Assembly (NCBI RefSeq): GCF_003610785.1
Contig: NZ_RAQQ01000006.1
Span: 62,001-126,000 of the forward strand
Direction of reading: 5' to 3'
Length of the DNA stretch: 64,000 bases
Source: Micromonospora globbae
Lineage (GTDB): Bacteria > Actinomycetota > Actinomycetes > Mycobacteriales > Micromonosporaceae
Shown: one piece after another, positions 1 to 64,000 of the stretch
How positions within the stretch are numbered: position 1 is the first letter of the stretch
How the letters are laid out: the number at the start of each line of letters is the position of its first letter
Program-made: the position numbers and the translations under genes
Notes under the pieces: generated by a model
The model's input: the letters and a program-made list of their open reading frames with translations, nothing else
Told to the model about the DNA's origin: nothing
Databases searched by the model: none

Positions 1-249
1 CGGGCGCGAGGCCGGGCTCCGGCTCGCTCCACTCGCTCCACATGCCCGCCCCCTCCGGACGCCACCTCCGGGCCGGTCCCCAGGCTACGGCGGCGCGCGC
101 CCCGCCGGTGCCGATCACGAGCACCGCCGCCAGCCCGTACCCGCCGGGGGACCCTGACGAAAGTGGGTACGGTCGGCCGCCCTTCGGGCAGGGCGCCGCC
201 CCCGCCCCGATCCCTACCGTCGGTTCCCCACCCACGGAAGGGAAGCACA
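1..249. other. Upstream intergenic segment, no gene recognised
   Basis: No convincing gene is seen here. A reading frame runs through it into the hydrolase gene from an upstream ATG, but the encoded residues look like random GC-rich translation with no signal peptide. The stretch probably contains the promoter of the hydrolase gene and perhaps the end of a gene beyond the window edge. Confidence 0.4.
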
Positions 250-1398
250 TTGACCGCACACCACGACACGAGGCGCAGGGGCAGGTGGGCTCTCGCCGTA
301 CCCCTGGCGCTGCTGGCGACGCTGCTGGCCGGCGGCACCGCGGCGGCCGGGACTCCGGCGGCACCGGCGACCCCGGTCCTGCGCCTGCCGGCCCCGACCG
401 GTCAGTACGCGGTCGGCACCACCTGGCTGCACCTCACCGACCCGGCACGGCCCGACCCGTGGCGGCCCGAGTCGCGCCGGGAGCTGATGGTCTCCCTCTG
501 GTACCCGTCGGTGGGCGCAGCCGGCGCACCGGCGCCCTACACCACGGCGGCTGTCTCCGCGCGGATCGTCGCCGCCGAGGGCCTGCCCCTGCCTCCGGAC
601 GTGCTGACGACCGTACGCACGAACGCCCGCCGCGACGCGCCGGTCCGGCCGGCCGCCCGGGGCTGGCCGCTGGTGGTGCTCTCCCCCGGGTTCAGCCTGA
701 GCCGGGAGTCGTTGACTGGGCTGGCCGAGGAACTCGCCAGCCGGGGGTACGTGGTGGCCGGCCTCGACCATCCGTACGAGGCGTGGGGCGTGGAGTTCCC
801 GGACGGCCGGGTCGCCGACTGTCTCGCCTGCGAACGGGAGTGGCCGGACGTGGCGGCGCGGCTGGTCGAGGGACGCGCCGCCGACGTGTCGTTCGTGCTC
901 GACCGGCTGACCGGGCCCCGTCCCGCGTGGCGCGGCGCCCGGTTCGTCGACGCGAGCCGGATCGGCATGGTGGGGCATTCGATCGGCGGCGCCAGCGCCG
1001 CCCAGGCGCTCCGCACCGACCGGCGGCTCGACGCCGGCGCCGACCTGGATGGCACCCTCTTCGTTCCCGTCCCGGCCGGTGCGGTGCGGAAGCCGTTCCT
1101 GCTGGTCGGTTCCGACCGGCCGGCGGACGCGAGCTGGCAACGCGACTGGCCCGGCCTCGCCGGCTGGAAGCGCTGGCTCACGGTCAGCGGAAGCGGGCAC
1201 ATGTCGTTCACCGACCGGCCGGTCCTCGGTGCCCAGCTCGGCATGGACCCCGGTGCCATTCCGGCGGAGCGGCAACTGCTGATCACCCGCGAGTACGTCG
1301 TGGCGTTCCTCGACGCGCACCTGCGCGACCGGGCCCGGCCCCTGCTCGACGGGCCGTCACCGGCCTACCCCGAGGTTCGGTTCACCGAACCGTCCTGA
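250..1398 (+). CDS. Secreted alpha/beta hydrolase (PAF-acetylhydrolase/lipase-like)
   Basis: Predicted exported serine hydrolase of 382 residues. The TTG start at 250 was chosen because a purine-rich GGAAGGGAAG lies just before it and the protein then begins with an Arg-rich stretch, a hydrophobic run (about residues 12-28) and a small-residue cleavage region, a typical signal peptide. The nucleophile elbow is GHSIGG with Ser244. Before it lies the beta-strand/oxyanion region PLVVLSPGFSLSRES, and a likely acid/base His follows in GSGHMSF. The PGF...YVVAGLDHPYEA pattern resembles plasma PAF-acetylhydrolase and related polyester or lipid hydrolases. Fold and serine motif are seen; the substrate is unknown. 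It stands alone, and the next gene is convergent. Confidence 0.8.
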   Translation: MTAHHDTRRRGRWALAVPLALLATLLAGGTAAAGTPAAPATPVLRLPAPTGQYAVGTTWLHLTDPARPDPWRPESRRELMVSLWYPSVGAAGAPAPYTTAAVSARIVAAEGLPLPPDVLTTVRTNARRDAPVRPAARGWPLVVLSPGFSLSRESLTGLAEELASRGYVVAGLDHPYEAWGVEFPDGRVADCLACEREWPDVAARLVEGRAADVSFVLDRLTGPRPAWRGARFVDASRIGMVGHSIGGASAAQALRTDRRLDAGADLDGTLFVPVPAGAVRKPFLLVGSDRPADASWQRDWPGLAGWKRWLTVSGSGHMSFTDRPVLGAQLGMDPGAIPAERQLLITREYVVAFLDAHLRDRARPLLDGPSPAYPEVRFTEPS

Positions 1399-1593
1399 CC
1401 CACGCGGCCTCGCTGGGGTTCGGCGTCCGCGCCCGACCTCGGTGAGGCCGCGCGGTGCGACGTCGCTCCCGGCCCATCCCCGCCCACCCGGCGACCACCC
1501 CGCCGGCGAAGCCCGCTGGGGTACGGCGTCGAGCCGCGTCGCCCCAGCCCACGGTGCGGTCGGCCGTGCGGGTACCGCCGGGTGCGGGCAGAC

Positions 1594-2619
1594 TCAGCGC
1601 TTGTCCTGCTGCCCCTGTTGGGCCATGCCGGCCCGGATGGCGTCCCACACGCTCCGGCCGGCCTGCCGGAGCGCTTCCCCGGCCTGCCCGGCGAGGTCGG
1701 CCGCGCCCGGCACCGGCCGGCCCGCACCCCGCTGCTCGCCGCCGCCCGCCTGCCCGGCCCCACCGGGCCGGGCCGGCTGGCCCGGCTGCTGGCCCTGCTG
1801 CCCACCCTGACGCTGCTCGGTCCGACCCCGCTGCTCGGCCTGACCCCGCTGCCCACCCTGGCCCTGCTGCCCACCCTGGCCCGGCTGCCCACCCTGGCCC
1901 CGCTGCCCGGCCTGACCCGGCTGCGCGCCCTGGCCCCGCTGCTGCTCGGCCTGAGCCTGCGGCCCGCCCTGGCCCTGCTGCCGCGCCGGCTGCTCGCCCC
2001 TGCCCGGCGGCGCCTCGCCCTTGGCGACCGGGCCCTCCCCGGTCCACTCCGCGCGTGCGCTGATCGAGCCGATCTCCCGCCCGAGCCGGTCCACCATGCT
2101 GCCGAGGCGCTCGCTGCTGCCGCTCACCTGCTGGGCCGCCCGGCCGGCGTCCTGGATCGCGCCCTGCGCCGAACTGGCCAGGGACTCGATCATCTGCGGG
2201 TTCCGGTCGAGGGTGGTGAGCGCGCGGTCGAGGATCTCGACCAGCCGCTCCAGCCGTACCTTGAGGAGGACCTCGGCCTTCACGTCGTCGATGTCCAGCT
2301 CGACCGCGTCGAGGCGTACGCGGACGCCGGCGTCCAGCTGGAGCAGGTTCGCCAGCCGTGCCCGCAGGGAGAGGTCGGCGTCCAGCCCGTCGACGGCCAG
2401 CCGGAGTTCACCGACGCGCAGGTCCGGCACGTCGAGCAGCACGTCCGGCTCACCCGGGCGGCCCCGCTCCTCCTCGGCCGGCCACCGGCCCTCGCGTACG
2501 TGCCGCTCCTGGCCGCCGTGTGCGGCCGCGCCCTCCGCTCCCTGGCCCTGCCCCTGGCCCCGGTCACCCGGCCCCTGGCTCGCCTGCCCGCGCCCGCCCG
2601 ACTCGCTCCCGCTGCCCAT
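1594..2619 (-). CDS. Hypothetical protein with Gln/Gly-rich repeat region
   Basis: A 341-residue protein of unknown function. The ATG at 2619 is preferred over an upstream in-frame start because GGGAG sits about ten bases before it. Residues 1-50 are Gly/Gln/Glu-rich. Residues about 55-150 form a compact segment of regularly spaced Leu/Val and Asp (DVLLDVPDLRVGELRL, then LDAVELDIDDVKAEVLLKVR) that looks like a beta repeat ending in a helix. A helical stretch follows (about 150-190). A long low-complexity tract of QGGQ/GQGG units (about 205-300) comes next, and the tail resembles an amphipathic helix. No signal peptide or membrane segment is seen. The structured part may be a conserved actinobacterial domain, but I cannot name it. 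Confidence 0.7.
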   Translation of the reverse strand: MGSGSESGGRGQASQGPGDRGQGQGQGAEGAAAHGGQERHVREGRWPAEEERGRPGEPDVLLDVPDLRVGELRLAVDGLDADLSLRARLANLLQLDAGVRVRLDAVELDIDDVKAEVLLKVRLERLVEILDRALTTLDRNPQMIESLASSAQGAIQDAGRAAQQVSGSSERLGSMVDRLGREIGSISARAEWTGEGPVAKGEAPPGRGEQPARQQGQGGPQAQAEQQRGQGAQPGQAGQRGQGGQPGQGGQQGQGGQRGQAEQRGRTEQRQGGQQGQQPGQPARPGGAGQAGGGEQRGAGRPVPGAADLAGQAGEALRQAGRSVWDAIRAGMAQQGQQDKR

Positions 2620-2837
2620 CCGCCCCGCTCCCGGCTCGGCGGGCCCGGCGCGCACCGGGCCCCGACCGGCCGCGCATACCCACTTCGTGGCACCCCATCC
2701 CTGGCCGGAACGCGGCCGATACGACCCGCCGCCCCCGGTTCGACCGGGAGCGCACCGACCCGCCGACGATCTCTGTCCGGAACCGGGCAGGTACGCTCCG
2801 CTGCATACCGGAGCATCAGCCGGTATGGTCCGGGCCT

Positions 2838-3362
2838 ATGGGACAGGACATGGTGGATCGGGCCGACATCCGGCAGGACGTGGACCAGTTCTCCCTGCGG
2901 TGCAGCTTCCTCGTCTCCGCGCCGGCCGAGCGCGCCTTCGCCACCTTCACGGGGGCGCTGACCGACTGGTGGGTCACCGAGTACACCTGGTCCGGGCCGG
3001 AGACGCTGGCCGAACTGGGCATGGAGCCCCGGGCGGGCGGCATGCTCTACGAGATCGGCCCCTACGGCTTCCGCGCCGACTGGGGCCGGGTGCTGACCTG
3101 GGATCCACCCCGTCGGCTGGTCTTCACGTGGCAGATCGGGCCGGACCGCGTTCCGGTGCCGGATCCGGCCCGCGCGAGCGAGGTGGAGGTGGTCTTCCTC
3201 GCCGAGGCGCCCGAGCAGACCCGCGTGGAGCTGGAGCACCGCCACTTCGACCGGCACGGTGAATCGGCCGAGGGCTACCGGCAGGCGCTCACGGCCGGGT
3301 GGCACGAGCTGCTCTCCCGTTACGTCGCGACGGTGGACGGGCACCTGCCGCCCCTGAGCTGA
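2838..3362 (+). CDS. SRPBCC / AHSA1-type domain protein
   Basis: A 174-residue single-domain protein of the SRPBCC (START-like helix-grip) fold. The pattern of the Aha1-C-terminal-domain-like (AHSA1) group is visible: an N-terminal strand with SAPAERAFATFT, then TDWW, then GGMLYEIGPYG, WGRVLTWDPPRRLVFTW, and a C-terminal helix containing GWHELLSRY. Such proteins bind hydrophobic ligands in a cavity and are often stress-linked; the ligand here is unknown. The ATG at 2838 gives the usual family length. A longer upstream reading frame is GC-rich noise. No operon partner is seen; the next gene is convergent. Confidence 0.85.
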   Translation: MGQDMVDRADIRQDVDQFSLRCSFLVSAPAERAFATFTGALTDWWVTEYTWSGPETLAELGMEPRAGGMLYEIGPYGFRADWGRVLTWDPPRRLVFTWQIGPDRVPVPDPARASEVEVVFLAEAPEQTRVELEHRHFDRHGESAEGYRQALTAGWHELLSRYVATVDGHLPPLS

Positions 3363-3401
3363 CCCGCTGGGCCGACCTGGGCCCGAGGCTGCGCCGACCG
3401 G

Positions 3402-4109
3402 TCAGCGGCCGAGGACCCGGCCGGCGCGCGGACCCGTGCCCATCGAGGGGCCGCCGAGGTCGGCCCGCCGCCCGGCGTCGGCGCCCGAGGCGAAGCCGCT
3501 GCCGGCGAGGCGCCGTGGCGGCGCGGTCCGCAGGCGCGGGTACACCTCGGCGAGCCGTCGCTGCACCCGGTCGGAACGGTCGGCCAGGACGAGGGCCACT
3601 CCCGGCGTACCCGGGTCGGTCGCGGCCGCCGTCTCGGCGGCGCGCAGCCGGGCGCCGATCGACTGGGCGAATCCGGCCAGCCAGGAACGCCGGAACGCGG
3701 CGGGCTGTTCGCCCGCGGGGACGGGCGTGCCGGCCAGCCCGTGCGCCGCCTGGACGAGGAGCGAGGTGAAGAGCAGGTCGACCCGTTCCAGGTCGCTCGC
3801 GAAGCCGAACAGGTGCATGGCGAAACCGCTGCCGTGCCGGCGGCGTACGCACCGGCAGCGCAGCGGATCCGCGACGGCGGCGAGCAGGCCGGCCTTGTCC
3901 CGGGCGTACGGGGCGATCACCTCGACCACCCGGTCGCCGACCGGGTCGGTGGCCGGGTCGCGGGACGCGAGCAGCGCGCGGTCCACACCGTAGCGGGCGA
4001 TCAGCTCGGTCGCCTTGGCGGTGAACGCCGCCGCCTCCGCGGGCGTGCAGGCCGGGTCCTCGGCCTGGGCCAGCAGCTTGCGGACCTTGCTGAGCATGGC
4101 CTCCGACAT
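3402..4109 (-). CDS. DUF2786 domain-containing protein
   Basis: A 235-residue cytoplasmic protein. The first 40 residues (MSEAMLSKVRKLLAQAED...TELIARYGVD) are the classic DUF2786 helical signature, a motif that opens many actinobacterial and phage proteins of unknown function. The middle part (RCRCVRR...GFASDLERVDLLFTSLLVQA) and a C-terminal Arg/Gly-rich tail follow the usual architecture. The start at 4109 has GGGG a few bases upstream. A longer frame upstream is implausible because it would run into the neighbouring gene in another frame. It lies 47 bp downstream of another small gene on the same strand, so they may be co-transcribed. Confidence 0.85.
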   Translation of the reverse strand: MSEAMLSKVRKLLAQAEDPACTPAEAAAFTAKATELIARYGVDRALLASRDPATDPVGDRVVEVIAPYARDKAGLLAAVADPLRCRCVRRRHGSGFAMHLFGFASDLERVDLLFTSLLVQAAHGLAGTPVPAGEQPAAFRRSWLAGFAQSIGARLRAAETAAATDPGTPGVALVLADRSDRVQRRLAEVYPRLRTAPPRRLAGSGFASGADAGRRADLGGPSMGTGPRAGRVLGR

Positions 4110-4156
4110 GTCCCCAGAGCTATCACACGACGGGGACGGGCGGCTCGACGCCGGCG

Positions 4157-4558
4157 TCAGCGGGTGCGGCTGCGGCTGCGGCTGCGCAGCGTCGCGACCG
4201 TCGATCCCGCGAGGGTGAGCAGGCAGTCCGGCAGCAGGCCGTCGGCGACCGCCGCGCCGAAGAGGGCCTGCCCGGTGTCGACGTCGCGGTTGGCGTACGC
4301 GCTGACGAACCGCGCCACCCAGCGCGTGTCGTAGCCGGCCTCGTCGATGCCGGGGAAGTCCAGGGCGCACGACCCGGGTGGGCCGGGGTCACCGACCATG
4401 GCGGCGGCGAGGCACCAGGCCACCCCGTACGCGCCCGCGAGGCCGGAGCGGTCGACGACGTCGTCGAACGTGCCCACCACGGCGTCGCCGTCCCCGTCCA
4501 GCGCCGAGCGGAGCACGGCGGTCGCATCGTCGAGCGTCTGCTGTGGCAGGTCCGTCAC
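4157..4558 (-). CDS. Hypothetical protein
   Basis: About 133 residues from the GTG at 4558 (a TTG at 4585 is also in frame). The sequence is Asp/Ala-rich and probably all-helical, with the segment DTRWVARFVSAYANRDVDTGQALFG. No known domain is recognised. The C-terminus ends in an (RS)n-like basic tail encoded by a run of GCGGCT hexamers, so tail length may vary between strains. It is followed on the same strand by the DUF2786 gene. Confidence 0.6.
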   Translation of the reverse strand: MTDLPQQTLDDATAVLRSALDGDGDAVVGTFDDVVDRSGLAGAYGVAWCLAAAMVGDPGPPGSCALDFPGIDEAGYDTRWVARFVSAYANRDVDTGQALFGAAVADGLLPDCLLTLAGSTVATLRSRSRSRTR

Positions 4559-4723
4559 GCACCGCACAGTAGGTGGCCCGGTCAAGACACCGAATCACGT
4601 CCATGGATGGCTACGGTGCGTGACGAACGCGGGCGACCTGCGGAGTGAGCAGCATCCACGGTCCCGCGCCGCGAACCGGCACGCTAATGTGCGCAGCGGA
4701 CCTTCGCCGATGGAAGGACGACC

Positions 4724-6064
4724 ATGCTCGTATCGCGCGGCTCGCGGGCGGCCACACTGGTTGCCTGCGCCACGTTCCTGCTCGCCACCAGCGCCTGCGG
4801 GACTGACAAGCCCGAGGAGGCGACGACCCAACAGGCGCGTCTCTACGGGACCGACGGCAACATGCTCAACTCCTTCCCGGCGGAGTTGAAGGATCGCGCC
4901 GACCTCGTCGACGGCATGAAGGGCACGACCCCCCTCACGCCCCTGCCCGAGGACTTCAAGAGCCGGCTACGGTCCGTCGATCCAGAGTTGAGCGACTTCC
5001 TCTACTCGGCGGAGACGTACGACGCGATCATGATCAGCGCGCTGGCGGCGCAGCTGGCGGGCAGCACGCAGCCCGAGGCCATCGCCCAGCAGATCGTGGG
5101 CGTCACCAACGGCGGTCAGCGCTGCGAGGACGCGGCCACCTGCCTGAGCCTCGCGCGGAGCGGGCAGGACATCGAGTACCGCAGCGTCTCGCTGACCCGC
5201 GCCGGCTTCACCGACGCCGGCGAGCCGTCCACGGCGAGCTACGCCACCCTGCACTTCGACGGCCAGCAGCTCAACGACGCCAAGACCGAGTTCGTCGGTG
5301 CCGGTGACGAGTCGGCCGCGAGCACCAAGACCCCGCCGAAGCCGCGCAAGCAGCGCGAGGGCGCCCGGACCGGCGCCCCGCTGGTCATCGGTGGCCTGCT
5401 GCCCAAGACCGGTGAGCTGGCCCTCGCGTACCCGCCGATGGCCGCCGCCGCCCAGCTGGCCATCAAGGAGATCAACGCCGCCGGTGGCGTGCTCGGCGAG
5501 GACGTGACCTGGATCGACGGCGACGACGGCACGAGCCCCGCGGTGGCGAAGGCGACCGTGGCGCGGCACGTGGAGGCCGGCGTCGACGTGATCATCGGTG
5601 CCGGCGGTTCGGGCATCAGCCTGGCGGTGCTGCCGGACGTGGTGAAGGCCGGCAAGATCCTGTTCTCGCCGTCCAACACCGACGACGGCCTCACGAAGGC
5701 CGACGACAAGGGCCTCTACTTCCGCACGGCCCCGCCGGACAGCCTCCAGGGCCGCGCCCTGGCCGACGTGATCCTCCGGGACGGCTCGCAGCGGATCGCG
5801 ATCGTCGCCCGCAAGGACTCCTACGGCGAGGGCCTCCAGGCCGTCGTGAGGGCGGAGCTGGAGAAGGCCGGCATCACGACCGACCGGATCAAGCTGCTGA
5901 CCTACAACCCGCCGGAGGGCGAGTCGGCCCCGCCGGTCGACTTCGCCACCGGCGCCAAGGAGGTCAAGGACTTCGGCGCGGACGCCGTGCTGGTGATCGG
6001 CTTCGCCGAGTCGGCCCAGGTGATCCGGGCGCTGGCGGACGCCGGCGTGCAGATCCGGCACTGA
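4724..6064 (+). CDS. Branched-chain amino-acid-type substrate-binding lipoprotein, half-domains in swapped order
   Basis: A 446-residue predicted lipoprotein: a hydrophobic signal, then Cys25 in a lipobox-like LLATSAC, with the SD GGAAGG before the ATG. Residues 219-446 match the first half of a periplasmic-binding fold of the Leu/Ile/Val class (IGGLLPKTGELA, AAQLAIKEINAAGGVLG, IIGAGGSG, SPSNTDDGLT, YGEGLQAV, VIGFAESAQVIRALADAG) but stop where the second half should begin. Residues about 36-205 instead resemble that missing second half (LYGTDGNM, GMKGTTPLTPLPEDF, YDAIMISALAAQLAGST, CLSLARSGQDIEYRSVSLTRAG, YATLHFDG). A basic Pro/Lys linker joins them. This looks like a circular permutation. 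No permease or ATPase gene is adjacent. Export and family are well supported; ligand unknown. Confidence 0.85.
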   Translation: MLVSRGSRAATLVACATFLLATSACGTDKPEEATTQQARLYGTDGNMLNSFPAELKDRADLVDGMKGTTPLTPLPEDFKSRLRSVDPELSDFLYSAETYDAIMISALAAQLAGSTQPEAIAQQIVGVTNGGQRCEDAATCLSLARSGQDIEYRSVSLTRAGFTDAGEPSTASYATLHFDGQQLNDAKTEFVGAGDESAASTKTPPKPRKQREGARTGAPLVIGGLLPKTGELALAYPPMAAAAQLAIKEINAAGGVLGEDVTWIDGDDGTSPAVAKATVARHVEAGVDVIIGAGGSGISLAVLPDVVKAGKILFSPSNTDDGLTKADDKGLYFRTAPPDSLQGRALADVILRDGSQRIAIVARKDSYGEGLQAVVRAELEKAGITTDRIKLLTYNPPEGESAPPVDFATGAKEVKDFGADAVLVIGFAESAQVIRALADAGVQIRH

Positions 6065-6082
6065 CCGCCCGCCACCAGCGAC

Positions 6083-6114
6083 GAAACGGCCGCACCGATC
6101 GGTGCGGCCGTTTC
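6083..6114 (+). terminator. Perfect inverted repeat, likely terminator
   Basis: A 32-base perfect palindrome (16-bp arms) that begins with GAAACGGCCGCACCG, 18 bases after the stop of the binding-protein gene. The right arm ends in TTTCC, so on the plus strand it resembles an intrinsic terminator. It also lies downstream of the convergent enoyl-CoA hydratase gene. Confidence 0.8.
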
Positions 6115-6172
6115 CGTGTGCCGGCGGGCTGCCCAGGGACGCGTTCCCGGCGACGCCGGGTTCCCGCGACCG

Positions 6173-6916
6173 TCAGCGGCTACGGCGCCGCTCCAGGAAC
6201 TCGGTCATCCGGCGGCGCTTCTCCTCGTCCTCGAAGAGCACCGCCTGACTGACCAGGTCGAGCTGGGGGTGGGCGGCCGCCGGGGCGTCCACGGCGAGCT
6301 TGGTCAGTCGCAGGGCCAGCGCGGACCCCTTGGCCATCTCGTCGAGCAGGCCGTGCGCCGCCGGGAGCAGCTCGTCGGGTTCGGCCACCACCCGGTTGAC
6401 GAGCCCGATCCGCAGCGCCTCCGCGGCGTCCACCCGCCGGCCCGTGAACAGCAGCTCCTTGGCCCGGGCCTCACCGATCAGCGCGGGGAGCCGGTGCGTG
6501 GCGCCGGCGCCGGCCAGGATGCCCAGCCGCACCTCCGGCTGACCGAAGACCGCACGCTCCGTGCACACCCGCAGGTCACAGGCGTACGCCAGCTCGGCGC
6601 CCCCGCCCAGCGCCGGACCGTCGACGGCCGCGACGGTGGGCATCGGCAGGGCGCGGATCCGGGCGAACGCGGCGGAGTTGATCGCCGCGAGCGCGTCCAA
6701 CCGGCCCCGCTCACGCAGCTGGCCGATGTCCGCCCCGCCGGCGAAGATGCCCTCCGTCCCGCCCGTGAGCAGCAGCAGCCGCGGCCGGGCCTCCAGCTCG
6801 GCGCAGACCGCGTGCAACTCGGCGATCAGGTCGGCGTCGATGGCGTTGCGCTTCTCCGGCCGGTCCAGGGTGACCACCAGCCGGTCCGGGTGCTCCTCGA
6901 CACGCAGGCCGCTCAT
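6173..6916 (-). CDS. Enoyl-CoA hydratase/isomerase family protein
   Basis: A 247-residue crotonase, the usual length. It hydrates trans-2-enoyl-CoA to 3-hydroxyacyl-CoA in beta-oxidation. Visible are the N-terminal DRPEKRNAID motif, the CoA/oxyanion segments FAGGADI and GPALGGGAEL, and both glutamates expected of an active hydratase (one in GGGAEL, one in FGQPEVRLGILAG). It lies 46 bp downstream of the 3-hydroxyacyl-CoA dehydrogenase gene on the same strand, which would catalyse the next step, so the two form an operon. Chain-length preference cannot be read from sequence. Confidence 0.92.
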   Translation of the reverse strand: MSGLRVEEHPDRLVVTLDRPEKRNAIDADLIAELHAVCAELEARPRLLLLTGGTEGIFAGGADIGQLRERGRLDALAAINSAAFARIRALPMPTVAAVDGPALGGGAELAYACDLRVCTERAVFGQPEVRLGILAGAGATHRLPALIGEARAKELLFTGRRVDAAEALRIGLVNRVVAEPDELLPAAHGLLDEMAKGSALALRLTKLAVDAPAAAHPQLDLVSQAVLFEDEEKRRRMTEFLERRRSR

Positions 6917-6962
6917 CGCGCCGGCCCTCCGTTCGGGGGGCTCGCCAGCTCGCTCCTCGCGC

Positions 6963-7823
6963 TCACCGGCGCACCCCGCCTTCCCACGTGTAGAAGCCCT
7001 GCCCGGACTTCTTGCCCAGCCGGCCGGCGGCCACCATCTCCTCCAGCAGCGGCGGAGGAGCGAAGCGGTCGCCGTACGCGGCCTGGAGGGTGCGGGCGAT
7101 GTCGAGGCGCACGTCCAGGCCGACGAGGTCGGTCAGCTCCAGCGGCCCCACGGGGTGCCGGTAGCCGAGCACCATGGCCTTGTCGATGTCGGCGGGGCTG
7201 GCCACCCCGTCGGCGACCATCCGGATCGCCTCGAGGCCGAGCGTGACGCCGAGCCGGGAGGTGGCGAAGCCCGGCATGTCGCGTACCACGACGGGATCCT
7301 TGCCCAGCCGGCCGGCGAGCGCGACCGCCGCGGCGGTGGTCTCCTCGGCGGTGGCCGGGCCGACCACGACCTCGAGCAGCGCCATGGCCCAGACCGGGTT
7401 GAAGAAATGCAGCCCGAGGAAGCGCTCCGGCCGCGCCAGACCGGCGGCCAGCTCTCCGATGGAGATGCTGGAGGTGTTGCTGCCCAGCAACGCCGGGCCG
7501 AGCGACTCCGCATCGGCCAGGACCGTGCGCTTGAGGTCGAGCCGCTCCGGCACGGCCTCCACGATCACGTCCGGCCCCTCGGCGACCTCGGCCAACCCGG
7601 CGCGGAGCGTCAGGCGTGCCCGGTTGACCGCCGCCTGGTCGGCGGTCAGCTTGCCCCGCTCCACGGCCCGGTCCCACAGCTCGCCGAGCCGGGCGACGGC
7701 CGCCGCGCCCCGCTGGGCGTCGACCTCGACCAGCTCGACGGCGTACCCGGCGCCGGCCGCCACGTACGCGATTCCGAGCCCCATCGTGCCGGCTCCGACC
7801 ACCACGAACCGTTCGCTCACCAC
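6963..7823 (-). CDS. 3-hydroxyacyl-CoA (3-hydroxybutyryl-CoA) dehydrogenase
   Basis: A 286-residue NAD(P)-dependent enzyme that oxidises 3-hydroxyacyl-CoA to 3-oxoacyl-CoA. The N-terminal Rossmann motif is VVGAGTMGLGIA, the catalytic-region signatures are NTSSISI and FLGLHFFNPV (with the catalytic His), and the C-terminal helical domain contains DMPGFATSRLG and the closing GKKSGQGFYTW. Length fits the stand-alone PaaH/Hbd type rather than the large FadB fusion. Start: two consecutive GTG codons at 7823 and 7820. First gene of an operon with the enoyl-CoA hydratase. Confidence 0.93.
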   Translation of the reverse strand: MVSERFVVVGAGTMGLGIAYVAAGAGYAVELVEVDAQRGAAAVARLGELWDRAVERGKLTADQAAVNRARLTLRAGLAEVAEGPDVIVEAVPERLDLKRTVLADAESLGPALLGSNTSSISIGELAAGLARPERFLGLHFFNPVWAMALLEVVVGPATAEETTAAAVALAGRLGKDPVVVRDMPGFATSRLGVTLGLEAIRMVADGVASPADIDKAMVLGYRHPVGPLELTDLVGLDVRLDIARTLQAAYGDRFAPPPLLEEMVAAGRLGKKSGQGFYTWEGGVRR

Positions 7824-7983
7824 GCCTCCCCGCTGCGTCCGGCGGCGCGGGGGTCACCCGCGACCGGCGGTCCGCTCCACTCGCTCATGCTGCGACCCTA
7901 AGAGCTCCGGCGGCGGCCCCACGCGTGGGGGCGCGGCGGACGGGGTACGAGACCACCGTCGATCGAGGGAAGGACCGGACGAG

Positions 7984-8277
7984 ATGAGCGAGGCACCGGA
8001 CGTGACGGGCACGGAGAGCGCCGGGACCATCGAGACCCGTGGCGACGAGCGGGTCGACCTGCTGCGCGCGGACACCAACAACGACGGCCGGACGGACGTG
8101 TGGGTCGTGGACACCGACGGTGACGGGAAGGCCGACCTGTTCCAGTTCGACACCGACCACGACGGCAGGGTGGACGTCACGATGGTGGACCTCGACGAGG
8201 ACGGCACGCCCGACGAGGTGATCGACGGCGACGGGGGGCTGCCGCCGGAGCCGCTGCCGCCGACCGTCCAGGTCTGA
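7984..8277 (+). CDS. Small acidic protein with EF-hand/dockerin-like Asp repeats
   Basis: A 97-residue, strongly acidic protein. Residues about 28-80 consist of four or five units of the form D-T-(N/D)-x-D-G-(R/K)-x-D-x-x-x-x, for example DTNNDGRTDVW, DTDGDGKADLF, DTDHDGRVDVT and DLDEDGTPDEV. These match the calcium-loop consensus DxDxDG of EF-hand-like repeats found in bacterial VCBS and thrombospondin-type-3 proteins. No signal peptide or transmembrane segment is seen, so it appears cytoplasmic, which is unusual for this repeat type. Calcium binding is inferred. Confidence 0.75.
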   Translation: MSEAPDVTGTESAGTIETRGDERVDLLRADTNNDGRTDVWVVDTDGDGKADLFQFDTDHDGRVDVTMVDLDEDGTPDEVIDGDGGLPPEPLPPTVQV

Positions 8278-8434
8278 GTCGCCGGACGGGCCGACGGTCC
8301 CCGGCGCGTCCACATCGGCCGACCGCCGGTTGCCGCGTCGCAGGTCAGGGGCCGTCCACCCGGACGCGGCACGCCGGTGGCGCGGTTCTCGCTATCCGGC
8401 CGGTCAGTCAGCCGAGCGGTCGTATCCTGGCGGC

Positions 8435-8824
8435 GTGGACACGCTGGACCGCCTGTCGGCGGAGAAGTACATCCTGCTGACGACCTTCCGCCGGGACGGT
8501 CGGGCGGTGCCGACGCCGGTGTGGTCGGTCCGGGACGGTGACGGGCTCGCGGTGTGGACGGCCGCCGACTCCGGGAAGGTGAAGCGGATCCGCAACAACG
8601 GCGAGGTGACCGTGGCGCCGTGCGACGTACGGGGCCGCCCCCACGGTGCGCCGGTGCCGGCGCGCGCGACGCTCTACGACCTGGCGGGCAGCCGCCGGAT
8701 CCGCGGCCTGCTGAAGCAGAAGTACCGGTTGCTGGGGCGGCTCAGCCTGCTCGGCAGCCGGCTGCGCCGGGGCGAGGGAGGAACCGTCGGCATCCGGATC
8801 ACGCTCACCGAGGGGCGGGCATGA
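8435..8824 (+). CDS. PPOX-class F420/flavin-dependent protein
   Basis: A 129-residue protein of the split-barrel flavin-binding (pyridoxamine-phosphate-oxidase-like) superfamily. The pattern LSAEKYILLTTFRRDGRAVPTPVWSV, then WTAADSGKVKRIRNN and VTVAPCDVRG, is typical of the actinobacterial F420-dependent TIGR-type PPOX proteins that reduce small molecules such as biliverdin or quinones. The GTG at 8435 gives the standard N-terminus. It is monocistronic between the Ca-repeat gene and the convergent bldC. The cofactor is inferred from family. Confidence 0.87.
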   Translation: MDTLDRLSAEKYILLTTFRRDGRAVPTPVWSVRDGDGLAVWTAADSGKVKRIRNNGEVTVAPCDVRGRPHGAPVPARATLYDLAGSRRIRGLLKQKYRLLGRLSLLGSRLRRGEGGTVGIRITLTEGRA

Positions 8825-8872
8825 AGCAGGGCGGCGGACCGAGGTCCACCGCCCTGACGACGTGGTGCCGGC

Positions 8873-9082
8873 TCAGTCCCCCTGTCGCTGCTGGGGGATC
8901 TGCCCCTGCAGCAGGGCCCTGACCTCCGACTCGCGGTAGCGACGGTGGCCACCGAGCGTGCGGATGGCGGAGAGCTTCCCCGCCTTGGCCCACCGGGTCA
9001 CCGTCTTCGGGTCGACACGGAACATCGACGCCACCTCGGCCGGCGTGAGTAGCGGCTCTGGTTCGTGCGTTCGCGATGCCAT
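8873..9082 (-). CDS. bldC: Developmental transcriptional regulator BldC
   Basis: A 69-residue MerR-like winged-helix DNA-binding protein, essentially the length of Streptomyces BldC. The diagnostic core LLTPAEVASMFRVDPKTVTR, WAKAGKLSAIRTLGGHRRY, RESEVRALL is present, and it ends in PQQRQGD. In Streptomyces BldC binds direct repeats cooperatively and holds back entry into development. Its neighbours, a conserved hypothetical and valine dehydrogenase, are also those of bldC in Streptomyces. A long upstream region (9083-9332) with AT-rich stretches probably carries its promoter. Confidence 0.96.
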   Translation of the reverse strand: MASRTHEPEPLLTPAEVASMFRVDPKTVTRWAKAGKLSAIRTLGGHRRYRESEVRALLQGQIPQQRQGD

Positions 9083-9291
9083 CGGTCACTCCTCCACATG
9101 TATAGACATCGGCCGGGGTCCCGCCGGCCGACGCGTCTCCCATGGTCCGGCTAGTCCCCGATGTCCGACATGGGCCGAACGGCCGAACGTCCCTAGACGG
9201 ACGGATGAACCATGCCCGATTTATACGACTTTTACACGGCAGAAAGTACCTTATTCGGACTCATGATCACGGTTCGTGAAGCATCGACTAC

Positions 9292-9317
9292 GAGCGCTCC
9301 TCGCCTTGGGAGCGCTC
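9292..9317 (-). terminator. Inverted repeat downstream of the 9333-10172 gene
   Basis: Nine-base arms GAGCGCTCC and GGAGCGCTC separated by eight bases, about 15 bases beyond the stop codon of the upstream minus-strand gene. No T-run follows, as is common in high-GC actinobacteria. The same 250-bp intergenic stretch also holds the bldC promoter region. Confidence 0.6.
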
Positions 9318-9332
9318 CGTGAACCATATGTC

Positions 9333-10172
9333 CTAGTTGCAGCGCTCCAGCAGTTGGACCGCGCGCCACCGCGCGACCAGCTTGTCGTACGCCGCCGACG
9401 CCTCCTCGGCCTCGCCCCGGGAGAGCCCCGCGAGACCGGCCGCCACCAGCTCGGGTGAGTCGTCCGCGGCGAGCGTCTCGTCGGGCAGCAGGTCCACGAG
9501 GCCGCCGTAGTCGAGTTCGACCACCGAACGGGGGTGGAACTCCTCGAGCCACCGGGCGGCCTCCTCGACCGCCTCGGTGATCGGCGCCTCGCCGACCGAC
9601 TTGCGCAGCACCGCGAGCGCCCGCGACGACCGCCGCCGCGCCTTGGAGATCTCCGTGCGGTAGCGCAAAGCCCGTCGCCCCGGCCGGGTGACCAGGTCCC
9701 GCTCCTCCGGGTCGAAGAGGACGAACCAGCGCAGCGGCACTCCCCACGTGGCGATCTGTTCGTGCAGCCGTGGCACCCCGTGCTCCAGCACCCGGGCGCC
9801 GCTGCGCCAGTCGTCCACGACCGCCTTGGCCTGCCCGGCGAGCACCGGGGGCACGAAGGCGTCGGCGAGCACCGAGGGCACGCCGTCGCGGGCGCTGAGC
9901 GCCGCCTCGGCCACCCGGATCCGCAGGTTCCACGGGCAGACGAGCAGCGTGTCGTCCGTCTCCAGGACGTACGCCTCCTCGGGCAGGTCCGGCAGGCGGG
10001 TCCAGCCGGCCCCCAGCGCCTCGATCACGGCCGTCCGTTGCCGGCCCGGCCCCTCCACGGGGGCCACCGCCCGCCCCTCCGACACGTAGCGACGCCAGTA
10101 CGACTGGCGGTCCCGGTCGAAGGCGGTCAGAGGCTCGTACACGCGCAGGTAAGAAGCGAAGAGCGACGGCAC
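9333..10172 (-). CDS. Conserved actinobacterial hypothetical protein (vdh-bldC neighbour)
   Basis: A 279-residue cytoplasmic protein with no domain I can name. It starts with GTG (MPSLFASYLRVYEPL). Recognisable conserved-looking blocks are FDRDRQSYWRRYV, YVLETDDTLLVCPWNLRIR, WGVPLRWFVLFDPEER and RYRTEISKARRRSSRAL. Charged helices dominate the C-terminal half. In Streptomyces coelicolor a hypothetical gene occupies the same position between vdh and bldC, so this is probably its orthologue. It is divergent from the amino-acid dehydrogenase gene. Confidence 0.8.
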   Translation of the reverse strand: MPSLFASYLRVYEPLTAFDRDRQSYWRRYVSEGRAVAPVEGPGRQRTAVIEALGAGWTRLPDLPEEAYVLETDDTLLVCPWNLRIRVAEAALSARDGVPSVLADAFVPPVLAGQAKAVVDDWRSGARVLEHGVPRLHEQIATWGVPLRWFVLFDPEERDLVTRPGRRALRYRTEISKARRRSSRALAVLRKSVGEAPITEAVEEAARWLEEFHPRSVVELDYGGLVDLLPDETLAADDSPELVAAGLAGLSRGEAEEASAAYDKLVARWRAVQLLERCN

Positions 10173-10341
10173 GGCGCGATCCTCCCACGAACACCGCCCC
10201 CACGCCGCCAGCGCCCACCACGCGTGCCGTGGACGGCGGGGCCGCGGCGGCCGATATTAGGCTCAGGTCCACCGGCAGCATCCCCGCCGGCGTCCAGCAG
10301 GTCCGCGTCCCACAAGGACGCACCGACACCAGGAGCCAGTC

Positions 10342-11424
10342 ATGGGCGTATTCGCCAGCACCGACGACCCGGGATCGACGGGCCACGAACAGGTCGTGTT
10401 CTGCCAGGACAAGCAGACCGGCCTCAAGGCGATCATCGGGATCTACTCCACCGCGCTGGGGCCCGCGCTCGGCGGCACCCGCTTCTACCCGTACGACAGC
10501 GAGGAGGCCGCCCTCGCCGACGTGCTCGACCTGTCCCGCGGCATGGCGTACAAGAACGCGCTGGCCGGCCTGGACCTGGGCGGCGGCAAGGCGGTCATCT
10601 GGGGTGACCCGGAGCAGATCAAGACCGAGGCGCTGCTGCGGGCGTACGGCCGCTTCGTGGAGTCGCTCGCCGGGCGCTACTACACCGCCTGCGACGTCGG
10701 CACCTACGTCGCCGACATGGACGTGATCGCCCGGGAGACCCGCTACGTCACCGGCCGCAGCGTGGAGCACGGGGGCGCCGGCGACTCCTCGGTCCTCACC
10801 GCGTGGGGCGTCTTCCAGGGCATGCGGGCCGCGGCCGAGCACGTCTGGGGCGTACCGACGCTGCACGGCAGGCGGGTCGGCGTGGCCGGTCTCGGCAAGG
10901 TCGGCAAGTACCTGGTGGGGCACCTGCTCGACGACGGCGCCGAGGTCGTGGCCACCGACGTCGACCCCCGGGCGATGGAGTGGGCCCGCACCACCCATCC
11001 GCAGGTCAGCCTCGTGGACGACAGCGCCCTGCTGGTCGGCGCCGACATCGACGTGTACGCGCCGTGCGCCCTCGGCGGCGCGCTGAACGACGAGACCGTG
11101 CCCGCCCTGCGCGCGAAGGTCGTCGCCGGCGCCGCGAACAACCAGCTCGCCCACCCCGGCATCGAGAAGCTGCTGGCCGACCGGGGCATCCTCTACGCGC
11201 CGGACTACGTGGTCAACGCCGGCGGCGTGATCCAGGTCGCCGACGAGATCGAGGGCTTCAACTTCGAGCGGGCCAAGCTGCGGGCTACCCGGATCTACGA
11301 CACCACCCGGGAGATCCTGCGGCTCGCCGACGCCGAGGGCGTCCCGCCGGCGGTCGCCGCGGACCGTCTCGCCGAGCGGCGGATGGCCGAGGTGGGACGA
11401 CTGCGCACGATCCACCTGCGCTGA
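10342..11424 (+). CDS. vdh: Leucine/valine dehydrogenase (Glu/Leu/Phe/Val dehydrogenase family)
   Basis: A 360-residue NAD-dependent enzyme that oxidatively deaminates branched-chain amino acids to 2-oxo acids. The catalytic lysine lies in [10 protein letters not shown] (K83), the substrate-binding lysine is K71 in MAYKNAL, and the Rossmann motif is [13 protein letters not shown]. The C-terminal AANNQLAHP and [11 protein letters not shown] segments are family signatures. The SD AGGAG sits seven bases before the ATG. The position beside bldC matches valine dehydrogenase in Streptomyces, where branched-chain catabolism feeds acyl-CoA starters. Leu versus Val preference cannot be decided here. 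Confidence 0.93.
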
Positions 11425-11729
11425 AAGACCTTCCCCCGGGGGCGGGCGGCCCGTCTCGCTCCCGGGGCCACGGGCGGCCGGCGCGGCCGTTAAGCTGGTT
11501 CTGGGATCAGTTCGTGCCGTTTTGCCCGGTGTCATGGGCGCTCACGCTTCCACCCCTTACCGGGTACACTGGGTGACGGCCGGACCACCGCGACGCGCAG
11601 TGCCGGCTGACGGTAACCCGAGGTGCCGAACGGTGGCATCCCCATGTACCGTAAGAGCCACGAGAGATGCCTGACGTCATCGGGGCCCGCCTTCGGGCTG
11701 CCCCGCATTCTGTGCGAGGGGGTCGAGCC
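11425..11729. promoter_or_regulatory. Intergenic region before the DUF3073 gene
   Basis: About 305 bases without a gene. The part near 11431-11466 is rich in C/G with CCCCGGGGG-type self-complementarity and may end the vdh transcript. Further on, TTGCCC at 11520 and TACACT near 11565 could be promoter elements, but I cannot fix a transcription start. No small protein with a good RBS is seen. Confidence 0.35.
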
Positions 11730-11945
11730 ATGGGGCGCGGCCGTGCTAAGGCCAAGCAGACAAAGGTGGCCCGGGAGTTGAAGTACCACTCCCCGAACAC
11801 CGACCTCGCCGCCTTGCAGCGAGAACTCGGCGGCAGCGGCAAGTCGAACCGCGACTTCGACGACGACTACAACGAGTATGTCGACGACGATGACGAGGAC
11901 CACGCGGACGACGACCCCGACACCTGGGTCCGTCCGACCCGCTGA
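11730..11945 (+). CDS. DUF3073 family protein
   Basis: A 71-residue protein with a basic N-terminus (MGRGRAKAKQTKVARELKYH), then SPNTDLAALQRELGG, and an extremely acidic Asp-rich C-terminus. This is the compact DUF3073 pattern, restricted to actinobacteria and of unknown function. The ATG at 11730 follows GAGGGGG. In Streptomyces a DUF3073 gene lies between vdh and purM; here the RiPP pair has been added between it and purM. Confidence 0.92.
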   Translation: MGRGRAKAKQTKVARELKYHSPNTDLAALQRELGGSGKSNRDFDDDYNEYVDDDDEDHADDDPDTWVRPTR

Positions 11946-11960
11946 CCCCCGGTCACATCT

Positions 11961-11986
11961 GAGCACGCGGTGAGCCCCGCGTGCTC
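11961..11986 (+). terminator. Stem-loop after the DUF3073 gene
   Basis: Perfect ten-base arms GAGCACGCGG and CCGCGTGCTC with a six-base loop, 16 bases after the DUF3073 stop. A likely terminator between convergent genes. Confidence 0.7.
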
Positions 11987-12022
11987 ACGCATGTGCTCGC
12001 CGGCAGCGGCGTACCGACCGAC

Positions 12023-12067
12023 GGTCAGGGGCCTGCCAGGCGCCACGCGCCGGACGGGCCCCTGACC
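12023..12067 (-). terminator. Stem-loop after the RiPP precursor gene
   Basis: Eleven-base arms GGTCAGGGGCC and GGCCCCTGACC flank a 23-base GC-rich loop, 15 bases beyond the stop of the precursor gene on the minus strand. Likely terminator of the radical SAM/precursor operon. Confidence 0.6.
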
Positions 12068-12081
12068 CCGGTGCCGCACCC

Positions 12082-12318
12082 TCAGCGGGGCCGGTTGTTC
12101 CAGTTGTAGAACGTCGGGATGTTCTCGAAGTGGTTCCAGGCGCAGACCGCGCCGCCACCACTCGCGCCCGCCACCTCCGCCCGGAGCCGCCGTGCGGTCT
12201 CAGCCTCGCGCAGCAGTGCGATGAGCCCCGGGGCGGCGTCCCGCACCCGCTTGGCGACACCGGCCGGGCTCGCACCCGCCGTGCGCTCAGGCTGCCGGTC
12301 ACTGGTGGTCTCGGGCAT
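12082..12318 (-). CDS. Candidate RiPP precursor peptide with multiple three-residue cyclophane motifs
   Basis: A 78-residue peptide: a hydrophilic leader with a helical segment (about residues 20-50, LIALLREAETARRLRAEV), a small-residue linker ASGGGAV, and a C-terminal aromatic/Asn-rich core from Cys59 to Arg78. The core has aromatic-x-Asn triads at F64-E-N66, F70-Y-N72 and W73-N-N75, plus W61-N-H63. Aromatic-x-Asn/Asp/Arg triads are the known sites where radical SAM/SPASM enzymes make three-residue cyclophanes. The ATG lies inside the end of the maturase gene, overlapping it by 20 bases, so translation is probably coupled. It may belong to the actinobacterial 'multiple cyclophane' AmcA-type precursors; that name is from memory. 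No dedicated protease or exporter is adjacent. Confidence 0.85.
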   Translation of the reverse strand: MPETTSDRQPERTAGASPAGVAKRVRDAAPGLIALLREAETARRLRAEVAGASGGGAVCAWNHFENIPTFYNWNNRPR

Positions 12319-13420
12319 GCTCCAACACTCCCTCCAGTAGGCGGATCTTGCTGTTGCGGCAGTGCTCGGTCTCCGTGCCGTCGAAGCGCCCCAGCTCGAA
12401 GTAGCGGTTCGCGGCGTGACCGCCGCCGCAGAACCCGAAGTAGGGGCAGGTGTCCCGGCACGCCTCGACGCCGGCGAGGAACTCGCCGACCCACGGCGTG
12501 CGCTCCGCGCCGGCCAGGATCTCGGCCAGCGGGCTCTCCAGCACGTTGCCGCTGCTGAAGTCGCCGTACCGGGGGTCGGTGAAGCCGGCCAGCTCCGGGG
12601 AGAGCACGGTCACCGACCCGTCGTGCCCGATCGTGGGGATCGGGTCCAGTTGGCGGGGCAGCAGGTCGTCCGCCACGCCGTCCAGGACCGCCGCGGCGTA
12701 CCGCAGGGACCATTCGATCTCGCGCAGGTGGATGCGGGGCTCCCGGCGCCACGCGGCCACCAGCTCGGCCCAGAACGCGGTCACGTCGGCCTGATCGTGC
12801 GCGTTGCCGCGCGTGTTGACCCCCTCGGTCTCCTCGATGTTGATGCCGAGCACGTCACAACCGAGGTCGAGGAAGTAGTCGTACAGCTCGGCGGCGAGCC
12901 CGGCCCGCGGCCGGGAGACGACGGCGAGCGCCGAGAACGGCAGGCCGCGCCGACGCAGCACCGACACCCCGCGCATGATCCGGTCGTACGCCGGCTGCCC
13001 GGCCCGGGTGACCCGGTCGTCGTTGCGCTCCCGTGGCCCGTCCACGCTCACGCTCACCCGCACCCCGTGCTCCTGGAAGAAGTCGCACCAGGCGTCGTCG
13101 ATGAGCGTGGCGTTGGTCTGCACGTGGTGCTCGACCTCGGGCGCGAACGGCGCCATCAGGGCCGCCAGGTGCTCCCGGCCGGCCGCCAGCGGCTCGCCGC
13201 CGTGCCACACCACCGAGAACCGGCCGGCCGAGGCCCAGGGGTTCACCGAGGCCGCCACCGCCTCGGCCACCGGCACCGGCATCCGCCGGTCGGCGGCGCG
13301 CAGCGGCAGGTAGCAGTACGCGCAGTCCAGGTTGCAGAGGGTGGTGGGCTGCATGACGACGTACGACGGGACGGCGGCCACGCCGCGCATCCCACCGACC
13401 GACTGTCCCCGAGCAGCCAT
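12299..13420 (-). CDS. Radical SAM/SPASM peptide maturase
   Basis: A 373-residue radical SAM enzyme predicted to crosslink the adjacent precursor peptide. The SAM/4Fe-4S motif is C29-x3-C33-x2-C36 (CNLDCAYCY), followed by the SAM-binding WHGGEPL and SVDGPRE. The C-terminal SPASM-type region carries C321, C325, C331 and C354 (CRDTCPYFGFCGGGHAANRY), expected to hold auxiliary clusters. This layout is that of peptide-modifying maturases of the cyclophane-forming group. The ATG at 13420 has the SD AGGGAGG. The gene opens a two-gene operon and is preceded by a 9-bp hairpin. No RRE domain is evident in the protein; the leader may bind the catalytic domain directly. Confidence 0.92.
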   Translation of the reverse strand: MAARGQSVGGMRGVAAVPSYVVMQPTTLCNLDCAYCYLPLRAADRRMPVPVAEAVAASVNPWASAGRFSVVWHGGEPLAAGREHLAALMAPFAPEVEHHVQTNATLIDDAWCDFFQEHGVRVSVSVDGPRERNDDRVTRAGQPAYDRIMRGVSVLRRRGLPFSALAVVSRPRAGLAAELYDYFLDLGCDVLGINIEETEGVNTRGNAHDQADVTAFWAELVAAWRREPRIHLREIEWSLRYAAAVLDGVADDLLPRQLDPIPTIGHDGSVTVLSPELAGFTDPRYGDFSSGNVLESPLAEILAGAERTPWVGEFLAGVEACRDTCPYFGFCGGGHAANRYFELGRFDGTETEHCRNSKIRLLEGVLEHARDHQ

Positions 13421-13435
13421 CGCCCTCCCTTGTGC

Positions 13436-13456
13436 GCCTGAGGGTGCCCCTCAGGC
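13436..13456. promoter_or_regulatory. Inverted repeat upstream of the maturase RBS
   Basis: Perfect nine-base arms GCCTGAGGG and CCCTCAGGC with a three-base loop, ending 16 bases before the radical SAM start codon and just upstream of its SD. It could terminate the purM transcript or act as an operator or leader hairpin. Three TGATCA hexamers (13487, 13503, 13517) lie in the same 100-bp gap. Confidence 0.55.
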
Positions 13457-13519
13457 TAGGCGGCGATGGCTACTCGGGTGAACCCCTGATCAGGTGCTCG
13501 TATGATCAGCGCAGAGTGA

Positions 13520-14674
13520 TCAGCCGCGAGTGTGCTGGCCGACCATCTGAACGTTCCCGGAGCCCTCGATGATCTCGCCGGCCTGCCACGCCTCGACGCC
13601 CCGACCGGTCAGCGTGGCCAGGGCGCGGTCCGCGTCCTCCGCCGACACGATGGCGAACATGCCGACGCCCATGTTGAACGTCGCCTCCATCTCCGCGTCC
13701 TCGATCCGGCCCTTCGACTGGATGAGGTCGAAGACCGGCTGCGGCCGCCAGGTGGAGCGGTTGACCACGGCGTCGACGTGCTCCGGCAGGATCCGCACGA
13801 GGTTGCCGGGGATCCCGCCGCCCGTCACGTGGGCCAGGGCGCGCACCTCGGCCTCGGCGATCAGCTTGAGGCAGTCCTGCGCGTAGATCTTCGTGGGCGT
13901 CAGCAGCTCCTCGCCGAGGGTCCGCTGCCGGCCGAAGTCGTCGATCACCACGTCGAGCCGCATCCGCCCCGCGCCGAGCAGGACGTGCCGGACCAACGAG
14001 TAGCCGTTGGAGTGCAGGCCCGAGGAGCGCATGGCGATCACCACGTCGCCCACCTCGACCCGCTCCGAGCTGAGGATCTCGCTCTCCTCGACCACGCCGA
14101 CACCCGTGGCGGAGATGTCGTACTCGTCCGGGCGCAGCACGCCCGGGTGCTCGGCCGTCTCGCCACCGAGCAGGGCGCAGCCGGCGTACCGGCAGCCGTC
14201 GGCGATGCCGGCGCCGATCTCCGCGACCTTGTCCGGCACGACCTCGCCGGTGGCGATGTAGTCCAGCAGGAACAGCGGCTCCGCGCCGCAGGCGACCAGG
14301 TCGTCGACGACCATGGCGACCAGGTCGATGCCGACCGTGTCGTGGATGTCCATCTGCTGGGCGATGACCAGCTTGGTGCCCACGCCGTCGGTCGACGAGG
14401 CGAGGATCGGGTTCTTGTACTTCTTCGTGTCCAGCCGGAACAGGCCCGCGAAGCCGCCCAGATCGCCGAGCACCTCCGGGCGCCGGGTCTGCCGCACCTT
14501 CGACTTGAGCAGTTCGACCGCGCGGTCGCCCGCCTCGATGGACACGCCGGCGTCCGCGTACGAGACCGAGCGTTTGCGCGCCTGGCGGCCGGTGCCGGCC
14601 GTCCAGGGCTGGCGGTCGCCGCCGGCTCCGGTCGGGCTGGTTCCTGCGCCGCTGCGCTCGGACACGTGCGTCAC
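13520..14674 (-). CDS. purM: Phosphoribosylformylglycinamidine cyclo-ligase
   Basis: AIR synthetase, 384 residues, closes FGAM to aminoimidazole ribotide with ATP. Visible are SYADAGVSIEAGDRAVELLK, the conserved STDGVGTKLVIAQ, GIDLVAMVVDDL, GGETAEHPGV and the C-terminal HVTGGGIPGNLVRILP. The GTG at 14674 with AAAGGGGAG just upstream gives a roughly 35-residue Gly/Arg-rich N-terminal extension of a kind seen in actinobacterial PurM. It is 62 bp downstream of purF and co-directional, so purF-purM form an operon. Confidence 0.97.
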   Translation of the reverse strand: MTHVSERSGAGTSPTGAGGDRQPWTAGTGRQARKRSVSYADAGVSIEAGDRAVELLKSKVRQTRRPEVLGDLGGFAGLFRLDTKKYKNPILASSTDGVGTKLVIAQQMDIHDTVGIDLVAMVVDDLVACGAEPLFLLDYIATGEVVPDKVAEIGAGIADGCRYAGCALLGGETAEHPGVLRPDEYDISATGVGVVEESEILSSERVEVGDVVIAMRSSGLHSNGYSLVRHVLLGAGRMRLDVVIDDFGRQRTLGEELLTPTKIYAQDCLKLIAEAEVRALAHVTGGGIPGNLVRILPEHVDAVVNRSTWRPQPVFDLIQSKGRIEDAEMEATFNMGVGMFAIVSAEDADRALATLTGRGVEAWQAGEIIEGSGNVQMVGQHTRG

Positions 14675-14736
14675 GGTTCTCCCCTTTGTGTTTCTCGGGT
14701 ACGACGCCGGTGGTGACCGGGCCGCACCCGGTGGTG

Positions 14737-16266
14737 CTACGGGCGGTGGACGGTCGCGCCGCCCGGAGTGGCGACGAGCGGAGGGGTGGTGTGCTCCGGG
14801 GCGCTGGCGGCCACCCGCCGGCCCACCCCTTCGAGCACGTGCTTGCCGATCAGGTTGCCCGCCGGCAGCTCGATGGGGTACTCCCCATCGAAGCACGCCC
14901 GGCAGAGCCGGGTCTTCGGCTGCTCGGTCGCCGCGATCAGGCCGGACAGCGAGACGTAGCCGAGCGTGTCGGCGCCGATCGAACGCCGGATGCCCTCGGT
15001 GTCCAGCCCGTTGGCCAGCAGCTCCGCACGGGTGGCGAAGTCGATGCCGTAGAAGCACGGCCACTTGACCGGCGGCGAGGAGATCCGTACGTGCACCTCC
15101 AGGGCGCCCGCCTCGCGCAGCATGCGCACGATCGCCCGCTGCGTGTTGCCGCGCACGATCGAGTCGTCGACCACCACGATCCGCTTGCCCCGCACGTTCT
15201 CCCGCAGCGGGTTGAGCTTGAGCCGGATGCCGAGCTGGCGCAGGGTCTGCGACGGCTGGATGAAGGTGCGCCCGACGTACGGGTTCTTCATGAGGCCCTG
15301 GCCGTAGGTGATGCCGGACTCCTCGGCGTAGCCGATCGCCGCCGGGGTGCCGGACTCGGGCACCGGGATGACCAGGTCGGCCTCCACCGGGTGCTCCTTG
15401 GCCAGCTGGCGGCCGATCTGCACCCGCGCGGCGTGCACGTTCCGGCCGGCGATGGTGGCGTCCGGGCGGGCCACGTAGACGTACTCGAAGAGGCAGCCCT
15501 TGGGCTCCGGCACGGCGAACCGGGAGGAGCGCAGGCCGTCCTCGTCGATCGCGATCAGCTCGCCCGGCTCGACCTCGCGGACCACGCTCGCGCCGACGAT
15601 GTCGAGCGCCGCCGTCTCGCTGGCCACCACCCAGCCGCGCTCCAGCCGGCCGAGCACCAGCGGGCGTACGCCGTGCGCGTCGCGGGCCGCGTAGAGGGTC
15701 GACTCGTCCATGAAGACGAAGCTGAACGCGCCGCGCAGTCGCGGCAGCACCTCCATCGCGGCCGCCTCGACGGAGAGGTCGGGGCGGCTGGCCAGCAGCA
15801 TCGTCACGAGGGACGTGTCGTTGGTCGCGCCGTCGGTCGACAGCCCCCGGTCGGCGACCTCGCGCTGGAGATCCGCCGTGTTGACCAGGTTGCCGTTGTG
15901 AGCGAGGGCGATCGTCGTGCCGGCGCTGGTCGACCGGAGGGTCGGCTGGGCGTTCTCCCAGGTCGAGCCGCCGGTGGTGGAGTAGCGCGTGTGGCCGATG
16001 GCCACGTGCCCGCGCAGGCTCGCCAGCGTCGGCTCGTCGAAGACCTGCGCGACCAGGCCGAGATCCTTGTAGACGACGACACCCGAGCCGTCGCTCACCG
16101 CGATACCGGCGGCCTCCTGGCCCCGGTGCTGCAGCGCGTAGAGACCGAAGTAGGTCAGGTTGGCGACCTCCTCCCCCGGGGCCCACACCCCGAAGACGCC
16201 GCACGCGTCCTGGGGGCCTGGTCGCTGGGGATCAAGGTCGTGGCTCAGCCGGCCGTCGCCTCGGGG
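14737..16266 (-). CDS. purF: Amidophosphoribosyltransferase
   Basis: First committed enzyme of purine synthesis, 509 residues. The GTG at 16266 is chosen because AGGGAG precedes it and the product then begins MPRGDGRLSHDL, as in other actinobacterial PurF; a short propeptide precedes the nucleophile Cys (DAC-GVFGVW) of the glutamine amidotransferase domain. HRGQEAAGI, HTRYSTTG and the phosphoribosyltransferase loop VVVDDSIVRGNTQR are clear. The late cysteines in KTRLCRACFDGEYP fit the iron-sulphur type found in Bacillus and actinobacteria. Co-transcribed with purM. Confidence 0.97.
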   Translation of the reverse strand, partial: PRGDGRLSHDLDPQRPGPQDACGVFGVWAPGEEVANLTYFGLYALQHRGQEAAGIAVSDGSGVVVYKDLGLVAQVFDEPTLASLRGHVAIGHTRYSTTGGSTWENAQPTLRSTSAGTTIALAHNGNLVNTADLQREVADRGLSTDGATNDTSLVTMLLASRPDLSVEAAAMEVLPRLRGAFSFVFMDESTLYAARDAHGVRPLVLGRLERGWVVASETAALDIVGASVVREVEPGELIAIDEDGLRSSRFAVPEPKGCLFEYVYVARPDATIAGRNVHAARVQIGRQLAKEHPVEADLVIPVPESGTPAAIGYAEESGITYGQGLMKNPYVGRTFIQPSQTLRQLGIRLKLNPLRENVRGKRIVVVDDSIVRGNTQRAIVRMLREAGALEVHVRISSPPVKWPCFYGIDFATRAELLANGLDTEGIRRSIGADTLGYVSLSGLIAATEQPKTRLCRACFDGEYPIELPAGNLIGKHVLEGVGRRVAASAPEHTTPPLVATPGGATVHRP

Positions 16267-16368
16267 CACCTGCCGCTCCCTCATGCATGGGTCTGTAACG
16301 GGCCTCGCGGGATCACGGGTGTCGGATCCGCTCCTCGGCCGGGACCACTGGTTCGCCTGACAGTGTAC

Positions 16369-16403
16369 GCGAATCGCCATCGATACTGAAAGTCACGATT
16401 CGC
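16369..16403. promoter_or_regulatory. Interrupted inverted repeat upstream of purF
   Basis: GCGAATCG at 16369-16376 and CGATTCGC at 16396-16403 face each other across 19 bases, about 100 bases upstream of the purF start. It could be a regulator site or leader hairpin for purFM. The location is suggestive; no factor is known to me. Confidence 0.35.
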
Positions 16404-16440
16404 CTCCGGGCAGTTACCTTCGATCCGGACGGACGCGCAG

Positions 16441-16794
16441 CTAGAGCGGCAGATGGGCGGAGAGGTCCGCACGGACCCCACTCACCTGTACGCGACCCTC
16501 GGTGACCGCGTCCGCCCACTCCAGCCGCCCGGTGGCCACCCGGAGCCACGTCTCCGGATCCATCTCCACCACGTTCGGCGGCGTGCCACGGGTGTGTCGG
16601 GGACCGGGTAGGCACTGGATCGCGCCGTATGGTGGGACACGCACCTCCACCGATCGGCCGGGGGCGCGCTCCGCGAGGGCGGCCAGCAGCGTCCGGACCG
16701 CCTCCCGGAGGACCGGCCGTTCGGGGACACGCCCCTCGTCGAGCGCCGACAACGCCGTCGCGACCGCGGCGGACTTAATGTGCGGAGAGGACAC
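16441..16794 (-). CDS. Sterol carrier (SCP2-like) family protein
   Basis: A 117-residue protein encoded just upstream of purF on the same strand. The sequence has a short helical N-terminus ([15 protein letters not shown]), then [41 protein letters not shown], a beta-rich core typical of the actinobacterial sterol-carrier family (the bacterial sterol transfer fold related to MDMPI C-terminal domains). The GTG at 16794 is the best start. Such genes accompany purF in Streptomyces too. The ligand is unknown. Confidence 0.8.
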
Positions 16795-16952
16795 GACGGG
16801 ACGATACGACCCGTGCCGGCCGCTTCCGACGCCGGCCCTGGGTCGCGCCGGGGCAGCCCGACAAGGCATAGTTGCCGACGGTGTATTCGTACCGTGATGA
16901 TCCCCGACCCGGCGGCCGCCGGTGCGGGAAGTCAGTCCGGAAGGCGGTGGAC

Positions 16953-18992
16953 GTGTCAACACACCGACGTGCCTGGAAGCAGCGGGCCGGTGTGGTCGTA
17001 GCGCTGGTTGCCGGCGCCCTGCTCGCCCTCCCCGCCACACCAGCTTTGGCCGCCGAGGTCAGCGTCAACCCGACCTCGGTCAGCCTGAACGCTGGCAGTG
17101 ACACCACAGTCACGGTCCGCGTCAGCCCGGGCAACGGAGACAAGAATGGTGAAATCAGCCTCACCGGCTTGCCGCCGGGCGTCACCTGCTCCAGCGGCTG
17201 CGGCCGGTTGAACCTTGAAGGGCTGCCCGGCCAGTCGAAGACCCAACTGCTGACGCTTAGCGCCAACGACAACGCCGCCGATGCGAACACCACGGTCACC
17301 GTGCGGGTCGTTCCGGACCAGTCGGACCCGGCCACCGGCAACTTCTCCCTGACCGTGAAGGGCAAGGCCGCCCCGTCTCCGACTCAGGCGCAGACCGTGC
17401 GGTCGGTCTCGGGGAAGGTGGTCGTCAAGGACTCCGGTGACCCGGTGCCGAACGCCTTCGTGATCCTCCAGGACTCGGGCGGCCACCGCTACGACACGAC
17501 CACCGACGGCAGCGGCAACTGGCGCTTCACCGGCAGCAGCTCCAAGCCGATCACGCCCGGGCGGATCGACGTGGGCGCGAGCTTCGACGACGTACGCGAG
17601 ATCGCGAGCTTCAACGCCAGCGCCGGCCAGGCCATCACGGGCAAGCGGATCAGCCTGCCGATCAAGGTGGAGAAGACGCCGAGCCCCACGCCGTCGGCCA
17701 GCGTCGAGCCGACCGAGGAGCCGTCGGAGGAGCCCACCGAGGAAGTGACCGGCGAGGCCGAGGAGGCGACGGACGCCCCGGCGGCCAACGCCTCGAACGA
17801 GGACTCGGGCGGCGGCTTCGGCTCGATCCTGATCATCCTGCTCGGCGGCCTGCTCGTCGCCGCGGGTGTCGGCACCATCGTGCTGCTCTGGATGAAGCGC
17901 AAGGAGAACCCGGACGACGCGGGCGACGACGCGCCGGTCGCGGCCGGGGCTGCGGGCGCGGTGCCGGCCGCCCGGGGCGCGTTCCGCGGTGCCGACGACC
18001 AGACCCGGGTGGTGAACCGCGCCGGTGTCGGCCCGGACCCGACGATGGTCGGTGGCACGGCGCTGAGCGACGCACCGACGATGATGCACCGCCCGGTGGT
18101 CGACGACGTGCCGCCGGACCCGTACGGCGTTCCGCCCACGCAGCCGTACGGCGGCGGCGCCGGCGGGGCGGGCTGGTCCGGTGGCGGCTACGGCGACGAG
18201 CCCAACGGCTACGGCGCGGGCGGCTACGGCGGTGCCCCGTCCTCCGGCGGCGGGTACGGAGCCGGTGGTGACGGATACGGCGGCGCCCCGGGTGCGGGCG
18301 GTGGCTACGGCGGGCCCGCCGGCGGCTACGGCAACGCCCCGTCGTCCGGCGGCGGGTACGGCAACACGCCGTCCTCGGATGGCGGATACGGCACCGCTCC
18401 CTCCTCCGGCAGCGGATACGGCAGCCGCGACTACGGCGGCCCGGCCGGTGCGGCCGGATACCCGCCGGCCTCGGACGGCCCGGGCTACGGAGAGCGCTAC
18501 GACGAGCCGACCGGCCGGTACACCGGGGAGAGCACCCAGTACCCCGCCCCGGCCGACCCGTACGCCACCGGGCTGTACGAGCAGGACCAGGGGCAGGGCT
18601 ACGGCCACGCCGAGCCGGCGCCGTACGGGAGGGACGCGGAGCCGACCGGCGGATACGACCGGCGGGGAGGCTACGACGACCGCGGCGGTTACGACCAGGG
18701 CGGCTACGGCCAGCCCGGCGCGTACGGCCAGGAGCCCCCGACGCAGCGCGGTGGCTACGGCCAGGAGCCGCCGACGCAGCGCGGTGGCTACGACGACCGT
18801 GGCGGTTACGACCAGGGCGGGTACGGCCAGCCCGGCGCGTACGGCCAGGAGCCGCCCACCCAGCGGGGCGGCTACGACGACCGCGGCGGCTACGACCAGG
18901 GCGGCTACTACGGCGACCAGGGCGGCCGGGGCCGCGACGGCGCCGCGCACCAGGACCGGGGTGGCCGCCGGCTGGACTGGCTGGACGACTGA
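16953..18992 (+). CDS. Exported single-pass membrane protein with Gly/Tyr-rich cytoplasmic tail
   Basis: A 679-residue protein. From the GTG at 16953 (SD GGAAGG eight bases upstream) it has a signal peptide ending in ALAAE, an Ig-like or NEW3-type domain (about 30-130), a carboxypeptidase-regulatory-like beta domain ([24 protein letters not shown], about 145-240), a Pro/Glu/Thr-rich spacer, a transmembrane helix near residue 295-320 ([20 protein letters not shown]) with a positive WMKRK stop, and a cytoplasmic tail of about 350 residues. The tail begins with Thr motifs (QTRVV, DPTMVGG, DAPTMM) that look like Ser/Thr-kinase sites, then turns into GGYG/GGYD repeats including three copies of [14 protein letters not shown]. 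Function unknown. Confidence 0.85.
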
Positions 18993-19002
18993 TCCGACGT
19001 AG

Positions 19003-19042
19003 CGGAAGGGGCCGTCCGGAGAGATCCGGGCGGCCCCTTCCG
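19003..19042 (+). terminator. Stem-loop between convergent genes
   Basis: Eighteen-base arms (19003-19020 and 19025-19042, one G-T wobble) with a four-base GAGA loop, 11 bases after the stop of the Gly/Tyr-rich membrane protein. Probably bidirectional, since the 2-phosphosulfolactate phosphatase-like gene ends at 19077 on the other strand. Confidence 0.8.
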
Positions 19043-19836
19043 CGTACGTGTGTGGGCCCAGCAGGAACGGGCGGCTTCAGGCGGCGGAGAACACGCCGTG
19101 GCGCAGCAGCGGCACCACGTCCGACACGTCCAGCCGTACGGCGATCTCCACGTCCTCGGCGAAGCCGCCCTCGGCGAGTTCCCGGCCGGACACGCAGCCG
19201 CGGACCGCGGCGGGCACGTCCGGCGTGCTGGCCAGCGCCGCGAGCGCCATGGCCGCCTCGACGGAGAGCCCACCCGGCGCGCCGGAGAGGGCGTCCAGCA
19301 CACTCGCCGCGCCGAGCTGATCCTCGACGCTGGGGCGCAGCGAACCGTCCGGCCAGCGCTCCCCGGCGGCCACCACGCCGACCGGGGCGTCCGTCGTGCC
19401 GTACCCCTGGTCGAGCAGCCACCGCCCGACGGCGCGGGCGTTACGCAGGCACGCGGCCACCACCGGCAGGCCGGTGGCGCTGGCCGCGGCGCTGATCGCG
19501 GAACCGTTCGGCGAGGGCAGCACCAGGTCGGCGACGACCGGGGCGGCGCTGAGCGCCGCCGGCGAGAGCGACCACGGCTGCTCCGGGCTGGTCCTCCGGC
19601 GGCCCACCGCGACGGTCGCGCCGACGCGGCGGGCGTACTCGGCCGCCTGCTCGCCCCACGGGAACGGGTGCACCCGCATACCCCGGGAGACCGCCACCTC
19701 GACGGCGGTGGTGAACGAGAGGACGTCCACCACCACCAGGGCGGCGCAGACGCGGCCGAGCTCCGCCGCACCGGTCAGGCCCCAGTCGAACCGGGCGCCG
19801 GAACCGGGTTGGGCGAAGACGGCCGCCCTCAACGCC

Positions 19837-22614
<2,778 letters not shown>

Positions 22615-22684
22615 GACCTCTCCTCGCTGCGCTCGTGGCCGCCCGCGGGGCGGTTGAGCTGACCGATGATCCTGCCGCCGCCGG

Positions 22685-23368
22685 TCACGCCGGCGCCCCG
22701 ACCAGGTGCTTGAGGACCGACGTGAAGAAGCCGAGGCCGTCCAGTGAGGGGCCGGTCAGCTCCTCGACCGCGTGCTCGGGGTGCGGCATGATGCCGACCA
22801 CGTTGCCGGCCTCGTTGGTCACGGCGGCGATGTCGCGCTGCGACCCGTTCGGGTTGCCGCCGATGTAGCGGGCGACGACCCGGCCCTCGGCCTCGAGCCG
22901 GTCCAGCGTCGCGGTGTCGGCGACGTAGCAGCCCTCGCCGTTCTTGACCGGGATGAGCACCTCCTGGCCCGGCTGGAACCCGTTCGTCCAGGCGGTGGCG
23001 GCGGTCTCGATGCGCAGGAACTGGTCCCGGTTGCGGAAGTGCAGGTGCTGGTTGCGGGTCAGCGCACCGGGCAGGAGGTGCGCCTCGCAGAGGATCTGGA
23101 AGCCGTTGCAGATGCCGAGCACCGGCAGGCCGCCCCGGGCCGCGTCGACGATGGTCTCCATGACGGGGGCGAACCGGGCGATGGCGCCGCAGCGCAGGTA
23201 GTCGCCGTAGGAGAAGCCGCCCGGCAGGACGACGGCGTCCACCCCGTGCAGCGCCGGGTCGGCGTGCCAGAGACGGACCGGCTCGGCGCCGGCGATGCGT
23301 ACGGCACGGGCCGCGTCCCCGTCGTCGAGCGAGCCGGGGAACGTCACCACTCCGACGCGCGCGGTCAC
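22685..23368 (-). CDS. purQ: Phosphoribosylformylglycinamidine synthase subunit PurQ
   Basis: A 227-residue class I glutamine amidotransferase that delivers ammonia to PurL. The N-terminal [12 protein letters not shown], oxyanion segment [18 protein letters not shown], nucleophile elbow LGICNGFQ with its Cys, and the His-Glu pair in MPHPEHAVE are all present. Its start overlaps the purS stop by four bases (GTGA), showing translational coupling, and purL follows after 70 bp. Confidence 0.97.
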
Positions 23369-23628
23369 GACGAGGCACCCGCGATCTCGTCGGCCTCCAC
23401 GAGGCGAACGGTGAAGTCCTCGATCACCGGGTTGGCGAGCAGCTTGTCGGCGATCTCCCGGGCCCGGTCCAGGTCCGGTTCGCCGGTGAACTCGATCTCG
23501 ATCCGCCTGCCGATCCGGACCGAGGCGACGTCACTGACGCCGAGCCGCGGCAGCGCGTTTGCGACGGCCTGGCCCTGCGGATCGAGGATCTCGGGCTTGA
23601 GCATGACGTCGACGACGACGCGAGGCAC
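23365..23628 (-). CDS. purS: Phosphoribosylformylglycinamidine synthase subunit PurS
   Basis: An 87-residue subunit that bridges PurQ and PurL. The typical pattern [36 protein letters not shown] and the C-terminal [19 protein letters not shown] helix/strand are present (here [13 protein letters not shown]). The GTG start at 23628 is preceded by an AGGAG-like SD (CAGGAGTGCC). First gene of the purS-purQ-purL operon. Confidence 0.95.
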
Positions 23629-24045
23629 TGGGCACTCCTGACTGTGTACGCAGTTGGGTGCCGACCCACAAGGGGCGAGCGCAGCCAGCCTACCTGGCAG
23701 ATGTGGCTACGCCCGCACCGGCCGGACGCGTCCAGACAGTGATCGACATGGACGGCGCGGGGGCCCGGGCCACCGATACGGAGTCGTTGCGTTCCCGATG
23801 CGGGTTCGTTGCCGCGCGTGGCGTTTCGTCCGGTTGCTCCCCCTGACCGGCGGAGGATCCACGCCGCCCCGGCCGCCCGCCGGAAAAGGTTCGTGTTGTT
23901 CGATGAAACACTTGTGAACCACATCTCAGGGCCCTACCGTACATCGTCGGACATCGATGTATGTCCCCGGCCGGCGGGCCACCCCCGCCCGCCGACCGGT
24001 AGGCCGTGCCCGGCGAACCCGGGCCACCTCCACAAGGAGCCCTGC
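23629..24045. promoter_or_regulatory. Divergent intergenic region, purSQL and protease promoters
   Basis: About 417 bases with no convincing gene; short frames here lack SD sites and family-like sequence. A relatively AT-rich segment (about 23885-23930) and an inverted repeat GGACAT-N6-ATGTCC at 23949-23966 lie about 80 bases upstream of the protease gene and may mark its promoter. The side toward purS presumably holds the purine operon promoter. No purine riboswitch pattern was recognised. Confidence 0.4.
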
Positions 24046-24729
24046 ATGCGCATCCGTTCCCTGCTCGTCGCGATCAGCACCGCGATGATCGGCGTCTTCG
24101 GCGCCGCCTCGGGCGCCACCGCCGCCCCCGAGGGCCCGCAGCCCATCATCGGCGGCGGCACCGTCTCGTCCGCCCCGTGGGCCGCCGCGGTCTTCAGCAA
24201 CGGCTCGTTCACCTGCTCCGGCAGCGTGATCGCCTCCCAGTGGGTGCTCACCGCGCGGCACTGCATCAGCGGCTCGATGTCGGTCCGGGTCGGCAGCGTC
24301 TACCGCTCCTCGGGCGGGGTCACCCGCACCGTGAGCGCCACCTACACCCGCTACGACCTGGCCCTCATGCGCCTCTCCAGCCCCGTGAGCACCTCCACCG
24401 TCACGCTGGCCAGCAGCAACCCGCCGATCGGCTCGACCAACTCGATCTACGGGTGGGGCATGACCTGCTACAGCGGCTGCTCCGCGTCCACCCAGCTCAA
24501 GACCGCGACCGTCCAGGTGACCAGCAACAGCGCCACCGACGCGTACGGCGGCCAGGCGATCCGCAGCACCCGGATCAGCGGCAACGCCTGGCGGGGCGAC
24601 TCCGGCGGCCCGCAGTTCTACAACGGCCAGCAGGTGGGCGTCGCCTCGACGGCGGACGGCTACAGCATCCAGAACTACGGCAGTGTCGCGTACAACCGGG
24701 CCTGGATCACCTCCGTGGCCGGTGTCTGA
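24046..24729 (+). CDS. Secreted trypsin-like serine protease
   Basis: A 227-residue S1-family protease. A clear signal peptide (residues 1-27) and a short activation peptide precede IIGGG, the usual mature N-terminus. The catalytic triad is H72 (TARHC), D104 (RYDLALM) and S186 (GDSGGP). Cysteines pair as in small actinobacterial trypsins (C57/C73 and C141/C145). Residue six before the catalytic Ser (about 180) is Asn in GNAWRGDSGGP rather than Asp, so specificity may differ from trypsin. The SD AAGGAG lies eight bases upstream of the ATG. It stands alone; no inhibitor gene is adjacent. Confidence 0.93.
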   Translation: MRIRSLLVAISTAMIGVFGAASGATAAPEGPQPIIGGGTVSSAPWAAAVFSNGSFTCSGSVIASQWVLTARHCISGSMSVRVGSVYRSSGGVTRTVSATYTRYDLALMRLSSPVSTSTVTLASSNPPIGSTNSIYGWGMTCYSGCSASTQLKTATVQVTSNSATDAYGGQAIRSTRISGNAWRGDSGGPQFYNGQQVGVASTADGYSIQNYGSVAYNRAWITSVAGV

Positions 24730-24807
24730 CGGTTGGTCCCCGAGCGGCGCGGATGACCGGCGGAGCGCCGGCCGTCCGCGCCGCGCCGTTTTTCAGCATC
24801 CGACCAG

Positions 24808-25320
24808 GTGAACAATGCTCACGATCAGGATGCCGGCCACCCTGACAGCATCGGAACCGTGCTGGTCGTGACGACGGACGAACTGCCCGGCTACGAGATC
24901 CGCCAGATCCTCGGCGAGGTGGTCTCATCGATGGCCAGGACGCGGAACCCCTACCGCGAGGGCGTCAAGAACCTGCGCGGTGGGGCGTACGACCCCATGG
25001 CCCCGGACAACCTCACCCGGTGGCGTACCGACTCGGTGGCCCGCCTCGGCGAGGAGGCCCGCCGGCTCGGCGCGAACGCCGTGATCGGCATGCGGTTCGA
25101 CAGCCGGGACTGCGGCGAGATGTGGATGGAGATCTGCGCGTACGGCACGGCGGTGATCGTCGTACCCAAGGTGCCCGACGTCATGCCGCCCGACCAGCCG
25201 CTGGTCGCCGCGGAGACCGCGCACGAGCCGGAGATCGCCAGCGCACCGAGCGGCATCGCCGAGCCGCCCAGCGGACCCAACCTCCGCACCGCGGCCGAAA
25301 CCCCCACCCGCGACTCCTAA
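24808..25320 (+). CDS. YbjQ/UPF0145 (heavy-metal-binding domain) family protein
   Basis: A 170-residue protein. Residues about 18-120 match the YbjQ family: VTTDELPGYEIRQILGEVVSS, NPYREGVKNLRGGAYDPM, EARRLGANAVIGMRFDS and YGTAVIVV. The C-terminal 50 residues are a Pro/Ala/Glu-rich tail. The family forms pentamers and is called heavy-metal binding, but function is not established. The start is a GTG at 24808; an internal GTG at the VLVVTTDE segment is possible. Confidence 0.85.
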   Translation: MNNAHDQDAGHPDSIGTVLVVTTDELPGYEIRQILGEVVSSMARTRNPYREGVKNLRGGAYDPMAPDNLTRWRTDSVARLGEEARRLGANAVIGMRFDSRDCGEMWMEICAYGTAVIVVPKVPDVMPPDQPLVAAETAHEPEIASAPSGIAEPPSGPNLRTAAETPTRDS

Positions 25321-25370
25321 CCGACCGCCCCACCGGGCCGCCCGGTCGGCCGGGCTGGCCGGGCCCGCCC

Positions 25371-25431
25371 GTCGATCATGAAGTTGTCGCCCACCGCGCC
25401 GGCGTGTCGCGGCAACAACCTCATGATCGAC
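25371..25431. repeat. Intergenic palindrome, GATCATGAGGTT family, copy 1
   Basis: Seventeen-base arms 25371-25387 and 25415-25431, one mismatch, around a GC-rich loop of 27 bases. The left arm begins GTCGATCATGAAGTTG and the right arm ends CCTCATGATCGAC. It lies between the convergent YbjQ and purB genes. The same arm core recurs near 41776 and 42961. Confidence 0.8.
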
Positions 25432-25459
25432 GCTCTGGAGCGCCCCCGGGGCCGGCGGG

Positions 25460-26893
25460 TTACAGGATCGGGGGTGGGCTGTAGGCGGCGGCTTCGGGGT
25501 GCGCCTCGACGATCCTGGTGATGCGGCGGGTCACCGCCTGCACCTGGGCGGGGGCGGCACCCACGAAGGCCGCCCGGTCGGCCACCAGCTCGTCGATCTC
25601 GGCCCGGGTGAGGCCGAGCCGACCGTCGGCCGCCAACCGGTCGAACAGGTCGTTCTCGGGCGTGCCCTTCTCGCGCATCCCCAACGCGACGGCCACCGCG
25701 TGCTCCTTGATCACCTCGTGCGCGACCTCCCGGCCGACGCCCCGGCGCACGGCGGCCACCAGGATCTTCGTGGTGGCCAGGAACGGCAGGAAGCGCTCCA
25801 GCTCCCGGTTGATCACCGCGGGGTACGCGCCGAACTCGTCGAGCACGGTGAGGAACGTCTGGAACAGCCCGTCGGCGGCGAAGAACGCGTCCGGCAGAGC
25901 CACCCGGCGGACCACCGAGCAGGAGACGTCACCCTCGTTCCACTGGTCACCCGCCAGCTCGCCGACCATCGACAGGTAGCCACGGATGATCACGGCGAAG
26001 CCGTTCACCCGCTCGCTGGAACGGGTGTTCATCTTGTGGGGCATCGCGCTGGAGCCCACCTGACCGGGCTTGAAGCCCTCCGTGACCAACTCCTGGCCCA
26101 CCATCAGCCGGATCGTCGTGGCCAGCGAGGAGGGCCCGGCCGCGACCTGGGCCAGCGCGGAGATCACGTCGAAGTCGAGCGAGCGCGGGTAGACCTGACC
26201 GACGCTGTCCAGCACCCGTGCGAAGCCGAGGTGCTCGGCCACCCGCCGCTCCAGCTCGGCCACCTTCTCCGCGTCGCCGTCGAACAGGTCGAGCTGGTCC
26301 GCCGCGGTGCCCACCGGCCCCTTGATCCCGCGCAGCGGGTAGCGGGCGATCAGGTCCTCCAGCCGCTCGTACGCGATGAGCAGCTCCTCGGCCGCCGACG
26401 CGAAGCGCTTGCCGAGCGTGGTGGCCTGCGCCGCCACGTTGTGCGACCGGCCGGCCATCACCACGCCGGAGTACTCGTTGGCGTGCCACGCGAGCCGGAC
26501 CAGCGTGGCCACCACGCGGTCCCGGATCAGCTCCAGCGAACGGCGCACCTGGAGCTGCTCGACGTTCTCCGTGAGGTCCCGCGAGGTCATCCCCTTGTGC
26601 ACGTGCTCGTGCCCGGCGAGCGCGCTGAACTCCTCGATCCGGGCCTTCACGTCGTGCCGGGTGACCCGCTCCCGCGCCGCGATCGAGGCGAGGTCGACCT
26701 GGTCCACCACCCGCTCGTACGCCTCGACGACCCCGTCCGGGACCGGCACCCCGAGGTCGCGCTGCGCCCGCAGCACGGCGATCCAGAGCCGCCGCTCGAG
26801 GCGGATCTTCTCCTCCGGGGACCAGAGGGCGACCAGCTCGGGCGAGGCGTAGCGGTGAGCGAGCACGTTCGGGATCGTCGTCACGGCCCTCAT
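25460..26893 (-). CDS. purB: Adenylosuccinate lyase
   Basis: A 477-residue fumarase/aspartase-superfamily enzyme, acting twice in purine synthesis (SAICAR and adenylosuccinate cleavage). The lyase signature GSSAMPHKMNTRSSERV with its catalytic Ser loop is clear, along with HEHVHKGMTSRD (catalytic His) and AGRSHNVAAQATTLGKR. The N-terminus IPNVLAHRYAS is typical of the PurB type found in actinobacteria. Start is ATG at 26893, or GTG three codons later, which has GAGGG nearer. It is divergent from the SDR gene that follows. Confidence 0.96.
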   Translation of the reverse strand: MRAVTTIPNVLAHRYASPELVALWSPEEKIRLERRLWIAVLRAQRDLGVPVPDGVVEAYERVVDQVDLASIAARERVTRHDVKARIEEFSALAGHEHVHKGMTSRDLTENVEQLQVRRSLELIRDRVVATLVRLAWHANEYSGVVMAGRSHNVAAQATTLGKRFASAAEELLIAYERLEDLIARYPLRGIKGPVGTAADQLDLFDGDAEKVAELERRVAEHLGFARVLDSVGQVYPRSLDFDVISALAQVAAGPSSLATTIRLMVGQELVTEGFKPGQVGSSAMPHKMNTRSSERVNGFAVIIRGYLSMVGELAGDQWNEGDVSCSVVRRVALPDAFFAADGLFQTFLTVLDEFGAYPAVINRELERFLPFLATTKILVAAVRRGVGREVAHEVIKEHAVAVALGMREKGTPENDLFDRLAADGRLGLTRAEIDELVADRAAFVGAAPAQVQAVTRRITRIVEAHPEAAAYSPPPIL

Positions 26894-26982
26894 TCTCCCG
26901 TACCGGTCCGGGCCCCTCCGGGCGGGCCACCGGCTCGGTATGGTGATCGTCCTGTTGGGACGACTGACGGAAATGGGAGACA

Positions 26983-27723
26983 GTGTCCGGACTCACTGGC
27001 AAGGTTGCCCTGGTCACCGGCGGTAGCCGCGGCATCGGCGCCGCGATCGTGCGACGGCTGGCCGCGGACGGCGCGCACGTCGCGTTCACCTATCGGGCGG
27101 CGGAGGACAGCGCCAAGGCCGTCGTCGCCGACGTCGAGTCGTACGGCCGCCGCGGTCTCGCGATCCGGGCCGACAGCGCCGACGCGGCGGAACTGGTGGG
27201 CGCGGTCGACCGGGCCGCCGACGAGCTGGGCCGGCTGGACATCCTCGTCAACAACGCCGGGGTGTTCGCCTCCGCGCCGATCGAGAAGATCGGCCTGGAC
27301 TACCTGGACCGGGCCATCGCCGTGCACGTCCGGGGGGTGTTCCTGGCCACCCAGGCGGCGGTGCGGCACATGCGGGGCGGCGGGCGGATCGTGAACGTCG
27401 GCAGCAGCTTCGCCAGCCGCGTCCCGGCACCCGGGGTGAGCGCCTACGCCATGACGAAGAGCGCCGTCAACGGCCTGACCCGGGCCCTCGCCCGCGAGCT
27501 CGGCCCCCGCGGGATCACCGTCAACGTGATCCTCCCCGGTTCCACCGACACCGACATGAACCGGGCGGACAGCGCCGACGCCGACGCGCAGCGGGCGCAC
27601 ATCGCGCTCGGCCGGTACGGGACGCCGGAGGACGTGGCGGCGACGGTCAGCCACCTGGTGGGCGAGGGCGGCCGGCACATCACCGGCGCGTCGATCGCCA
27701 TCGACGGGGGCAGCACGGTCTGA
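26983..27723 (+). CDS. SDR family oxidoreductase (FabG-like)
   Basis: A 246-residue classical short-chain dehydrogenase. Cofactor motif TGGSRGIGAAI, structural NNAG (LVNNAGVF), catalytic Ser in NVGSSFAS and the Y-x3-K (YAMTKSA) are all present, and the C-terminal IDGGSTV closes the fold. NADP preference is suggested by the Arg-containing TFTYRAAED-like segment after beta-2 (FTYRAAED). The SD GGGAG sits five bases before the GTG. Substrate unknown. Confidence 0.9.
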   Translation: MSGLTGKVALVTGGSRGIGAAIVRRLAADGAHVAFTYRAAEDSAKAVVADVESYGRRGLAIRADSADAAELVGAVDRAADELGRLDILVNNAGVFASAPIEKIGLDYLDRAIAVHVRGVFLATQAAVRHMRGGGRIVNVGSSFASRVPAPGVSAYAMTKSAVNGLTRALARELGPRGITVNVILPGSTDTDMNRADSADADAQRAHIALGRYGTPEDVAATVSHLVGEGGRHITGASIAIDGGSTV

Positions 27724-27808
27724 CGGGCGCCGGACCGTCCGGCCCGGCCCCCGGACCGGCCTCGGCCCGGCCCAGCGCCGGACCGTTCGTCGAGCGGGGG
27801 CCCACCGG

Positions 27809-27840
27809 GCGCGCCGCGCTCCGGGACGAGCGCGGCGCGC
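27809..27840. terminator. Bidirectional terminator stem-loop
   Basis: Perfect thirteen-base arms (GCGCGCCGCGCTC and its complement) with a six-base loop CGGGAC, between the convergent SDR and thiolase genes and eight bases from the thiolase stop. Confidence 0.8.
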
Positions 27841-27847
27841 GGTCGGC

Positions 27848-29140
27848 TCAGCGCTCCAGGATGGCCGTGACGCCCTGGCCGCCGGCGGCGCAGATCGAGA
27901 TCAGGCCACGCCCGCCGCCCTTCTCCGCGAGCAGCTTGGCCAGGGTCGCCACGATCCGGCCGCCGGTCGCCGCGAACGGGTGCCCGGCCGCCAGCGAGGA
28001 CCCGTTGACGTTGAGCTTGTCCCGGTCGATCGCGCCGAGCGGGCCGTCCAAGCCGAGGCGGTCCTTGCAGAACTCCGGCGACTCCCACGCGGCGAGGGTC
28101 GCCAGCACCTGCGAGGCGAACGCCTCGTGGATCTCGTAGAAGTCGAAGTCCTGGAGCGTCAGCCCGGCCCGGGCCAGCATCCGGGGCACCGCGTACGCGG
28201 GGGCCATGAGCAGCCCCTCGTCGCCGTGCACGAAGTCCACGGCGGCCGTCTCCGACCAGGTGAACCACGCGAGCACCGGCAGGCTGTGCTCGCGGGCCCA
28301 CTCCTCCGACGCGAGCAGGACGGTCGACGCGCCGTCGGTGAGCGGCGACGAGTTGCCCGCCGTCATCGTCGCGTGCCCGGCGTCCGGGCCCGTGGCGCCG
28401 AAGACGGGCTTCAGCGCGCCCAGCTTCTCCAGGCTCGTGTCGGGGCGCAGGTTCTGGTCGCGGGTCAGCCCGAGGTAGGGCGTCATGAGGTCGTCGAAGA
28501 AGCCCCGGTCGTACGCGGCGGCCAGCCGCTGGTGCGAGCGGAGCGCCAGCTCGTCCTGGGAGCGCCGGTCGATGTTCCAGCGCAGGGCGGTGCGGGCCGC
28601 GTGCTCACCCATGGACAGGCCGGTACGCGGCTCCGCGTTGCGTGGGATCTCCGGCTTGAACGGCTGGAGCGGGCGCAGCTTCGCCGCGACCTTGAGCCGC
28701 TCGCCGAGGGTCCGGGCGCTGTTGAGCTTGAGCAGCGTCCGGCGCAGGTCCTCGTTGAGGGCCAGCGGGGCGTCGGAGGTGGTGTCGACCCCGCCGGCCA
28801 CGCCGACGTCGATCTGCCCGAGCGCGATCTTGTTGGCGACGAGGATCGCCGCCTCCAGGCCGGTGCCGCAGGCCTGCTGCACGTCGTACGCGGGGGTGCG
28901 CGGGTCGAGCCGGGAGCCGAGCACCACCTCGCGGGTGAGGTTGAAGTCGCGGGAGTGCTTGAGCACCGCCCCGGCGACGACCTCGCCGAGCCGCTGGCCG
29001 GCCAGCCCGTACCGCGCCACGAGCCCGTCGAGGGCCGCGCCGAGCATGTCGGCGTTCGACGCGCTCGCGTAGCGCGAGTTGGAGCGGGCGAAGGGGATGC
29101 GGTTGCCGCCGATGACCGCCACCCGCCGGATGCTCTGCAC
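27848..29140 (-). CDS. Acetyl-CoA C-acyltransferase (thiolase, FadA2-like)
   Basis: A 430-residue thiolase that cleaves 3-ketoacyl-CoA, or condenses acyl-CoA in reverse. The nucleophile Cys is in DVQQACGTGLEAA, the second motif is NVNGSSLAAGHPFAATGGR (His), and the third is SICAAGGQGVTAI (second Cys). Also visible are RIPFARSNSRYA at the start and EIHEAFASQV. The GTG at 29140 has the SD GAGGAGG seven bases upstream. The length and the divergent FabG4-like and MaoC-like partners match Mycobacterium tuberculosis fadA2-fabG4-htdX. A TetR-type inverted repeat lies in the shared promoter. Confidence 0.94.
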   Translation of the reverse strand: MQSIRRVAVIGGNRIPFARSNSRYASASNADMLGAALDGLVARYGLAGQRLGEVVAGAVLKHSRDFNLTREVVLGSRLDPRTPAYDVQQACGTGLEAAILVANKIALGQIDVGVAGGVDTTSDAPLALNEDLRRTLLKLNSARTLGERLKVAAKLRPLQPFKPEIPRNAEPRTGLSMGEHAARTALRWNIDRRSQDELALRSHQRLAAAYDRGFFDDLMTPYLGLTRDQNLRPDTSLEKLGALKPVFGATGPDAGHATMTAGNSSPLTDGASTVLLASEEWAREHSLPVLAWFTWSETAAVDFVHGDEGLLMAPAYAVPRMLARAGLTLQDFDFYEIHEAFASQVLATLAAWESPEFCKDRLGLDGPLGAIDRDKLNVNGSSLAAGHPFAATGGRIVATLAKLLAEKGGGRGLISICAAGGQGVTAILER

Positions 29141-29170
29141 GATCCGCCTCCTCGAGAGTGTTGCCCGTAC

Positions 29171-29186
29171 CCTACTCGCCAGTAGG
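29171..29186. promoter_or_regulatory. Inverted repeat, candidate TetR operator
   Basis: CCTACTCGCCAGTAGG: six-base arms CCTACT/AGTAGG with a four-base centre, nine bases upstream of the FabG4-like start codon and 31 bases upstream of the thiolase start. A related sequence, CCTACTCGTGCGTAAGG, is found at 35488 beside the TetR gene. Confidence 0.6.
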
Positions 29187-29194
29187 CTACGCCT

Positions 29195-30559
29195 ATGACC
29201 GACAGGTACGCGAGCTTCGTCCAATCGGCGGCCGGCCGCGCGCTGGTCAAGCGCCTCGGGCTTCCCGACCCACCACGGCTGCGCCGCCACCAGCCCGGCG
29301 ACCCGCTCCTCCCCGCCCCCGCCCTGGTCGGCGCGGCCACCGGCGGCCGGCTCGCCGAGCCGGTCGGCAAGATCCTCACCGCCGCGGGGGTCGAGCTGGC
29401 CGACCCGACCGCCACCACCACCGCCGGCGCCACCGCGCGTTTCGGCGCCCTGGTGTACGACGCGACGGGCATCACCGACTCCACCGGCCTGCGCCAGCTC
29501 TACGACTTCTTCCACCCGCACGCCCGCTCGCTGGTGCCCAGCGGACGGGTCGTCGTGCTCGGCACCCCGCCCGCCGAGTGCGACTCGCCCCGGGAGGCCA
29601 CCGCCCAGCGGGCCCTGGAGGGGCTGACCCGCAGCATCGGCAAGGAGTTCGGCCGAGGCGTCACCGCCCAACTCGTGTACGTCACGCGCGACGGCGACGC
29701 CGGCACCCTCACCAGCCTCGACGCCACCCTCCGGTTCCTCCTCTCCGGGCGCTCGGCGTACGTCTCCGGCCAGGTGATCCGGGTCGAGACGGGCCCGGCC
29801 ACCGCGCCGGCCGACTGGGACCGCCCGCTGGACGGGCAGGTCGTGCTGGTCACCGGGGCGGCGCGGGGCATCGGCGCGGCGCTGGCCCGGGTGCTCGCCC
29901 GCGACGGCGCGCAGGTGGTCGCGCTGGACGTGCCGGCCGCCGGTGACGCGCTCGCCGCCGTGGCGAACGAGATCGGCGGCACCGCCGTCCAGCTCGACCT
30001 GACCGCGCCGGACGCCCCGACCCGGCTCGCCGACCACCTCGCCGGCCGGCACGGCCGGGTCGACGTGGTGGTGCACAACGCCGGCATCACCCGGGACAAG
30101 ACGCTCGGCCGGATGGACGCCGACCGCTGGGACCAGGTCATCGACGTCAACCTCTCCAGCCAGGAGCGCATCAACGACGTGCTGCTGGAGCGGGAGCTGA
30201 TCCCGGCCGGCGGACGGCTCGTCTCGGTCTCCTCGATCGCCGGGATCGCTGGCAACCGCGGCCAGACCAACTACGCCACCAGCAAGGCGGGCGTGATCGG
30301 GCTGGTCGACTCGCTCGCCCCGGTGCTCCGCGAGCGCGGGATCAGCCTCAACGCGGTGGCCCCCGGCTTCATCGAGACCCGGCTGACCGCCCGGATCCCG
30401 CTGGTGGTCCGCGAGGCGGGACGCCGGATGAACAGCATGGCCCAGGGCGGCCTGCCGGTGGACGTGGCCGAGACGATCGGCTGGCTGGCCTGGCCGGCCA
30501 GCGCGGCACTCACCGGCAACGTGGTCCGGGTCTGCGGCCAGAGCCTGCTGGGGGCGTGA
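29195..30559 (+). CDS. 3-oxoacyl reductase, high-molecular-weight FabG4 type
   Basis: A 454-residue two-part SDR like mycobacterial FabG4. The N-terminal half (about 1-200) is a degenerate Rossmann domain without the usual GxxxGxG, and the C-terminal half has GAARGIGAALARVLA, HNAG (VVHNAGITRDK), Ser in SVSSIAGIAG and YATSK. It reduces 3-oxoacyl thioesters; the mycobacterial enzyme is NADH-dependent and acts on CoA thioesters. It starts with ATG at 29195 and overlaps the next gene by ATGA. It is divergent from the thiolase. Confidence 0.92.
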   Translation: MTDRYASFVQSAAGRALVKRLGLPDPPRLRRHQPGDPLLPAPALVGAATGGRLAEPVGKILTAAGVELADPTATTTAGATARFGALVYDATGITDSTGLRQLYDFFHPHARSLVPSGRVVVLGTPPAECDSPREATAQRALEGLTRSIGKEFGRGVTAQLVYVTRDGDAGTLTSLDATLRFLLSGRSAYVSGQVIRVETGPATAPADWDRPLDGQVVLVTGAARGIGAALARVLARDGAQVVALDVPAAGDALAAVANEIGGTAVQLDLTAPDAPTRLADHLAGRHGRVDVVVHNAGITRDKTLGRMDADRWDQVIDVNLSSQERINDVLLERELIPAGGRLVSVSSIAGIAGNRGQTNYATSKAGVIGLVDSLAPVLRERGISLNAVAPGFIETRLTARIPLVVREAGRRMNSMAQGGLPVDVAETIGWLAWPASAALTGNVVRVCGQSLLGA

Positions 30560-31440
30560 TGAGCGGGGACGCCACCGCCGACGGCCGGACCACCGTCGAA
30601 CTGCCCCGGATGCCGGCGGCCGGGGCGCTCTACCGGCGTGCGGTGCTCGGCACGCTCCCCGGCGCCGGTGCGCGTCGGGCGCCCGAACCGCCCCCGGTCC
30701 GGCTGGTCGTCACCGGGGTGCCGGTCGACCTCGACCACCTCGCCGACTACGACCGGGTCTGCGGGTTCCGCCTCGCCGACCGGCTGCCGGCCACGTACCC
30801 GCACGTGATGGGCTTCCCGCTGGCGCTGCGGCTGATGACCGCCCCGGAGTTCCCGGTGCCGGTCACCGGCGTGGTGCACGTCGCGAACCGGATCACCGTG
30901 CGCCGGCCGGTCCACACCGGCGAACGGCTGGACTTCGCGGCGTACGCCGAGAACCTGCGGCCGCACGACCGCGGCCGGCAGCTCGACGTCGTACTCGTCG
31001 GGTCGGTCGCCGGGGAGGAGGTCTGGCGGGGCGTCTCCACGTACCTCAGCCGGGAGCGACGCGGTGGCGGCGGTGAGCGGCGCGACCGGCCCGCGGCCCC
31101 ACCCACGGCCGCCTCGGCCACCTGGCGGCTGACCCCGAGGATCGGCACCGAGTACGCCCGGGTCTCCGGCGACCACAATCCCATCCACACGTCCCGCCTC
31201 GGGGCGCGGCTGTTCGGCTTCCCGCGCCCGATCGCGCACGGCATGTGGAGCAAGGCACGCTGCCTCGCCGCGCTGGAGAACCGGCTGCCGGACGCGTTCA
31301 CCGTGTCGGTGGCGTTCAAGCTGCCGGTGCCCCTGCCCACGGCGGTGGCCTTCGGCGCCACCCCGACCGAGGAGGGATGGGACTTCACGCTGCACGGCGC
31401 CCGCTCCGGACGCCCCCACCTCACCGGCTCGGTGGGCTGA
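30559..31440 (+). CDS. MaoC-type (R)-hydratase/dehydratase, HtdX-like
   Basis: A 293-residue hot-dog-fold hydratase. The C-terminal half carries the hydratase-2 motif ARVSGDHNPIHTS with the catalytic Asp and His, and GFPRPIAHGMWS. The N-terminal half is a second, degenerate hot dog. The double-domain layout and length match HtdX (Rv0241c), which follows fabG4 in mycobacteria. The ATG overlaps the upstream TGA (ATGA), so the pair is translationally coupled. It would hydrate enoyl thioesters or dehydrate 3-hydroxyacyl thioesters, paired with the FabG4-like reductase. Confidence 0.9.
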   Translation: MSGDATADGRTTVELPRMPAAGALYRRAVLGTLPGAGARRAPEPPPVRLVVTGVPVDLDHLADYDRVCGFRLADRLPATYPHVMGFPLALRLMTAPEFPVPVTGVVHVANRITVRRPVHTGERLDFAAYAENLRPHDRGRQLDVVLVGSVAGEEVWRGVSTYLSRERRGGGGERRDRPAAPPTAASATWRLTPRIGTEYARVSGDHNPIHTSRLGARLFGFPRPIAHGMWSKARCLAALENRLPDAFTVSVAFKLPVPLPTAVAFGATPTEEGWDFTLHGARSGRPHLTGSVG

Positions 31441-31494
31441 GCGGACTTTCCCCGAAGCGGCCCCCACGGTCGACTCGCCCCCGAGCATGAGTGC

Positions 31495-32115
31495 ATGGAC
31501 GCCGTGCTCGACCTGCTACGGGAGACGGTCACCTCGCCGTGGGTGTACCTGATCCTCGTGGCCGTCACCGCGGTCGACGCGTTCTTCCCGGCCGTGCCGA
31601 GCGAGGCGGCCGTGATCACGGCGGCCGTGCTGTCGGCCTCCGCCGGGCATCCCCACATCGTCGGCGTGATCGCGTCCGCGGCGGCCGGCGCGTTGATCGG
31701 CGACCACATCTCGTACGCCATCGGGCGTGGCGGCGGATCGCGGCGCCTGACCCGGCTACCGGAGCGGAGCCGCCGGCGGGCGGGGTCGGAGTGGGCGCGC
31801 CGGGCGATCGACCGCCGGGGCGGAGTCATCCTCACCATCTCCCGGTACATCCCCGGCGGGCGCACGGCGGTCACCCTCACCATGGGAGCGGTGCGGTACC
31901 CGCGCCGCTCGTTCCTGCTCTTCGACGCGGTCGCGGCGGTCACCTGGGGGCTCTACTGCGGGCTGCTCGGCTACTTCGGCGGCCTGGCGTTCGAGCGCGA
32001 CCCGATCAAGGGGGTGGTGGCGGGCCTGGGCCTGTCGATCGGGGTCACGCTCGCCCTGGAGGGGTTCCGCGCGCTGCGCCGCCGCGCCCACCGCCGGGCC
32101 GCCGCCCGCCGGTGA
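31495..32115 (+). CDS. DedA family membrane protein (VTT domain), copy 1
   Basis: A 206-residue integral membrane protein of the DedA superfamily, whose bacterial members include lipid (undecaprenyl-phosphate or phospholipid) scramblases/flippases. The re-entrant-loop motifs are FFPAVPSEAAVI, GALIGDHISYAIGRGGG and the key arginine motif SRYIPGGRTAVTLTMG, with hydrophobic helices around them and a basic tail (RRRAHRRAAARR). It is followed by a convergent two-component system and, beyond it, a close paralogue at 34183. Confidence 0.92.
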   Translation: MDAVLDLLRETVTSPWVYLILVAVTAVDAFFPAVPSEAAVITAAVLSASAGHPHIVGVIASAAAGALIGDHISYAIGRGGGSRRLTRLPERSRRRAGSEWARRAIDRRGGVILTISRYIPGGRTAVTLTMGAVRYPRRSFLLFDAVAAVTWGLYCGLLGYFGGLAFERDPIKGVVAGLGLSIGVTLALEGFRALRRRAHRRAAARR

Positions 32116-32148
32116 CCCGACGGGCGGGACGGCGGCCGGGTGCGGCGC

Positions 32149-32790
32149 TCACGGCAGGTCGGCGTCGTGCACGAGGATCGCCACCTGTACGCGGTTGGTG
32201 AGCCCGAGCTTGGCCAGCGCCCGGCTCACGTGCGCCTTCACGGTGGCCTCGCTCATCGTCAGCCGCCGGGCGATCTCCGCGTTCGCGTGCCCGCGCGCCA
32301 CCTCCCGCACGATCGCCAGTTCCCGCTCGGTGAGCGGGTCGAGCCGCCGGCGGGCCGCCTCGCGGCGGGCCGGCCCCCGCTCGGCGAAGGAGTCGATGAG
32401 GCGTCGGGTCACCGTGGGAGCGAGCATCGCGTTGCCGGCCGCCACGGTGCGCACCGCGGCGGCCAGGTCCCGGGGCGGGGTGTCCTTGAGCAGGAAGCCC
32501 ACGGCACCGGCGCGCAGCGCCTGGTGCACGTACTCGTCGAGGTCGAACGTGGTCAGCATGACGACCTTCGGCCCGGCGGCCACCACCCTCGGCGCGGCCG
32601 TCAACCCGTCGGTCCCCGGCATCCGCACGTCGAGCAGCACCACGTCGGGTCGGAGCCGCTCCGCCTCGGCCAGCGCCTCCGCGCCGTCGGCCGCCTCGCC
32701 GACCACCGTGATGTCCGGCGCCGCCTCCAGGATCATCCGAAGGCCGGAGCGCACCAGCTGCTCGTCGTCGACGACCAGGACGCGGATCAT
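32149..32790 (-). CDS. NarL/LuxR-type response regulator
   Basis: A 213-residue response regulator. The receiver domain has the acidic pocket VLVVDDEQ, phosphoacceptor Asp in VVLLDVRMPGTDG (about D54) and Lys in LLKDTPP. The C-terminal GerE-type helix-turn-helix is LTERELAIVREVARGHANAEIARRL with SEATVKAHVSRALAKLG. Its ATG overlaps the sensor-kinase stop by four bases, so the pair is translationally coupled. Target genes are unknown; the flanking DedA genes are candidates. Confidence 0.95.
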   Translation of the reverse strand: MIRVLVVDDEQLVRSGLRMILEAAPDITVVGEAADGAEALAEAERLRPDVVLLDVRMPGTDGLTAAPRVVAAGPKVVMLTTFDLDEYVHQALRAGAVGFLLKDTPPRDLAAAVRTVAAGNAMLAPTVTRRLIDSFAERGPARREAARRRLDPLTERELAIVREVARGHANAEIARRLTMSEATVKAHVSRALAKLGLTNRVQVAILVHDADLP

Positions 32791-34013
32791 GCCGGGTCCG
32801 CCACGGGGATCAACGCCCGGACCTCGAAGCCGCCGTCCACCGGCCCCGCCTCCAACCGGCCGCCGAGCAGCTCGACCCGCTCACGCAGGCCGAGCAGGCC
32901 CAGCCCGGCGCCGGGCAGTCCCGGTCCCGCCGCGGTCAGGTCCGGCCCGGTCCCGCTCGGGTCCGCCCCCGCTCCCGGCAGGTCCGCACCGGCCGCCGGG
33001 GGCCCGTTCCGCACCGCCACCTCCACGCCGTCCGGCACGTACCGCAGGCGGACGGTGGTCTCGGCCCGCGGCGCGTGCTTGCGTACGTTGGTCAACGCCT
33101 CCCGCACCACACGCGGGACGGTACGCGCGACCGTCGCCGGCAGCGGACGCGGTGCGCCCTCGCTCCACCACGTCACCGGAAGCCCGGCCGCCCGCGACTC
33201 GCCCACCAGCTCGTGAACCTCGGCGAGCGGGTCGCCCTCGGATTCCCGGACGGCGACCGGCGTCCTCTGCCGCAGCACTCCCAGCACCTCCCGCAGGTCG
33301 GTGAGGGCCTGCCGGCCGGTGGACCGGATGAGGGCGGCCGCCTCGACGGCGGCCGGGTCGGTGGCGGTGACCTCCAGCGCGCCGGCCTGCACCACCATGA
33401 GCGACACCCGGTGCGCGACCACGTCGTGCATCTCCCGGGCGATCCGCGCCCGCTCCTCGGCGCGCACCCGCTCCGCCCGCTCCTCCTGCTCCCGCTCCAG
33501 CCGTTCGGCCCGGTCCCGCAGGGCCGCCAGCACGTCCCGGCGGGACCGGACCAGGAGCCCGGCGAGCAGCGGGAAGAGCACCAGCCACGCGGCCATGGCC
33601 GCCGCGTTCGCCGGCGTGGCGGTGGTGATCCGCCGTGGGCCTCCGGCGGCCAGCCCGACCAGCACCCCCGCGGCCATGACGAGGGTCGCGCCGGCGAGGT
33701 ACGCGGCCAGCCAGCGCCGGTCCCGCAGCCGCAGGCCGGCCTGGTACGAGGCGACCACGCCGGCCGGCCACGCGGCCAGCACCAGCCACCCGACGGCCGC
33801 GGCGACGAACAACGGCCACCGGCGGGACCGGACCACCCAGGCCGCCCCGCCCGACGCCAGGGCGAGGACGAGCACCAGGCCGACGGGCAGCGGCGTACGG
33901 ACCCCGATCGCGCCCGTGCCGGACGCCTGGACGGCCAGGGCCACGACCACGGCGAGCACGGGTGGCGCGTACCGGTCGACGACCCGCCGGAGCACGACGG
34001 CGCTGGAGGCCAC
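32787..34013 (-). CDS. Sensor histidine kinase (HisKA_3/NarX type)
   Basis: A 408-residue sensor kinase. The N-terminus has several hydrophobic helices (about residues 15-160) without a large extracellular domain. A coiled coil (DRAERLEREQEERAERVRAEERARIA) follows, then the HisKA_3 phosphoacceptor REMHDVVAHRVSLMV, and an ATPase domain with VVREALTNVRKHA (N box). A Gly/Ala/Pro-rich insertion of about 35 residues precedes GLGLLGLRERVELLGG (G box). Upstream gene of the two-component pair; divergent from the second DedA gene. Confidence 0.94.
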   Translation of the reverse strand: MASSAVVLRRVVDRYAPPVLAVVVALAVQASGTGAIGVRTPLPVGLVLVLALASGGAAWVVRSRRWPLFVAAAVGWLVLAAWPAGVVASYQAGLRLRDRRWLAAYLAGATLVMAAGVLVGLAAGGPRRITTATPANAAAMAAWLVLFPLLAGLLVRSRRDVLAALRDRAERLEREQEERAERVRAEERARIAREMHDVVAHRVSLMVVQAGALEVTATDPAAVEAAALIRSTGRQALTDLREVLGVLRQRTPVAVRESEGDPLAEVHELVGESRAAGLPVTWWSEGAPRPLPATVARTVPRVVREALTNVRKHAPRAETTVRLRYVPDGVEVAVRNGPPAAGADLPGAGADPSGTGPDLTAAGPGLPGAGLGLLGLRERVELLGGRLEAGPVDGGFEVRALIPVADPA

Positions 34014-34182
34014 GGGTCGAGCCTAGGATCTGCCGGCGACACGCACATGTGCGACCCGGCGGACCCGGGTCACGTGGGGGACGTCCCCGACCCCCGCTCC
34101 GGGGCAGGATCTACTTAAGTGGTGCCCCCGGGCTGACCGACGGCCGATGGCGACGGCGGTCGCCGCCGGAAGCATCGGGATC

Positions 34183-34824
34183 ATGGATCTGCTCGACCTG
34201 CTGCACCAGACCATGTCCTCACCCTGGGTCTACCTGGCGATCTTCGCGATCGCGGTGGTCGACGGGTTCTTTCCGGTGGTGCCCAGCGAGACCGCCGTCA
34301 TCACCGCCGGTGTGTTCGCCGCCTCGGGCGCGCCGTACCTGCCGGCCGTGATCGTGGTCGCCGCGGCGGGTGCGCTGATCGGCGACCACGTGTCGTACGC
34401 CCTGGGACGCGGCGGTGGCGCGCGGCTGCTCGACCGGCTCCCGGCCGGCGGACGGCGGCGCGCCGGGGTCGAGTGGGCCCGGCGCGGCATCGCGGTCCGG
34501 GGCGGCCTGATCCTCACCGTCGCCCGCTACATCCCCGGCGGCCGGACGGCCGTCACCCTCACCATGGGTGCCGTCGCCTACCCGCGCCGCCGCTTCCTGG
34601 CCTTCGACGCGCTCGCGGCCGTCTCGTGGGGGCTCTACTCCGCGCTCGTCGGCTACCTGGGCGGGCTCGCCTTCGAACAGGACCCGCTGCGGGGCCTGCT
34701 GCTCGGGCTGGGCCTCGCGCTGACGGTGACCGTCGTGGTCGAGGGGGTACGCGCGCTCCGGCACGCCCGCGCGCGGCGACGCCCGCCCGCGCCGGTCACG
34801 GCCGACAGCGCCGGCGGGCGTTGA
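34183..34824 (+). CDS. DedA family membrane protein (VTT domain), copy 2
   Basis: A 213-residue paralogue of the DedA protein at 31495, with nearly the same motifs: FFPVVPSETAVI, GALIGDHVSYALGRGGGAR, ARYIPGGRTAVTLTMGAV and ASWGLYS-like helix ends (AVSWGLYSALVGYLGGLAFE). The ATG at 34183 is chosen because it aligns with the start of copy 1 (MD-x-LDLL); an ATG at 34147 is also in frame. It is divergent from the sensor kinase. The near-identity in key loops suggests a recent duplication with different regulation. Confidence 0.9.
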   Translation: MDLLDLLHQTMSSPWVYLAIFAIAVVDGFFPVVPSETAVITAGVFAASGAPYLPAVIVVAAAGALIGDHVSYALGRGGGARLLDRLPAGGRRRAGVEWARRGIAVRGGLILTVARYIPGGRTAVTLTMGAVAYPRRRFLAFDALAAVSWGLYSALVGYLGGLAFEQDPLRGLLLGLGLALTVTVVVEGVRALRHARARRRPPAPVTADSAGGR

Positions 34825-34836
34825 CGGTAACCCTGC

Positions 34837-35475
34837 TCAGCGCTGCGGCGGTTGCCAGGTCACGCCGCGCAGCAGTTGGCCGGCACCGAGCCACGCGACG
34901 TTCATCATCCGGGTGGCGGTCCGCTCCGGGTCCGCCTCCGGGTGGTCGGCGAGCCAGTCGGCCAGCGACTCGCTGGCGCCGACCAGGGCGTACGCCACCA
35001 CCTCCAGCTCGGTGCCGGCGACCTCGCGCCCCTCGGCGCGCAACGCGTGGTCGAGCATGCCGGCGACCACCTCGACGAGCCGGGCCCGCATGGTGGCGAG
35101 CTCACCGGCGAACGGCTGCTCGCCCCGGGCCTGCCGGTAGAGCACCGCCCAGCCGTCGCGGTGCGCCCCCACGAACCCGAAGAACGCGCGCAGCCCCCGC
35201 CAGAGCCGCTCGTCGGCCGGCAGCTCGGGGGCCGCGGCGGCCGCGATGGCCTGCATCATCCGGGTGCCCTCCCGGTGCAGGCAGGCGACGAATAGTTCCT
35301 CCTTGGTGCCCAGGTACGCGTAGACCATCGGCTTGGAGATGCCCGCGTCCTCGGCGATCTCGTCCATGCTGGCCGCGTGGTAGCCCCGCCGGGAGAAGAC
35401 CCGCACGGCCGCGTCGAGCATCTGCTGTTCGCGTACTGCCCGGGGCAGGCGCTTGAAGGTGGATCCGCTGGACAC
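34837..35475 (-). CDS. TetR family transcriptional regulator
   Basis: A 212-residue repressor. The N-terminal helix-turn-helix is LDAAVRVFSRRGYHAASMDEIAEDAGISKPMVYAYLGTKEELF. The ligand-binding C-terminal half is helical. The GTG at 35475 is the most likely start. It is divergent from the SCP2/acyl-CoA dehydrogenase/ligase genes and close to the second fatty-acid cluster, and similar inverted repeats occur in both divergent promoters, which suggests it responds to an acyl-CoA or lipid ligand. A regulatory role over lipid genes is inferred. Confidence 0.92.
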   Translation of the reverse strand: MSSGSTFKRLPRAVREQQMLDAAVRVFSRRGYHAASMDEIAEDAGISKPMVYAYLGTKEELFVACLHREGTRMMQAIAAAAAPELPADERLWRGLRAFFGFVGAHRDGWAVLYRQARGEQPFAGELATMRARLVEVVAGMLDHALRAEGREVAGTELEVVAYALVGASESLADWLADHPEADPERTATRMMNVAWLGAGQLLRGVTWQPPQR

Positions 35476-35487
35476 CTTGCGAGCATA

Positions 35488-35520
35488 CCTACTCGTGCGT
35501 AAGGTTACGCCAGAGTAACC
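35488..35520. promoter_or_regulatory. Overlapping inverted repeats between TetR and SCP2 genes
   Basis: Two adjacent symmetric elements lie in the 73-bp divergent gap: CCTACTCGTGCGTAAGG (35488-35504), similar to the repeat at 29171, and GGTTACGCCAGAGTAACC (35503-35520) with perfect six-base arms. The placement fits autoregulation by the TetR protein and control of the SCP2 operon. Confidence 0.6.
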
Positions 35521-35548
35521 AAATTGGCGCGCGGAAGGTGTTCCCCTG

Positions 35549-36001
35549 ATGACTGACTTCGACCCGGCCAACTTCGCCAACGTGAGCCCCAAGGAGTTCG
35601 CTCAGCTGGTCAAGTCCACCCCGGACGACAAGATCGCCGAGGTGATGTCCGGCGACCTCCGCGGCAAGGTCCTCAGCGAGGTCTTCGGCCGGATGCCGTC
35701 GCTGTTCCGGGCCGACCGCGCCGGCTCCACCAACGCCGTCATCCACTGGACGATCACGGGCCGGCCCGACGGCGGCAGCGACACCTACGAGGTGGTCGTC
35801 GAGAACGGCACCTGCACCGTCTCGGAGACGCCGCAGCGCGACCCGAAGCTGACCCTCACCATGGGCCCGGTCGAGTTCCTCAAGATCGTGTCCGGTGGGG
35901 CGAACCCCGTCATGATGTTCATGACCGGCAAGCTGAAGGCCAAGGGCGACCTGGGCCTCGCCGCCAACATCGCCAACCTGTTCGACATCCCCAAGGCCTG
36001 A
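35549..36001 (+). CDS. SCP2 sterol-binding domain protein
   Basis: A 150-residue protein with a C-terminal SCP2 lipid-binding domain: VIHWTITGRPDGGSDTYEVVVENG, TLTMGPVEFLKIVSGGANPVMMFMTGKLKAKGDLGLA. The N-terminus (MTDFDPANFANVSPKEFAQLV) is a helical cap. Such proteins bind fatty acyl-CoA or sterols in a hydrophobic tunnel. It is followed after one base by the acyl-CoA dehydrogenase gene, so it may present acyl-CoA to that enzyme. Length and motifs are standard. Confidence 0.92.
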   Translation: MTDFDPANFANVSPKEFAQLVKSTPDDKIAEVMSGDLRGKVLSEVFGRMPSLFRADRAGSTNAVIHWTITGRPDGGSDTYEVVVENGTCTVSETPQRDPKLTLTMGPVEFLKIVSGGANPVMMFMTGKLKAKGDLGLAANIANLFDIPKA

Positions 36002-36002
36002 C

Positions 36003-37217
36003 ATGCCCGAGTTCTCGCTCGACCTGTCCGAGGAACAGCGGGATCTCCGCGACTGGGTGCACGGCTTCGCCGCCGACGTCGTGCGCCCGGCCGCGGCCGA
36101 GTGGGACGCCCGGGAGGAGACTCCCTGGCCGCTCATCCAGGAGGCGGCGAAGGTCGGCCTCTACGGCTTCGAGTTCCTCGCCACCTGCTGGGCCGACCCC
36201 ACCGGACTCTCGCTGCCGATCGCCAACGAGGAGCTCTTCTGGGGCGACGCGGGCATCGGCCTCAGCATCTTCGGCACCTCCCTCGCGGTGGCCGCCATCT
36301 ACGGCGCCGGTGAGCCCGACCAGCTCGTCGAGTGGGTGCCCCAGTGCTTCGGTTCGATCGACGAGCCGGCCGTGGCCGCGTTCTGCACCACCGAACCGGA
36401 GGCCGGCTCCGACGTCGGCGCCATGCGCACCCGGGCCGTCTACGACGAGGCCACCGACGAGTGGGTGCTCAACGGCCAGAAGGCGTACGCCACCAACGGC
36501 GGGATCGCCGCCGTGCACGTGGTCACCGCCTCGGTCGACCCGGAGCTGGGCTCGCGCGGGCAGGCCGCGTTCGTCGTACCGCCCGGAACCCCGGGGCTCA
36601 CCGCGACCCGCAAGCTGCGCAAGCTGGGCCTGCGCGCCTCGCACACCGCCGACGTCTTCCTCGACGACGTACGGGTGCCGGGGCGGTGCCTCCTCGGGGG
36701 CAAGGAGGCCCTCGACGAGCGGCTGGCCCGCGCCCGCTCCGGGCAGCGCGCCTCCGGGCAGGCGGCCATGCGCACCTTCGAACTGTCCCGGCCGACCGTC
36801 GGGGCGCAGGCGCTCGGCGTGGCGCGCGCCGCCTACGAGTACGCGCTGGACTACGCGAAGGAGCGGGTCCAGTTCGGACGCCCCATCATCGAGAACCAGG
36901 CCGTCGCGTTCGCGCTGGCCGACATGAAGATGGAGATCGACGCGGCCCGGCTGCTCGTGTGGCGCGCCTCCTGGATGGGCCGCAACAACCGGCCGTTCGC
37001 GGCCGGCGAGGGCTCGATGTCCAAGCTGAAGGCCGGCGAGGTGGCCGTCTCGGTCACCGAGAAGGCCGTGCAGCTGCTCGGCGGTGCCGGGTTCCTGCGC
37101 GACCACCCGGTCGAGCGCTGGTACCGCGACGCGAAGATCTACACCATCTTCGAGGGCACGTCCGAGATCCAGCGCCTGGTCATCTCGCGCGCGATCTCCG
37201 GGATGCAGATCCGCTGA
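36003..37217 (+). CDS. Acyl-CoA dehydrogenase
   Basis: A 404-residue FAD flavoprotein that makes trans-2-enoyl-CoA. Motifs: FCTTEPEAGSDVGAM (FAD contact), GQKAYATNGGIA, the C-terminal QFGRPIIENQAVAFALADM and the catalytic Glu in YTIFEGTSEIQRLVI. Start ATG at 36003 lies directly after the SCP2 stop, so they form an operon. The ligase gene follows after 199 bp with its own RBS. The electron acceptor (an ETF) is not encoded in this window. Confidence 0.95.
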   Translation: MPEFSLDLSEEQRDLRDWVHGFAADVVRPAAAEWDAREETPWPLIQEAAKVGLYGFEFLATCWADPTGLSLPIANEELFWGDAGIGLSIFGTSLAVAAIYGAGEPDQLVEWVPQCFGSIDEPAVAAFCTTEPEAGSDVGAMRTRAVYDEATDEWVLNGQKAYATNGGIAAVHVVTASVDPELGSRGQAAFVVPPGTPGLTATRKLRKLGLRASHTADVFLDDVRVPGRCLLGGKEALDERLARARSGQRASGQAAMRTFELSRPTVGAQALGVARAAYEYALDYAKERVQFGRPIIENQAVAFALADMKMEIDAARLLVWRASWMGRNNRPFAAGEGSMSKLKAGEVAVSVTEKAVQLLGGAGFLRDHPVERWYRDAKIYTIFEGTSEIQRLVISRAISGMQIR

Positions 37218-37416
37218 CGGACGGCAGAGCCGGCGACGTCGGCCCGGCGCGACTCTCCGGGCCGACGTCGCCCCGCCGGTCTCCCACCGTGCCGTCCTCG
37301 TCACGTCGCAGCGCCGCCGAACGGGGCGGACGTGGCATCCAGGGCATGATCAGGGAAGACAACGGACGAGCGGCCCTCACCCGCCCGTCCGGCAACCACC
37401 CCAGGAGGTCTGCGGC

Positions 37417-38979
37417 ATGGACCTGCCCTTCGTCGTCACCACGCTGACCCGGCGCGGTCTGCTCACCCCGGGCCGACCCATCCGGGTCGCGTCGCAGCTC
37501 AACGCCCTGCGCCGCTGGGGCTGGAGCCTCGCCGGCGAGCTGCGCCAGGCGGCCGCCCGCGACCCCGACTGCACCGCCGTCGTCGACGAGCACGGCACCG
37601 AACTGACCTACCGGGAACTGCTGGACCGCGCCGAGCGGATGGCCCGGTCGCTGCGGGCCGGGTTCGGCGTGCAGACCGGCGACCGGATCGGTGTCCTCTG
37701 CCGCAACCACCACGGCCTCATCGAGACGATCGTCGCGGCGACCGTGCTGGGCGTCGACGCGGTGCTGGTCAACACCGGGCTGTCCGCCGCGCAGCTCGCC
37801 ACCGTCACCGAGGAGCAGCGGCTGCGGGTGCTGGTCCACGACGACGAGTTCGCCGAACGCGTCGTCGCCCTGCCGGCCGAACTGCCCCGGGTCGACGAGC
37901 GCGCCCGGGAGGAACTGGTGGCCGGAGCGCTGCCGGGCGACCTGCACCCGCCCGAGCGCGACGGACGCATCATCGTGCTGACCTCGGGCACCACCGGCGC
38001 GCCGAAGGGCGCCCGCCGTCCCACGCCGAACGGTTTCGGGCCGCTGGTGTCCATCATCGACCGGATCCCGCTGCACACCCGGGACCGCGTGATGATCGCC
38101 GCGCCGATCTTCCACACCTGGGGATTCGCCGCCCTGCAGGTGTGCTTCGCGCTGCGGGCCACCATCGTGCTGCACCGCCGCTTCGACCCGGCCGCCACGC
38201 TGGCCGCGCTCGTGACCCACCGGTGCGACGCGCTCTTCGCCGTACCGGTGATGGTGCAGCGGCTCATGGAGGTGCCGCCGCCGGACCCGCGGCCCGCGCT
38301 CAAGGTCGTGGCGGTCAGCGGATCGGCGCTGCCCGGCGGGCTGGCCACCCGCTTCATGGACGTCTACGGCGACGTCCTCTACAACCTGTACGGATCGACC
38401 GAGGTCTCGTGGGCCTCCATCGCCGGCCCGGCCGAGCTGCGCGCGGCGCCGACCACCGCCGGCCGTCCACCGCACGGCACCCGGGTACGGATCCTCGACG
38501 CCGCCGGCCAGCCCGTGCCGGACGGCCAGGTCGGCCGCATCTTCGTGGGCAACGAGATGCTCTTCGAGGGCTACACCTCCGGCGGCGCCCGGGAGAGCCG
38601 CGACGGGCTCCTCGACACCGGCGACCTCGGCCGGCTCACCGCCGACGGCCTGCTCTTCGTCGACGGCCGGGCGGACGACATGATCATCTCCGGCGGCGAG
38701 AACGTCTTCCCGTCCGAGGTGGAGAACCTGCTCGCCCAACTGCCGCAGGTACGCGAGGTCGCGGTCATCGGGGTGCCGGACGAGGAGTACGGCCAACGAC
38801 TCGCCGCCTTCCTCGCCCTGCACCCCGGCGAGACGCTCGACCCCGACGCCGTCCGCGAGTACGTCCGGCACTACCTCGCCCGCTTCTCCGTACCCCGCGA
38901 CGTGGTGTTCGTGAAGTACCTGCCGCGCAACGCCACCGGCAAGGTGCTGACCCGGGAACTGCGCCGCTACTACGGCTGA
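37417..38979 (+). CDS. AMP-dependent acyl-CoA synthetase (fatty-acid CoA ligase)
   Basis: A 520-residue ANL-superfamily adenylating enzyme that activates a carboxylic acid via acyl-AMP to acyl-CoA. A3 motif ILTSGTTGAPKGARR, A5 NLYGSTEVSWASI, A7 LLDTGDLGRL, A8 GRADDMIISGGENVFPSEVE and the catalytic Lys in LPRNATGKVLTREL are present. The AGGAGG SD sits eight bases before the ATG. A 23-residue N-terminal Arg-rich patch precedes the fold. It follows the acyl-CoA dehydrogenase gene, so the two act in sequence. Fatty-acid chain length cannot be predicted. Confidence 0.94.
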   Translation: MDLPFVVTTLTRRGLLTPGRPIRVASQLNALRRWGWSLAGELRQAAARDPDCTAVVDEHGTELTYRELLDRAERMARSLRAGFGVQTGDRIGVLCRNHHGLIETIVAATVLGVDAVLVNTGLSAAQLATVTEEQRLRVLVHDDEFAERVVALPAELPRVDERAREELVAGALPGDLHPPERDGRIIVLTSGTTGAPKGARRPTPNGFGPLVSIIDRIPLHTRDRVMIAAPIFHTWGFAALQVCFALRATIVLHRRFDPAATLAALVTHRCDALFAVPVMVQRLMEVPPPDPRPALKVVAVSGSALPGGLATRFMDVYGDVLYNLYGSTEVSWASIAGPAELRAAPTTAGRPPHGTRVRILDAAGQPVPDGQVGRIFVGNEMLFEGYTSGGARESRDGLLDTGDLGRLTADGLLFVDGRADDMIISGGENVFPSEVENLLAQLPQVREVAVIGVPDEEYGQRLAAFLALHPGETLDPDAVREYVRHYLARFSVPRDVVFVKYLPRNATGKVLTRELRRYYG

Positions 38980-38985
38980 CGGATC

Positions 38986-39810
38986 TCAGGGATAGAGCGT
39001 CAGACCCGGCGTGGTCGCGATGGCCGTCAACTGCTCCATGCTGACCAACCGTGGCGGGGCAGGAACCAGCTCACGGCGCCCCGCCTCGGTCATCGTGAGG
39101 AAGTTGCTCGTCGTCACCGACACGTGCGTACCGTCCGTCCGCCACACCTCCGCCCAGCGCTGGTCCACACCCTCGTGCATCGGGTTCGCCATCGTGGTGG
39201 TGGCAAGGAGACTGCCGTCCGGAAGGCGCCTGCTCGCGCAGACGCTTCCGTCCATGGCGGCAGCGCATCCCAACGGGCCGGTCGCCGTCGCCGTCAGCGT
39301 CACCGACAGGTCCTCCACCTGGTCGCCCCGTCGCAGCACCGGGCTGGTCGAGTAGGACTTGGTGCTGCGGCTGTACCGGAACTGGACCCGGTCACAGGTC
39401 GGGTTCCGGTTCTGGACCGCCAGTCCCGCCGGCAGGTGCTCGTCGAGCGCCGCCCTCAGCACGACGGTCAGCCGCGCCACACCCTCGTCGGGGGGCTCGG
39501 TCGGGCGGGCGCGCACCGTGTCGTAGGTCGCCATCGGTGGTTCCGGTCGCGGGGACTTCGGGGTCGGTGTCGGGCACAGCGACGGGCCCGCGGACGGCGA
39601 GCCGCCCGGCAGCGTCAGACCGTCCGGAACCGGCCCGGCCACCAGCGCCGACGTCACGGTGAGCGCGAGGACAGCCATCCCCGTACCCGCCATCGTCCAG
39701 GCGCGGTGGCGGCGACGCTGACGGTCGTCGGCGATCAGCCGGTCCACGTCGATCCGCGTCGGCGGTGCGTCCTCGACGGCCGCCCGGAGCTGGCTGCTGA
39801 TCTCATCCAT
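38986..39810 (-). CDS. Membrane-anchored partner of the adjacent ECF sigma factor
   Basis: A 274-residue protein. A short cytoplasmic N-terminus (about 45 residues with RIDVDRLIADDRQRRRHR) precedes a single transmembrane helix (about residues 38-57, TGMAVLALTVTSALVAG), then a Pro/Ser-rich linker and an extracytoplasmic domain with four or five Cys. The ATG at 39810 has the SD GAGGAGG and overlaps the sigma gene end by eight bases. Topology and position suggest a sensor or anti-sigma-like partner, but there is no classic HxxxCxxC zinc motif, so anti-sigma activity is inferred only from context. Confidence 0.75.
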   Translation of the reverse strand: MDEISSQLRAAVEDAPPTRIDVDRLIADDRQRRRHRAWTMAGTGMAVLALTVTSALVAGPVPDGLTLPGGSPSAGPSLCPTPTPKSPRPEPPMATYDTVRARPTEPPDEGVARLTVVLRAALDEHLPAGLAVQNRNPTCDRVQFRYSRSTKSYSTSPVLRRGDQVEDLSVTLTATATGPLGCAAAMDGSVCASRRLPDGSLLATTTMANPMHEGVDQRWAEVWRTDGTHVSVTTSNFLTMTEAGRRELVPAPPRLVSMEQLTAIATTPGLTLYP

Positions 39811-40333
39811 CGGTCCGTACCTCCTCGGCTGGCACGGACGCACCGACGAGACGCTCCCGCAGCGTCTCGATGGCCCGTGCCGACTGGCTCTTGACCGTGC
39901 CCGGGGTGCAGCCGAGCTCGCGCGCGGTCTCCTCGACCGACAGGTCGCAGAAGTACCTCAGCACCAGCACCGCGCGCCGGCGTGGCGGCAGCTCGGCCAG
40001 CAGGGCGAGGATGGTCATGCGGTCCGCGGCGCCCTCGGAACGGTCGCCCGCCGCCGGCCCGTCCGGCACGTCCGACCAGGCGGCCTCCCGCCGCCACGGC
40101 CGGCGTCGCTCGTCCAGCCAGACCCGCAGCAGCGTCCGACGGACGTACGCGTCCGGACTGTCCATCGTCGATATCCGCCGCCAGTGCCGCAGCAGCTTCA
40201 GCAACGCCGTCGACACCAGGTCGTCGGCGGTGTGCCAGTCGCCGCAGAGCAGGTACGCCGTCCGGCGTAACGGCTCCAGCCGCGCGGCCACGTACTCGCG
40301 GTAACCCTCGATGTCGGCCGGCAAACCCGCCAC
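39803..40333 (-). CDS. SigE family ECF RNA polymerase sigma factor
   Basis: A 176-residue sigma-70 of the ECF class, lacking regions 1 and 3. Region 2 includes EYVAARLEPLRRTAYLLCGDWHTADDLVSTALLKLLRHW (core binding and -10 recognition). Region 4 is LAELPPRRRAVLVLRYFCDLSVEETARELGCTPGTVKSQ (the -35 helix-turn-helix). The RTAYLLCGD signature is typical of the actinobacterial SigE-type (ECF41-unrelated) subfamily. Overlaps the membrane-protein gene by eight bases. Confidence 0.94.
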   Translation of the reverse strand: MAGLPADIEGYREYVAARLEPLRRTAYLLCGDWHTADDLVSTALLKLLRHWRRISTMDSPDAYVRRTLLRVWLDERRRPWRREAAWSDVPDGPAAGDRSEGAADRMTILALLAELPPRRRAVLVLRYFCDLSVEETARELGCTPGTVKSQSARAIETLRERLVGASVPAEEVRTDG

Positions 40334-40385
40334 CCCCTCACCTCACCGCTCAAACGGAGACCGGCGGTGCGGGGGTTGCCCGGGC

Positions 40386-41636
40386 TCAGCCGGGAATCCG
40401 GATCCGCCCCTCGACAGCGGCCGCGGCGATGTCGGTGCGGTGCTGGGAACCGGGCAACCCGATGCCGCGGACCAGCTCGTACGCGGCGTCCCGGGCCGCG
40501 GCCAGGTCGGGGCCGGTGGCCGTACCGCAGAGGACCCGGCCCCCCGCGGAGAGCAACGCGCCGTCGTCGGCCCGCCGGGCGGTGCCGGCGTGGATGATGC
40601 CGGGGCGGTCCGCCCCGGTGATCACGTCGCCGGTGCGGGGCGTGCCCGGGTAGCCCTCGGACGCGACCACGACGGTCACCGCGGCGCCGTCGCGCCACCG
40701 CAGCGGCGGGTGCCCGGCCAGCGTGCCCGTCGCCGCCGCGTGCAGCAGGCCGCCGAGCGGCGTCTCCAACAGCGCCAGGACGACCTGCGTCTCCGGGTCA
40801 CCGAAGCGGGCGTTGAACTCGATCACGCGGGGACCGCTCGCCGTGATCGCGAGCCCCACGTAGAGCAGGCCGGCGAACGGCGCGCCCCGGCGACGCAGCT
40901 CGGCGAGGGTCGGGTGGACCACGTCCCGCATGACCTCGTCGACCAGGCCGGGCGGGGCCCACGGCAGCGGGGCGTACGCCCCCATGCCGCCGGTGTTCGG
41001 GCCGGTGTCGCCGTCGCCGATCCGCTTGAAGTCCTGCGCCGGCAGCAGCGGCACGGCGGCCTCGCCGTCGGTGACCACGAAGAGCGACACCTCGGGGCCG
41101 TCCAGGTACTCCTCGACCACCACCCGGCCGCACTCGCGCGCGTGCTCCTCGGCGCGGGCCCGGTCATCGGTCACCACGACACCCTTGCCGGCGGCGAGCC
41201 CGTCGTTCTTGACCACGTACGGCGGGCCGAACTCGTCCAGCGCCCGGCCGACGCTCTCCGGGTCGGCGCAGGTGAACGCGCGGGCGGTCGGCACCCCGGC
41301 GGCCGTCATCACGTCCTTGGCGAACGCCTTGGAGCCCTCCAGCCGGGCCGCCGCGGCCGACGGGCCGAACACGGCGATGCCCTTCGCGCGTACGGCGTCG
41401 GCGACCCCGGCGACCAGGGGCGCCTCCGGGCCGATCACCACGAGGTCGACGCCGGTCTCCACCGCGAGCGCGGCCACCGCGGCCGGGTCGTTGGCGTCCA
41501 CGGCGCGCAGGTCGGCGACCGCGGCGATGCCCGGATTGCCCGGCGCCGCGATCACCTGCGTGACGGCCGGATCAGCCGCGAGCCCCAACGCGAGCGCGTG
41601 CTCCCGCCCGCCACCACCCACCAAAAGAACGCGCAC
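40386..41636 (-). CDS. purD: Phosphoribosylamine-glycine ligase
   Basis: A 416-residue GARS enzyme that joins glycine to phosphoribosylamine. It begins [13 protein letters not shown], then has the ATP-grasp segments [34 protein letters not shown] and [25 protein letters not shown]. The GTG at 41636 has AGGATCC eight bases before it; a longer frame upstream runs into intergenic repeat DNA and is rejected. Genes of the purine pathway recur around it (purA, purB, purM, purF). Confidence 0.97.
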
Positions 41637-41700
41637 GACCAGGATCCTACGCACCCACCGACCCGGCGCCCGGCCCCGCCCGGCCCCGGCGCCCCTCCGG

Positions 41701-41780
41701 GCTCCCCGGCTCTCCCCGGCTCTCCCCGGCTCTCCCCGGCTCTCCCCGGCTCTCCCCGGCTCTCCCCGGCTCTCCCCGGT
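41701..41780. repeat. Tandem repeat, TCTCCCCGGC x 8
   Basis: Eight tandem 10-bp units of TCTCCCCGGC; the first unit is GCTCCCCGGC and the last ends in GGT where it joins the palindrome. No spacers. Such a run is prone to slippage, so copy number may vary between strains. Confidence 0.95.
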
Positions 41781-41840
41781 GATCATGAGGTTAGCGGGGT
41801 CCGTGGAGATCAAAGTCCCCGCTAACCTCATGATCACCGG
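41776..41840. repeat. Intergenic palindrome, GATCATGAGGTT family, copy 2
   Basis: Perfect 24-base arms (41776-41799 and 41817-41840) around a 17-base loop. The left arm begins CCGGTGATCATGAGGTTAGC. It sits between purD and the AbiEi/DUF559 gene and shares its core with the palindromes at 25371 and 42961. Confidence 0.9.
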
Positions 41841-41890
41841 GCCTTGGCGGGCGAGGGTCGGCCCGGCGGGGCCGGGCCGGGCCGGGGCGG

Positions 41891-41940
41891 GGCGGGTTGG
41901 GCTGGGGCTGGGCGGGTTGGGCTGGGGCTGGGCGGGTTGG
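41891..41940. repeat. G-rich 20-bp tandem repeat
   Basis: Two and a half copies of a 20-base unit that begins GGCGGGTTGGGCTGG. Runs of three or more G at short intervals could form G-quadruplexes. Its end overlaps the 3' end region of the DUF559-type gene. Confidence 0.85.
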
Positions 41941-41944
41941 GCGG

Positions 41945-42877
41945 TCAGGGGCGGGAGCGGGGGCCGGCGATGGCCTGGCGCACGGTCCAGGGGATGTAGT
42001 CGGGCCGCAGGGTGTCGGCCCAGGTGAACCGGAGGACGGTCCAGCCGGCGTTGACCAGGCGGTTCTGCCGACGGCGGTCGGCGAAGGCCGCGGACGGAGT
42101 GTCGTGCGCCTCCCGCCCGTCGGCCTCGGCGATGACCTTCGGTCCGCGCCAGCCAAGGTCACCGATGCCGAGCAGGTAACCGTCGTGGTCGCGTACCTCC
42201 AGCTGGAGCGTGTCGGGCGGCACCTTGCCGTCGACGCACCGCAATCGGGTACGCGTCTCCAACGGCGACTGTGCCCGGCCGTCCGCCTCCGCGAGGTAGC
42301 CGCGGGCGGCCACCGCTCCCCGGCGTCCCTTGATCATGCGCGGCACCGCCAGCAGATCCTCCTCGCGGATGAACCCGCGGTTCAGCGCCGAGTCGAGCAC
42401 CGCGACCGAGGTGTACCGCTGTTCCCGCAAGATGATCTCGCTGACGGTCACGAGTGGTGCCGTCGCCGCTATCCCGTCGAGCCGCTGGACCGCATCCAAC
42501 GGATGCTCCAGTTGATGCAGCACGAGTGCCGGATCCGATACCCGGGCAGAGCGCGCCGCGCAGCCCGGAAGCGCCACGTGTATCTCGTCCCGCGGGGGCA
42601 GGCCGGCGATCCCGTGCAGCTCAGCTGCCGTACCGAGAACAGCGTGGGCGTGAGGGCCCAACGAGAGCAGCGCGGCGCGGATACGCGCCCGGCGAGAGGG
42701 GGACTCGTCGGGTGTGGCCCCGACCATGTAGACGGCCCGGGCGAGCAGCCGCCATCGGCCTACCGCCACGAGATGGTCGATGTCGTTCCGGGTGAAGCCG
42801 ACGCGGACGGCCTGCGCGCGGGTCACCAGACCGTCCTGGGCGGCTGCAACCGTCCGAAGCAGCACTGCACGATCCAC
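41945..42877 (-). CDS. AbiEi-like / DUF559-domain protein
   Basis: A 310-residue protein of a widespread actinobacterial type. The N-terminus (about 1-80) has an AbiEi-type winged helix ([40 protein letters not shown]). The C-terminal 100 residues look like a DUF559/Vsr-type PD-(D/E)xK nuclease domain: [23 protein letters not shown], then [20 protein letters not shown]. The E-x-D and Q/R residues of such a core are visible. A defence or mobile-element link is often proposed for this family but has not been shown here; no toxin partner is adjacent. GTG start. Confidence 0.85.
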
Positions 42878-42960
42878 GCGACCACGGTGGCCGGTACGGG
42901 TACGGCCGCGCCGCCCCTGTGGATAACCCGCGCGCTCCTGTGGACAACCACCTCACGATC

Positions 42961-43026
42961 CCGGTTGATCATGAGGTTGACGGCGGCTTTGATCTTCAGA
43001 AGGCCCGCCAACCTCATGATCACCGG
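42961..43026. repeat. Intergenic palindrome, GATCATGAGGTT family, copy 3
   Basis: Arms 42961-42983 and 43005-43026 (one inserted base), left arm CCGGTTGATCATGAGGTTGA. The loop is about 21 bases. It lies between the AbiEi/DUF559 gene and purA and shares its core with copies 1 and 2. Confidence 0.85.
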
Positions 43027-43060
43027 GGCGACCCCGGGGGGAACCCCCGGGGGGCGGGGG

Positions 43061-45594
<2,534 letters not shown>

Positions 45595-45670
45595 CCCCTC
45601 CCGTCCGGTTCGTCGCCCGGCCACCACCGCCCGGTGGGCCTATCCTCGGCAGGAGGAATGGGGAGGAACC

Positions 45671-48616
45671 GTGGTGGACGAGAACGCCGACCGGGTCCGC
45701 GTACCCGGGCAGCAGTCGGTGCCGGAGCGGGACATCGAACCACTCTGGCCCTCCGATCCGGACGACGCCGGGACGGCCCCGCCCTGGGCCACCGCGACCG
45801 CCCCGTCCGCGCGGCCGGCGAGTACGGCCGACTACCCCTCGTTGACCGGTGAGCTGCCGCCGCCGAACGGCTGGGTGCCGTCACCGGCTGCCGCCGCCTG
45901 GGCACCCCCGTCCCAATCCGGGTGGCAGCCGCCCGCGACCCACCCACAGGCCGCGGCGACCGGCGCGCCCGGGGAGAACATCGCGGCGACCGGCGAGCCC
46001 GCGCCGGTGCCCGGGGAGGGCACCGCGCCGACCGGCCCGGGCGTCGACGCCGGCCCTCCGGCCTCGGCCCGGGTCGACCTCGACCTGCCGTTCATGCTGG
46101 ACCAGCCGCCCGCGCCGCCCACCGTCCAGCCGACACCGACACCGACACCGACGCCGCCGCCAACGCCGGCACCGGCTACGCCGATGCCCAGCCAACCAGC
46201 CGGGACGGCAGTGGCCTCCACGCCGACCGCCCCGGACAGCACGGCGGAGCCGGCCGGGGCGAACACCGCGCCGGCCAGCCCCGAAGGACCGGCCGCATCC
46301 GCGACCTCGACTGGGCCGACCACACCGGCCACCCCCGACGGGCCGACCTCACCGGCCACCCCCGACGGGCCGACCTCACCGGCCACCCCCGACGGGCCGA
46401 CTACACCCGCCGCCTCCGACGAGCCGACCTCACCGGCCATCCCTGATGGGACGGCACCGACGTCCACCGACCCGGCCGCGATGAACCCAACCACCCCCGC
46501 GCCAACCAGCCCCGAGCCCGCCACGCCACCTCAGACGCCCGCGACGTCAGCTCAGATGCCCGCCGCGCCGCCTCAGGTGGCCGCGACGCCGGGCCAGGCC
46601 GCAACCGGATCGGGTCCGGACCAGTCACCGGGCGGACCGGTCGGTGTGGATCAGGAGGTGAGGGTCACCGACGCGACCAGGAGCGAGACCGCACCTCGAC
46701 CCGCCGGGCCACCGTCGGCCGAGTCCGCGGCCCCGTCAGCGACCGCGTCCGCCGAGGTCGGGGCGGATGCCACCGCGTCACCGGCGACATCCGCCGCTGG
46801 TGCGAACGGGGTGACCTCCACACCTGCCGCGTCCGCCACAGCGGTGCGGGCGGGCGAGTCCCCGTGGGCGTACCCGCCGCAGCGGACCAGCGCCGATTCC
46901 GGTACGACCGCCGCGACGCCGACCGGCAGCGCGGACGCGACTGACGCCCCGCACGCCGACGCGACCGGGACGACCGACATGACCGGTACGACGGGCGCAC
47001 CCGGCACGACCGGTCACGAGGCGTCGGGCGGTCCCGCCGTGTCGCCGCCCCTCACAGGGCCCGGCGTTTCGTCCGGCCTCACGGGACCGCCCCTGTCGCC
47101 CGGCGTTCCCACCCCGCCCGGAGCACCCGGAACCGCCGACGGCCCGCCCTGGCCGCATCTCCCCGGGGCGCCCGCAGTGCCGGCCACCCCGCCGGGAGCG
47201 CAACCGCACCTCGTCGAACATGGCCACCCCGGACCGCCGCACCCGGCCGCGCAAGCCCACCCGAGCACCCAGATACCGCTGGCCGCGCACGCCGAGGCCA
47301 CACCGCCGCTCCCGACCGCACACCTCCAACCGGCCACGCAGGCCCAGCTGACCTCGCAAGCCCAGCCAGCCGCGCACGTGCCGCCGGACGTGCCGCCGCC
47401 GCATCTGGTTCCACCCCCTTCGCAGGCAGCAACGGCGCCCACGACTCAGCCCGGACACCCGGCACCACAGCTGGCCGGGCCGGTGCCGCCCGCCGACGTT
47501 CCGGCGCTTCCGCCGCCGGGCCCCTTCCCGCCCGGCTGGACACCGCCGGCCTGGCAGCGGGCCGCCGCCGCGGGAGCGGGACAGCCGTACCAGCCGCAGA
47601 CGGCCCCCACCGGAGGCCCCGGCTACCCCCCGGCCTCCGGCTACCCGCCCCCGACCGGCTACCCGCCCGCCGCAGGCGTGCCGGAGCCCGGGGAATCGCC
47701 GACGGCCGAGGACTTCGCCCGGCGCCGGCAGGCGCGCCCGGCCGAGCCGGTGGCCACGATGGGCGTACGGGCCGTGGCCAACAAGCTCGGGCTCCGGTTG
47801 CCGCCCGGACGGCACGAGCAGGAACTGCGGCGCGACATCGAGATGGTCCGCCGCAACTTCGGCGGGCTACGGCAGGTGACCGTGGTCAACCCGAAGGGCG
47901 GCGCCGGCAAGACGGTGGCCATCCTGCTGCTCGCCATGACCTTCGGGCAGAAGCGCGGCGGTTACGTGCTCGCCTGGGACAACAACGAGACCCAGGGCAC
48001 CCTCGGCATGCGGGCGCAGCAGGACTTCCACTCCCGTACGGTGCGGGACCTGCTGCGCGACCTCGGCCAGTTCCAGGGCGCGCACGGGCGGGTCGGTGAC
48101 CTGTCGCAGTACGTCCGGTCGCAGGGTGAGGGGATGTTCGACGTGCTCGCCTCGGACGAGTCGGCGACCGGCGGCGAGATGCTCACCGCGGCCGCCTTCG
48201 CCGAACTCCGCGAGGTGGTCAGCCGCTTCTACAAGCTGATCTTCGTGGACACCGGGAACAACGTCCGGGCGCAGAACTGGCAGGCCGCGATGGACGCCAC
48301 CGACCAGCTCGTGGTCACCATGTCGGCGCGCAACGACTCGGCGGAGACGGCCGCCCGGATGCTCGACCACCTCGAACAGAGCGGCCGGCAGCGGTTGGTG
48401 CGGCAGGCGGTCACCGTGGTCTCGATGCCACCGTCCCGGAAGGACATCAACCTGCCGGCGATCCAGCGGCACTTCGCGGCCCGTACGCGGGCGGTGCTGC
48501 TGGCGCCGTACGAGCGGCTCATCGACAGCGGCGAGCCCATCCGGTACGGGGCGCTCTCCACCGCCACCCGCGACGCCTGGCTGAAGATCGCCGCCGCCGT
48601 GGCCGAGGGCCTGTAG
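45671..48616 (+). CDS. Large disordered protein with C-terminal MinD/ParA-like ATPase (EspI-like)
   Basis: A 981-residue protein. The first ~700 residues are Pro/Ala/Thr-rich and disordered, including repeats of the form SPATPDGPT (residues about 220-250). The C-terminal ~290 residues form a SIMIBI/ParA-type ATPase: a basic lead-in (ADKLGLRLPPG-type KLGLRLPPGRHEQELRRDIE), deviant Walker A NPKGGAGKTVAI, then LAWDNNETQG and FVDTGNNVRAQNW. Layout matches EspI of mycobacterial ESX-1 (Pro-rich N-terminus, ATPase C-terminus). No ESX gene is in this window. GTG start with GGGAGGA five bases upstream. Confidence 0.85.
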   Translation: MVDENADRVRVPGQQSVPERDIEPLWPSDPDDAGTAPPWATATAPSARPASTADYPSLTGELPPPNGWVPSPAAAAWAPPSQSGWQPPATHPQAAATGAPGENIAATGEPAPVPGEGTAPTGPGVDAGPPASARVDLDLPFMLDQPPAPPTVQPTPTPTPTPPPTPAPATPMPSQPAGTAVASTPTAPDSTAEPAGANTAPASPEGPAASATSTGPTTPATPDGPTSPATPDGPTSPATPDGPTTPAASDEPTSPAIPDGTAPTSTDPAAMNPTTPAPTSPEPATPPQTPATSAQMPAAPPQVAATPGQAATGSGPDQSPGGPVGVDQEVRVTDATRSETAPRPAGPPSAESAAPSATASAEVGADATASPATSAAGANGVTSTPAASATAVRAGESPWAYPPQRTSADSGTTAATPTGSADATDAPHADATGTTDMTGTTGAPGTTGHEASGGPAVSPPLTGPGVSSGLTGPPLSPGVPTPPGAPGTADGPPWPHLPGAPAVPATPPGAQPHLVEHGHPGPPHPAAQAHPSTQIPLAAHAEATPPLPTAHLQPATQAQLTSQAQPAAHVPPDVPPPHLVPPPSQAATAPTTQPGHPAPQLAGPVPPADVPALPPPGPFPPGWTPPAWQRAAAAGAGQPYQPQTAPTGGPGYPPASGYPPPTGYPPAAGVPEPGESPTAEDFARRRQARPAEPVATMGVRAVANKLGLRLPPGRHEQELRRDIEMVRRNFGGLRQVTVVNPKGGAGKTVAILLLAMTFGQKRGGYVLAWDNNETQGTLGMRAQQDFHSRTVRDLLRDLGQFQGAHGRVGDLSQYVRSQGEGMFDVLASDESATGGEMLTAAAFAELREVVSRFYKLIFVDTGNNVRAQNWQAAMDATDQLVVTMSARNDSAETAARMLDHLEQSGRQRLVRQAVTVVSMPPSRKDINLPAIQRHFAARTRAVLLAPYERLIDSGEPIRYGALSTATRDAWLKIAAAVAEGL

Positions 48617-48630
48617 CGCGCCGCACCCCG

Positions 48631-48709
48631 CCCCGCGATCTTGCAGTTCTCGCCCCAGCATTACGGGCAAAAGCCCCGAATCAGGGGCCGAAACTGCAAG
48701 ATCGCGGGG
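48631..48709. repeat. Palindrome with 18-bp arms, CCCCGCGATCTTGCAG type
   Basis: Perfect eighteen-base arms at 48631-48648 and 48692-48709 around a 43-base loop that itself contains a GCCCC/GGGGC stem. It lies between the convergent EspI-like and DUF3151 genes and may act as a terminator, but it is longer and differs from the GATCATGAGG family. Confidence 0.85.
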
Positions 48710-48721
48710 AAAAGAGCGGGG

Positions 48722-49150
48722 TCAGTTGCTCGCCAGGGCGTCGGCGGCGGCGGGGTCGCAGTCGCGGAGGAACTGGGCGCAGCGGGCCGCCTCGTCCGCC
48801 TCGCCGATCTCGTCGGCGGCGCGGGACAGCAGGTAGAGGCAGCGGAGGAAGCCCCGGTTCGGCTTGTGCGACCAGGGCACCGGCCCGTGGCCCTTCCAGC
48901 CGCTGCGGCGCAGCTGGTCCAGCCCCCGGTGGTAGCCGGTGCGGGCGTACGCGTACGCCGGGACGGCCTGACCCGCCGCCAGCGCCCGGGCCGCCAACGC
49001 CGCCCACGCCGCGCTGTACGTCGGATACCGCGCCGCCACCTCGGCGTACGCCTCGTCGCCGCCCTGTTCCTCGGCGGCGGCCAGGGCGCCGTGTGCCTCG
49101 TCGTGTGCGGGGAGAAGGGTGGCCGGTGGCTCCGGCAGGAGGTTCTGCAT
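48722..49150 (-). CDS. DUF3151 family protein
   Basis: A 142-residue cytoplasmic protein: MQNLLPEPPATLLP, then helices in tetratricopeptide-like spacing (ALAARALAAGQAVPAYAYARTGYHRGLDQLRRSGW) and a closing RCLYLLSRAADEIGEADEAARCAQFLRDCDP. This is the DUF3151 pattern of actinobacteria, which commonly lies next to class II fructose-bisphosphate aldolase; here fba is about 1.5 kb away beyond a LOG-like gene. Function unknown. The ATG at 49150 is chosen over an upstream frame. Confidence 0.88.
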   Translation of the reverse strand: MQNLLPEPPATLLPAHDEAHGALAAAEEQGGDEAYAEVAARYPTYSAAWAALAARALAAGQAVPAYAYARTGYHRGLDQLRRSGWKGHGPVPWSHKPNRGFLRCLYLLSRAADEIGEADEAARCAQFLRDCDPAAADALASN

Positions 49151-49307
49151 CGCCCCATTCAACCCGCTTTCCCGGCCCACGCGCGAGAGGGTCGGCCGAG
49201 CTCGCTGACTGAACGGCTGAGGAGTTGGTCACGCCTGCGGCCTATGCACACGTGAGATGTTTTCCATTACAACTAATGGTCCGGAGCCTCCCCAGGACCC
49301 GGTTACG

Positions 49308-49340
49308 CAGGAGCCCGGTGGCGCAGCCGCCGGGCTCCTG
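49308..49340 (+). promoter_or_regulatory. Leader stem-loop upstream of the LOG-like gene
   Basis: Fifteen-base arms (49308-49322, 49326-49340; one wobble) with a GCA loop, 62 bases before the GTG of the LOG-like gene, followed by TCTCGTT. It could be a leader attenuator or a terminator of a transcript that reads in. The 5' part of this 251-bp gap is AT-rich (about 49257-49280) and is a likely divergent promoter. Confidence 0.45.
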
Positions 49341-49401
49341 TCTCGTTCGCCACAGGCCGCCCCCGCGGCAGCCGGTGGCGCGGCGGAGGCAGGATGGCCG
49401 G

Positions 49402-50601
49402 GTGCCCACTCCACCACCCGCGGACGTCATCGCGCCCCGCCACACCGACGAGATCGAGACCCGCGACGAGTTCGACCGGCGGCTGGCCACCGGTGACCTC
49501 ACCGGCCTGACCGTGCAGGGGCTCCGCCTCGACCTGCACCCGCTGCCGGACCTCGGCGACGTCACGGTGGCCGGAACGCTCTTCGTCGGCTGCCGGTTCG
49601 CGTCCCGGGAGGTCGGTGCCGACCTGGTCCGGCGCGGCGCGAACGTGGTGCCGCCGTTCTCCGGGCTGCCGTACCCGACCCAGCCGAGCCACCTGTACAC
49701 ACCGGAGGACCTGTCCGCCGGCTTCGCCGAGGCCGGTTTCGAGGGGATGTACGACACCCGGGTGTACGCGCACTTCCGGGCGCACGGCGGCGCGCTGCCG
49801 GACGTCCGGGAGGCGCTCGGGCAGCGGCTGCACGACCACGGCGTGGACAACGCGCTCGCCGACGCGACCCGCGCCTGGCTGGCCGCGTACGGGCCGCAGT
49901 CGGTCGTCGGCGTCATGGGCGGGCACGCGGTGCCGCGCGGGAGCGTGGCGTACCGCATGGCCGCCGTGCTCGGCTGGGAGCTGGCCCGCGCCGACCGGCT
50001 GGTGGTCACCGGCGGCGGGCCGGGGGTGATGGAGGCCGCCAACCTCGGCGCGTACCTCGCGGACCGCCCGGCGGAGGAACTGACCGAGGCGATCGACCTG
50101 CTCGCGACGGCGCCCGACTTCACCGACCACGACCGGTACACGGCCGCCGCCCTGCGGGTGCGCGAGCGCTACGCGCCGCCTCCCGTGCCCCGGCAGCGCG
50201 GCGCGGACGTGGCCTGGGCGCGGGCCGGTGGGCTCGCCATCCCCACCTGGCTCTACGGGCACGAGCCGGCGAACCTCTTCGCCGGCCGGATCGCCAAGTA
50301 CTTCTCCAACGCGATCCGGGAGGACACCATCCTCCGGCTCGTGCGGGGCGGGATCGTGTTCGCCCCGGGACGGGCCGGCACGGTGCAGGAGGTGTTCCAG
50401 GCGGCCACCAAGACCTTCTACGGCACCGACGGGGCCAGCGGCGCGTACGTCTTCCTGGACCGCACCTACTGGACCACCGAGCTGCCGGTGGAGTCGCTGC
50501 TGCGGCCGCTGCTGGCGGCCTCCCCGTTCGGGGACCTGTCGTCGACGATCCATCTCACCGACGACGTCCGCGAGGCCGTCCGCCTGCTGACCGGGGCGTA
50601 G
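49402..50601 (+). CDS. LOG-family/Rossmann-like protein
   Basis: A 399-residue protein. The middle has VVGVMGGHAVPRGSVAYRMAA, then RLVVTGGGPGVMEAANLGAYLAD, and later FAPGRAGTVQEVFQAA. These correspond to the GGGPGxMEA and PGGxGTxxE motifs of LOG (lonely guy) proteins, but the second is degenerate (GRAGTVQE for GGxGTxxE). LOG enzymes remove ribose phosphate from nucleotides; larger relatives have nucleosidase-like or unknown roles. The N-terminal ~130 residues are extra and unassigned. GTG start at 49402. Confidence 0.75.
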   Translation: MPTPPPADVIAPRHTDEIETRDEFDRRLATGDLTGLTVQGLRLDLHPLPDLGDVTVAGTLFVGCRFASREVGADLVRRGANVVPPFSGLPYPTQPSHLYTPEDLSAGFAEAGFEGMYDTRVYAHFRAHGGALPDVREALGQRLHDHGVDNALADATRAWLAAYGPQSVVGVMGGHAVPRGSVAYRMAAVLGWELARADRLVVTGGGPGVMEAANLGAYLADRPAEELTEAIDLLATAPDFTDHDRYTAAALRVRERYAPPPVPRQRGADVAWARAGGLAIPTWLYGHEPANLFAGRIAKYFSNAIREDTILRLVRGGIVFAPGRAGTVQEVFQAATKTFYGTDGASGAYVFLDRTYWTTELPVESLLRPLLAASPFGDLSSTIHLTDDVREAVRLLTGA

Positions 50602-50657
50602 GCCCGGGTCGCAGCCGGATCACCGCCGGCCAGGCCCGGTAGAGAGCCCGGGAACGC

Positions 50658-50691
50658 CGACGGCCGGCTCCCGCGCGGGAGCCGGCCGTCG
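50658..50691. terminator. Bidirectional terminator palindrome
   Basis: A perfect 34-base palindrome (17-base arms, CGACGGCCGGCTCCCGC) between the convergent LOG-like and fba genes, ending 12 bases from the fba stop. Confidence 0.85.
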
Positions 50692-50702
50692 TGGTACGCG
50701 TC

Positions 50703-51728
50703 CTACTTGTTCATGGTGGTGCCGGTCGAGCGCAGGGCCTCGCAGGCCTCGACGACCCGGGCGGCCATGCCGGCCTCGGCGGCCTTGCCCCAGACCCGCG
50801 GGTCGTACATCTTCTTGTTGCCGACCTCGCCGTCCACCTTCAGCACACCGTCGTAGTTGCGGAACATGTGGTCCGCGACCGGGCGGGTGAAGCAGTACTG
50901 GGTGTCGGTGTCGATGTTCATCTTCACGACGCCGTAGTCGAGCGCCTCGCGGATCTCGGAGAGCAGCGAGCCGGAGCCGCCGTGGAAGACCAGGCTGAGC
51001 GGCTTCTCCTTGCCGTACTTGGCGCCGACCGCCACCTGGATGTCGTGCAGCACCTGCGGGCGCAGCTTCACGTTGCCCGGCTTGTAGACGCCGTGCACGT
51101 TGCCGAACGTCAGCGCCGCCATGTAGCGGCCCTTCTCGCCCAGGCCGAGCGCGTCGACCATGGCGAGGCCGTCCTCGACGGTGGTGTAGAGCTTCTCGTT
51201 GATCGCGTTCTCGACGCCGTCCTCCTCGCCGCCGACCACGCCGACCTCGATCTCAAGGACGATCTTGCCCTTGGCGGCCTCGGTGAGGAGCTGCTCGGCG
51301 ATCTCCAGGTTCTCCGCCACCGGGACCGCCGAGCCGTCCCACATGTGCGACTGGAACAGCGGCTCCTCGCCACGCTTGACGCGCTCCTGCGAGATGCCCA
51401 TGAGCGGCCGGACGAACTTGTCCAGCTTCTCCTTCGGGCAGTGGTCCGTGTGCAGGGCGATGTTGACCGGGTAGTTCTTCGCGACCTCGCGGGCGTAGTG
51501 GGCGAACGCCACCGCGCCGGTCACCATGTCCTTCACCGAGGGACCGGAGAGGTACTCGGCGCCACCGGTCGAGACCTGGATGATGCCGTCGCTCTCCGCG
51601 TCGGCGAACCCCTTCAGCGCCGCGTTCAGCGTCTGGGAGGAGGTCACGTTGATCGCGGGGTACGCGAACCGGCCCGCCTTGGCGCGGTCCAGCATCTCCG
51701 CGTAGGCCTCGGGGGAAGCGATGGGCAT
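50703..51728 (-). CDS. fba: Fructose-bisphosphate aldolase, class II
   Basis: A 341-residue zinc-dependent glycolytic/gluconeogenic aldolase. Metal ligands lie in ALHTDHC, in the EIEVGVVGGEEDG stretch (GxExGVxGGxEDG), in TFGNVHGVY and in LVFHGGSGS. VKMNIDTDTQYCFTR is the C-terminal active-site segment. ATG at 51728. It is transcribed away from a small holin-like gene; DUF3151 beyond the LOG gene is a usual partner of this aldolase. Confidence 0.97.
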   Translation of the reverse strand: MPIASPEAYAEMLDRAKAGRFAYPAINVTSSQTLNAALKGFADAESDGIIQVSTGGAEYLSGPSVKDMVTGAVAFAHYAREVAKNYPVNIALHTDHCPKEKLDKFVRPLMGISQERVKRGEEPLFQSHMWDGSAVPVAENLEIAEQLLTEAAKGKIVLEIEVGVVGGEEDGVENAINEKLYTTVEDGLAMVDALGLGEKGRYMAALTFGNVHGVYKPGNVKLRPQVLHDIQVAVGAKYGKEKPLSLVFHGGSGSLLSEIREALDYGVVKMNIDTDTQYCFTRPVADHMFRNYDGVLKVDGEVGNKKMYDPRVWGKAAEAGMAARVVEACEALRSTGTTMNK

Positions 51729-51888
51729 GTCGAACGCTCCTAACTAACCGCTCTCGGCCGGGTGGCCGCTGTTGTCCATGGGTGCGCCGGACCGCGCTGT
51801 CCTCCGCCGGAAGTATCCCGCAGTACGACTGACCGGACGCAACCGACCCGGTGCACGTCCACCGCCGGTGACCCGGGGAAGTCGCCGG

Positions 51889-52272
51889 TCACCGCCCCTC
51901 CAGGCGGTCCGGGACCGCGATGCTGATCAGCCAGGTCACCACGGCCATCACGATGGCGCCCCAGAACGCGGCCCAGAAACCGTCGATGGAGAACGGCAGG
52001 TCGAGCGCGCGGGCGATCCGGTCGGTCAGCAGGAACAGCAGCGCGTTGACGACCAGGGCGAACAGGCCAAGGGTCAGCAGGTAGAAGACGCAGCCGATCA
52101 CCCTGATCACCGGCTTGAGGACCGCGTTCACGATGCCGAAGATCAGCGCCACGACGATCAGCGTCAGCACGGTGTTGGCCCCGGACCGCCCGCCGACGTC
52201 GACCCCGGGCACGATCAGCGTGGTGATCCACAGCGCCACCGCGGTGATCGCCAGTCGGATCAGGAAGCCCAC
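51889..52272 (-). CDS. Phage-holin-family membrane protein
   Basis: A 127-residue, four-helix membrane protein: FLIRLAITAVALWITTLIV, VLTLIVVALIFGIVNAVLKPVIRVIGCVFYLLTLGLFALVVNALLFLL, and WAAFWGAIVMAVVTWLISIAV. The NAVLKP...LTLGLFALVVNALLF segment is the signature of the Phage_holin_4 (YvlD) family, which is chromosomal and not a real phage holin. Function unknown. ATG at 52272. Confidence 0.88.
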   Translation of the reverse strand: MGFLIRLAITAVALWITTLIVPGVDVGGRSGANTVLTLIVVALIFGIVNAVLKPVIRVIGCVFYLLTLGLFALVVNALLFLLTDRIARALDLPFSIDGFWAAFWGAIVMAVVTWLISIAVPDRLEGR

Positions 52273-52409
52273 CGCTCCATCCTGGCATCGGTGTGATCCG
52301 GCGGTGGGCCGATTCCGTCGACTCGGCTTCGCCGCCCGGGCGAGCGGGGAACGGGTGCAGCCCGTACGGTGGTGTGTGGTGACCGTCCGCCGAGATCCAG
52401 GGAGGGACG

Positions 52410-52622
52410 ATGGGTCAGCCCGACGAGGACTTCGCGCCCAGCGACCACCTCAGCCCCGAGGAGCGCGACCTGGAAGCGGAGCCGGCCGACGCGTTCGAGC
52501 AGGCCGTCGCCGTCGACCCGGGCGACGCCGAGCCCGAGCCGCACCGCGGTCTGGAGGTCGACGACTGGGACGCGATGGAGCAGGCGCGGGTGGTCGTCGG
52601 CGACGAGGACGACTACCGCTGA
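52410..52622 (+). CDS. Small acidic hypothetical protein
   Basis: A 70-residue protein with nearly one third Asp/Glu and no aromatic core (DDWDAMEQARVVVGDEDDY). It begins MGQPDEDFAPSDHLSPEERDLEAEPADAFEQAV. The SD GGGAGG precedes the ATG at 52410. No domain recognised; conserved in length and start with neighbours only by eye. Probably a real small gene because an SD and strict codon pattern support it. Confidence 0.65.
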   Translation: MGQPDEDFAPSDHLSPEERDLEAEPADAFEQAVAVDPGDAEPEPHRGLEVDDWDAMEQARVVVGDEDDYR

Positions 52623-52755
52623 CGCGTCCGTAGCGGAGAGCGGCGGCGGCCGGGAGGGCGGGGCCCGTCGGAGATCCGGCTGGCCGCTCACCCGGCCGCG
52701 GCCCGGTCAACCGTTCGGTCACTGTGCGACGCCGATCGTGGGGTCGGGACAGCGA

Positions 52756-52777
52756 GGAACCTTAATGGTTCCTTAAG
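52756..52777 (+). promoter_or_regulatory. Interleaved inverted repeats upstream of the surface-protein gene
   Basis: GGAACCTTAATGGTTCC (52756-52772) and CTTAATGGTTCCTTAAG (52761-52777) overlap, an AT-rich island in GC-rich DNA 45-65 bases before the start of the LPxTG protein. A possible operator and promoter for that gene. Confidence 0.45.
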
Positions 52778-52820
52778 ATCCGCTGGCCCACCCGATCATC
52801 CCCCGACACGAGGGAACCCC

Positions 52821-54404
52821 ATGATCAAGAATTCCGCCCGGCGCTGGCTCGCCGGGTTGGGCGTCGCAGGCGCGTTCGTCGCCGCCTCCGCCACCCCCGC
52901 ATTCGCCGAGGAGCCCGAGATCACCCTCGGCTGGTACTTCAGCGACACCACCGTCGCCGCCGGCACCCCCGGCAAGGTCGAGGCAGGCGTCATCTCCGCC
53001 TCGGCCTCCACGGTGCTGCACGAGTTCACGGTCCGCTACGACTACACCGATCTGGTCGGCACCGTCGACGTCACGGCGTTCGAGGACACGTTCGACGAGT
53101 GCAGCAGCCCCTCGAAGGGCCTACTGGTCTGCACCTCCATGTGGGAGGAGATCGTCGAAGAGTGGGGGCTGGGCGGCCTCTTCCCCGTCCAGATCACCCC
53201 CACCAAGACGGCGAAGGACGGTGACAGCGGCACGCTCAAGACGACGGTGAGCGCCGCGGGCATCGACGCCGTCAGCACCGAGTCGACCGTCCGCGTCGGT
53301 GAGGGCGTCGACCTCGCGGCCGGTCCGCAAAGCAGCTTCTCCCTGAACCCCGGCAAGAGCTACACGGCCCCGTTGAAGGTCAGCAACGTCGGCGACTCGG
53401 TCGCCAAGGGGGCCGTCGCCGTCTTCTTCAACGACTACGGCATGAACGCGGCCAAGCGCTTCAGCAACTGCACGTACGTGGGCGACATCCTGCGCGCCTG
53501 CCACTTCGACGGCGACCTCGCGGGGCACAGTTCCTTCAGCACGTCGCTTCCGTACGTCCTCGGCTCGGACACCTTCGCCCCGGGCCTGGTGTACGGGGAG
53601 ATCCTCTGGCTGACGCCTGCCGAGTTCGAGGACTTCGCGGGCTACGTGAAGCGCCAGGGTATGAACTTCGGCGAGCCGGGCACCGACGGCGAGTTGTCCC
53701 TGACCGAGGCCGGCGGCGACAAGGTCAGCACCCAGGGCTTCCAGGCCGACACCCAGCCGGACAACAACTGGTCGAGCGTCGAGGTGAAGGTCACCGGCAA
53801 GAACAGCACGGACCTCGAGGCCCTCGGCGACAAGGTCGGCGGCAAGGCCGGCGACACGGTGAAGGCCACGGTCGGCGTGCGCAACAATGGGCCCGCGACC
53901 CTCGACCGCAACCGGGCGGCCAGCTCCGTGACCTACCTGACTCTGGGCGTGCCGAAGGGCACCACGGCGGTCGAGGTGCCGCAGACCTGCATGCCCGAGA
54001 ACGGCGACGAGTGGGGCGAGCCGGGCGAGCCGGGTGCAGCCCACTACCGTTGCTTCTTCGGTTCGTTCCTGAAGGCCGGCGACACGGCCACCCTGGACTT
54101 CACGCTGCGCATCGACAAGGTCATCGCGAACGCCACGGGCACGGTGAAGATCAACGTGCCCTGCGCGTGCGACGGCGGCTTCTACGCCGACCTCAAGCCC
54201 GCCAACGACACCACCAAGCTGCTGGTGAACGCGACTGCCGACGGCGACGGCGGTCAGGGTGGCGGTGACGACGGTGACGGCCCGACCCTGCCGATCACCG
54301 GTTCCTCCACCGGCCTGATCGCCGGCGTCGGCGCCCTGCTGCTCGTGGCCGGCGTCGGCGGCTACGTCCTGGCGCGCCGCCGCAAGACCCGCTTCGTGGC
54401 CTGA
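52821..54404 (+). CDS. Sortase-anchored surface protein (LPxTG-type)
   Basis: A 527-residue exported protein. A signal peptide (to about residue 29) is followed by Ig-like beta domains with NGPATLDRN (a DUF11-like segment) and several Cys pairs. A Gly/Asp linker precedes LPITGSS, a transmembrane helix (LIAGVGALLLVAGVGGYVL) and a basic tail (RRRKTRF). This is the classic cell-wall sorting signal with an LPxTG-class motif. No sortase gene is adjacent. The GGAACC/TTAAT repeats upstream may regulate it. Binding partner unknown. Confidence 0.92.
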   Translation: MIKNSARRWLAGLGVAGAFVAASATPAFAEEPEITLGWYFSDTTVAAGTPGKVEAGVISASASTVLHEFTVRYDYTDLVGTVDVTAFEDTFDECSSPSKGLLVCTSMWEEIVEEWGLGGLFPVQITPTKTAKDGDSGTLKTTVSAAGIDAVSTESTVRVGEGVDLAAGPQSSFSLNPGKSYTAPLKVSNVGDSVAKGAVAVFFNDYGMNAAKRFSNCTYVGDILRACHFDGDLAGHSSFSTSLPYVLGSDTFAPGLVYGEILWLTPAEFEDFAGYVKRQGMNFGEPGTDGELSLTEAGGDKVSTQGFQADTQPDNNWSSVEVKVTGKNSTDLEALGDKVGGKAGDTVKATVGVRNNGPATLDRNRAASSVTYLTLGVPKGTTAVEVPQTCMPENGDEWGEPGEPGAAHYRCFFGSFLKAGDTATLDFTLRIDKVIANATGTVKINVPCACDGGFYADLKPANDTTKLLVNATADGDGGQGGGDDGDGPTLPITGSSTGLIAGVGALLLVAGVGGYVLARRRKTRFVA

Positions 54405-54420
54405 TCCGTACCACCACCAG

Positions 54421-54458
54421 CCGGTGCCCCGCCGACCACCCGGTCGGCGGGGCACCGG
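54421..54458 (+). terminator. Stem-loop after the surface-protein gene
   Basis: Perfect seventeen-base arms at 54421-54437 and 54442-54458 with a four-base loop (ACCC), 16 bases after the stop codon. Intrinsic-terminator-like. Confidence 0.85.
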
Positions 54459-54641
54459 CGTCTGGTTCCGTCGCAAGGGCCGCCCGCACCCGTCGGCGCC
54501 CGGGTGTTCCGGACCCCGGGTGGCGCACCGCTTCTGTGACGTCGAGCACGGGGCATCTCGGACGGCCCCCTAGACTACGGACGTCCGTCGCCGCTCGCGA
54601 CGTGCCCGCCAGTCCCGCCTGCCGACACCCGGAGGTCACTC

Positions 54642-55355
54642 GTGCCGACGCCCACCACCACGCTGGCCCTCGGGCCGGACTGGCTCGACCCGGAGTGGTT
54701 GATCTCGACGTTCGGGCTGCTCGGCATCCTCGCCATCGTGTTCGCGGAGTCCGGCCTGCTGATCGGCTTCTTCCTGCCGGGCGACTCGCTGCTGTTCACC
54801 GCGGGCCTGCTGACCGCCGACGGGCAGTACATCACCTGGCCCCTGTGGGTGGTCTGCCTGCTCATCACGATCGCGGCCATCGCCGGCGACCAGGTGGGTT
54901 ACGCGTTCGGCCGCAAGGTCGGGCCGGCGCTGTTCCGCCGCCCCAACTCACGGCTGTTCAAGCAGGAGAACGTGCTCAAGGCGCACGAGTTCTTCGAGAA
55001 GTACGGGGCGCGTTCCATCGTGCTGGCCCGCTTCGTGCCGATCGTGCGGACGTTCACGCCGATCGTGGCCGGCGTCAGCCGCATGAACTACCGGACGTTC
55101 GTGACCTACAACGTGATCGGCGGGGTGCTCTGGGGCACCGGCGTGACGGTGCTCGGCTACTTCCTCGGCCAGATCTCGTTCGTGAAGGAGAACATCGAGT
55201 TCATCCTCATCGCGATCGTCGCGGTCTCGGTGATCCCGATCGCCATCGAACTGCTCCGGGCGCGGATGGCGGCGAGGCGCGGCACCACCGCCGAGGAGCG
55301 GGCTGCCGCCGAGCAGGCGATCCGGGAGACCCGGCAGCACTACGGCAAGCACTGA
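54642..55355 (+). CDS. DedA family membrane protein
   Basis: A 237-residue DedA protein of a different branch from the pair at 31-35 kb. Motifs: ESGLLIGFFLPGDSLLFTAG, GDQVGYAFGRKVG, LARFVPIVRTFTPIVAGVSRM and YNVIGGVLWGTGVTVLGYFLG. The FVPIVRTF sequence is the arginine-containing membrane loop of the classical DedA group. GTG start with GGAGG seven bases upstream. A role in lipid carrier or phospholipid scrambling is inferred from family. Confidence 0.94.
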   Translation: MPTPTTTLALGPDWLDPEWLISTFGLLGILAIVFAESGLLIGFFLPGDSLLFTAGLLTADGQYITWPLWVVCLLITIAAIAGDQVGYAFGRKVGPALFRRPNSRLFKQENVLKAHEFFEKYGARSIVLARFVPIVRTFTPIVAGVSRMNYRTFVTYNVIGGVLWGTGVTVLGYFLGQISFVKENIEFILIAIVAVSVIPIAIELLRARMAARRGTTAEERAAAEQAIRETRQHYGKH

Positions 55356-55414
55356 CCGGCCGGCCGTCCGGCGCCGTCCCTGGTCGGGGAGGGCACCGGA
55401 CGATCGGGTACGGG

Positions 55415-55792
55415 TCAGCGGGCCTTCTTGGTGGCCCGCTTGCGCGGCGGGGTCAGCAGATCGGCGATCGTGGCGATCGCGCTCGGGACCAGCCGGTAGT
55501 AGGCCCACACACCGCGCTTCTCCCGCTCCAGCAAGCCGGCCTCGGTGAGGATGCGCAGGTGGTGGCTGACCGTCGGCTGGGAGAGGCCGAGCGGCGCGGT
55601 CAGGTCGCAGACGCACGCCTCGCCCTCGGGGGCCGACTGGATCAGGCTCAGCAGCCGCAGCCGGGCGGGGTCGGCGAGGGCCTTGAGGACCCCGGCGAGA
55701 CGCTCGGCATCGGCACGTTCGATTGGCTCGCCGGCGAGCGGCGAGATCTGAGGCATAGTCATTTCAGCCAACGCAGTTCCCACGTTTTCCAT
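55415..55792 (-). CDS. ArsR/SmtB family transcriptional regulator
   Basis: A winged-helix regulator of 125 residues at most; internal ATGs at residues 11 and 13 could be the true start. LKALADPARLRLLSLI, then EACVCDLTAPLGLSQPTVSHHLRILTEAGLLEREKRGVWAYYRLV. The CVCDL motif on helix 3 is the arsenic-sensing ArsR-type metal site. No arsenic-resistance gene is adjacent; it lies downstream of pyrE on the same strand. The gap to pyrE holds repeated ATC/GAT elements near 55820 that may be its operator. Confidence 0.9.
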   Translation of the reverse strand: MENVGTALAEMTMPQISPLAGEPIERADAERLAGVLKALADPARLRLLSLIQSAPEGEACVCDLTAPLGLSQPTVSHHLRILTEAGLLEREKRGVWAYYRLVPSAIATIADLLTPPRKRATKKAR

Positions 55793-55849
55793 CCTTCCAC
55801 CAGCAGCATCGATCCGCCTGCATATCAGCAGATCCGAATCGGCAGACTT

Positions 55850-56389
55850 TTACGCCACAAGGCCGAGGTCAGCCAACGTATAGGCCGCCCGATACGGCAA
55901 TCCGGCGGCTCGCACCGCGTCGCCGGCTCCTCGATCAACAATAACCGCAACGCCGATGACCTCGGCCCCGGCCTCGCGCAACGCCTCCACCGCGGTCAAC
56001 ACGCTCGACCCCGTCGTCGACGTGTCCTCCACCGCCAGCACCCTCCGGCCGGCCACGTCCGGCCCCTCGATCCGTCGCTGCATCCCGTGCGCCTTCCCGG
56101 CCTTGCGCACCACGAAGGCGTCCCGGGGCCGGTCGGTCGGGGCGGCGGCGTGCAGCATCGAGAACGCGATCGGGTCGGCACCGAGGGTCAGGCCGCCGAC
56201 CGCGTCGTACTCCCAGTCGGCCGTGAGGTCGAGCATCACCCGACCGACCAACGGCGCAGCCTGGTGATGGAGCGTGACGCGACGCAGATCGACGTACCAG
56301 TCCGCCTCGATGCCGGAGGAGAGCACCACCCGGCCATGGACCACGGCCAGATCGGTGATGAATTTACGCAGGTCGTCGTGGTCCCCCAT
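55850..56389 (-). CDS. pyrE: Orotate phosphoribosyltransferase
   Basis: A 179-residue PRTase that makes OMP from orotate and PRPP. The PRPP loop is AVEDTSTTGSSVLTAVEAL, the catalytic segment includes VVRKAGKAHGMQRRIEG (with the Lys/His of the flexible loop) and VGGLTLGADPIAF near the N-terminal region. The ATG at 56389 gives the normal actinobacterial length; an upstream 30-residue extension has no support. Only pyrE of the pyrimidine pathway is seen in this window. Confidence 0.95.
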   Translation of the reverse strand: MGDHDDLRKFITDLAVVHGRVVLSSGIEADWYVDLRRVTLHHQAAPLVGRVMLDLTADWEYDAVGGLTLGADPIAFSMLHAAAPTDRPRDAFVVRKAGKAHGMQRRIEGPDVAGRRVLAVEDTSTTGSSVLTAVEALREAGAEVIGVAVIVDRGAGDAVRAAGLPYRAAYTLADLGLVA

Positions 56390-56555
56390 GGCGATAGAGG
56401 GTACTGCGCGAGTCTGGGAGCCGCGTGCCGGGTCCATCGGGATCCACCGCGCGAGCGACCGATGGATGGCGATGTTCAACTACTCTGCGCGATCAATCCC
56501 GACCCGATCGCCACGGCCGGGCCGCCGGCGGGCGCGCCGACGGAGCCCGCCAGGG

Positions 56556-57365
56556 TCAGGCCTCGTCGCGGCCGATGCGACCGCGGGTGTCCCGGGCGAC
56601 CGCGTGCAGGAGTCGCCGCGGCGCGTGGCGCAGACCGGCCACGGCCAACTTGTACCGCCACGCGGGAACGCTGACGAGCTTGCCTTTCCGCAGGTCACGC
56701 AGGGCGTCGTCGACCACGTCGTCGGCTCGTAGCCACATCCAGCCGGGCGTCTTGGACATGTTGATGCCGGCCCGGTCGTGGAACTCCGTACGCGTGTAGC
56801 CGGGGCAGAGGGCCATCACCCGTACGCCGAACGGCCGCGCGGACTGGCCCACCGACTCGCTGAAGTTCGTGACCCACGCCTTGCTGGCCGAGTACGTCGA
56901 TCCGGGCATCACCGCGCCGAAACCGGCGACCGAAGAGACATTTATCACTGCGCCGCGCCGCCGCTCGGTCATGGGTCGCAGCGCCGCGAGGGTCAGGCGC
57001 ATCACCGCGTGCACGTTGAGCCGGAGCAGCCGGGTCTCGTCCCCGGCGGAGGAGCGCAGGAAGGGCTTGTTGAGGCTGATCCCGGCGTTGTTGACCAGCA
57101 GGTCGACCGGGCTGCCGGAGGACAGCCGCTCCTCCACGAGCGCGCAACCGTCGTCGGTGGACAGGTCGGCCGAGATGGTCTCGACCTCGTGGCCGTGCCG
57201 CTCCGCCAGCTCGCCGGCCGTCTCGGCGAGGCGGGCGGCGTTCCGGGCGACGAGCACCAGGTGCCAACCGTCGGCGGCGAGCCGGCGCGCGAACGCCGCA
57301 CCGATGCCGGCGGTCGCGCCGGTCACCAGGGCCCGCTGCTCGTGGGGCGTGGAATCGGGGGTCAC
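56556..57365 (-). CDS. SDR family NAD(P)-dependent oxidoreductase
   Basis: A 269-residue classical/DltE-type SDR. TGATAGIGAAFARRLA, LVARNAARL (NADP contact), LVNNAGISLNKPFL, NVSSVAGFGAV and YSASKAWVTNF are present. The C-terminal DTRGRIGRDEA tail is basic. It lies 10 bp from the end of the proline-tailed membrane-protein gene upstream of it, so may be co-transcribed with it. Substrate unknown. Confidence 0.92.
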   Translation of the reverse strand: MTPDSTPHEQRALVTGATAGIGAAFARRLAADGWHLVLVARNAARLAETAGELAERHGHEVETISADLSTDDGCALVEERLSSGSPVDLLVNNAGISLNKPFLRSSAGDETRLLRLNVHAVMRLTLAALRPMTERRRGAVINVSSVAGFGAVMPGSTYSASKAWVTNFSESVGQSARPFGVRVMALCPGYTRTEFHDRAGINMSKTPGWMWLRADDVVDDALRDLRKGKLVSVPAWRYKLAVAGLRHAPRRLLHAVARDTRGRIGRDEA

Positions 57366-57375
57366 GGGACGATCC

Positions 57376-58059
57376 TCACCGGGGCGGGTACGGGGGCGGG
57401 GGCTGGTGCGGGGCGGGTGGGAACCCGGGCGGTGCCGGCGGGAAACCGGGCGGCACGGACGGCGGGAAGCCGGGCGGCACGGACGGCGCGGGCGGGCGCC
57501 GGCGGAACCACACGTTCGCCGCCGGCAGCGCCAGCAGCACGGCTACCACAAGGTAACCGAGTGCCTGGCCGACGGAAAGCCCCGCGCTCAACGGGATCCA
57601 CCACGGCGGGTAGGCGTCGCCGACCAGGTTGAGCAGCTCGGCCGTGGCCTGGTCGTCGGCGCCCAGCCGCAGCGGGGTGGACCGCTGGACGACCAGCACC
57701 GTCAGGCCGCAGCAGCCGCAGAGCAGGCCGAGGCCGCAGACGACCCAGGTGGCCACGCGCGCACCGGGGCGACCGCCGGCCACGCCGAGGGCGAGGACGG
57801 CGAGGAGGACGGCGGCCAACACGTTGATCACCGCTGCCAGCACGGCGGAGGTGCGCAGCAACGCCACCACACCGTCGATGTCGTCGGTGGTCGCCGAGGA
57901 CCCGCTCGCCGCCGACCGGAAGCGGTCGACGGTCCCGCCGACGACCAGCAGGCCCACCACGACGTACGCGAGCGCGAGGACCGCCATCAGCAGCAGCACC
58001 GTCGTCGCCAGCGTGACCGTGGCGGGGCGGCGGGCCGGCACCGGCTGCGGGTACGACAC
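57376..58059 (-). CDS. Four-helix membrane protein with Pro-rich tail, copy 1
   Basis: A 227-residue membrane protein with four hydrophobic segments (about 20-45, 72-95, 105-128, 165-188) and a proline-rich C-terminus (VPPGFPPSVPPGFPP...). A paralogue lies just upstream at 58128-58952 with the same topology and a similar tail. The GTG at 58059 is the first base region of a 20-bp hairpin that hides its GGAGGG SD. No enzymatic motif is seen; function unknown. A Cys-rich segment (GLLCGCCG) is notable in helix 3. Confidence 0.75.
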   Translation of the reverse strand: MSYPQPVPARRPATVTLATTVLLLMAVLALAYVVVGLLVVGGTVDRFRSAASGSSATTDDIDGVVALLRTSAVLAAVINVLAAVLLAVLALGVAGGRPGARVATWVVCGLGLLCGCCGLTVLVVQRSTPLRLGADDQATAELLNLVGDAYPPWWIPLSAGLSVGQALGYLVVAVLLALPAANVWFRRRPPAPSVPPGFPPSVPPGFPPAPPGFPPAPHQPPPPYPPR

Positions 58060-58110
58060 GACGGGTCCCTCCGATAGGCGTCGACTGCAACCTATCGGAG
58101 GGACCCGTCG
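58059..58110 (-). promoter_or_regulatory. Hairpin burying the RBS of the 57376-58059 gene
   Basis: Perfect 20-base arms (58059-58078 and 58091-58110) with a 12-base loop. On the minus-strand RNA the 3' arm contains the SD GGAGGG and abuts the GTG start, so folding would sequester the ribosome-binding site. It also lies 18 bases downstream of the upstream gene's stop, so it may serve as terminator, attenuator or RNA switch. Confidence 0.75.
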
Positions 58111-58127
58111 ATGTGGCTCTCCGCGGC

Positions 58128-58952
58128 TCAGCTCATGGGCGGCGGCGTCGGGCCGGGCCGGTCCGACGGCGGTGGCTGGTCACCGGGCTGGCCGGGTGCC
58201 GGCGGCTGACCCGGCTGACCGGGCTGACCAGGCGTCGGGTAGCCCGGGGCCGGCGGGTAGCCGGGGGTCGGCGGGTAGCCGGGGGTCGGCGGGTAGGCGG
58301 GCTCGCCGGACGTCTGCGGGTAGCCGGGCGTCGACGGCTGGCCCGGGTAGGCGCCACCGGGGACCGGCGGCTCCCAGACCGGCTGCGGCTTCCGGAAGAA
58401 CTCGTTCGCCTTCGGCAGCGCGAGCAGGATCAGCGCGGCGAGCAGCGCGAGCACGCCGATCACCCCGAGCAGCGTGTTGACCGGGGTGAACCAGCCGGGC
58501 AGCGCCGCGTCGAGCCGGCGCTGGATCTCGTCCGGGCTCGGCGCGTCACCACTCGTGCCACCGGCGCCGCCGGTGAAGCCGCCCGCGGCGCCGCTGACCA
58601 GGTTGCCGCCCGAGCAGCAGATCATGATGCCGCCGAGGACCCAGGTCGTGATCCGGGAACCGTTCTTGCCGCGGTTGTTGAGCAGCGCGAGCACGACCAG
58701 CGCCGCCGCGAGGAGCAGCGAGAAGACGGCCGCACCGATGCCGATGGCGTAGGTGACGGTGCCGATCGCGTCGGCGGTCTCCCCCGAGGTGTCGGCGTAC
58801 GCGTCCTGCAGCGCGTCGCGGATCTTGCCGATCGTCGCCAGCGTGATGATCAGCCCGATCACCTGGAGGACGGCGAAGAGTATCAGCAGGTAGCTGGAAA
58901 TCGTCACCACACCCGGCCGGGACCGGGCCGGGGTGCTGGGTGGATCGACCAC
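58128..58952 (-). CDS. Four-helix membrane protein with Pro/Gly/Tyr-rich tail, copy 2
   Basis: A 274-residue membrane protein paralogous in layout to the one downstream: helices at about 18-40, 65-92, 100-125 and 155-185, a conserved small-residue segment with cysteines (GGIMICCSGGNLVSG) and a long Pro/Gly/Tyr-rich cytoplasmic or extracellular tail with repeats of YPPTPGYPPTPG. GTG at 58952 follows GGAAGGAGC. No enzymatic motif is seen; function unknown, perhaps an envelope scaffold. Confidence 0.78.
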   Translation of the reverse strand: MVDPPSTPARSRPGVVTISSYLLILFAVLQVIGLIITLATIGKIRDALQDAYADTSGETADAIGTVTYAIGIGAAVFSLLLAAALVVLALLNNRGKNGSRITTWVLGGIMICCSGGNLVSGAAGGFTGGAGGTSGDAPSPDEIQRRLDAALPGWFTPVNTLLGVIGVLALLAALILLALPKANEFFRKPQPVWEPPVPGGAYPGQPSTPGYPQTSGEPAYPPTPGYPPTPGYPPAPGYPTPGQPGQPGQPPAPGQPGDQPPPSDRPGPTPPPMS

Positions 58953-59053
58953 GATGCTCCTTCCCTAGATCGCGCCCACACCGTATCGGCATACGACCAG
59001 CCGGGCACGCCGCGACGCCGCGGGCCGGGCGGCCGGACGCGGAAGGCGGCCCG

Positions 59054-59641
59054 CTAACCCCGGGCCGTCGACGGATGGACCAGGATCTCGCCGAGGTGCA
59101 GCAGTTCGCCCCGGGCCACCTCCCAGCCCGCCTCCCCGTACGCCTCGAAGGTGAGCCGGGCGCCACCCGGCGCCTGGTAGTCGTGGTAGCGCATGGTGCC
59201 GCTCGGATCGAGACCGGTGCTGCCGCTGGTCGTGTACCGGGCCTGCCCGGACTCCATCCAGTCGTACCGCCGGCCGGCGAACTCGATGGTGGGGGCGCCC
59301 GGGGTGAGCGCCGCCGCGGGCTCCGCGTCCCAGAGCACGAGCTCCAGCTTCCGGTCCTCCTCGATCGAGAGCCGGCGCCGGACGCCGTCCGCGTCCTCGA
59401 TCAGGTGCTCGATCCAGCTCCACCCCACCTCGACGAGGCGGATCGTGCCGCGGACCGAATAGGACACCTGGCGGATCTCCACGACGTCGCCGGGACGGAT
59501 CCGGCGCGGGTCAGCGCGCGGGACGTCCCTGGCGGCCGCTCGCCGCCGGGCCCGGGACCGGTGCGCGGCCGCCACGGCGAGGGCCACCGCCGCAACCACG
59601 ACCAGGCAGCCCACCACCAGGTACGCGACCCATCCGTTCAC
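59054..59641 (-). CDS. DUF4178 domain protein with N-terminal membrane anchor
   Basis: A 195-residue protein: one transmembrane helix (WVAYLVVGCLVVVAAVALAVA), then basic residues, and a DUF4178-like domain (about 45-190) with RIRPGDVVEIRQVSYSVRGTIRLVE, EDADGVRRRLSIEEDRKLELVLW, YDWMESGQARYTTSGSTG, YHDYQAPGG and EVARGELL. DUF4178 proteins often accompany membrane-stress (PspA/phage-shock-like) and toxic-anion clusters in other bacteria; here no such cluster is seen. Function inferred from family only. Confidence 0.8.
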   Translation of the reverse strand: MNGWVAYLVVGCLVVVAAVALAVAAAHRSRARRRAAARDVPRADPRRIRPGDVVEIRQVSYSVRGTIRLVEVGWSWIEHLIEDADGVRRRLSIEEDRKLELVLWDAEPAAALTPGAPTIEFAGRRYDWMESGQARYTTSGSTGLDPSGTMRYHDYQAPGGARLTFEAYGEAGWEVARGELLHLGEILVHPSTARG

Positions 59642-59780
59642 CGACCACCCTCCCCCGGCACGTCGGCGCGAACGCTAACAACCCCGCGCACCCGGGCGTA
59701 CGGGCCGATGGTCGAAGTGAGCGCCCGGTCACGGACCGGTGGGCACGCGTGCCCACCGTCGGACGCACCGGGCTGCCGGA

Positions 59781-60158
59781 TCACGCCGCGGCGAGGCGGT
59801 CCGCCGCGTACTCGCGGAGTGAGGAGCGGCCCATCACGCAGCCGGTGAACGTCGTGAACTCGGCCGGGTCGTCGCGCAGCGCCGTCCAGGCCGCCCGGGC
59901 GGCGCCCGGGTCGACCTGTTCCAGGAGCGTCGCCGCGTACGCCCGCCCCGCGGGCGACCCGCGGTCGAGCAGCCGGTCGACGTGGCCGCGTACCTCGTCG
60001 GGGTGCGCGGCCAGCGCGGCCTCGACCCGCCGGTACGCCTCGGTCACCGGCAGCACCGTGCCGGCGAACCCCACCCCGCCGAAGGCGAGCGTGTCCGCCC
60101 GCGCCAGTTCCTCGACGGCGTCCGTCAACTCCCGGTCACGCGCTCCGCTGCCGACCAT
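59781..60158 (-). CDS. Hypothetical helical protein
   Basis: A 125-residue cytoplasmic protein starting MVGSGARDRELTDAVEELARAD. Conserved-looking Leu/Ala spacing (ALAAHPDEVRGHVDRLLDRGSPAGRAYAATLLEQVDP...WTALRDDPAEFT) resembles HEAT-type helices. The SD AGGA lies before the ATG at 60158, which is preferred over the upstream frame start. Upstream of it on the opposite side lies clpB in the same orientation; no link is known. Confidence 0.7.
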   Translation of the reverse strand: MVGSGARDRELTDAVEELARADTLAFGGVGFAGTVLPVTEAYRRVEAALAAHPDEVRGHVDRLLDRGSPAGRAYAATLLEQVDPGAARAAWTALRDDPAEFTTFTGCVMGRSSLREYAADRLAAA

Positions 60159-60208
60159 GTCCTCATCATTCCCCGCGCCGCCCCGTCCCATCCCTTCCCG
60201 GACGTGAC

Positions 60209-60238
60209 GGGGGTCGGCGGCACACGCCGCCGACCCCC
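60209..60238 (-). terminator. Stem-loop after clpB
   Basis: Perfect thirteen-base arms GGGGGTCGGCGGC and its complement, four-base loop, 12 bases beyond the clpB stop. Likely terminator. Confidence 0.8.
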
Positions 60239-60250
60239 AGGACGGGCGGG

Positions 60251-62842
<2,592 letters not shown>

Positions 62843-62886
62843 GGCTCCCCCGGATCGGCGTGTCCACTAGGAAGGACACAACCAGA

Positions 62887-62907
62887 GTTGAGCCTATTCC
62901 GCTCAAC
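62887..62907 (-). promoter_or_regulatory. HAIR-type HspR operator upstream of clpB
   Basis: GTTGAGC-N7-GCTCAAC at 62887-62907 conserves the TTGAG-N9-CTCAA core of the HAIR element (CTTGAGT-N7-ACTCAAG), the known binding site of the heat-shock repressor HspR in actinobacteria. It sits 45 bases before the clpB start. Neither hspR nor dnaK is in this window. Confidence 0.85.
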
Positions 62908-63020
62908 CCTGGCGATGTGACTCCGGTCACTAGCAGGAGATGGAATGTGCGGGATGCGCCCTCCGGAGGGGCGTTCCGCCACTAGGATCTGCGGAAATCG
63001 CTGAGCGGTAGCCTTGTCGG

Positions 63021-63521
63021 GTGCGAGTACGTGTCGAACAGACCGCGCTGCCGGGGATCGGCGTCCGTCACGACCTCGTGACGGAGTCGGGACGCCGGCT
63101 GGGCGTGGTCACCCACCGCAACGGTCGTCGTGACCTTGTCCTCTATGACCCAGACGATCCTGATTCGTGCCAGGCTGACGTTCCGCTGACCGACGACGAG
63201 GCGGAGGCCCTCGCCGACATCCTCGGCGCGTCACTGATGCTCGGTCAACTCTCCGGGCTGCGCGAACAGGCCGCCGGGCTGCTCACCGAGCAGATCGCCA
63301 TCCCGGCCGGTTCCCCGTACGTCAATCGGAAGCTCGGCGACACCAAGGCCCGTACGCGGACCGGCGCCTCGATCGTGGCGGTGCTCCGCCAGGGCGAGGT
63401 GATCGTCTCGCCGGACCCGGCCTTCCGCTTCGCCGCCGGTGACGTGGTGGTCGTCGTCGGGACCCGCCAGGGTCTCGACGGAGTGACCGCCATCCTCGCC
63501 GACAGTGACCCGGACGGCTGA
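63021..63521 (+). CDS. KhtT-like cation:proton antiporter regulatory subunit
   Basis: A 166-residue soluble protein. Residues about 1-75 have the KhtT N-terminal pattern (VRVEQTALPGIGVRHDLVTESGRRLGVVTHRNGRRDLVLYDPDDPDSC), and 85-160 are an RCK_C/TrkA_C domain (AIPAGSPYVNRKLGDTKARTRTGASIVAVLRQGEVIVSPDPAFRF). It would gate the membrane antiporter encoded next, binding a nucleotide or pH signal. Only eight bases separate it from the antiporter gene. Confidence 0.9.
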   Translation: MRVRVEQTALPGIGVRHDLVTESGRRLGVVTHRNGRRDLVLYDPDDPDSCQADVPLTDDEAEALADILGASLMLGQLSGLREQAAGLLTEQIAIPAGSPYVNRKLGDTKARTRTGASIVAVLRQGEVIVSPDPAFRFAAGDVVVVVGTRQGLDGVTAILADSDPDG

Positions 63522-63528
63522 GGCGCGT

Positions 63529-64000
63529 ATGCACGAGACCACAACACTGCTCATAGAAGTTGGCGCGCTGCTCTTCCTGCTGGGCCTGCTCGGCCGGTTG
63601 AGCCGCCGTATCGGCCTCTCGCCGATCCCCCTCTACCTGCTCGCCGGCCTGGCGTTCGGGCACGGCGGCCTGCTCCCGCTCAGCGCCAGCGAGGAGTTCT
63701 TCGCCGTCGGCGCCGAGATCGGCGTGATCCTGCTGCTCGTGATGCTCGGCCTGGAGTACTCGGCCAGTGAGCTGGTCGGCAACCTCCGTTCCGCGGCGCC
63801 GGCCGGGCTGATCGACGGCCTGCTCAACGCGCTGCCGGGGGCCGCGTTCGCGCTGCTGCTCGGTTGGGACTGGGTGGCCGCGCTGGTGCTCGCCGGCATC
63901 ACCTGGGTCTCCTCCTCCGGTGTGATCGCCAAGGTCCTCGGCGACCTGGGCCGGCTCGGTAACCGCGAGACACCGGTCATCCTCTCGGTCCTGGTGATCG
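63529..64000 (+). CDS. Cation:proton antiporter (KhtU-like), partial at window end
   Basis: The first 157 residues of a membrane antiporter of the CPA2 family, cut by the window edge. Six hydrophobic stretches are visible, with LLGRLSRRIGLSPIPLYLLAGLAFGHGG, LGLEYSASELVGNL and GITWVSSSGVIAKVLGDL. The segment around GLEYS and SSSGVIAK corresponds to core helices of the Na+(K+)/H+ antiporter fold. With the KhtT-like subunit it probably exports K+ in exchange for protons. Confidence 0.9.
   Translation, partial: MHETTTLLIEVGALLFLLGLLGRLSRRIGLSPIPLYLLAGLAFGHGGLLPLSASEEFFAVGAEIGVILLLVMLGLEYSASELVGNLRSAAPAGLIDGLLNALPGAAFALLLGWDWVAALVLAGITWVSSSGVIAKVLGDLGRLGNRETPVILSVLVI

Follow-up and report, generated by a model that had tools for sequence, protein, structure and literature searches.

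What does a radical SAM enzyme encoded together with a 78-residue peptide make of that peptide, and is the product a variable antibiotic or a peptide with a settled job in the cell? The question arises from two overlapping genes in the window, which is the whole 64,000-nucleotide stretch of Micromonospora globbae DNA analysed here. A preliminary description had read the pair as the precursor and maturase of a cyclophane-containing RiPP. The two open reading frames, of 78 and 373 residues, and their 20-base overlap are borne out by the translations, and so are the residues that the description quoted, in the enzyme C29/C33/C36 and C321/C325/C331/C354 and in the peptide C59, W61-N-H63, F64-E-N66, F70-Y-N72, W73-N-N75 and R76-P-R78.
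12299–13420, minus strand: amcB, radical SAM peptide maturase of 373 residues, matching NF041718
12082–12318, minus strand: amcA, precursor peptide of 78 residues, matching NF041722 (AmcA_3a)

The start of amcA and the end of amcB share bases 12299–12318. The peptide scores 116.2 bits against NF041722 (AmcA_3a, 'multiple cyclophane-containing RiPP AmcA'), which has a curated cut-off of 65, and the enzyme scores 528 bits against NF041718 (AmcB, 'cyclophane-forming radical SAM peptide maturase'), with a curated cut-off of 425; the search of family models thus supports the cyclophane reading. A protein search returned 1043 AmcA homologues at E <= 1. Among the 120 that were listed, many are named 'multiple cyclophane-containing RiPP AmcA' by NCBI, the source is given as Micromonospora, with Pfam PF28164 as the assigned family. 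Because both genes score above the AmcA and AmcB cut-offs and the homologues bear the AmcA name, the locus is, as judged from its sequence, amcBA of the AmcA_3a type, a kind that has already been named. The AmcA/AmcB family paper is reportedly that of Phan and Morinaka from 2022. The family scores and the recurrence of the pair across Micromonosporaceae show that it is not a chance pairing. The reading put forward here, to which we give a probability of about 0.8, is that amcBA makes a tri-cyclophane, was gained once, has a core under strong selection, and most likely serves a fixed physiological role.

The conservation of AmcA is concentrated at its C-terminus. The core was compared in 142 of the 143 genomes with a match above the AmcA_3a cut-off, and residues 57–77 are identical in all of them except for Y71F in 15; the C-terminal ending is PPR or PSR in five. 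The mean identity in 1500 random pairs is 53% over 45 leader residues, as opposed to 98.8% over the core. The 66-nucleotide core sequences, including the Y71F and end variants, nevertheless comprise 113 different DNA sequences among the 142 genomes, and together with the difference in identity between leader and core this indicates that selection acts on the peptide. Within the leader, residues R24, L32, L35, E38, A39, A42, R43, R46, and E48 are conserved in 153 genomes.
12175–12258, minus strand: leader residues 21–48, probable recognition helix; the helix and its role are proposed from column conservation in 153 genomes
12085–12150, minus strand: core residues 57–78, AVCAWNHFENIPTFYNWNNRPR, probable mature region, from near-invariance in 142 genomes
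12121–12129, minus strand: triad 1, F64-E65-N66, predicted ring; FEN in 142 cores, FED, FSD, or WTD in 11 variants
12103–12111, minus strand: triad 2, F70-Y71-N72, predicted ring; FYN or FFN in 142 cores, FYQ, FYE, FWE, or FTE in 11 variants
12094–12102, minus strand: triad 3, W73-N74-N75, predicted ring; WNN in 142 cores, FTN or FSN in 11 variants

The number of rings can be approached through divergent cores. Profile searches within the fetched amc loci identified 11 genomes with variant cores at the same chromosomal site, each with exactly three triads of the form aromatic-x-N/D/Q/E in its last 24 residues. These cores read FED-FYQ-FTN and close forms, FSD-FWE-FSN, or WTD-FTE-FSN. A twelfth divergent core, which forms a tail fused to AmcB, has two triads. 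The arrangement of triads typical of triceptides is therefore present threefold in the 142 AmcA_3a cores and in 11 of 11 variants, and twofold in the fused homologue, which bears out the expectation of the preliminary description that homologous cores would conserve the triads F64-E-N66, F70-Y-N72, and W73-N-N75. The preliminary description had also listed W61-N-H63 beside the triads. If this motif were cross-linked too, the core would become a near-continuous ringed scaffold with four rings, and the invariance of W61, N62, and H63 in 142 of 142 AmcA_3a cores would agree with that. However, none of the variant cores keeps W61-N-H63, while all 11 keep three triads. Nine of them read WRP, WRA, or PRP in its place, and in the two WTD cores, where the alignment is unsure, the tryptophan is itself the first residue of a triad; seven of the 11 retain a tryptophan ahead of the first triad. 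Since the variants drop both C59 and W61-N-H63 and retain three triads, three rings are preferred over four, and the fourth ring is an unlikely addition. The pattern of conservation is thus best accounted for by three rings, probably F64-x-N66, F70-x-N72, and W73-x-N75.

The pair occupies a constant place in the chromosome.
13520–14686, minus strand: purM, conserved upstream neighbour (open frame, with the true start inside the span); TIGR00878, 444.9 bits against a cut-off of 236.35
11667–11945, plus strand: DUF3073 gene (PF11273), conserved downstream neighbour, found at all 39 fetched loci

Queried neighbours were compared in 39 loci from 29 genera that had been picked by their AmcA match. 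All 39 contain AmcB; tblastn detected AmcA in 37 of them, and a profile search did so in every one. The DUF3073 gene is accompanied by a dehydrogenase gene in 38 loci, by the protein encoded at window positions 9333–10172 in 38, and by bldC in 37. Going upstream on the amc strand, the first queried gene is purM in 33 of the 39 loci; L072 and L073 have the pur genes upstream in inverted orientation, and the pieces fetched for L075, L090, L099, and L102 contain no purM. In two further loci, L162 and L165, amc lies beside purM and the block from DUF3073 to bldC is inverted. Thus, around this site either the pur genes or the DUF3073–bldC block may flip, and amcB and amcA stay together. The protein of 9333–10172, which is located between the dehydrogenase gene and bldC, has 279 residues and no match in Pfam or NCBIfam. 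Among the neighbours, family scans could name purM, purF, DUF3073, an amino-acid dehydrogenase, and BldC, and none of these is a protease or a transporter, as the preliminary description had stated for the block.

Among 200 genomes of the family Micromonosporaceae, AmcB scores above its cut-off in 158 and AmcA_3a in 143 (149 at E <= 0.001, with one match each); none of 14 control genomes passes either cut-off. With AmcB presence taken at 1e-60, the 200 genomes split into 159 and 41, where the AmcB counts take in loci of the AmcA_1 type. The expected co-occurrence of precursor and maturase is seen in 148 of the 159 AmcB-positive genomes, which also match AmcA_3a. Seven of the other 11 were examined. 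In five, amcB at the purM site is accompanied by a variant precursor gene of its own; in another, AmcB carries a fused tail that resembles a precursor; and the seventh, G041, has no pair at the purM site and an AmcA_1-type pair elsewhere, the only type seen in this genome. Beside the DUF3073 gene of G041 there is an amino-acid N-acetyltransferase gene (L346:3820–4284; NF005921, 255.6 bits against 180) and no amc. The 159 positive genomes are found among 162 from the 35 genera that have AmcB, as opposed to 0 of 38 in nine other genera. The three negative genomes in AmcB genera are G059 (82% complete), G089 (86% complete), and G043, a contig-edge case that retains AmcA and part of AmcB (L102).

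AmcA_3a is present in 38 of 38 same-genus genomes of the family sample and in 62 of the order-level sample, whose listed non-matches include none from this genus. In the two wider samples, matches to AmcA_3a were confined to Micromonosporaceae: 68 of 397 order-level genomes and three of 296 class-level genomes, these three all in the genus of the window. Public records contain at least 77 loci with AmcA_3a, from genera that include Micromonospora, Salinispora, Actinoplanes, Dactylosporangium, and Catellatospora, five members of Micromonosporaceae. AmcB-like proteins were matched in seven class-level genomes of three other families, five of them above the cut-off.

A tree built from two neighbouring proteins needs one change in the presence of amcB, which separates 44 rows with the gene from 16 without it, all of the latter outside the group; a 59-row neighbour tree also requires a single change, and this count is independent of the root, although several inner branches are weak. 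In 37 genomes, the evolutionary distances of AmcB correlate with those of PurM (r = 0.80) and of the dehydrogenase (0.64), and those of the two neighbours correlate with each other (0.67). AmcB shares 13 and 12 of 34 splits with its neighbours, compared to 17 shared between the two neighbours. These distance and split comparisons suggest that the descent of amcB has been mainly, perhaps not purely, vertical. The type of core may have a different history. The 3a and 3b cores require one change on the AmcB tree versus three on the neighbour-gene tree, and a topology that keeps the variants in one group is rejected for the neighbour-gene tree (p-AU 0.018) and not for the AmcB tree (0.097), where the two nine-row variant sets used in the tests differ in part. 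The core type probably moved between lineages, and the result fits enzyme and core having been swapped together at this one site, which the weak branches make a lead only.

A single gain, a single copy, and a fixed core with a drifting leader are unlike a weapon under diversifying pressure. The near-unchanged AmcA peptide at one chromosomal spot suggests an everyday job, and the distribution points to amcBA having been acquired and then fixed for a physiological peptide and not for a variable antibiotic. The nine genera without AmcB and the probable movement of the core type between lineages count against a fixed role. A more specific version, that the AmcA_3a tri-cyclophane is a lineage-fixed physiological peptide (internal, developmental, or cofactor-like) of most Micromonosporaceae and thereby a rare core-genome RiPP outside the PQQ and mycofactocin type, is tentative, with odds slightly short of even. 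No published account of amc fixation was found in titles and abstracts, a coverage outside which the text of Phan and Morinaka 2022 falls.

The product may instead be an antibiotic or bacteriocin directed against competitors. Darobactin and dynobactin are bioactive cross-linked peptides of the same broad kind, according to PMC11002830 and PMC12026744, and PMC12026744 names them as the only members of the wider group with well-understood activities. However, no exporter, protease, or immunity gene was recognised at the amc locus, one core is kept across 142 genomes, and amcB has one gain and no certain loss; a role in competition is accordingly improbable. Being single-copy, fixed in place, and nearly invariant in its core across 142 genomes, the locus offers a clean genetic test of the use of the peptide to its producer.

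It is far less probable that AmcB forms a thioether through C59, as in sactipeptides or ranthipeptides, in place of cyclophanes. A conserved core cysteine, from which such a thioether is built, is missing at the C59 position not only from 11 of 11 same-site variants but also from the AmcA_1 cores shown, and the best family matches of the locus are cyclophane formers. The loss of both motifs in the variants is the reason why the C59 thioether is downgraded together with the fourth ring. That the conserved 3' end protects a DNA or RNA element and not the peptide is scarcely credible: codons are fixed at some core residues (no codon other than AAC occurs at 66, 72, and 74), but the 113 DNA versions of the core encode almost no residue change and the window has no Rfam match at the gathering score.

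The region upstream of amcB contains a shared motif.
13453–13482, minus strand: likely amcBA promoter, TTCACC, 18 nucleotides, TAGCCT, from a motif shared across amcB upstream regions

Of 124 regions upstream of amcB, 38 contain the pattern TTNACC-N15-20-TANNCT, for which letter shuffles give 0.05 on average; the second half, CTAGNCTG, occurs in 66 compared to 1.19 and is lacking in 58. A scan of positions 11900–13700 with generic promoter and terminator consensus sequences found nothing. The occurrence of the motif pair in part of the upstream regions indicates that amcBA seems to be under its own promoter in many genomes.

AmcB has the radical SAM motif CxxxCxxC, with C29, C33, and C36 invariant in a 36-row alignment, and matches PF04055. 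The C-terminal cysteines C321, C325, C331, and C354 are conserved, as is C112. A full SPASM domain supplies cysteines for two auxiliary clusters. The positions of AmcB that align with the upstream cysteines of anSME are occupied by other residues, where the assignment of individual cysteines to clusters is our assumption. Of the earlier designation 'radical SAM/SPASM', the radical SAM part therefore stands and the SPASM part holds by half, with one C-terminal set of four cysteines present and the upstream cysteines absent. The predicted structure of AmcB has a pLDDT of 94.6, and its nearest solved folds include RiPP maturases. In a Dactylosporangium metagenome-assembled genome (G033, L160:5525–6796; P0001) the AmcB frame continues into an AmcA-like tail that ends in TYYNWNNRSR. 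This protein, which in one search was the only one with the full tail, reads as maturase and precursor naturally fused into one chain or, less probably, as an artefact of assembly or decay. Residues 399–423 of its model have a pLDDT below 50, and the model is therefore uninformative on the docking of the core.

In the proposed mechanism, amcBA would have been acquired once between purM and the DUF3073 gene by an ancestor of most Micromonosporaceae, and very strong selection would have kept the core since then. AmcB would bind AmcA at residues ~21–48, the conserved stretch of the leader, and cleave S-adenosylmethionine at the C29/C33/C36 cluster. In each triad, the third residue would lose a hydrogen from its beta-carbon, which would then be bonded to the ring of the first residue, giving three cyclophanes, F64–N66, F70–N72, and W73–N75, with a loss of 2 Da each. 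The product core would have ~22 residues and begin near A57, the putative cleavage point, and its role would most likely be fixed and physiological (internal, in development or in signalling), not that of a variable antibiotic.

The precursors of PQQ and mycofactocin have a short conserved core and yield a fixed physiological product that is not an antibiotic. AmcA shares the short conserved core, an analogy only. The solved RiPP maturases ChlB and SuiB are 16–22% identical to AmcB in the best rows. GrrM/OscB enzymes form three-residue cyclophanes (triceptides), and their family, TIGR04261, is the second-best NCBIfam match of AmcB, yet the score of 249.7 bits lies below the cut-off of 310. According to PMC11002830, OscB forms carbon–carbon links of the types Trp–Asn/Asp and Phe–Asn, a carbon of Trp or Phe is bonded to C-beta of the Asn two residues onward in known enzymes of this kind, and OscB, XncB, and MscB serve as analogues for the ring chemistry; a radical mechanism for triceptides is stated in PMC12026744. 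By analogy, the ring chemistry of AmcB and AmcA would resemble that of OscB, XncB, and MscB.

The genome that contains the window has a second locus, of the AmcA_1 type (L001:1301–2595 and L180, on contig G000:C7), followed by an open reading frame that resembles pentapeptide-repeat proteins below curated cut-offs; none of the genes of the purM site were found around it. Like the window pair, it encodes an AmcB above the same cut-off (556 bits) and a precursor with aromatic-x-N triads, which scores 65.6 bits against NF041721 (cut-off 40). By contrast, its core reads FDN, WDN, FDS, WDN, and AmcB of this type is 40–47% identical to that of the window. The AmcA_3a/AmcB families (NF041722/NF041718) present no difference that excludes the window pair from membership. 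Cyclophane-forming enzymes were already known; the fixed purM site, the single gain, and the invariant core are what has been measured here.
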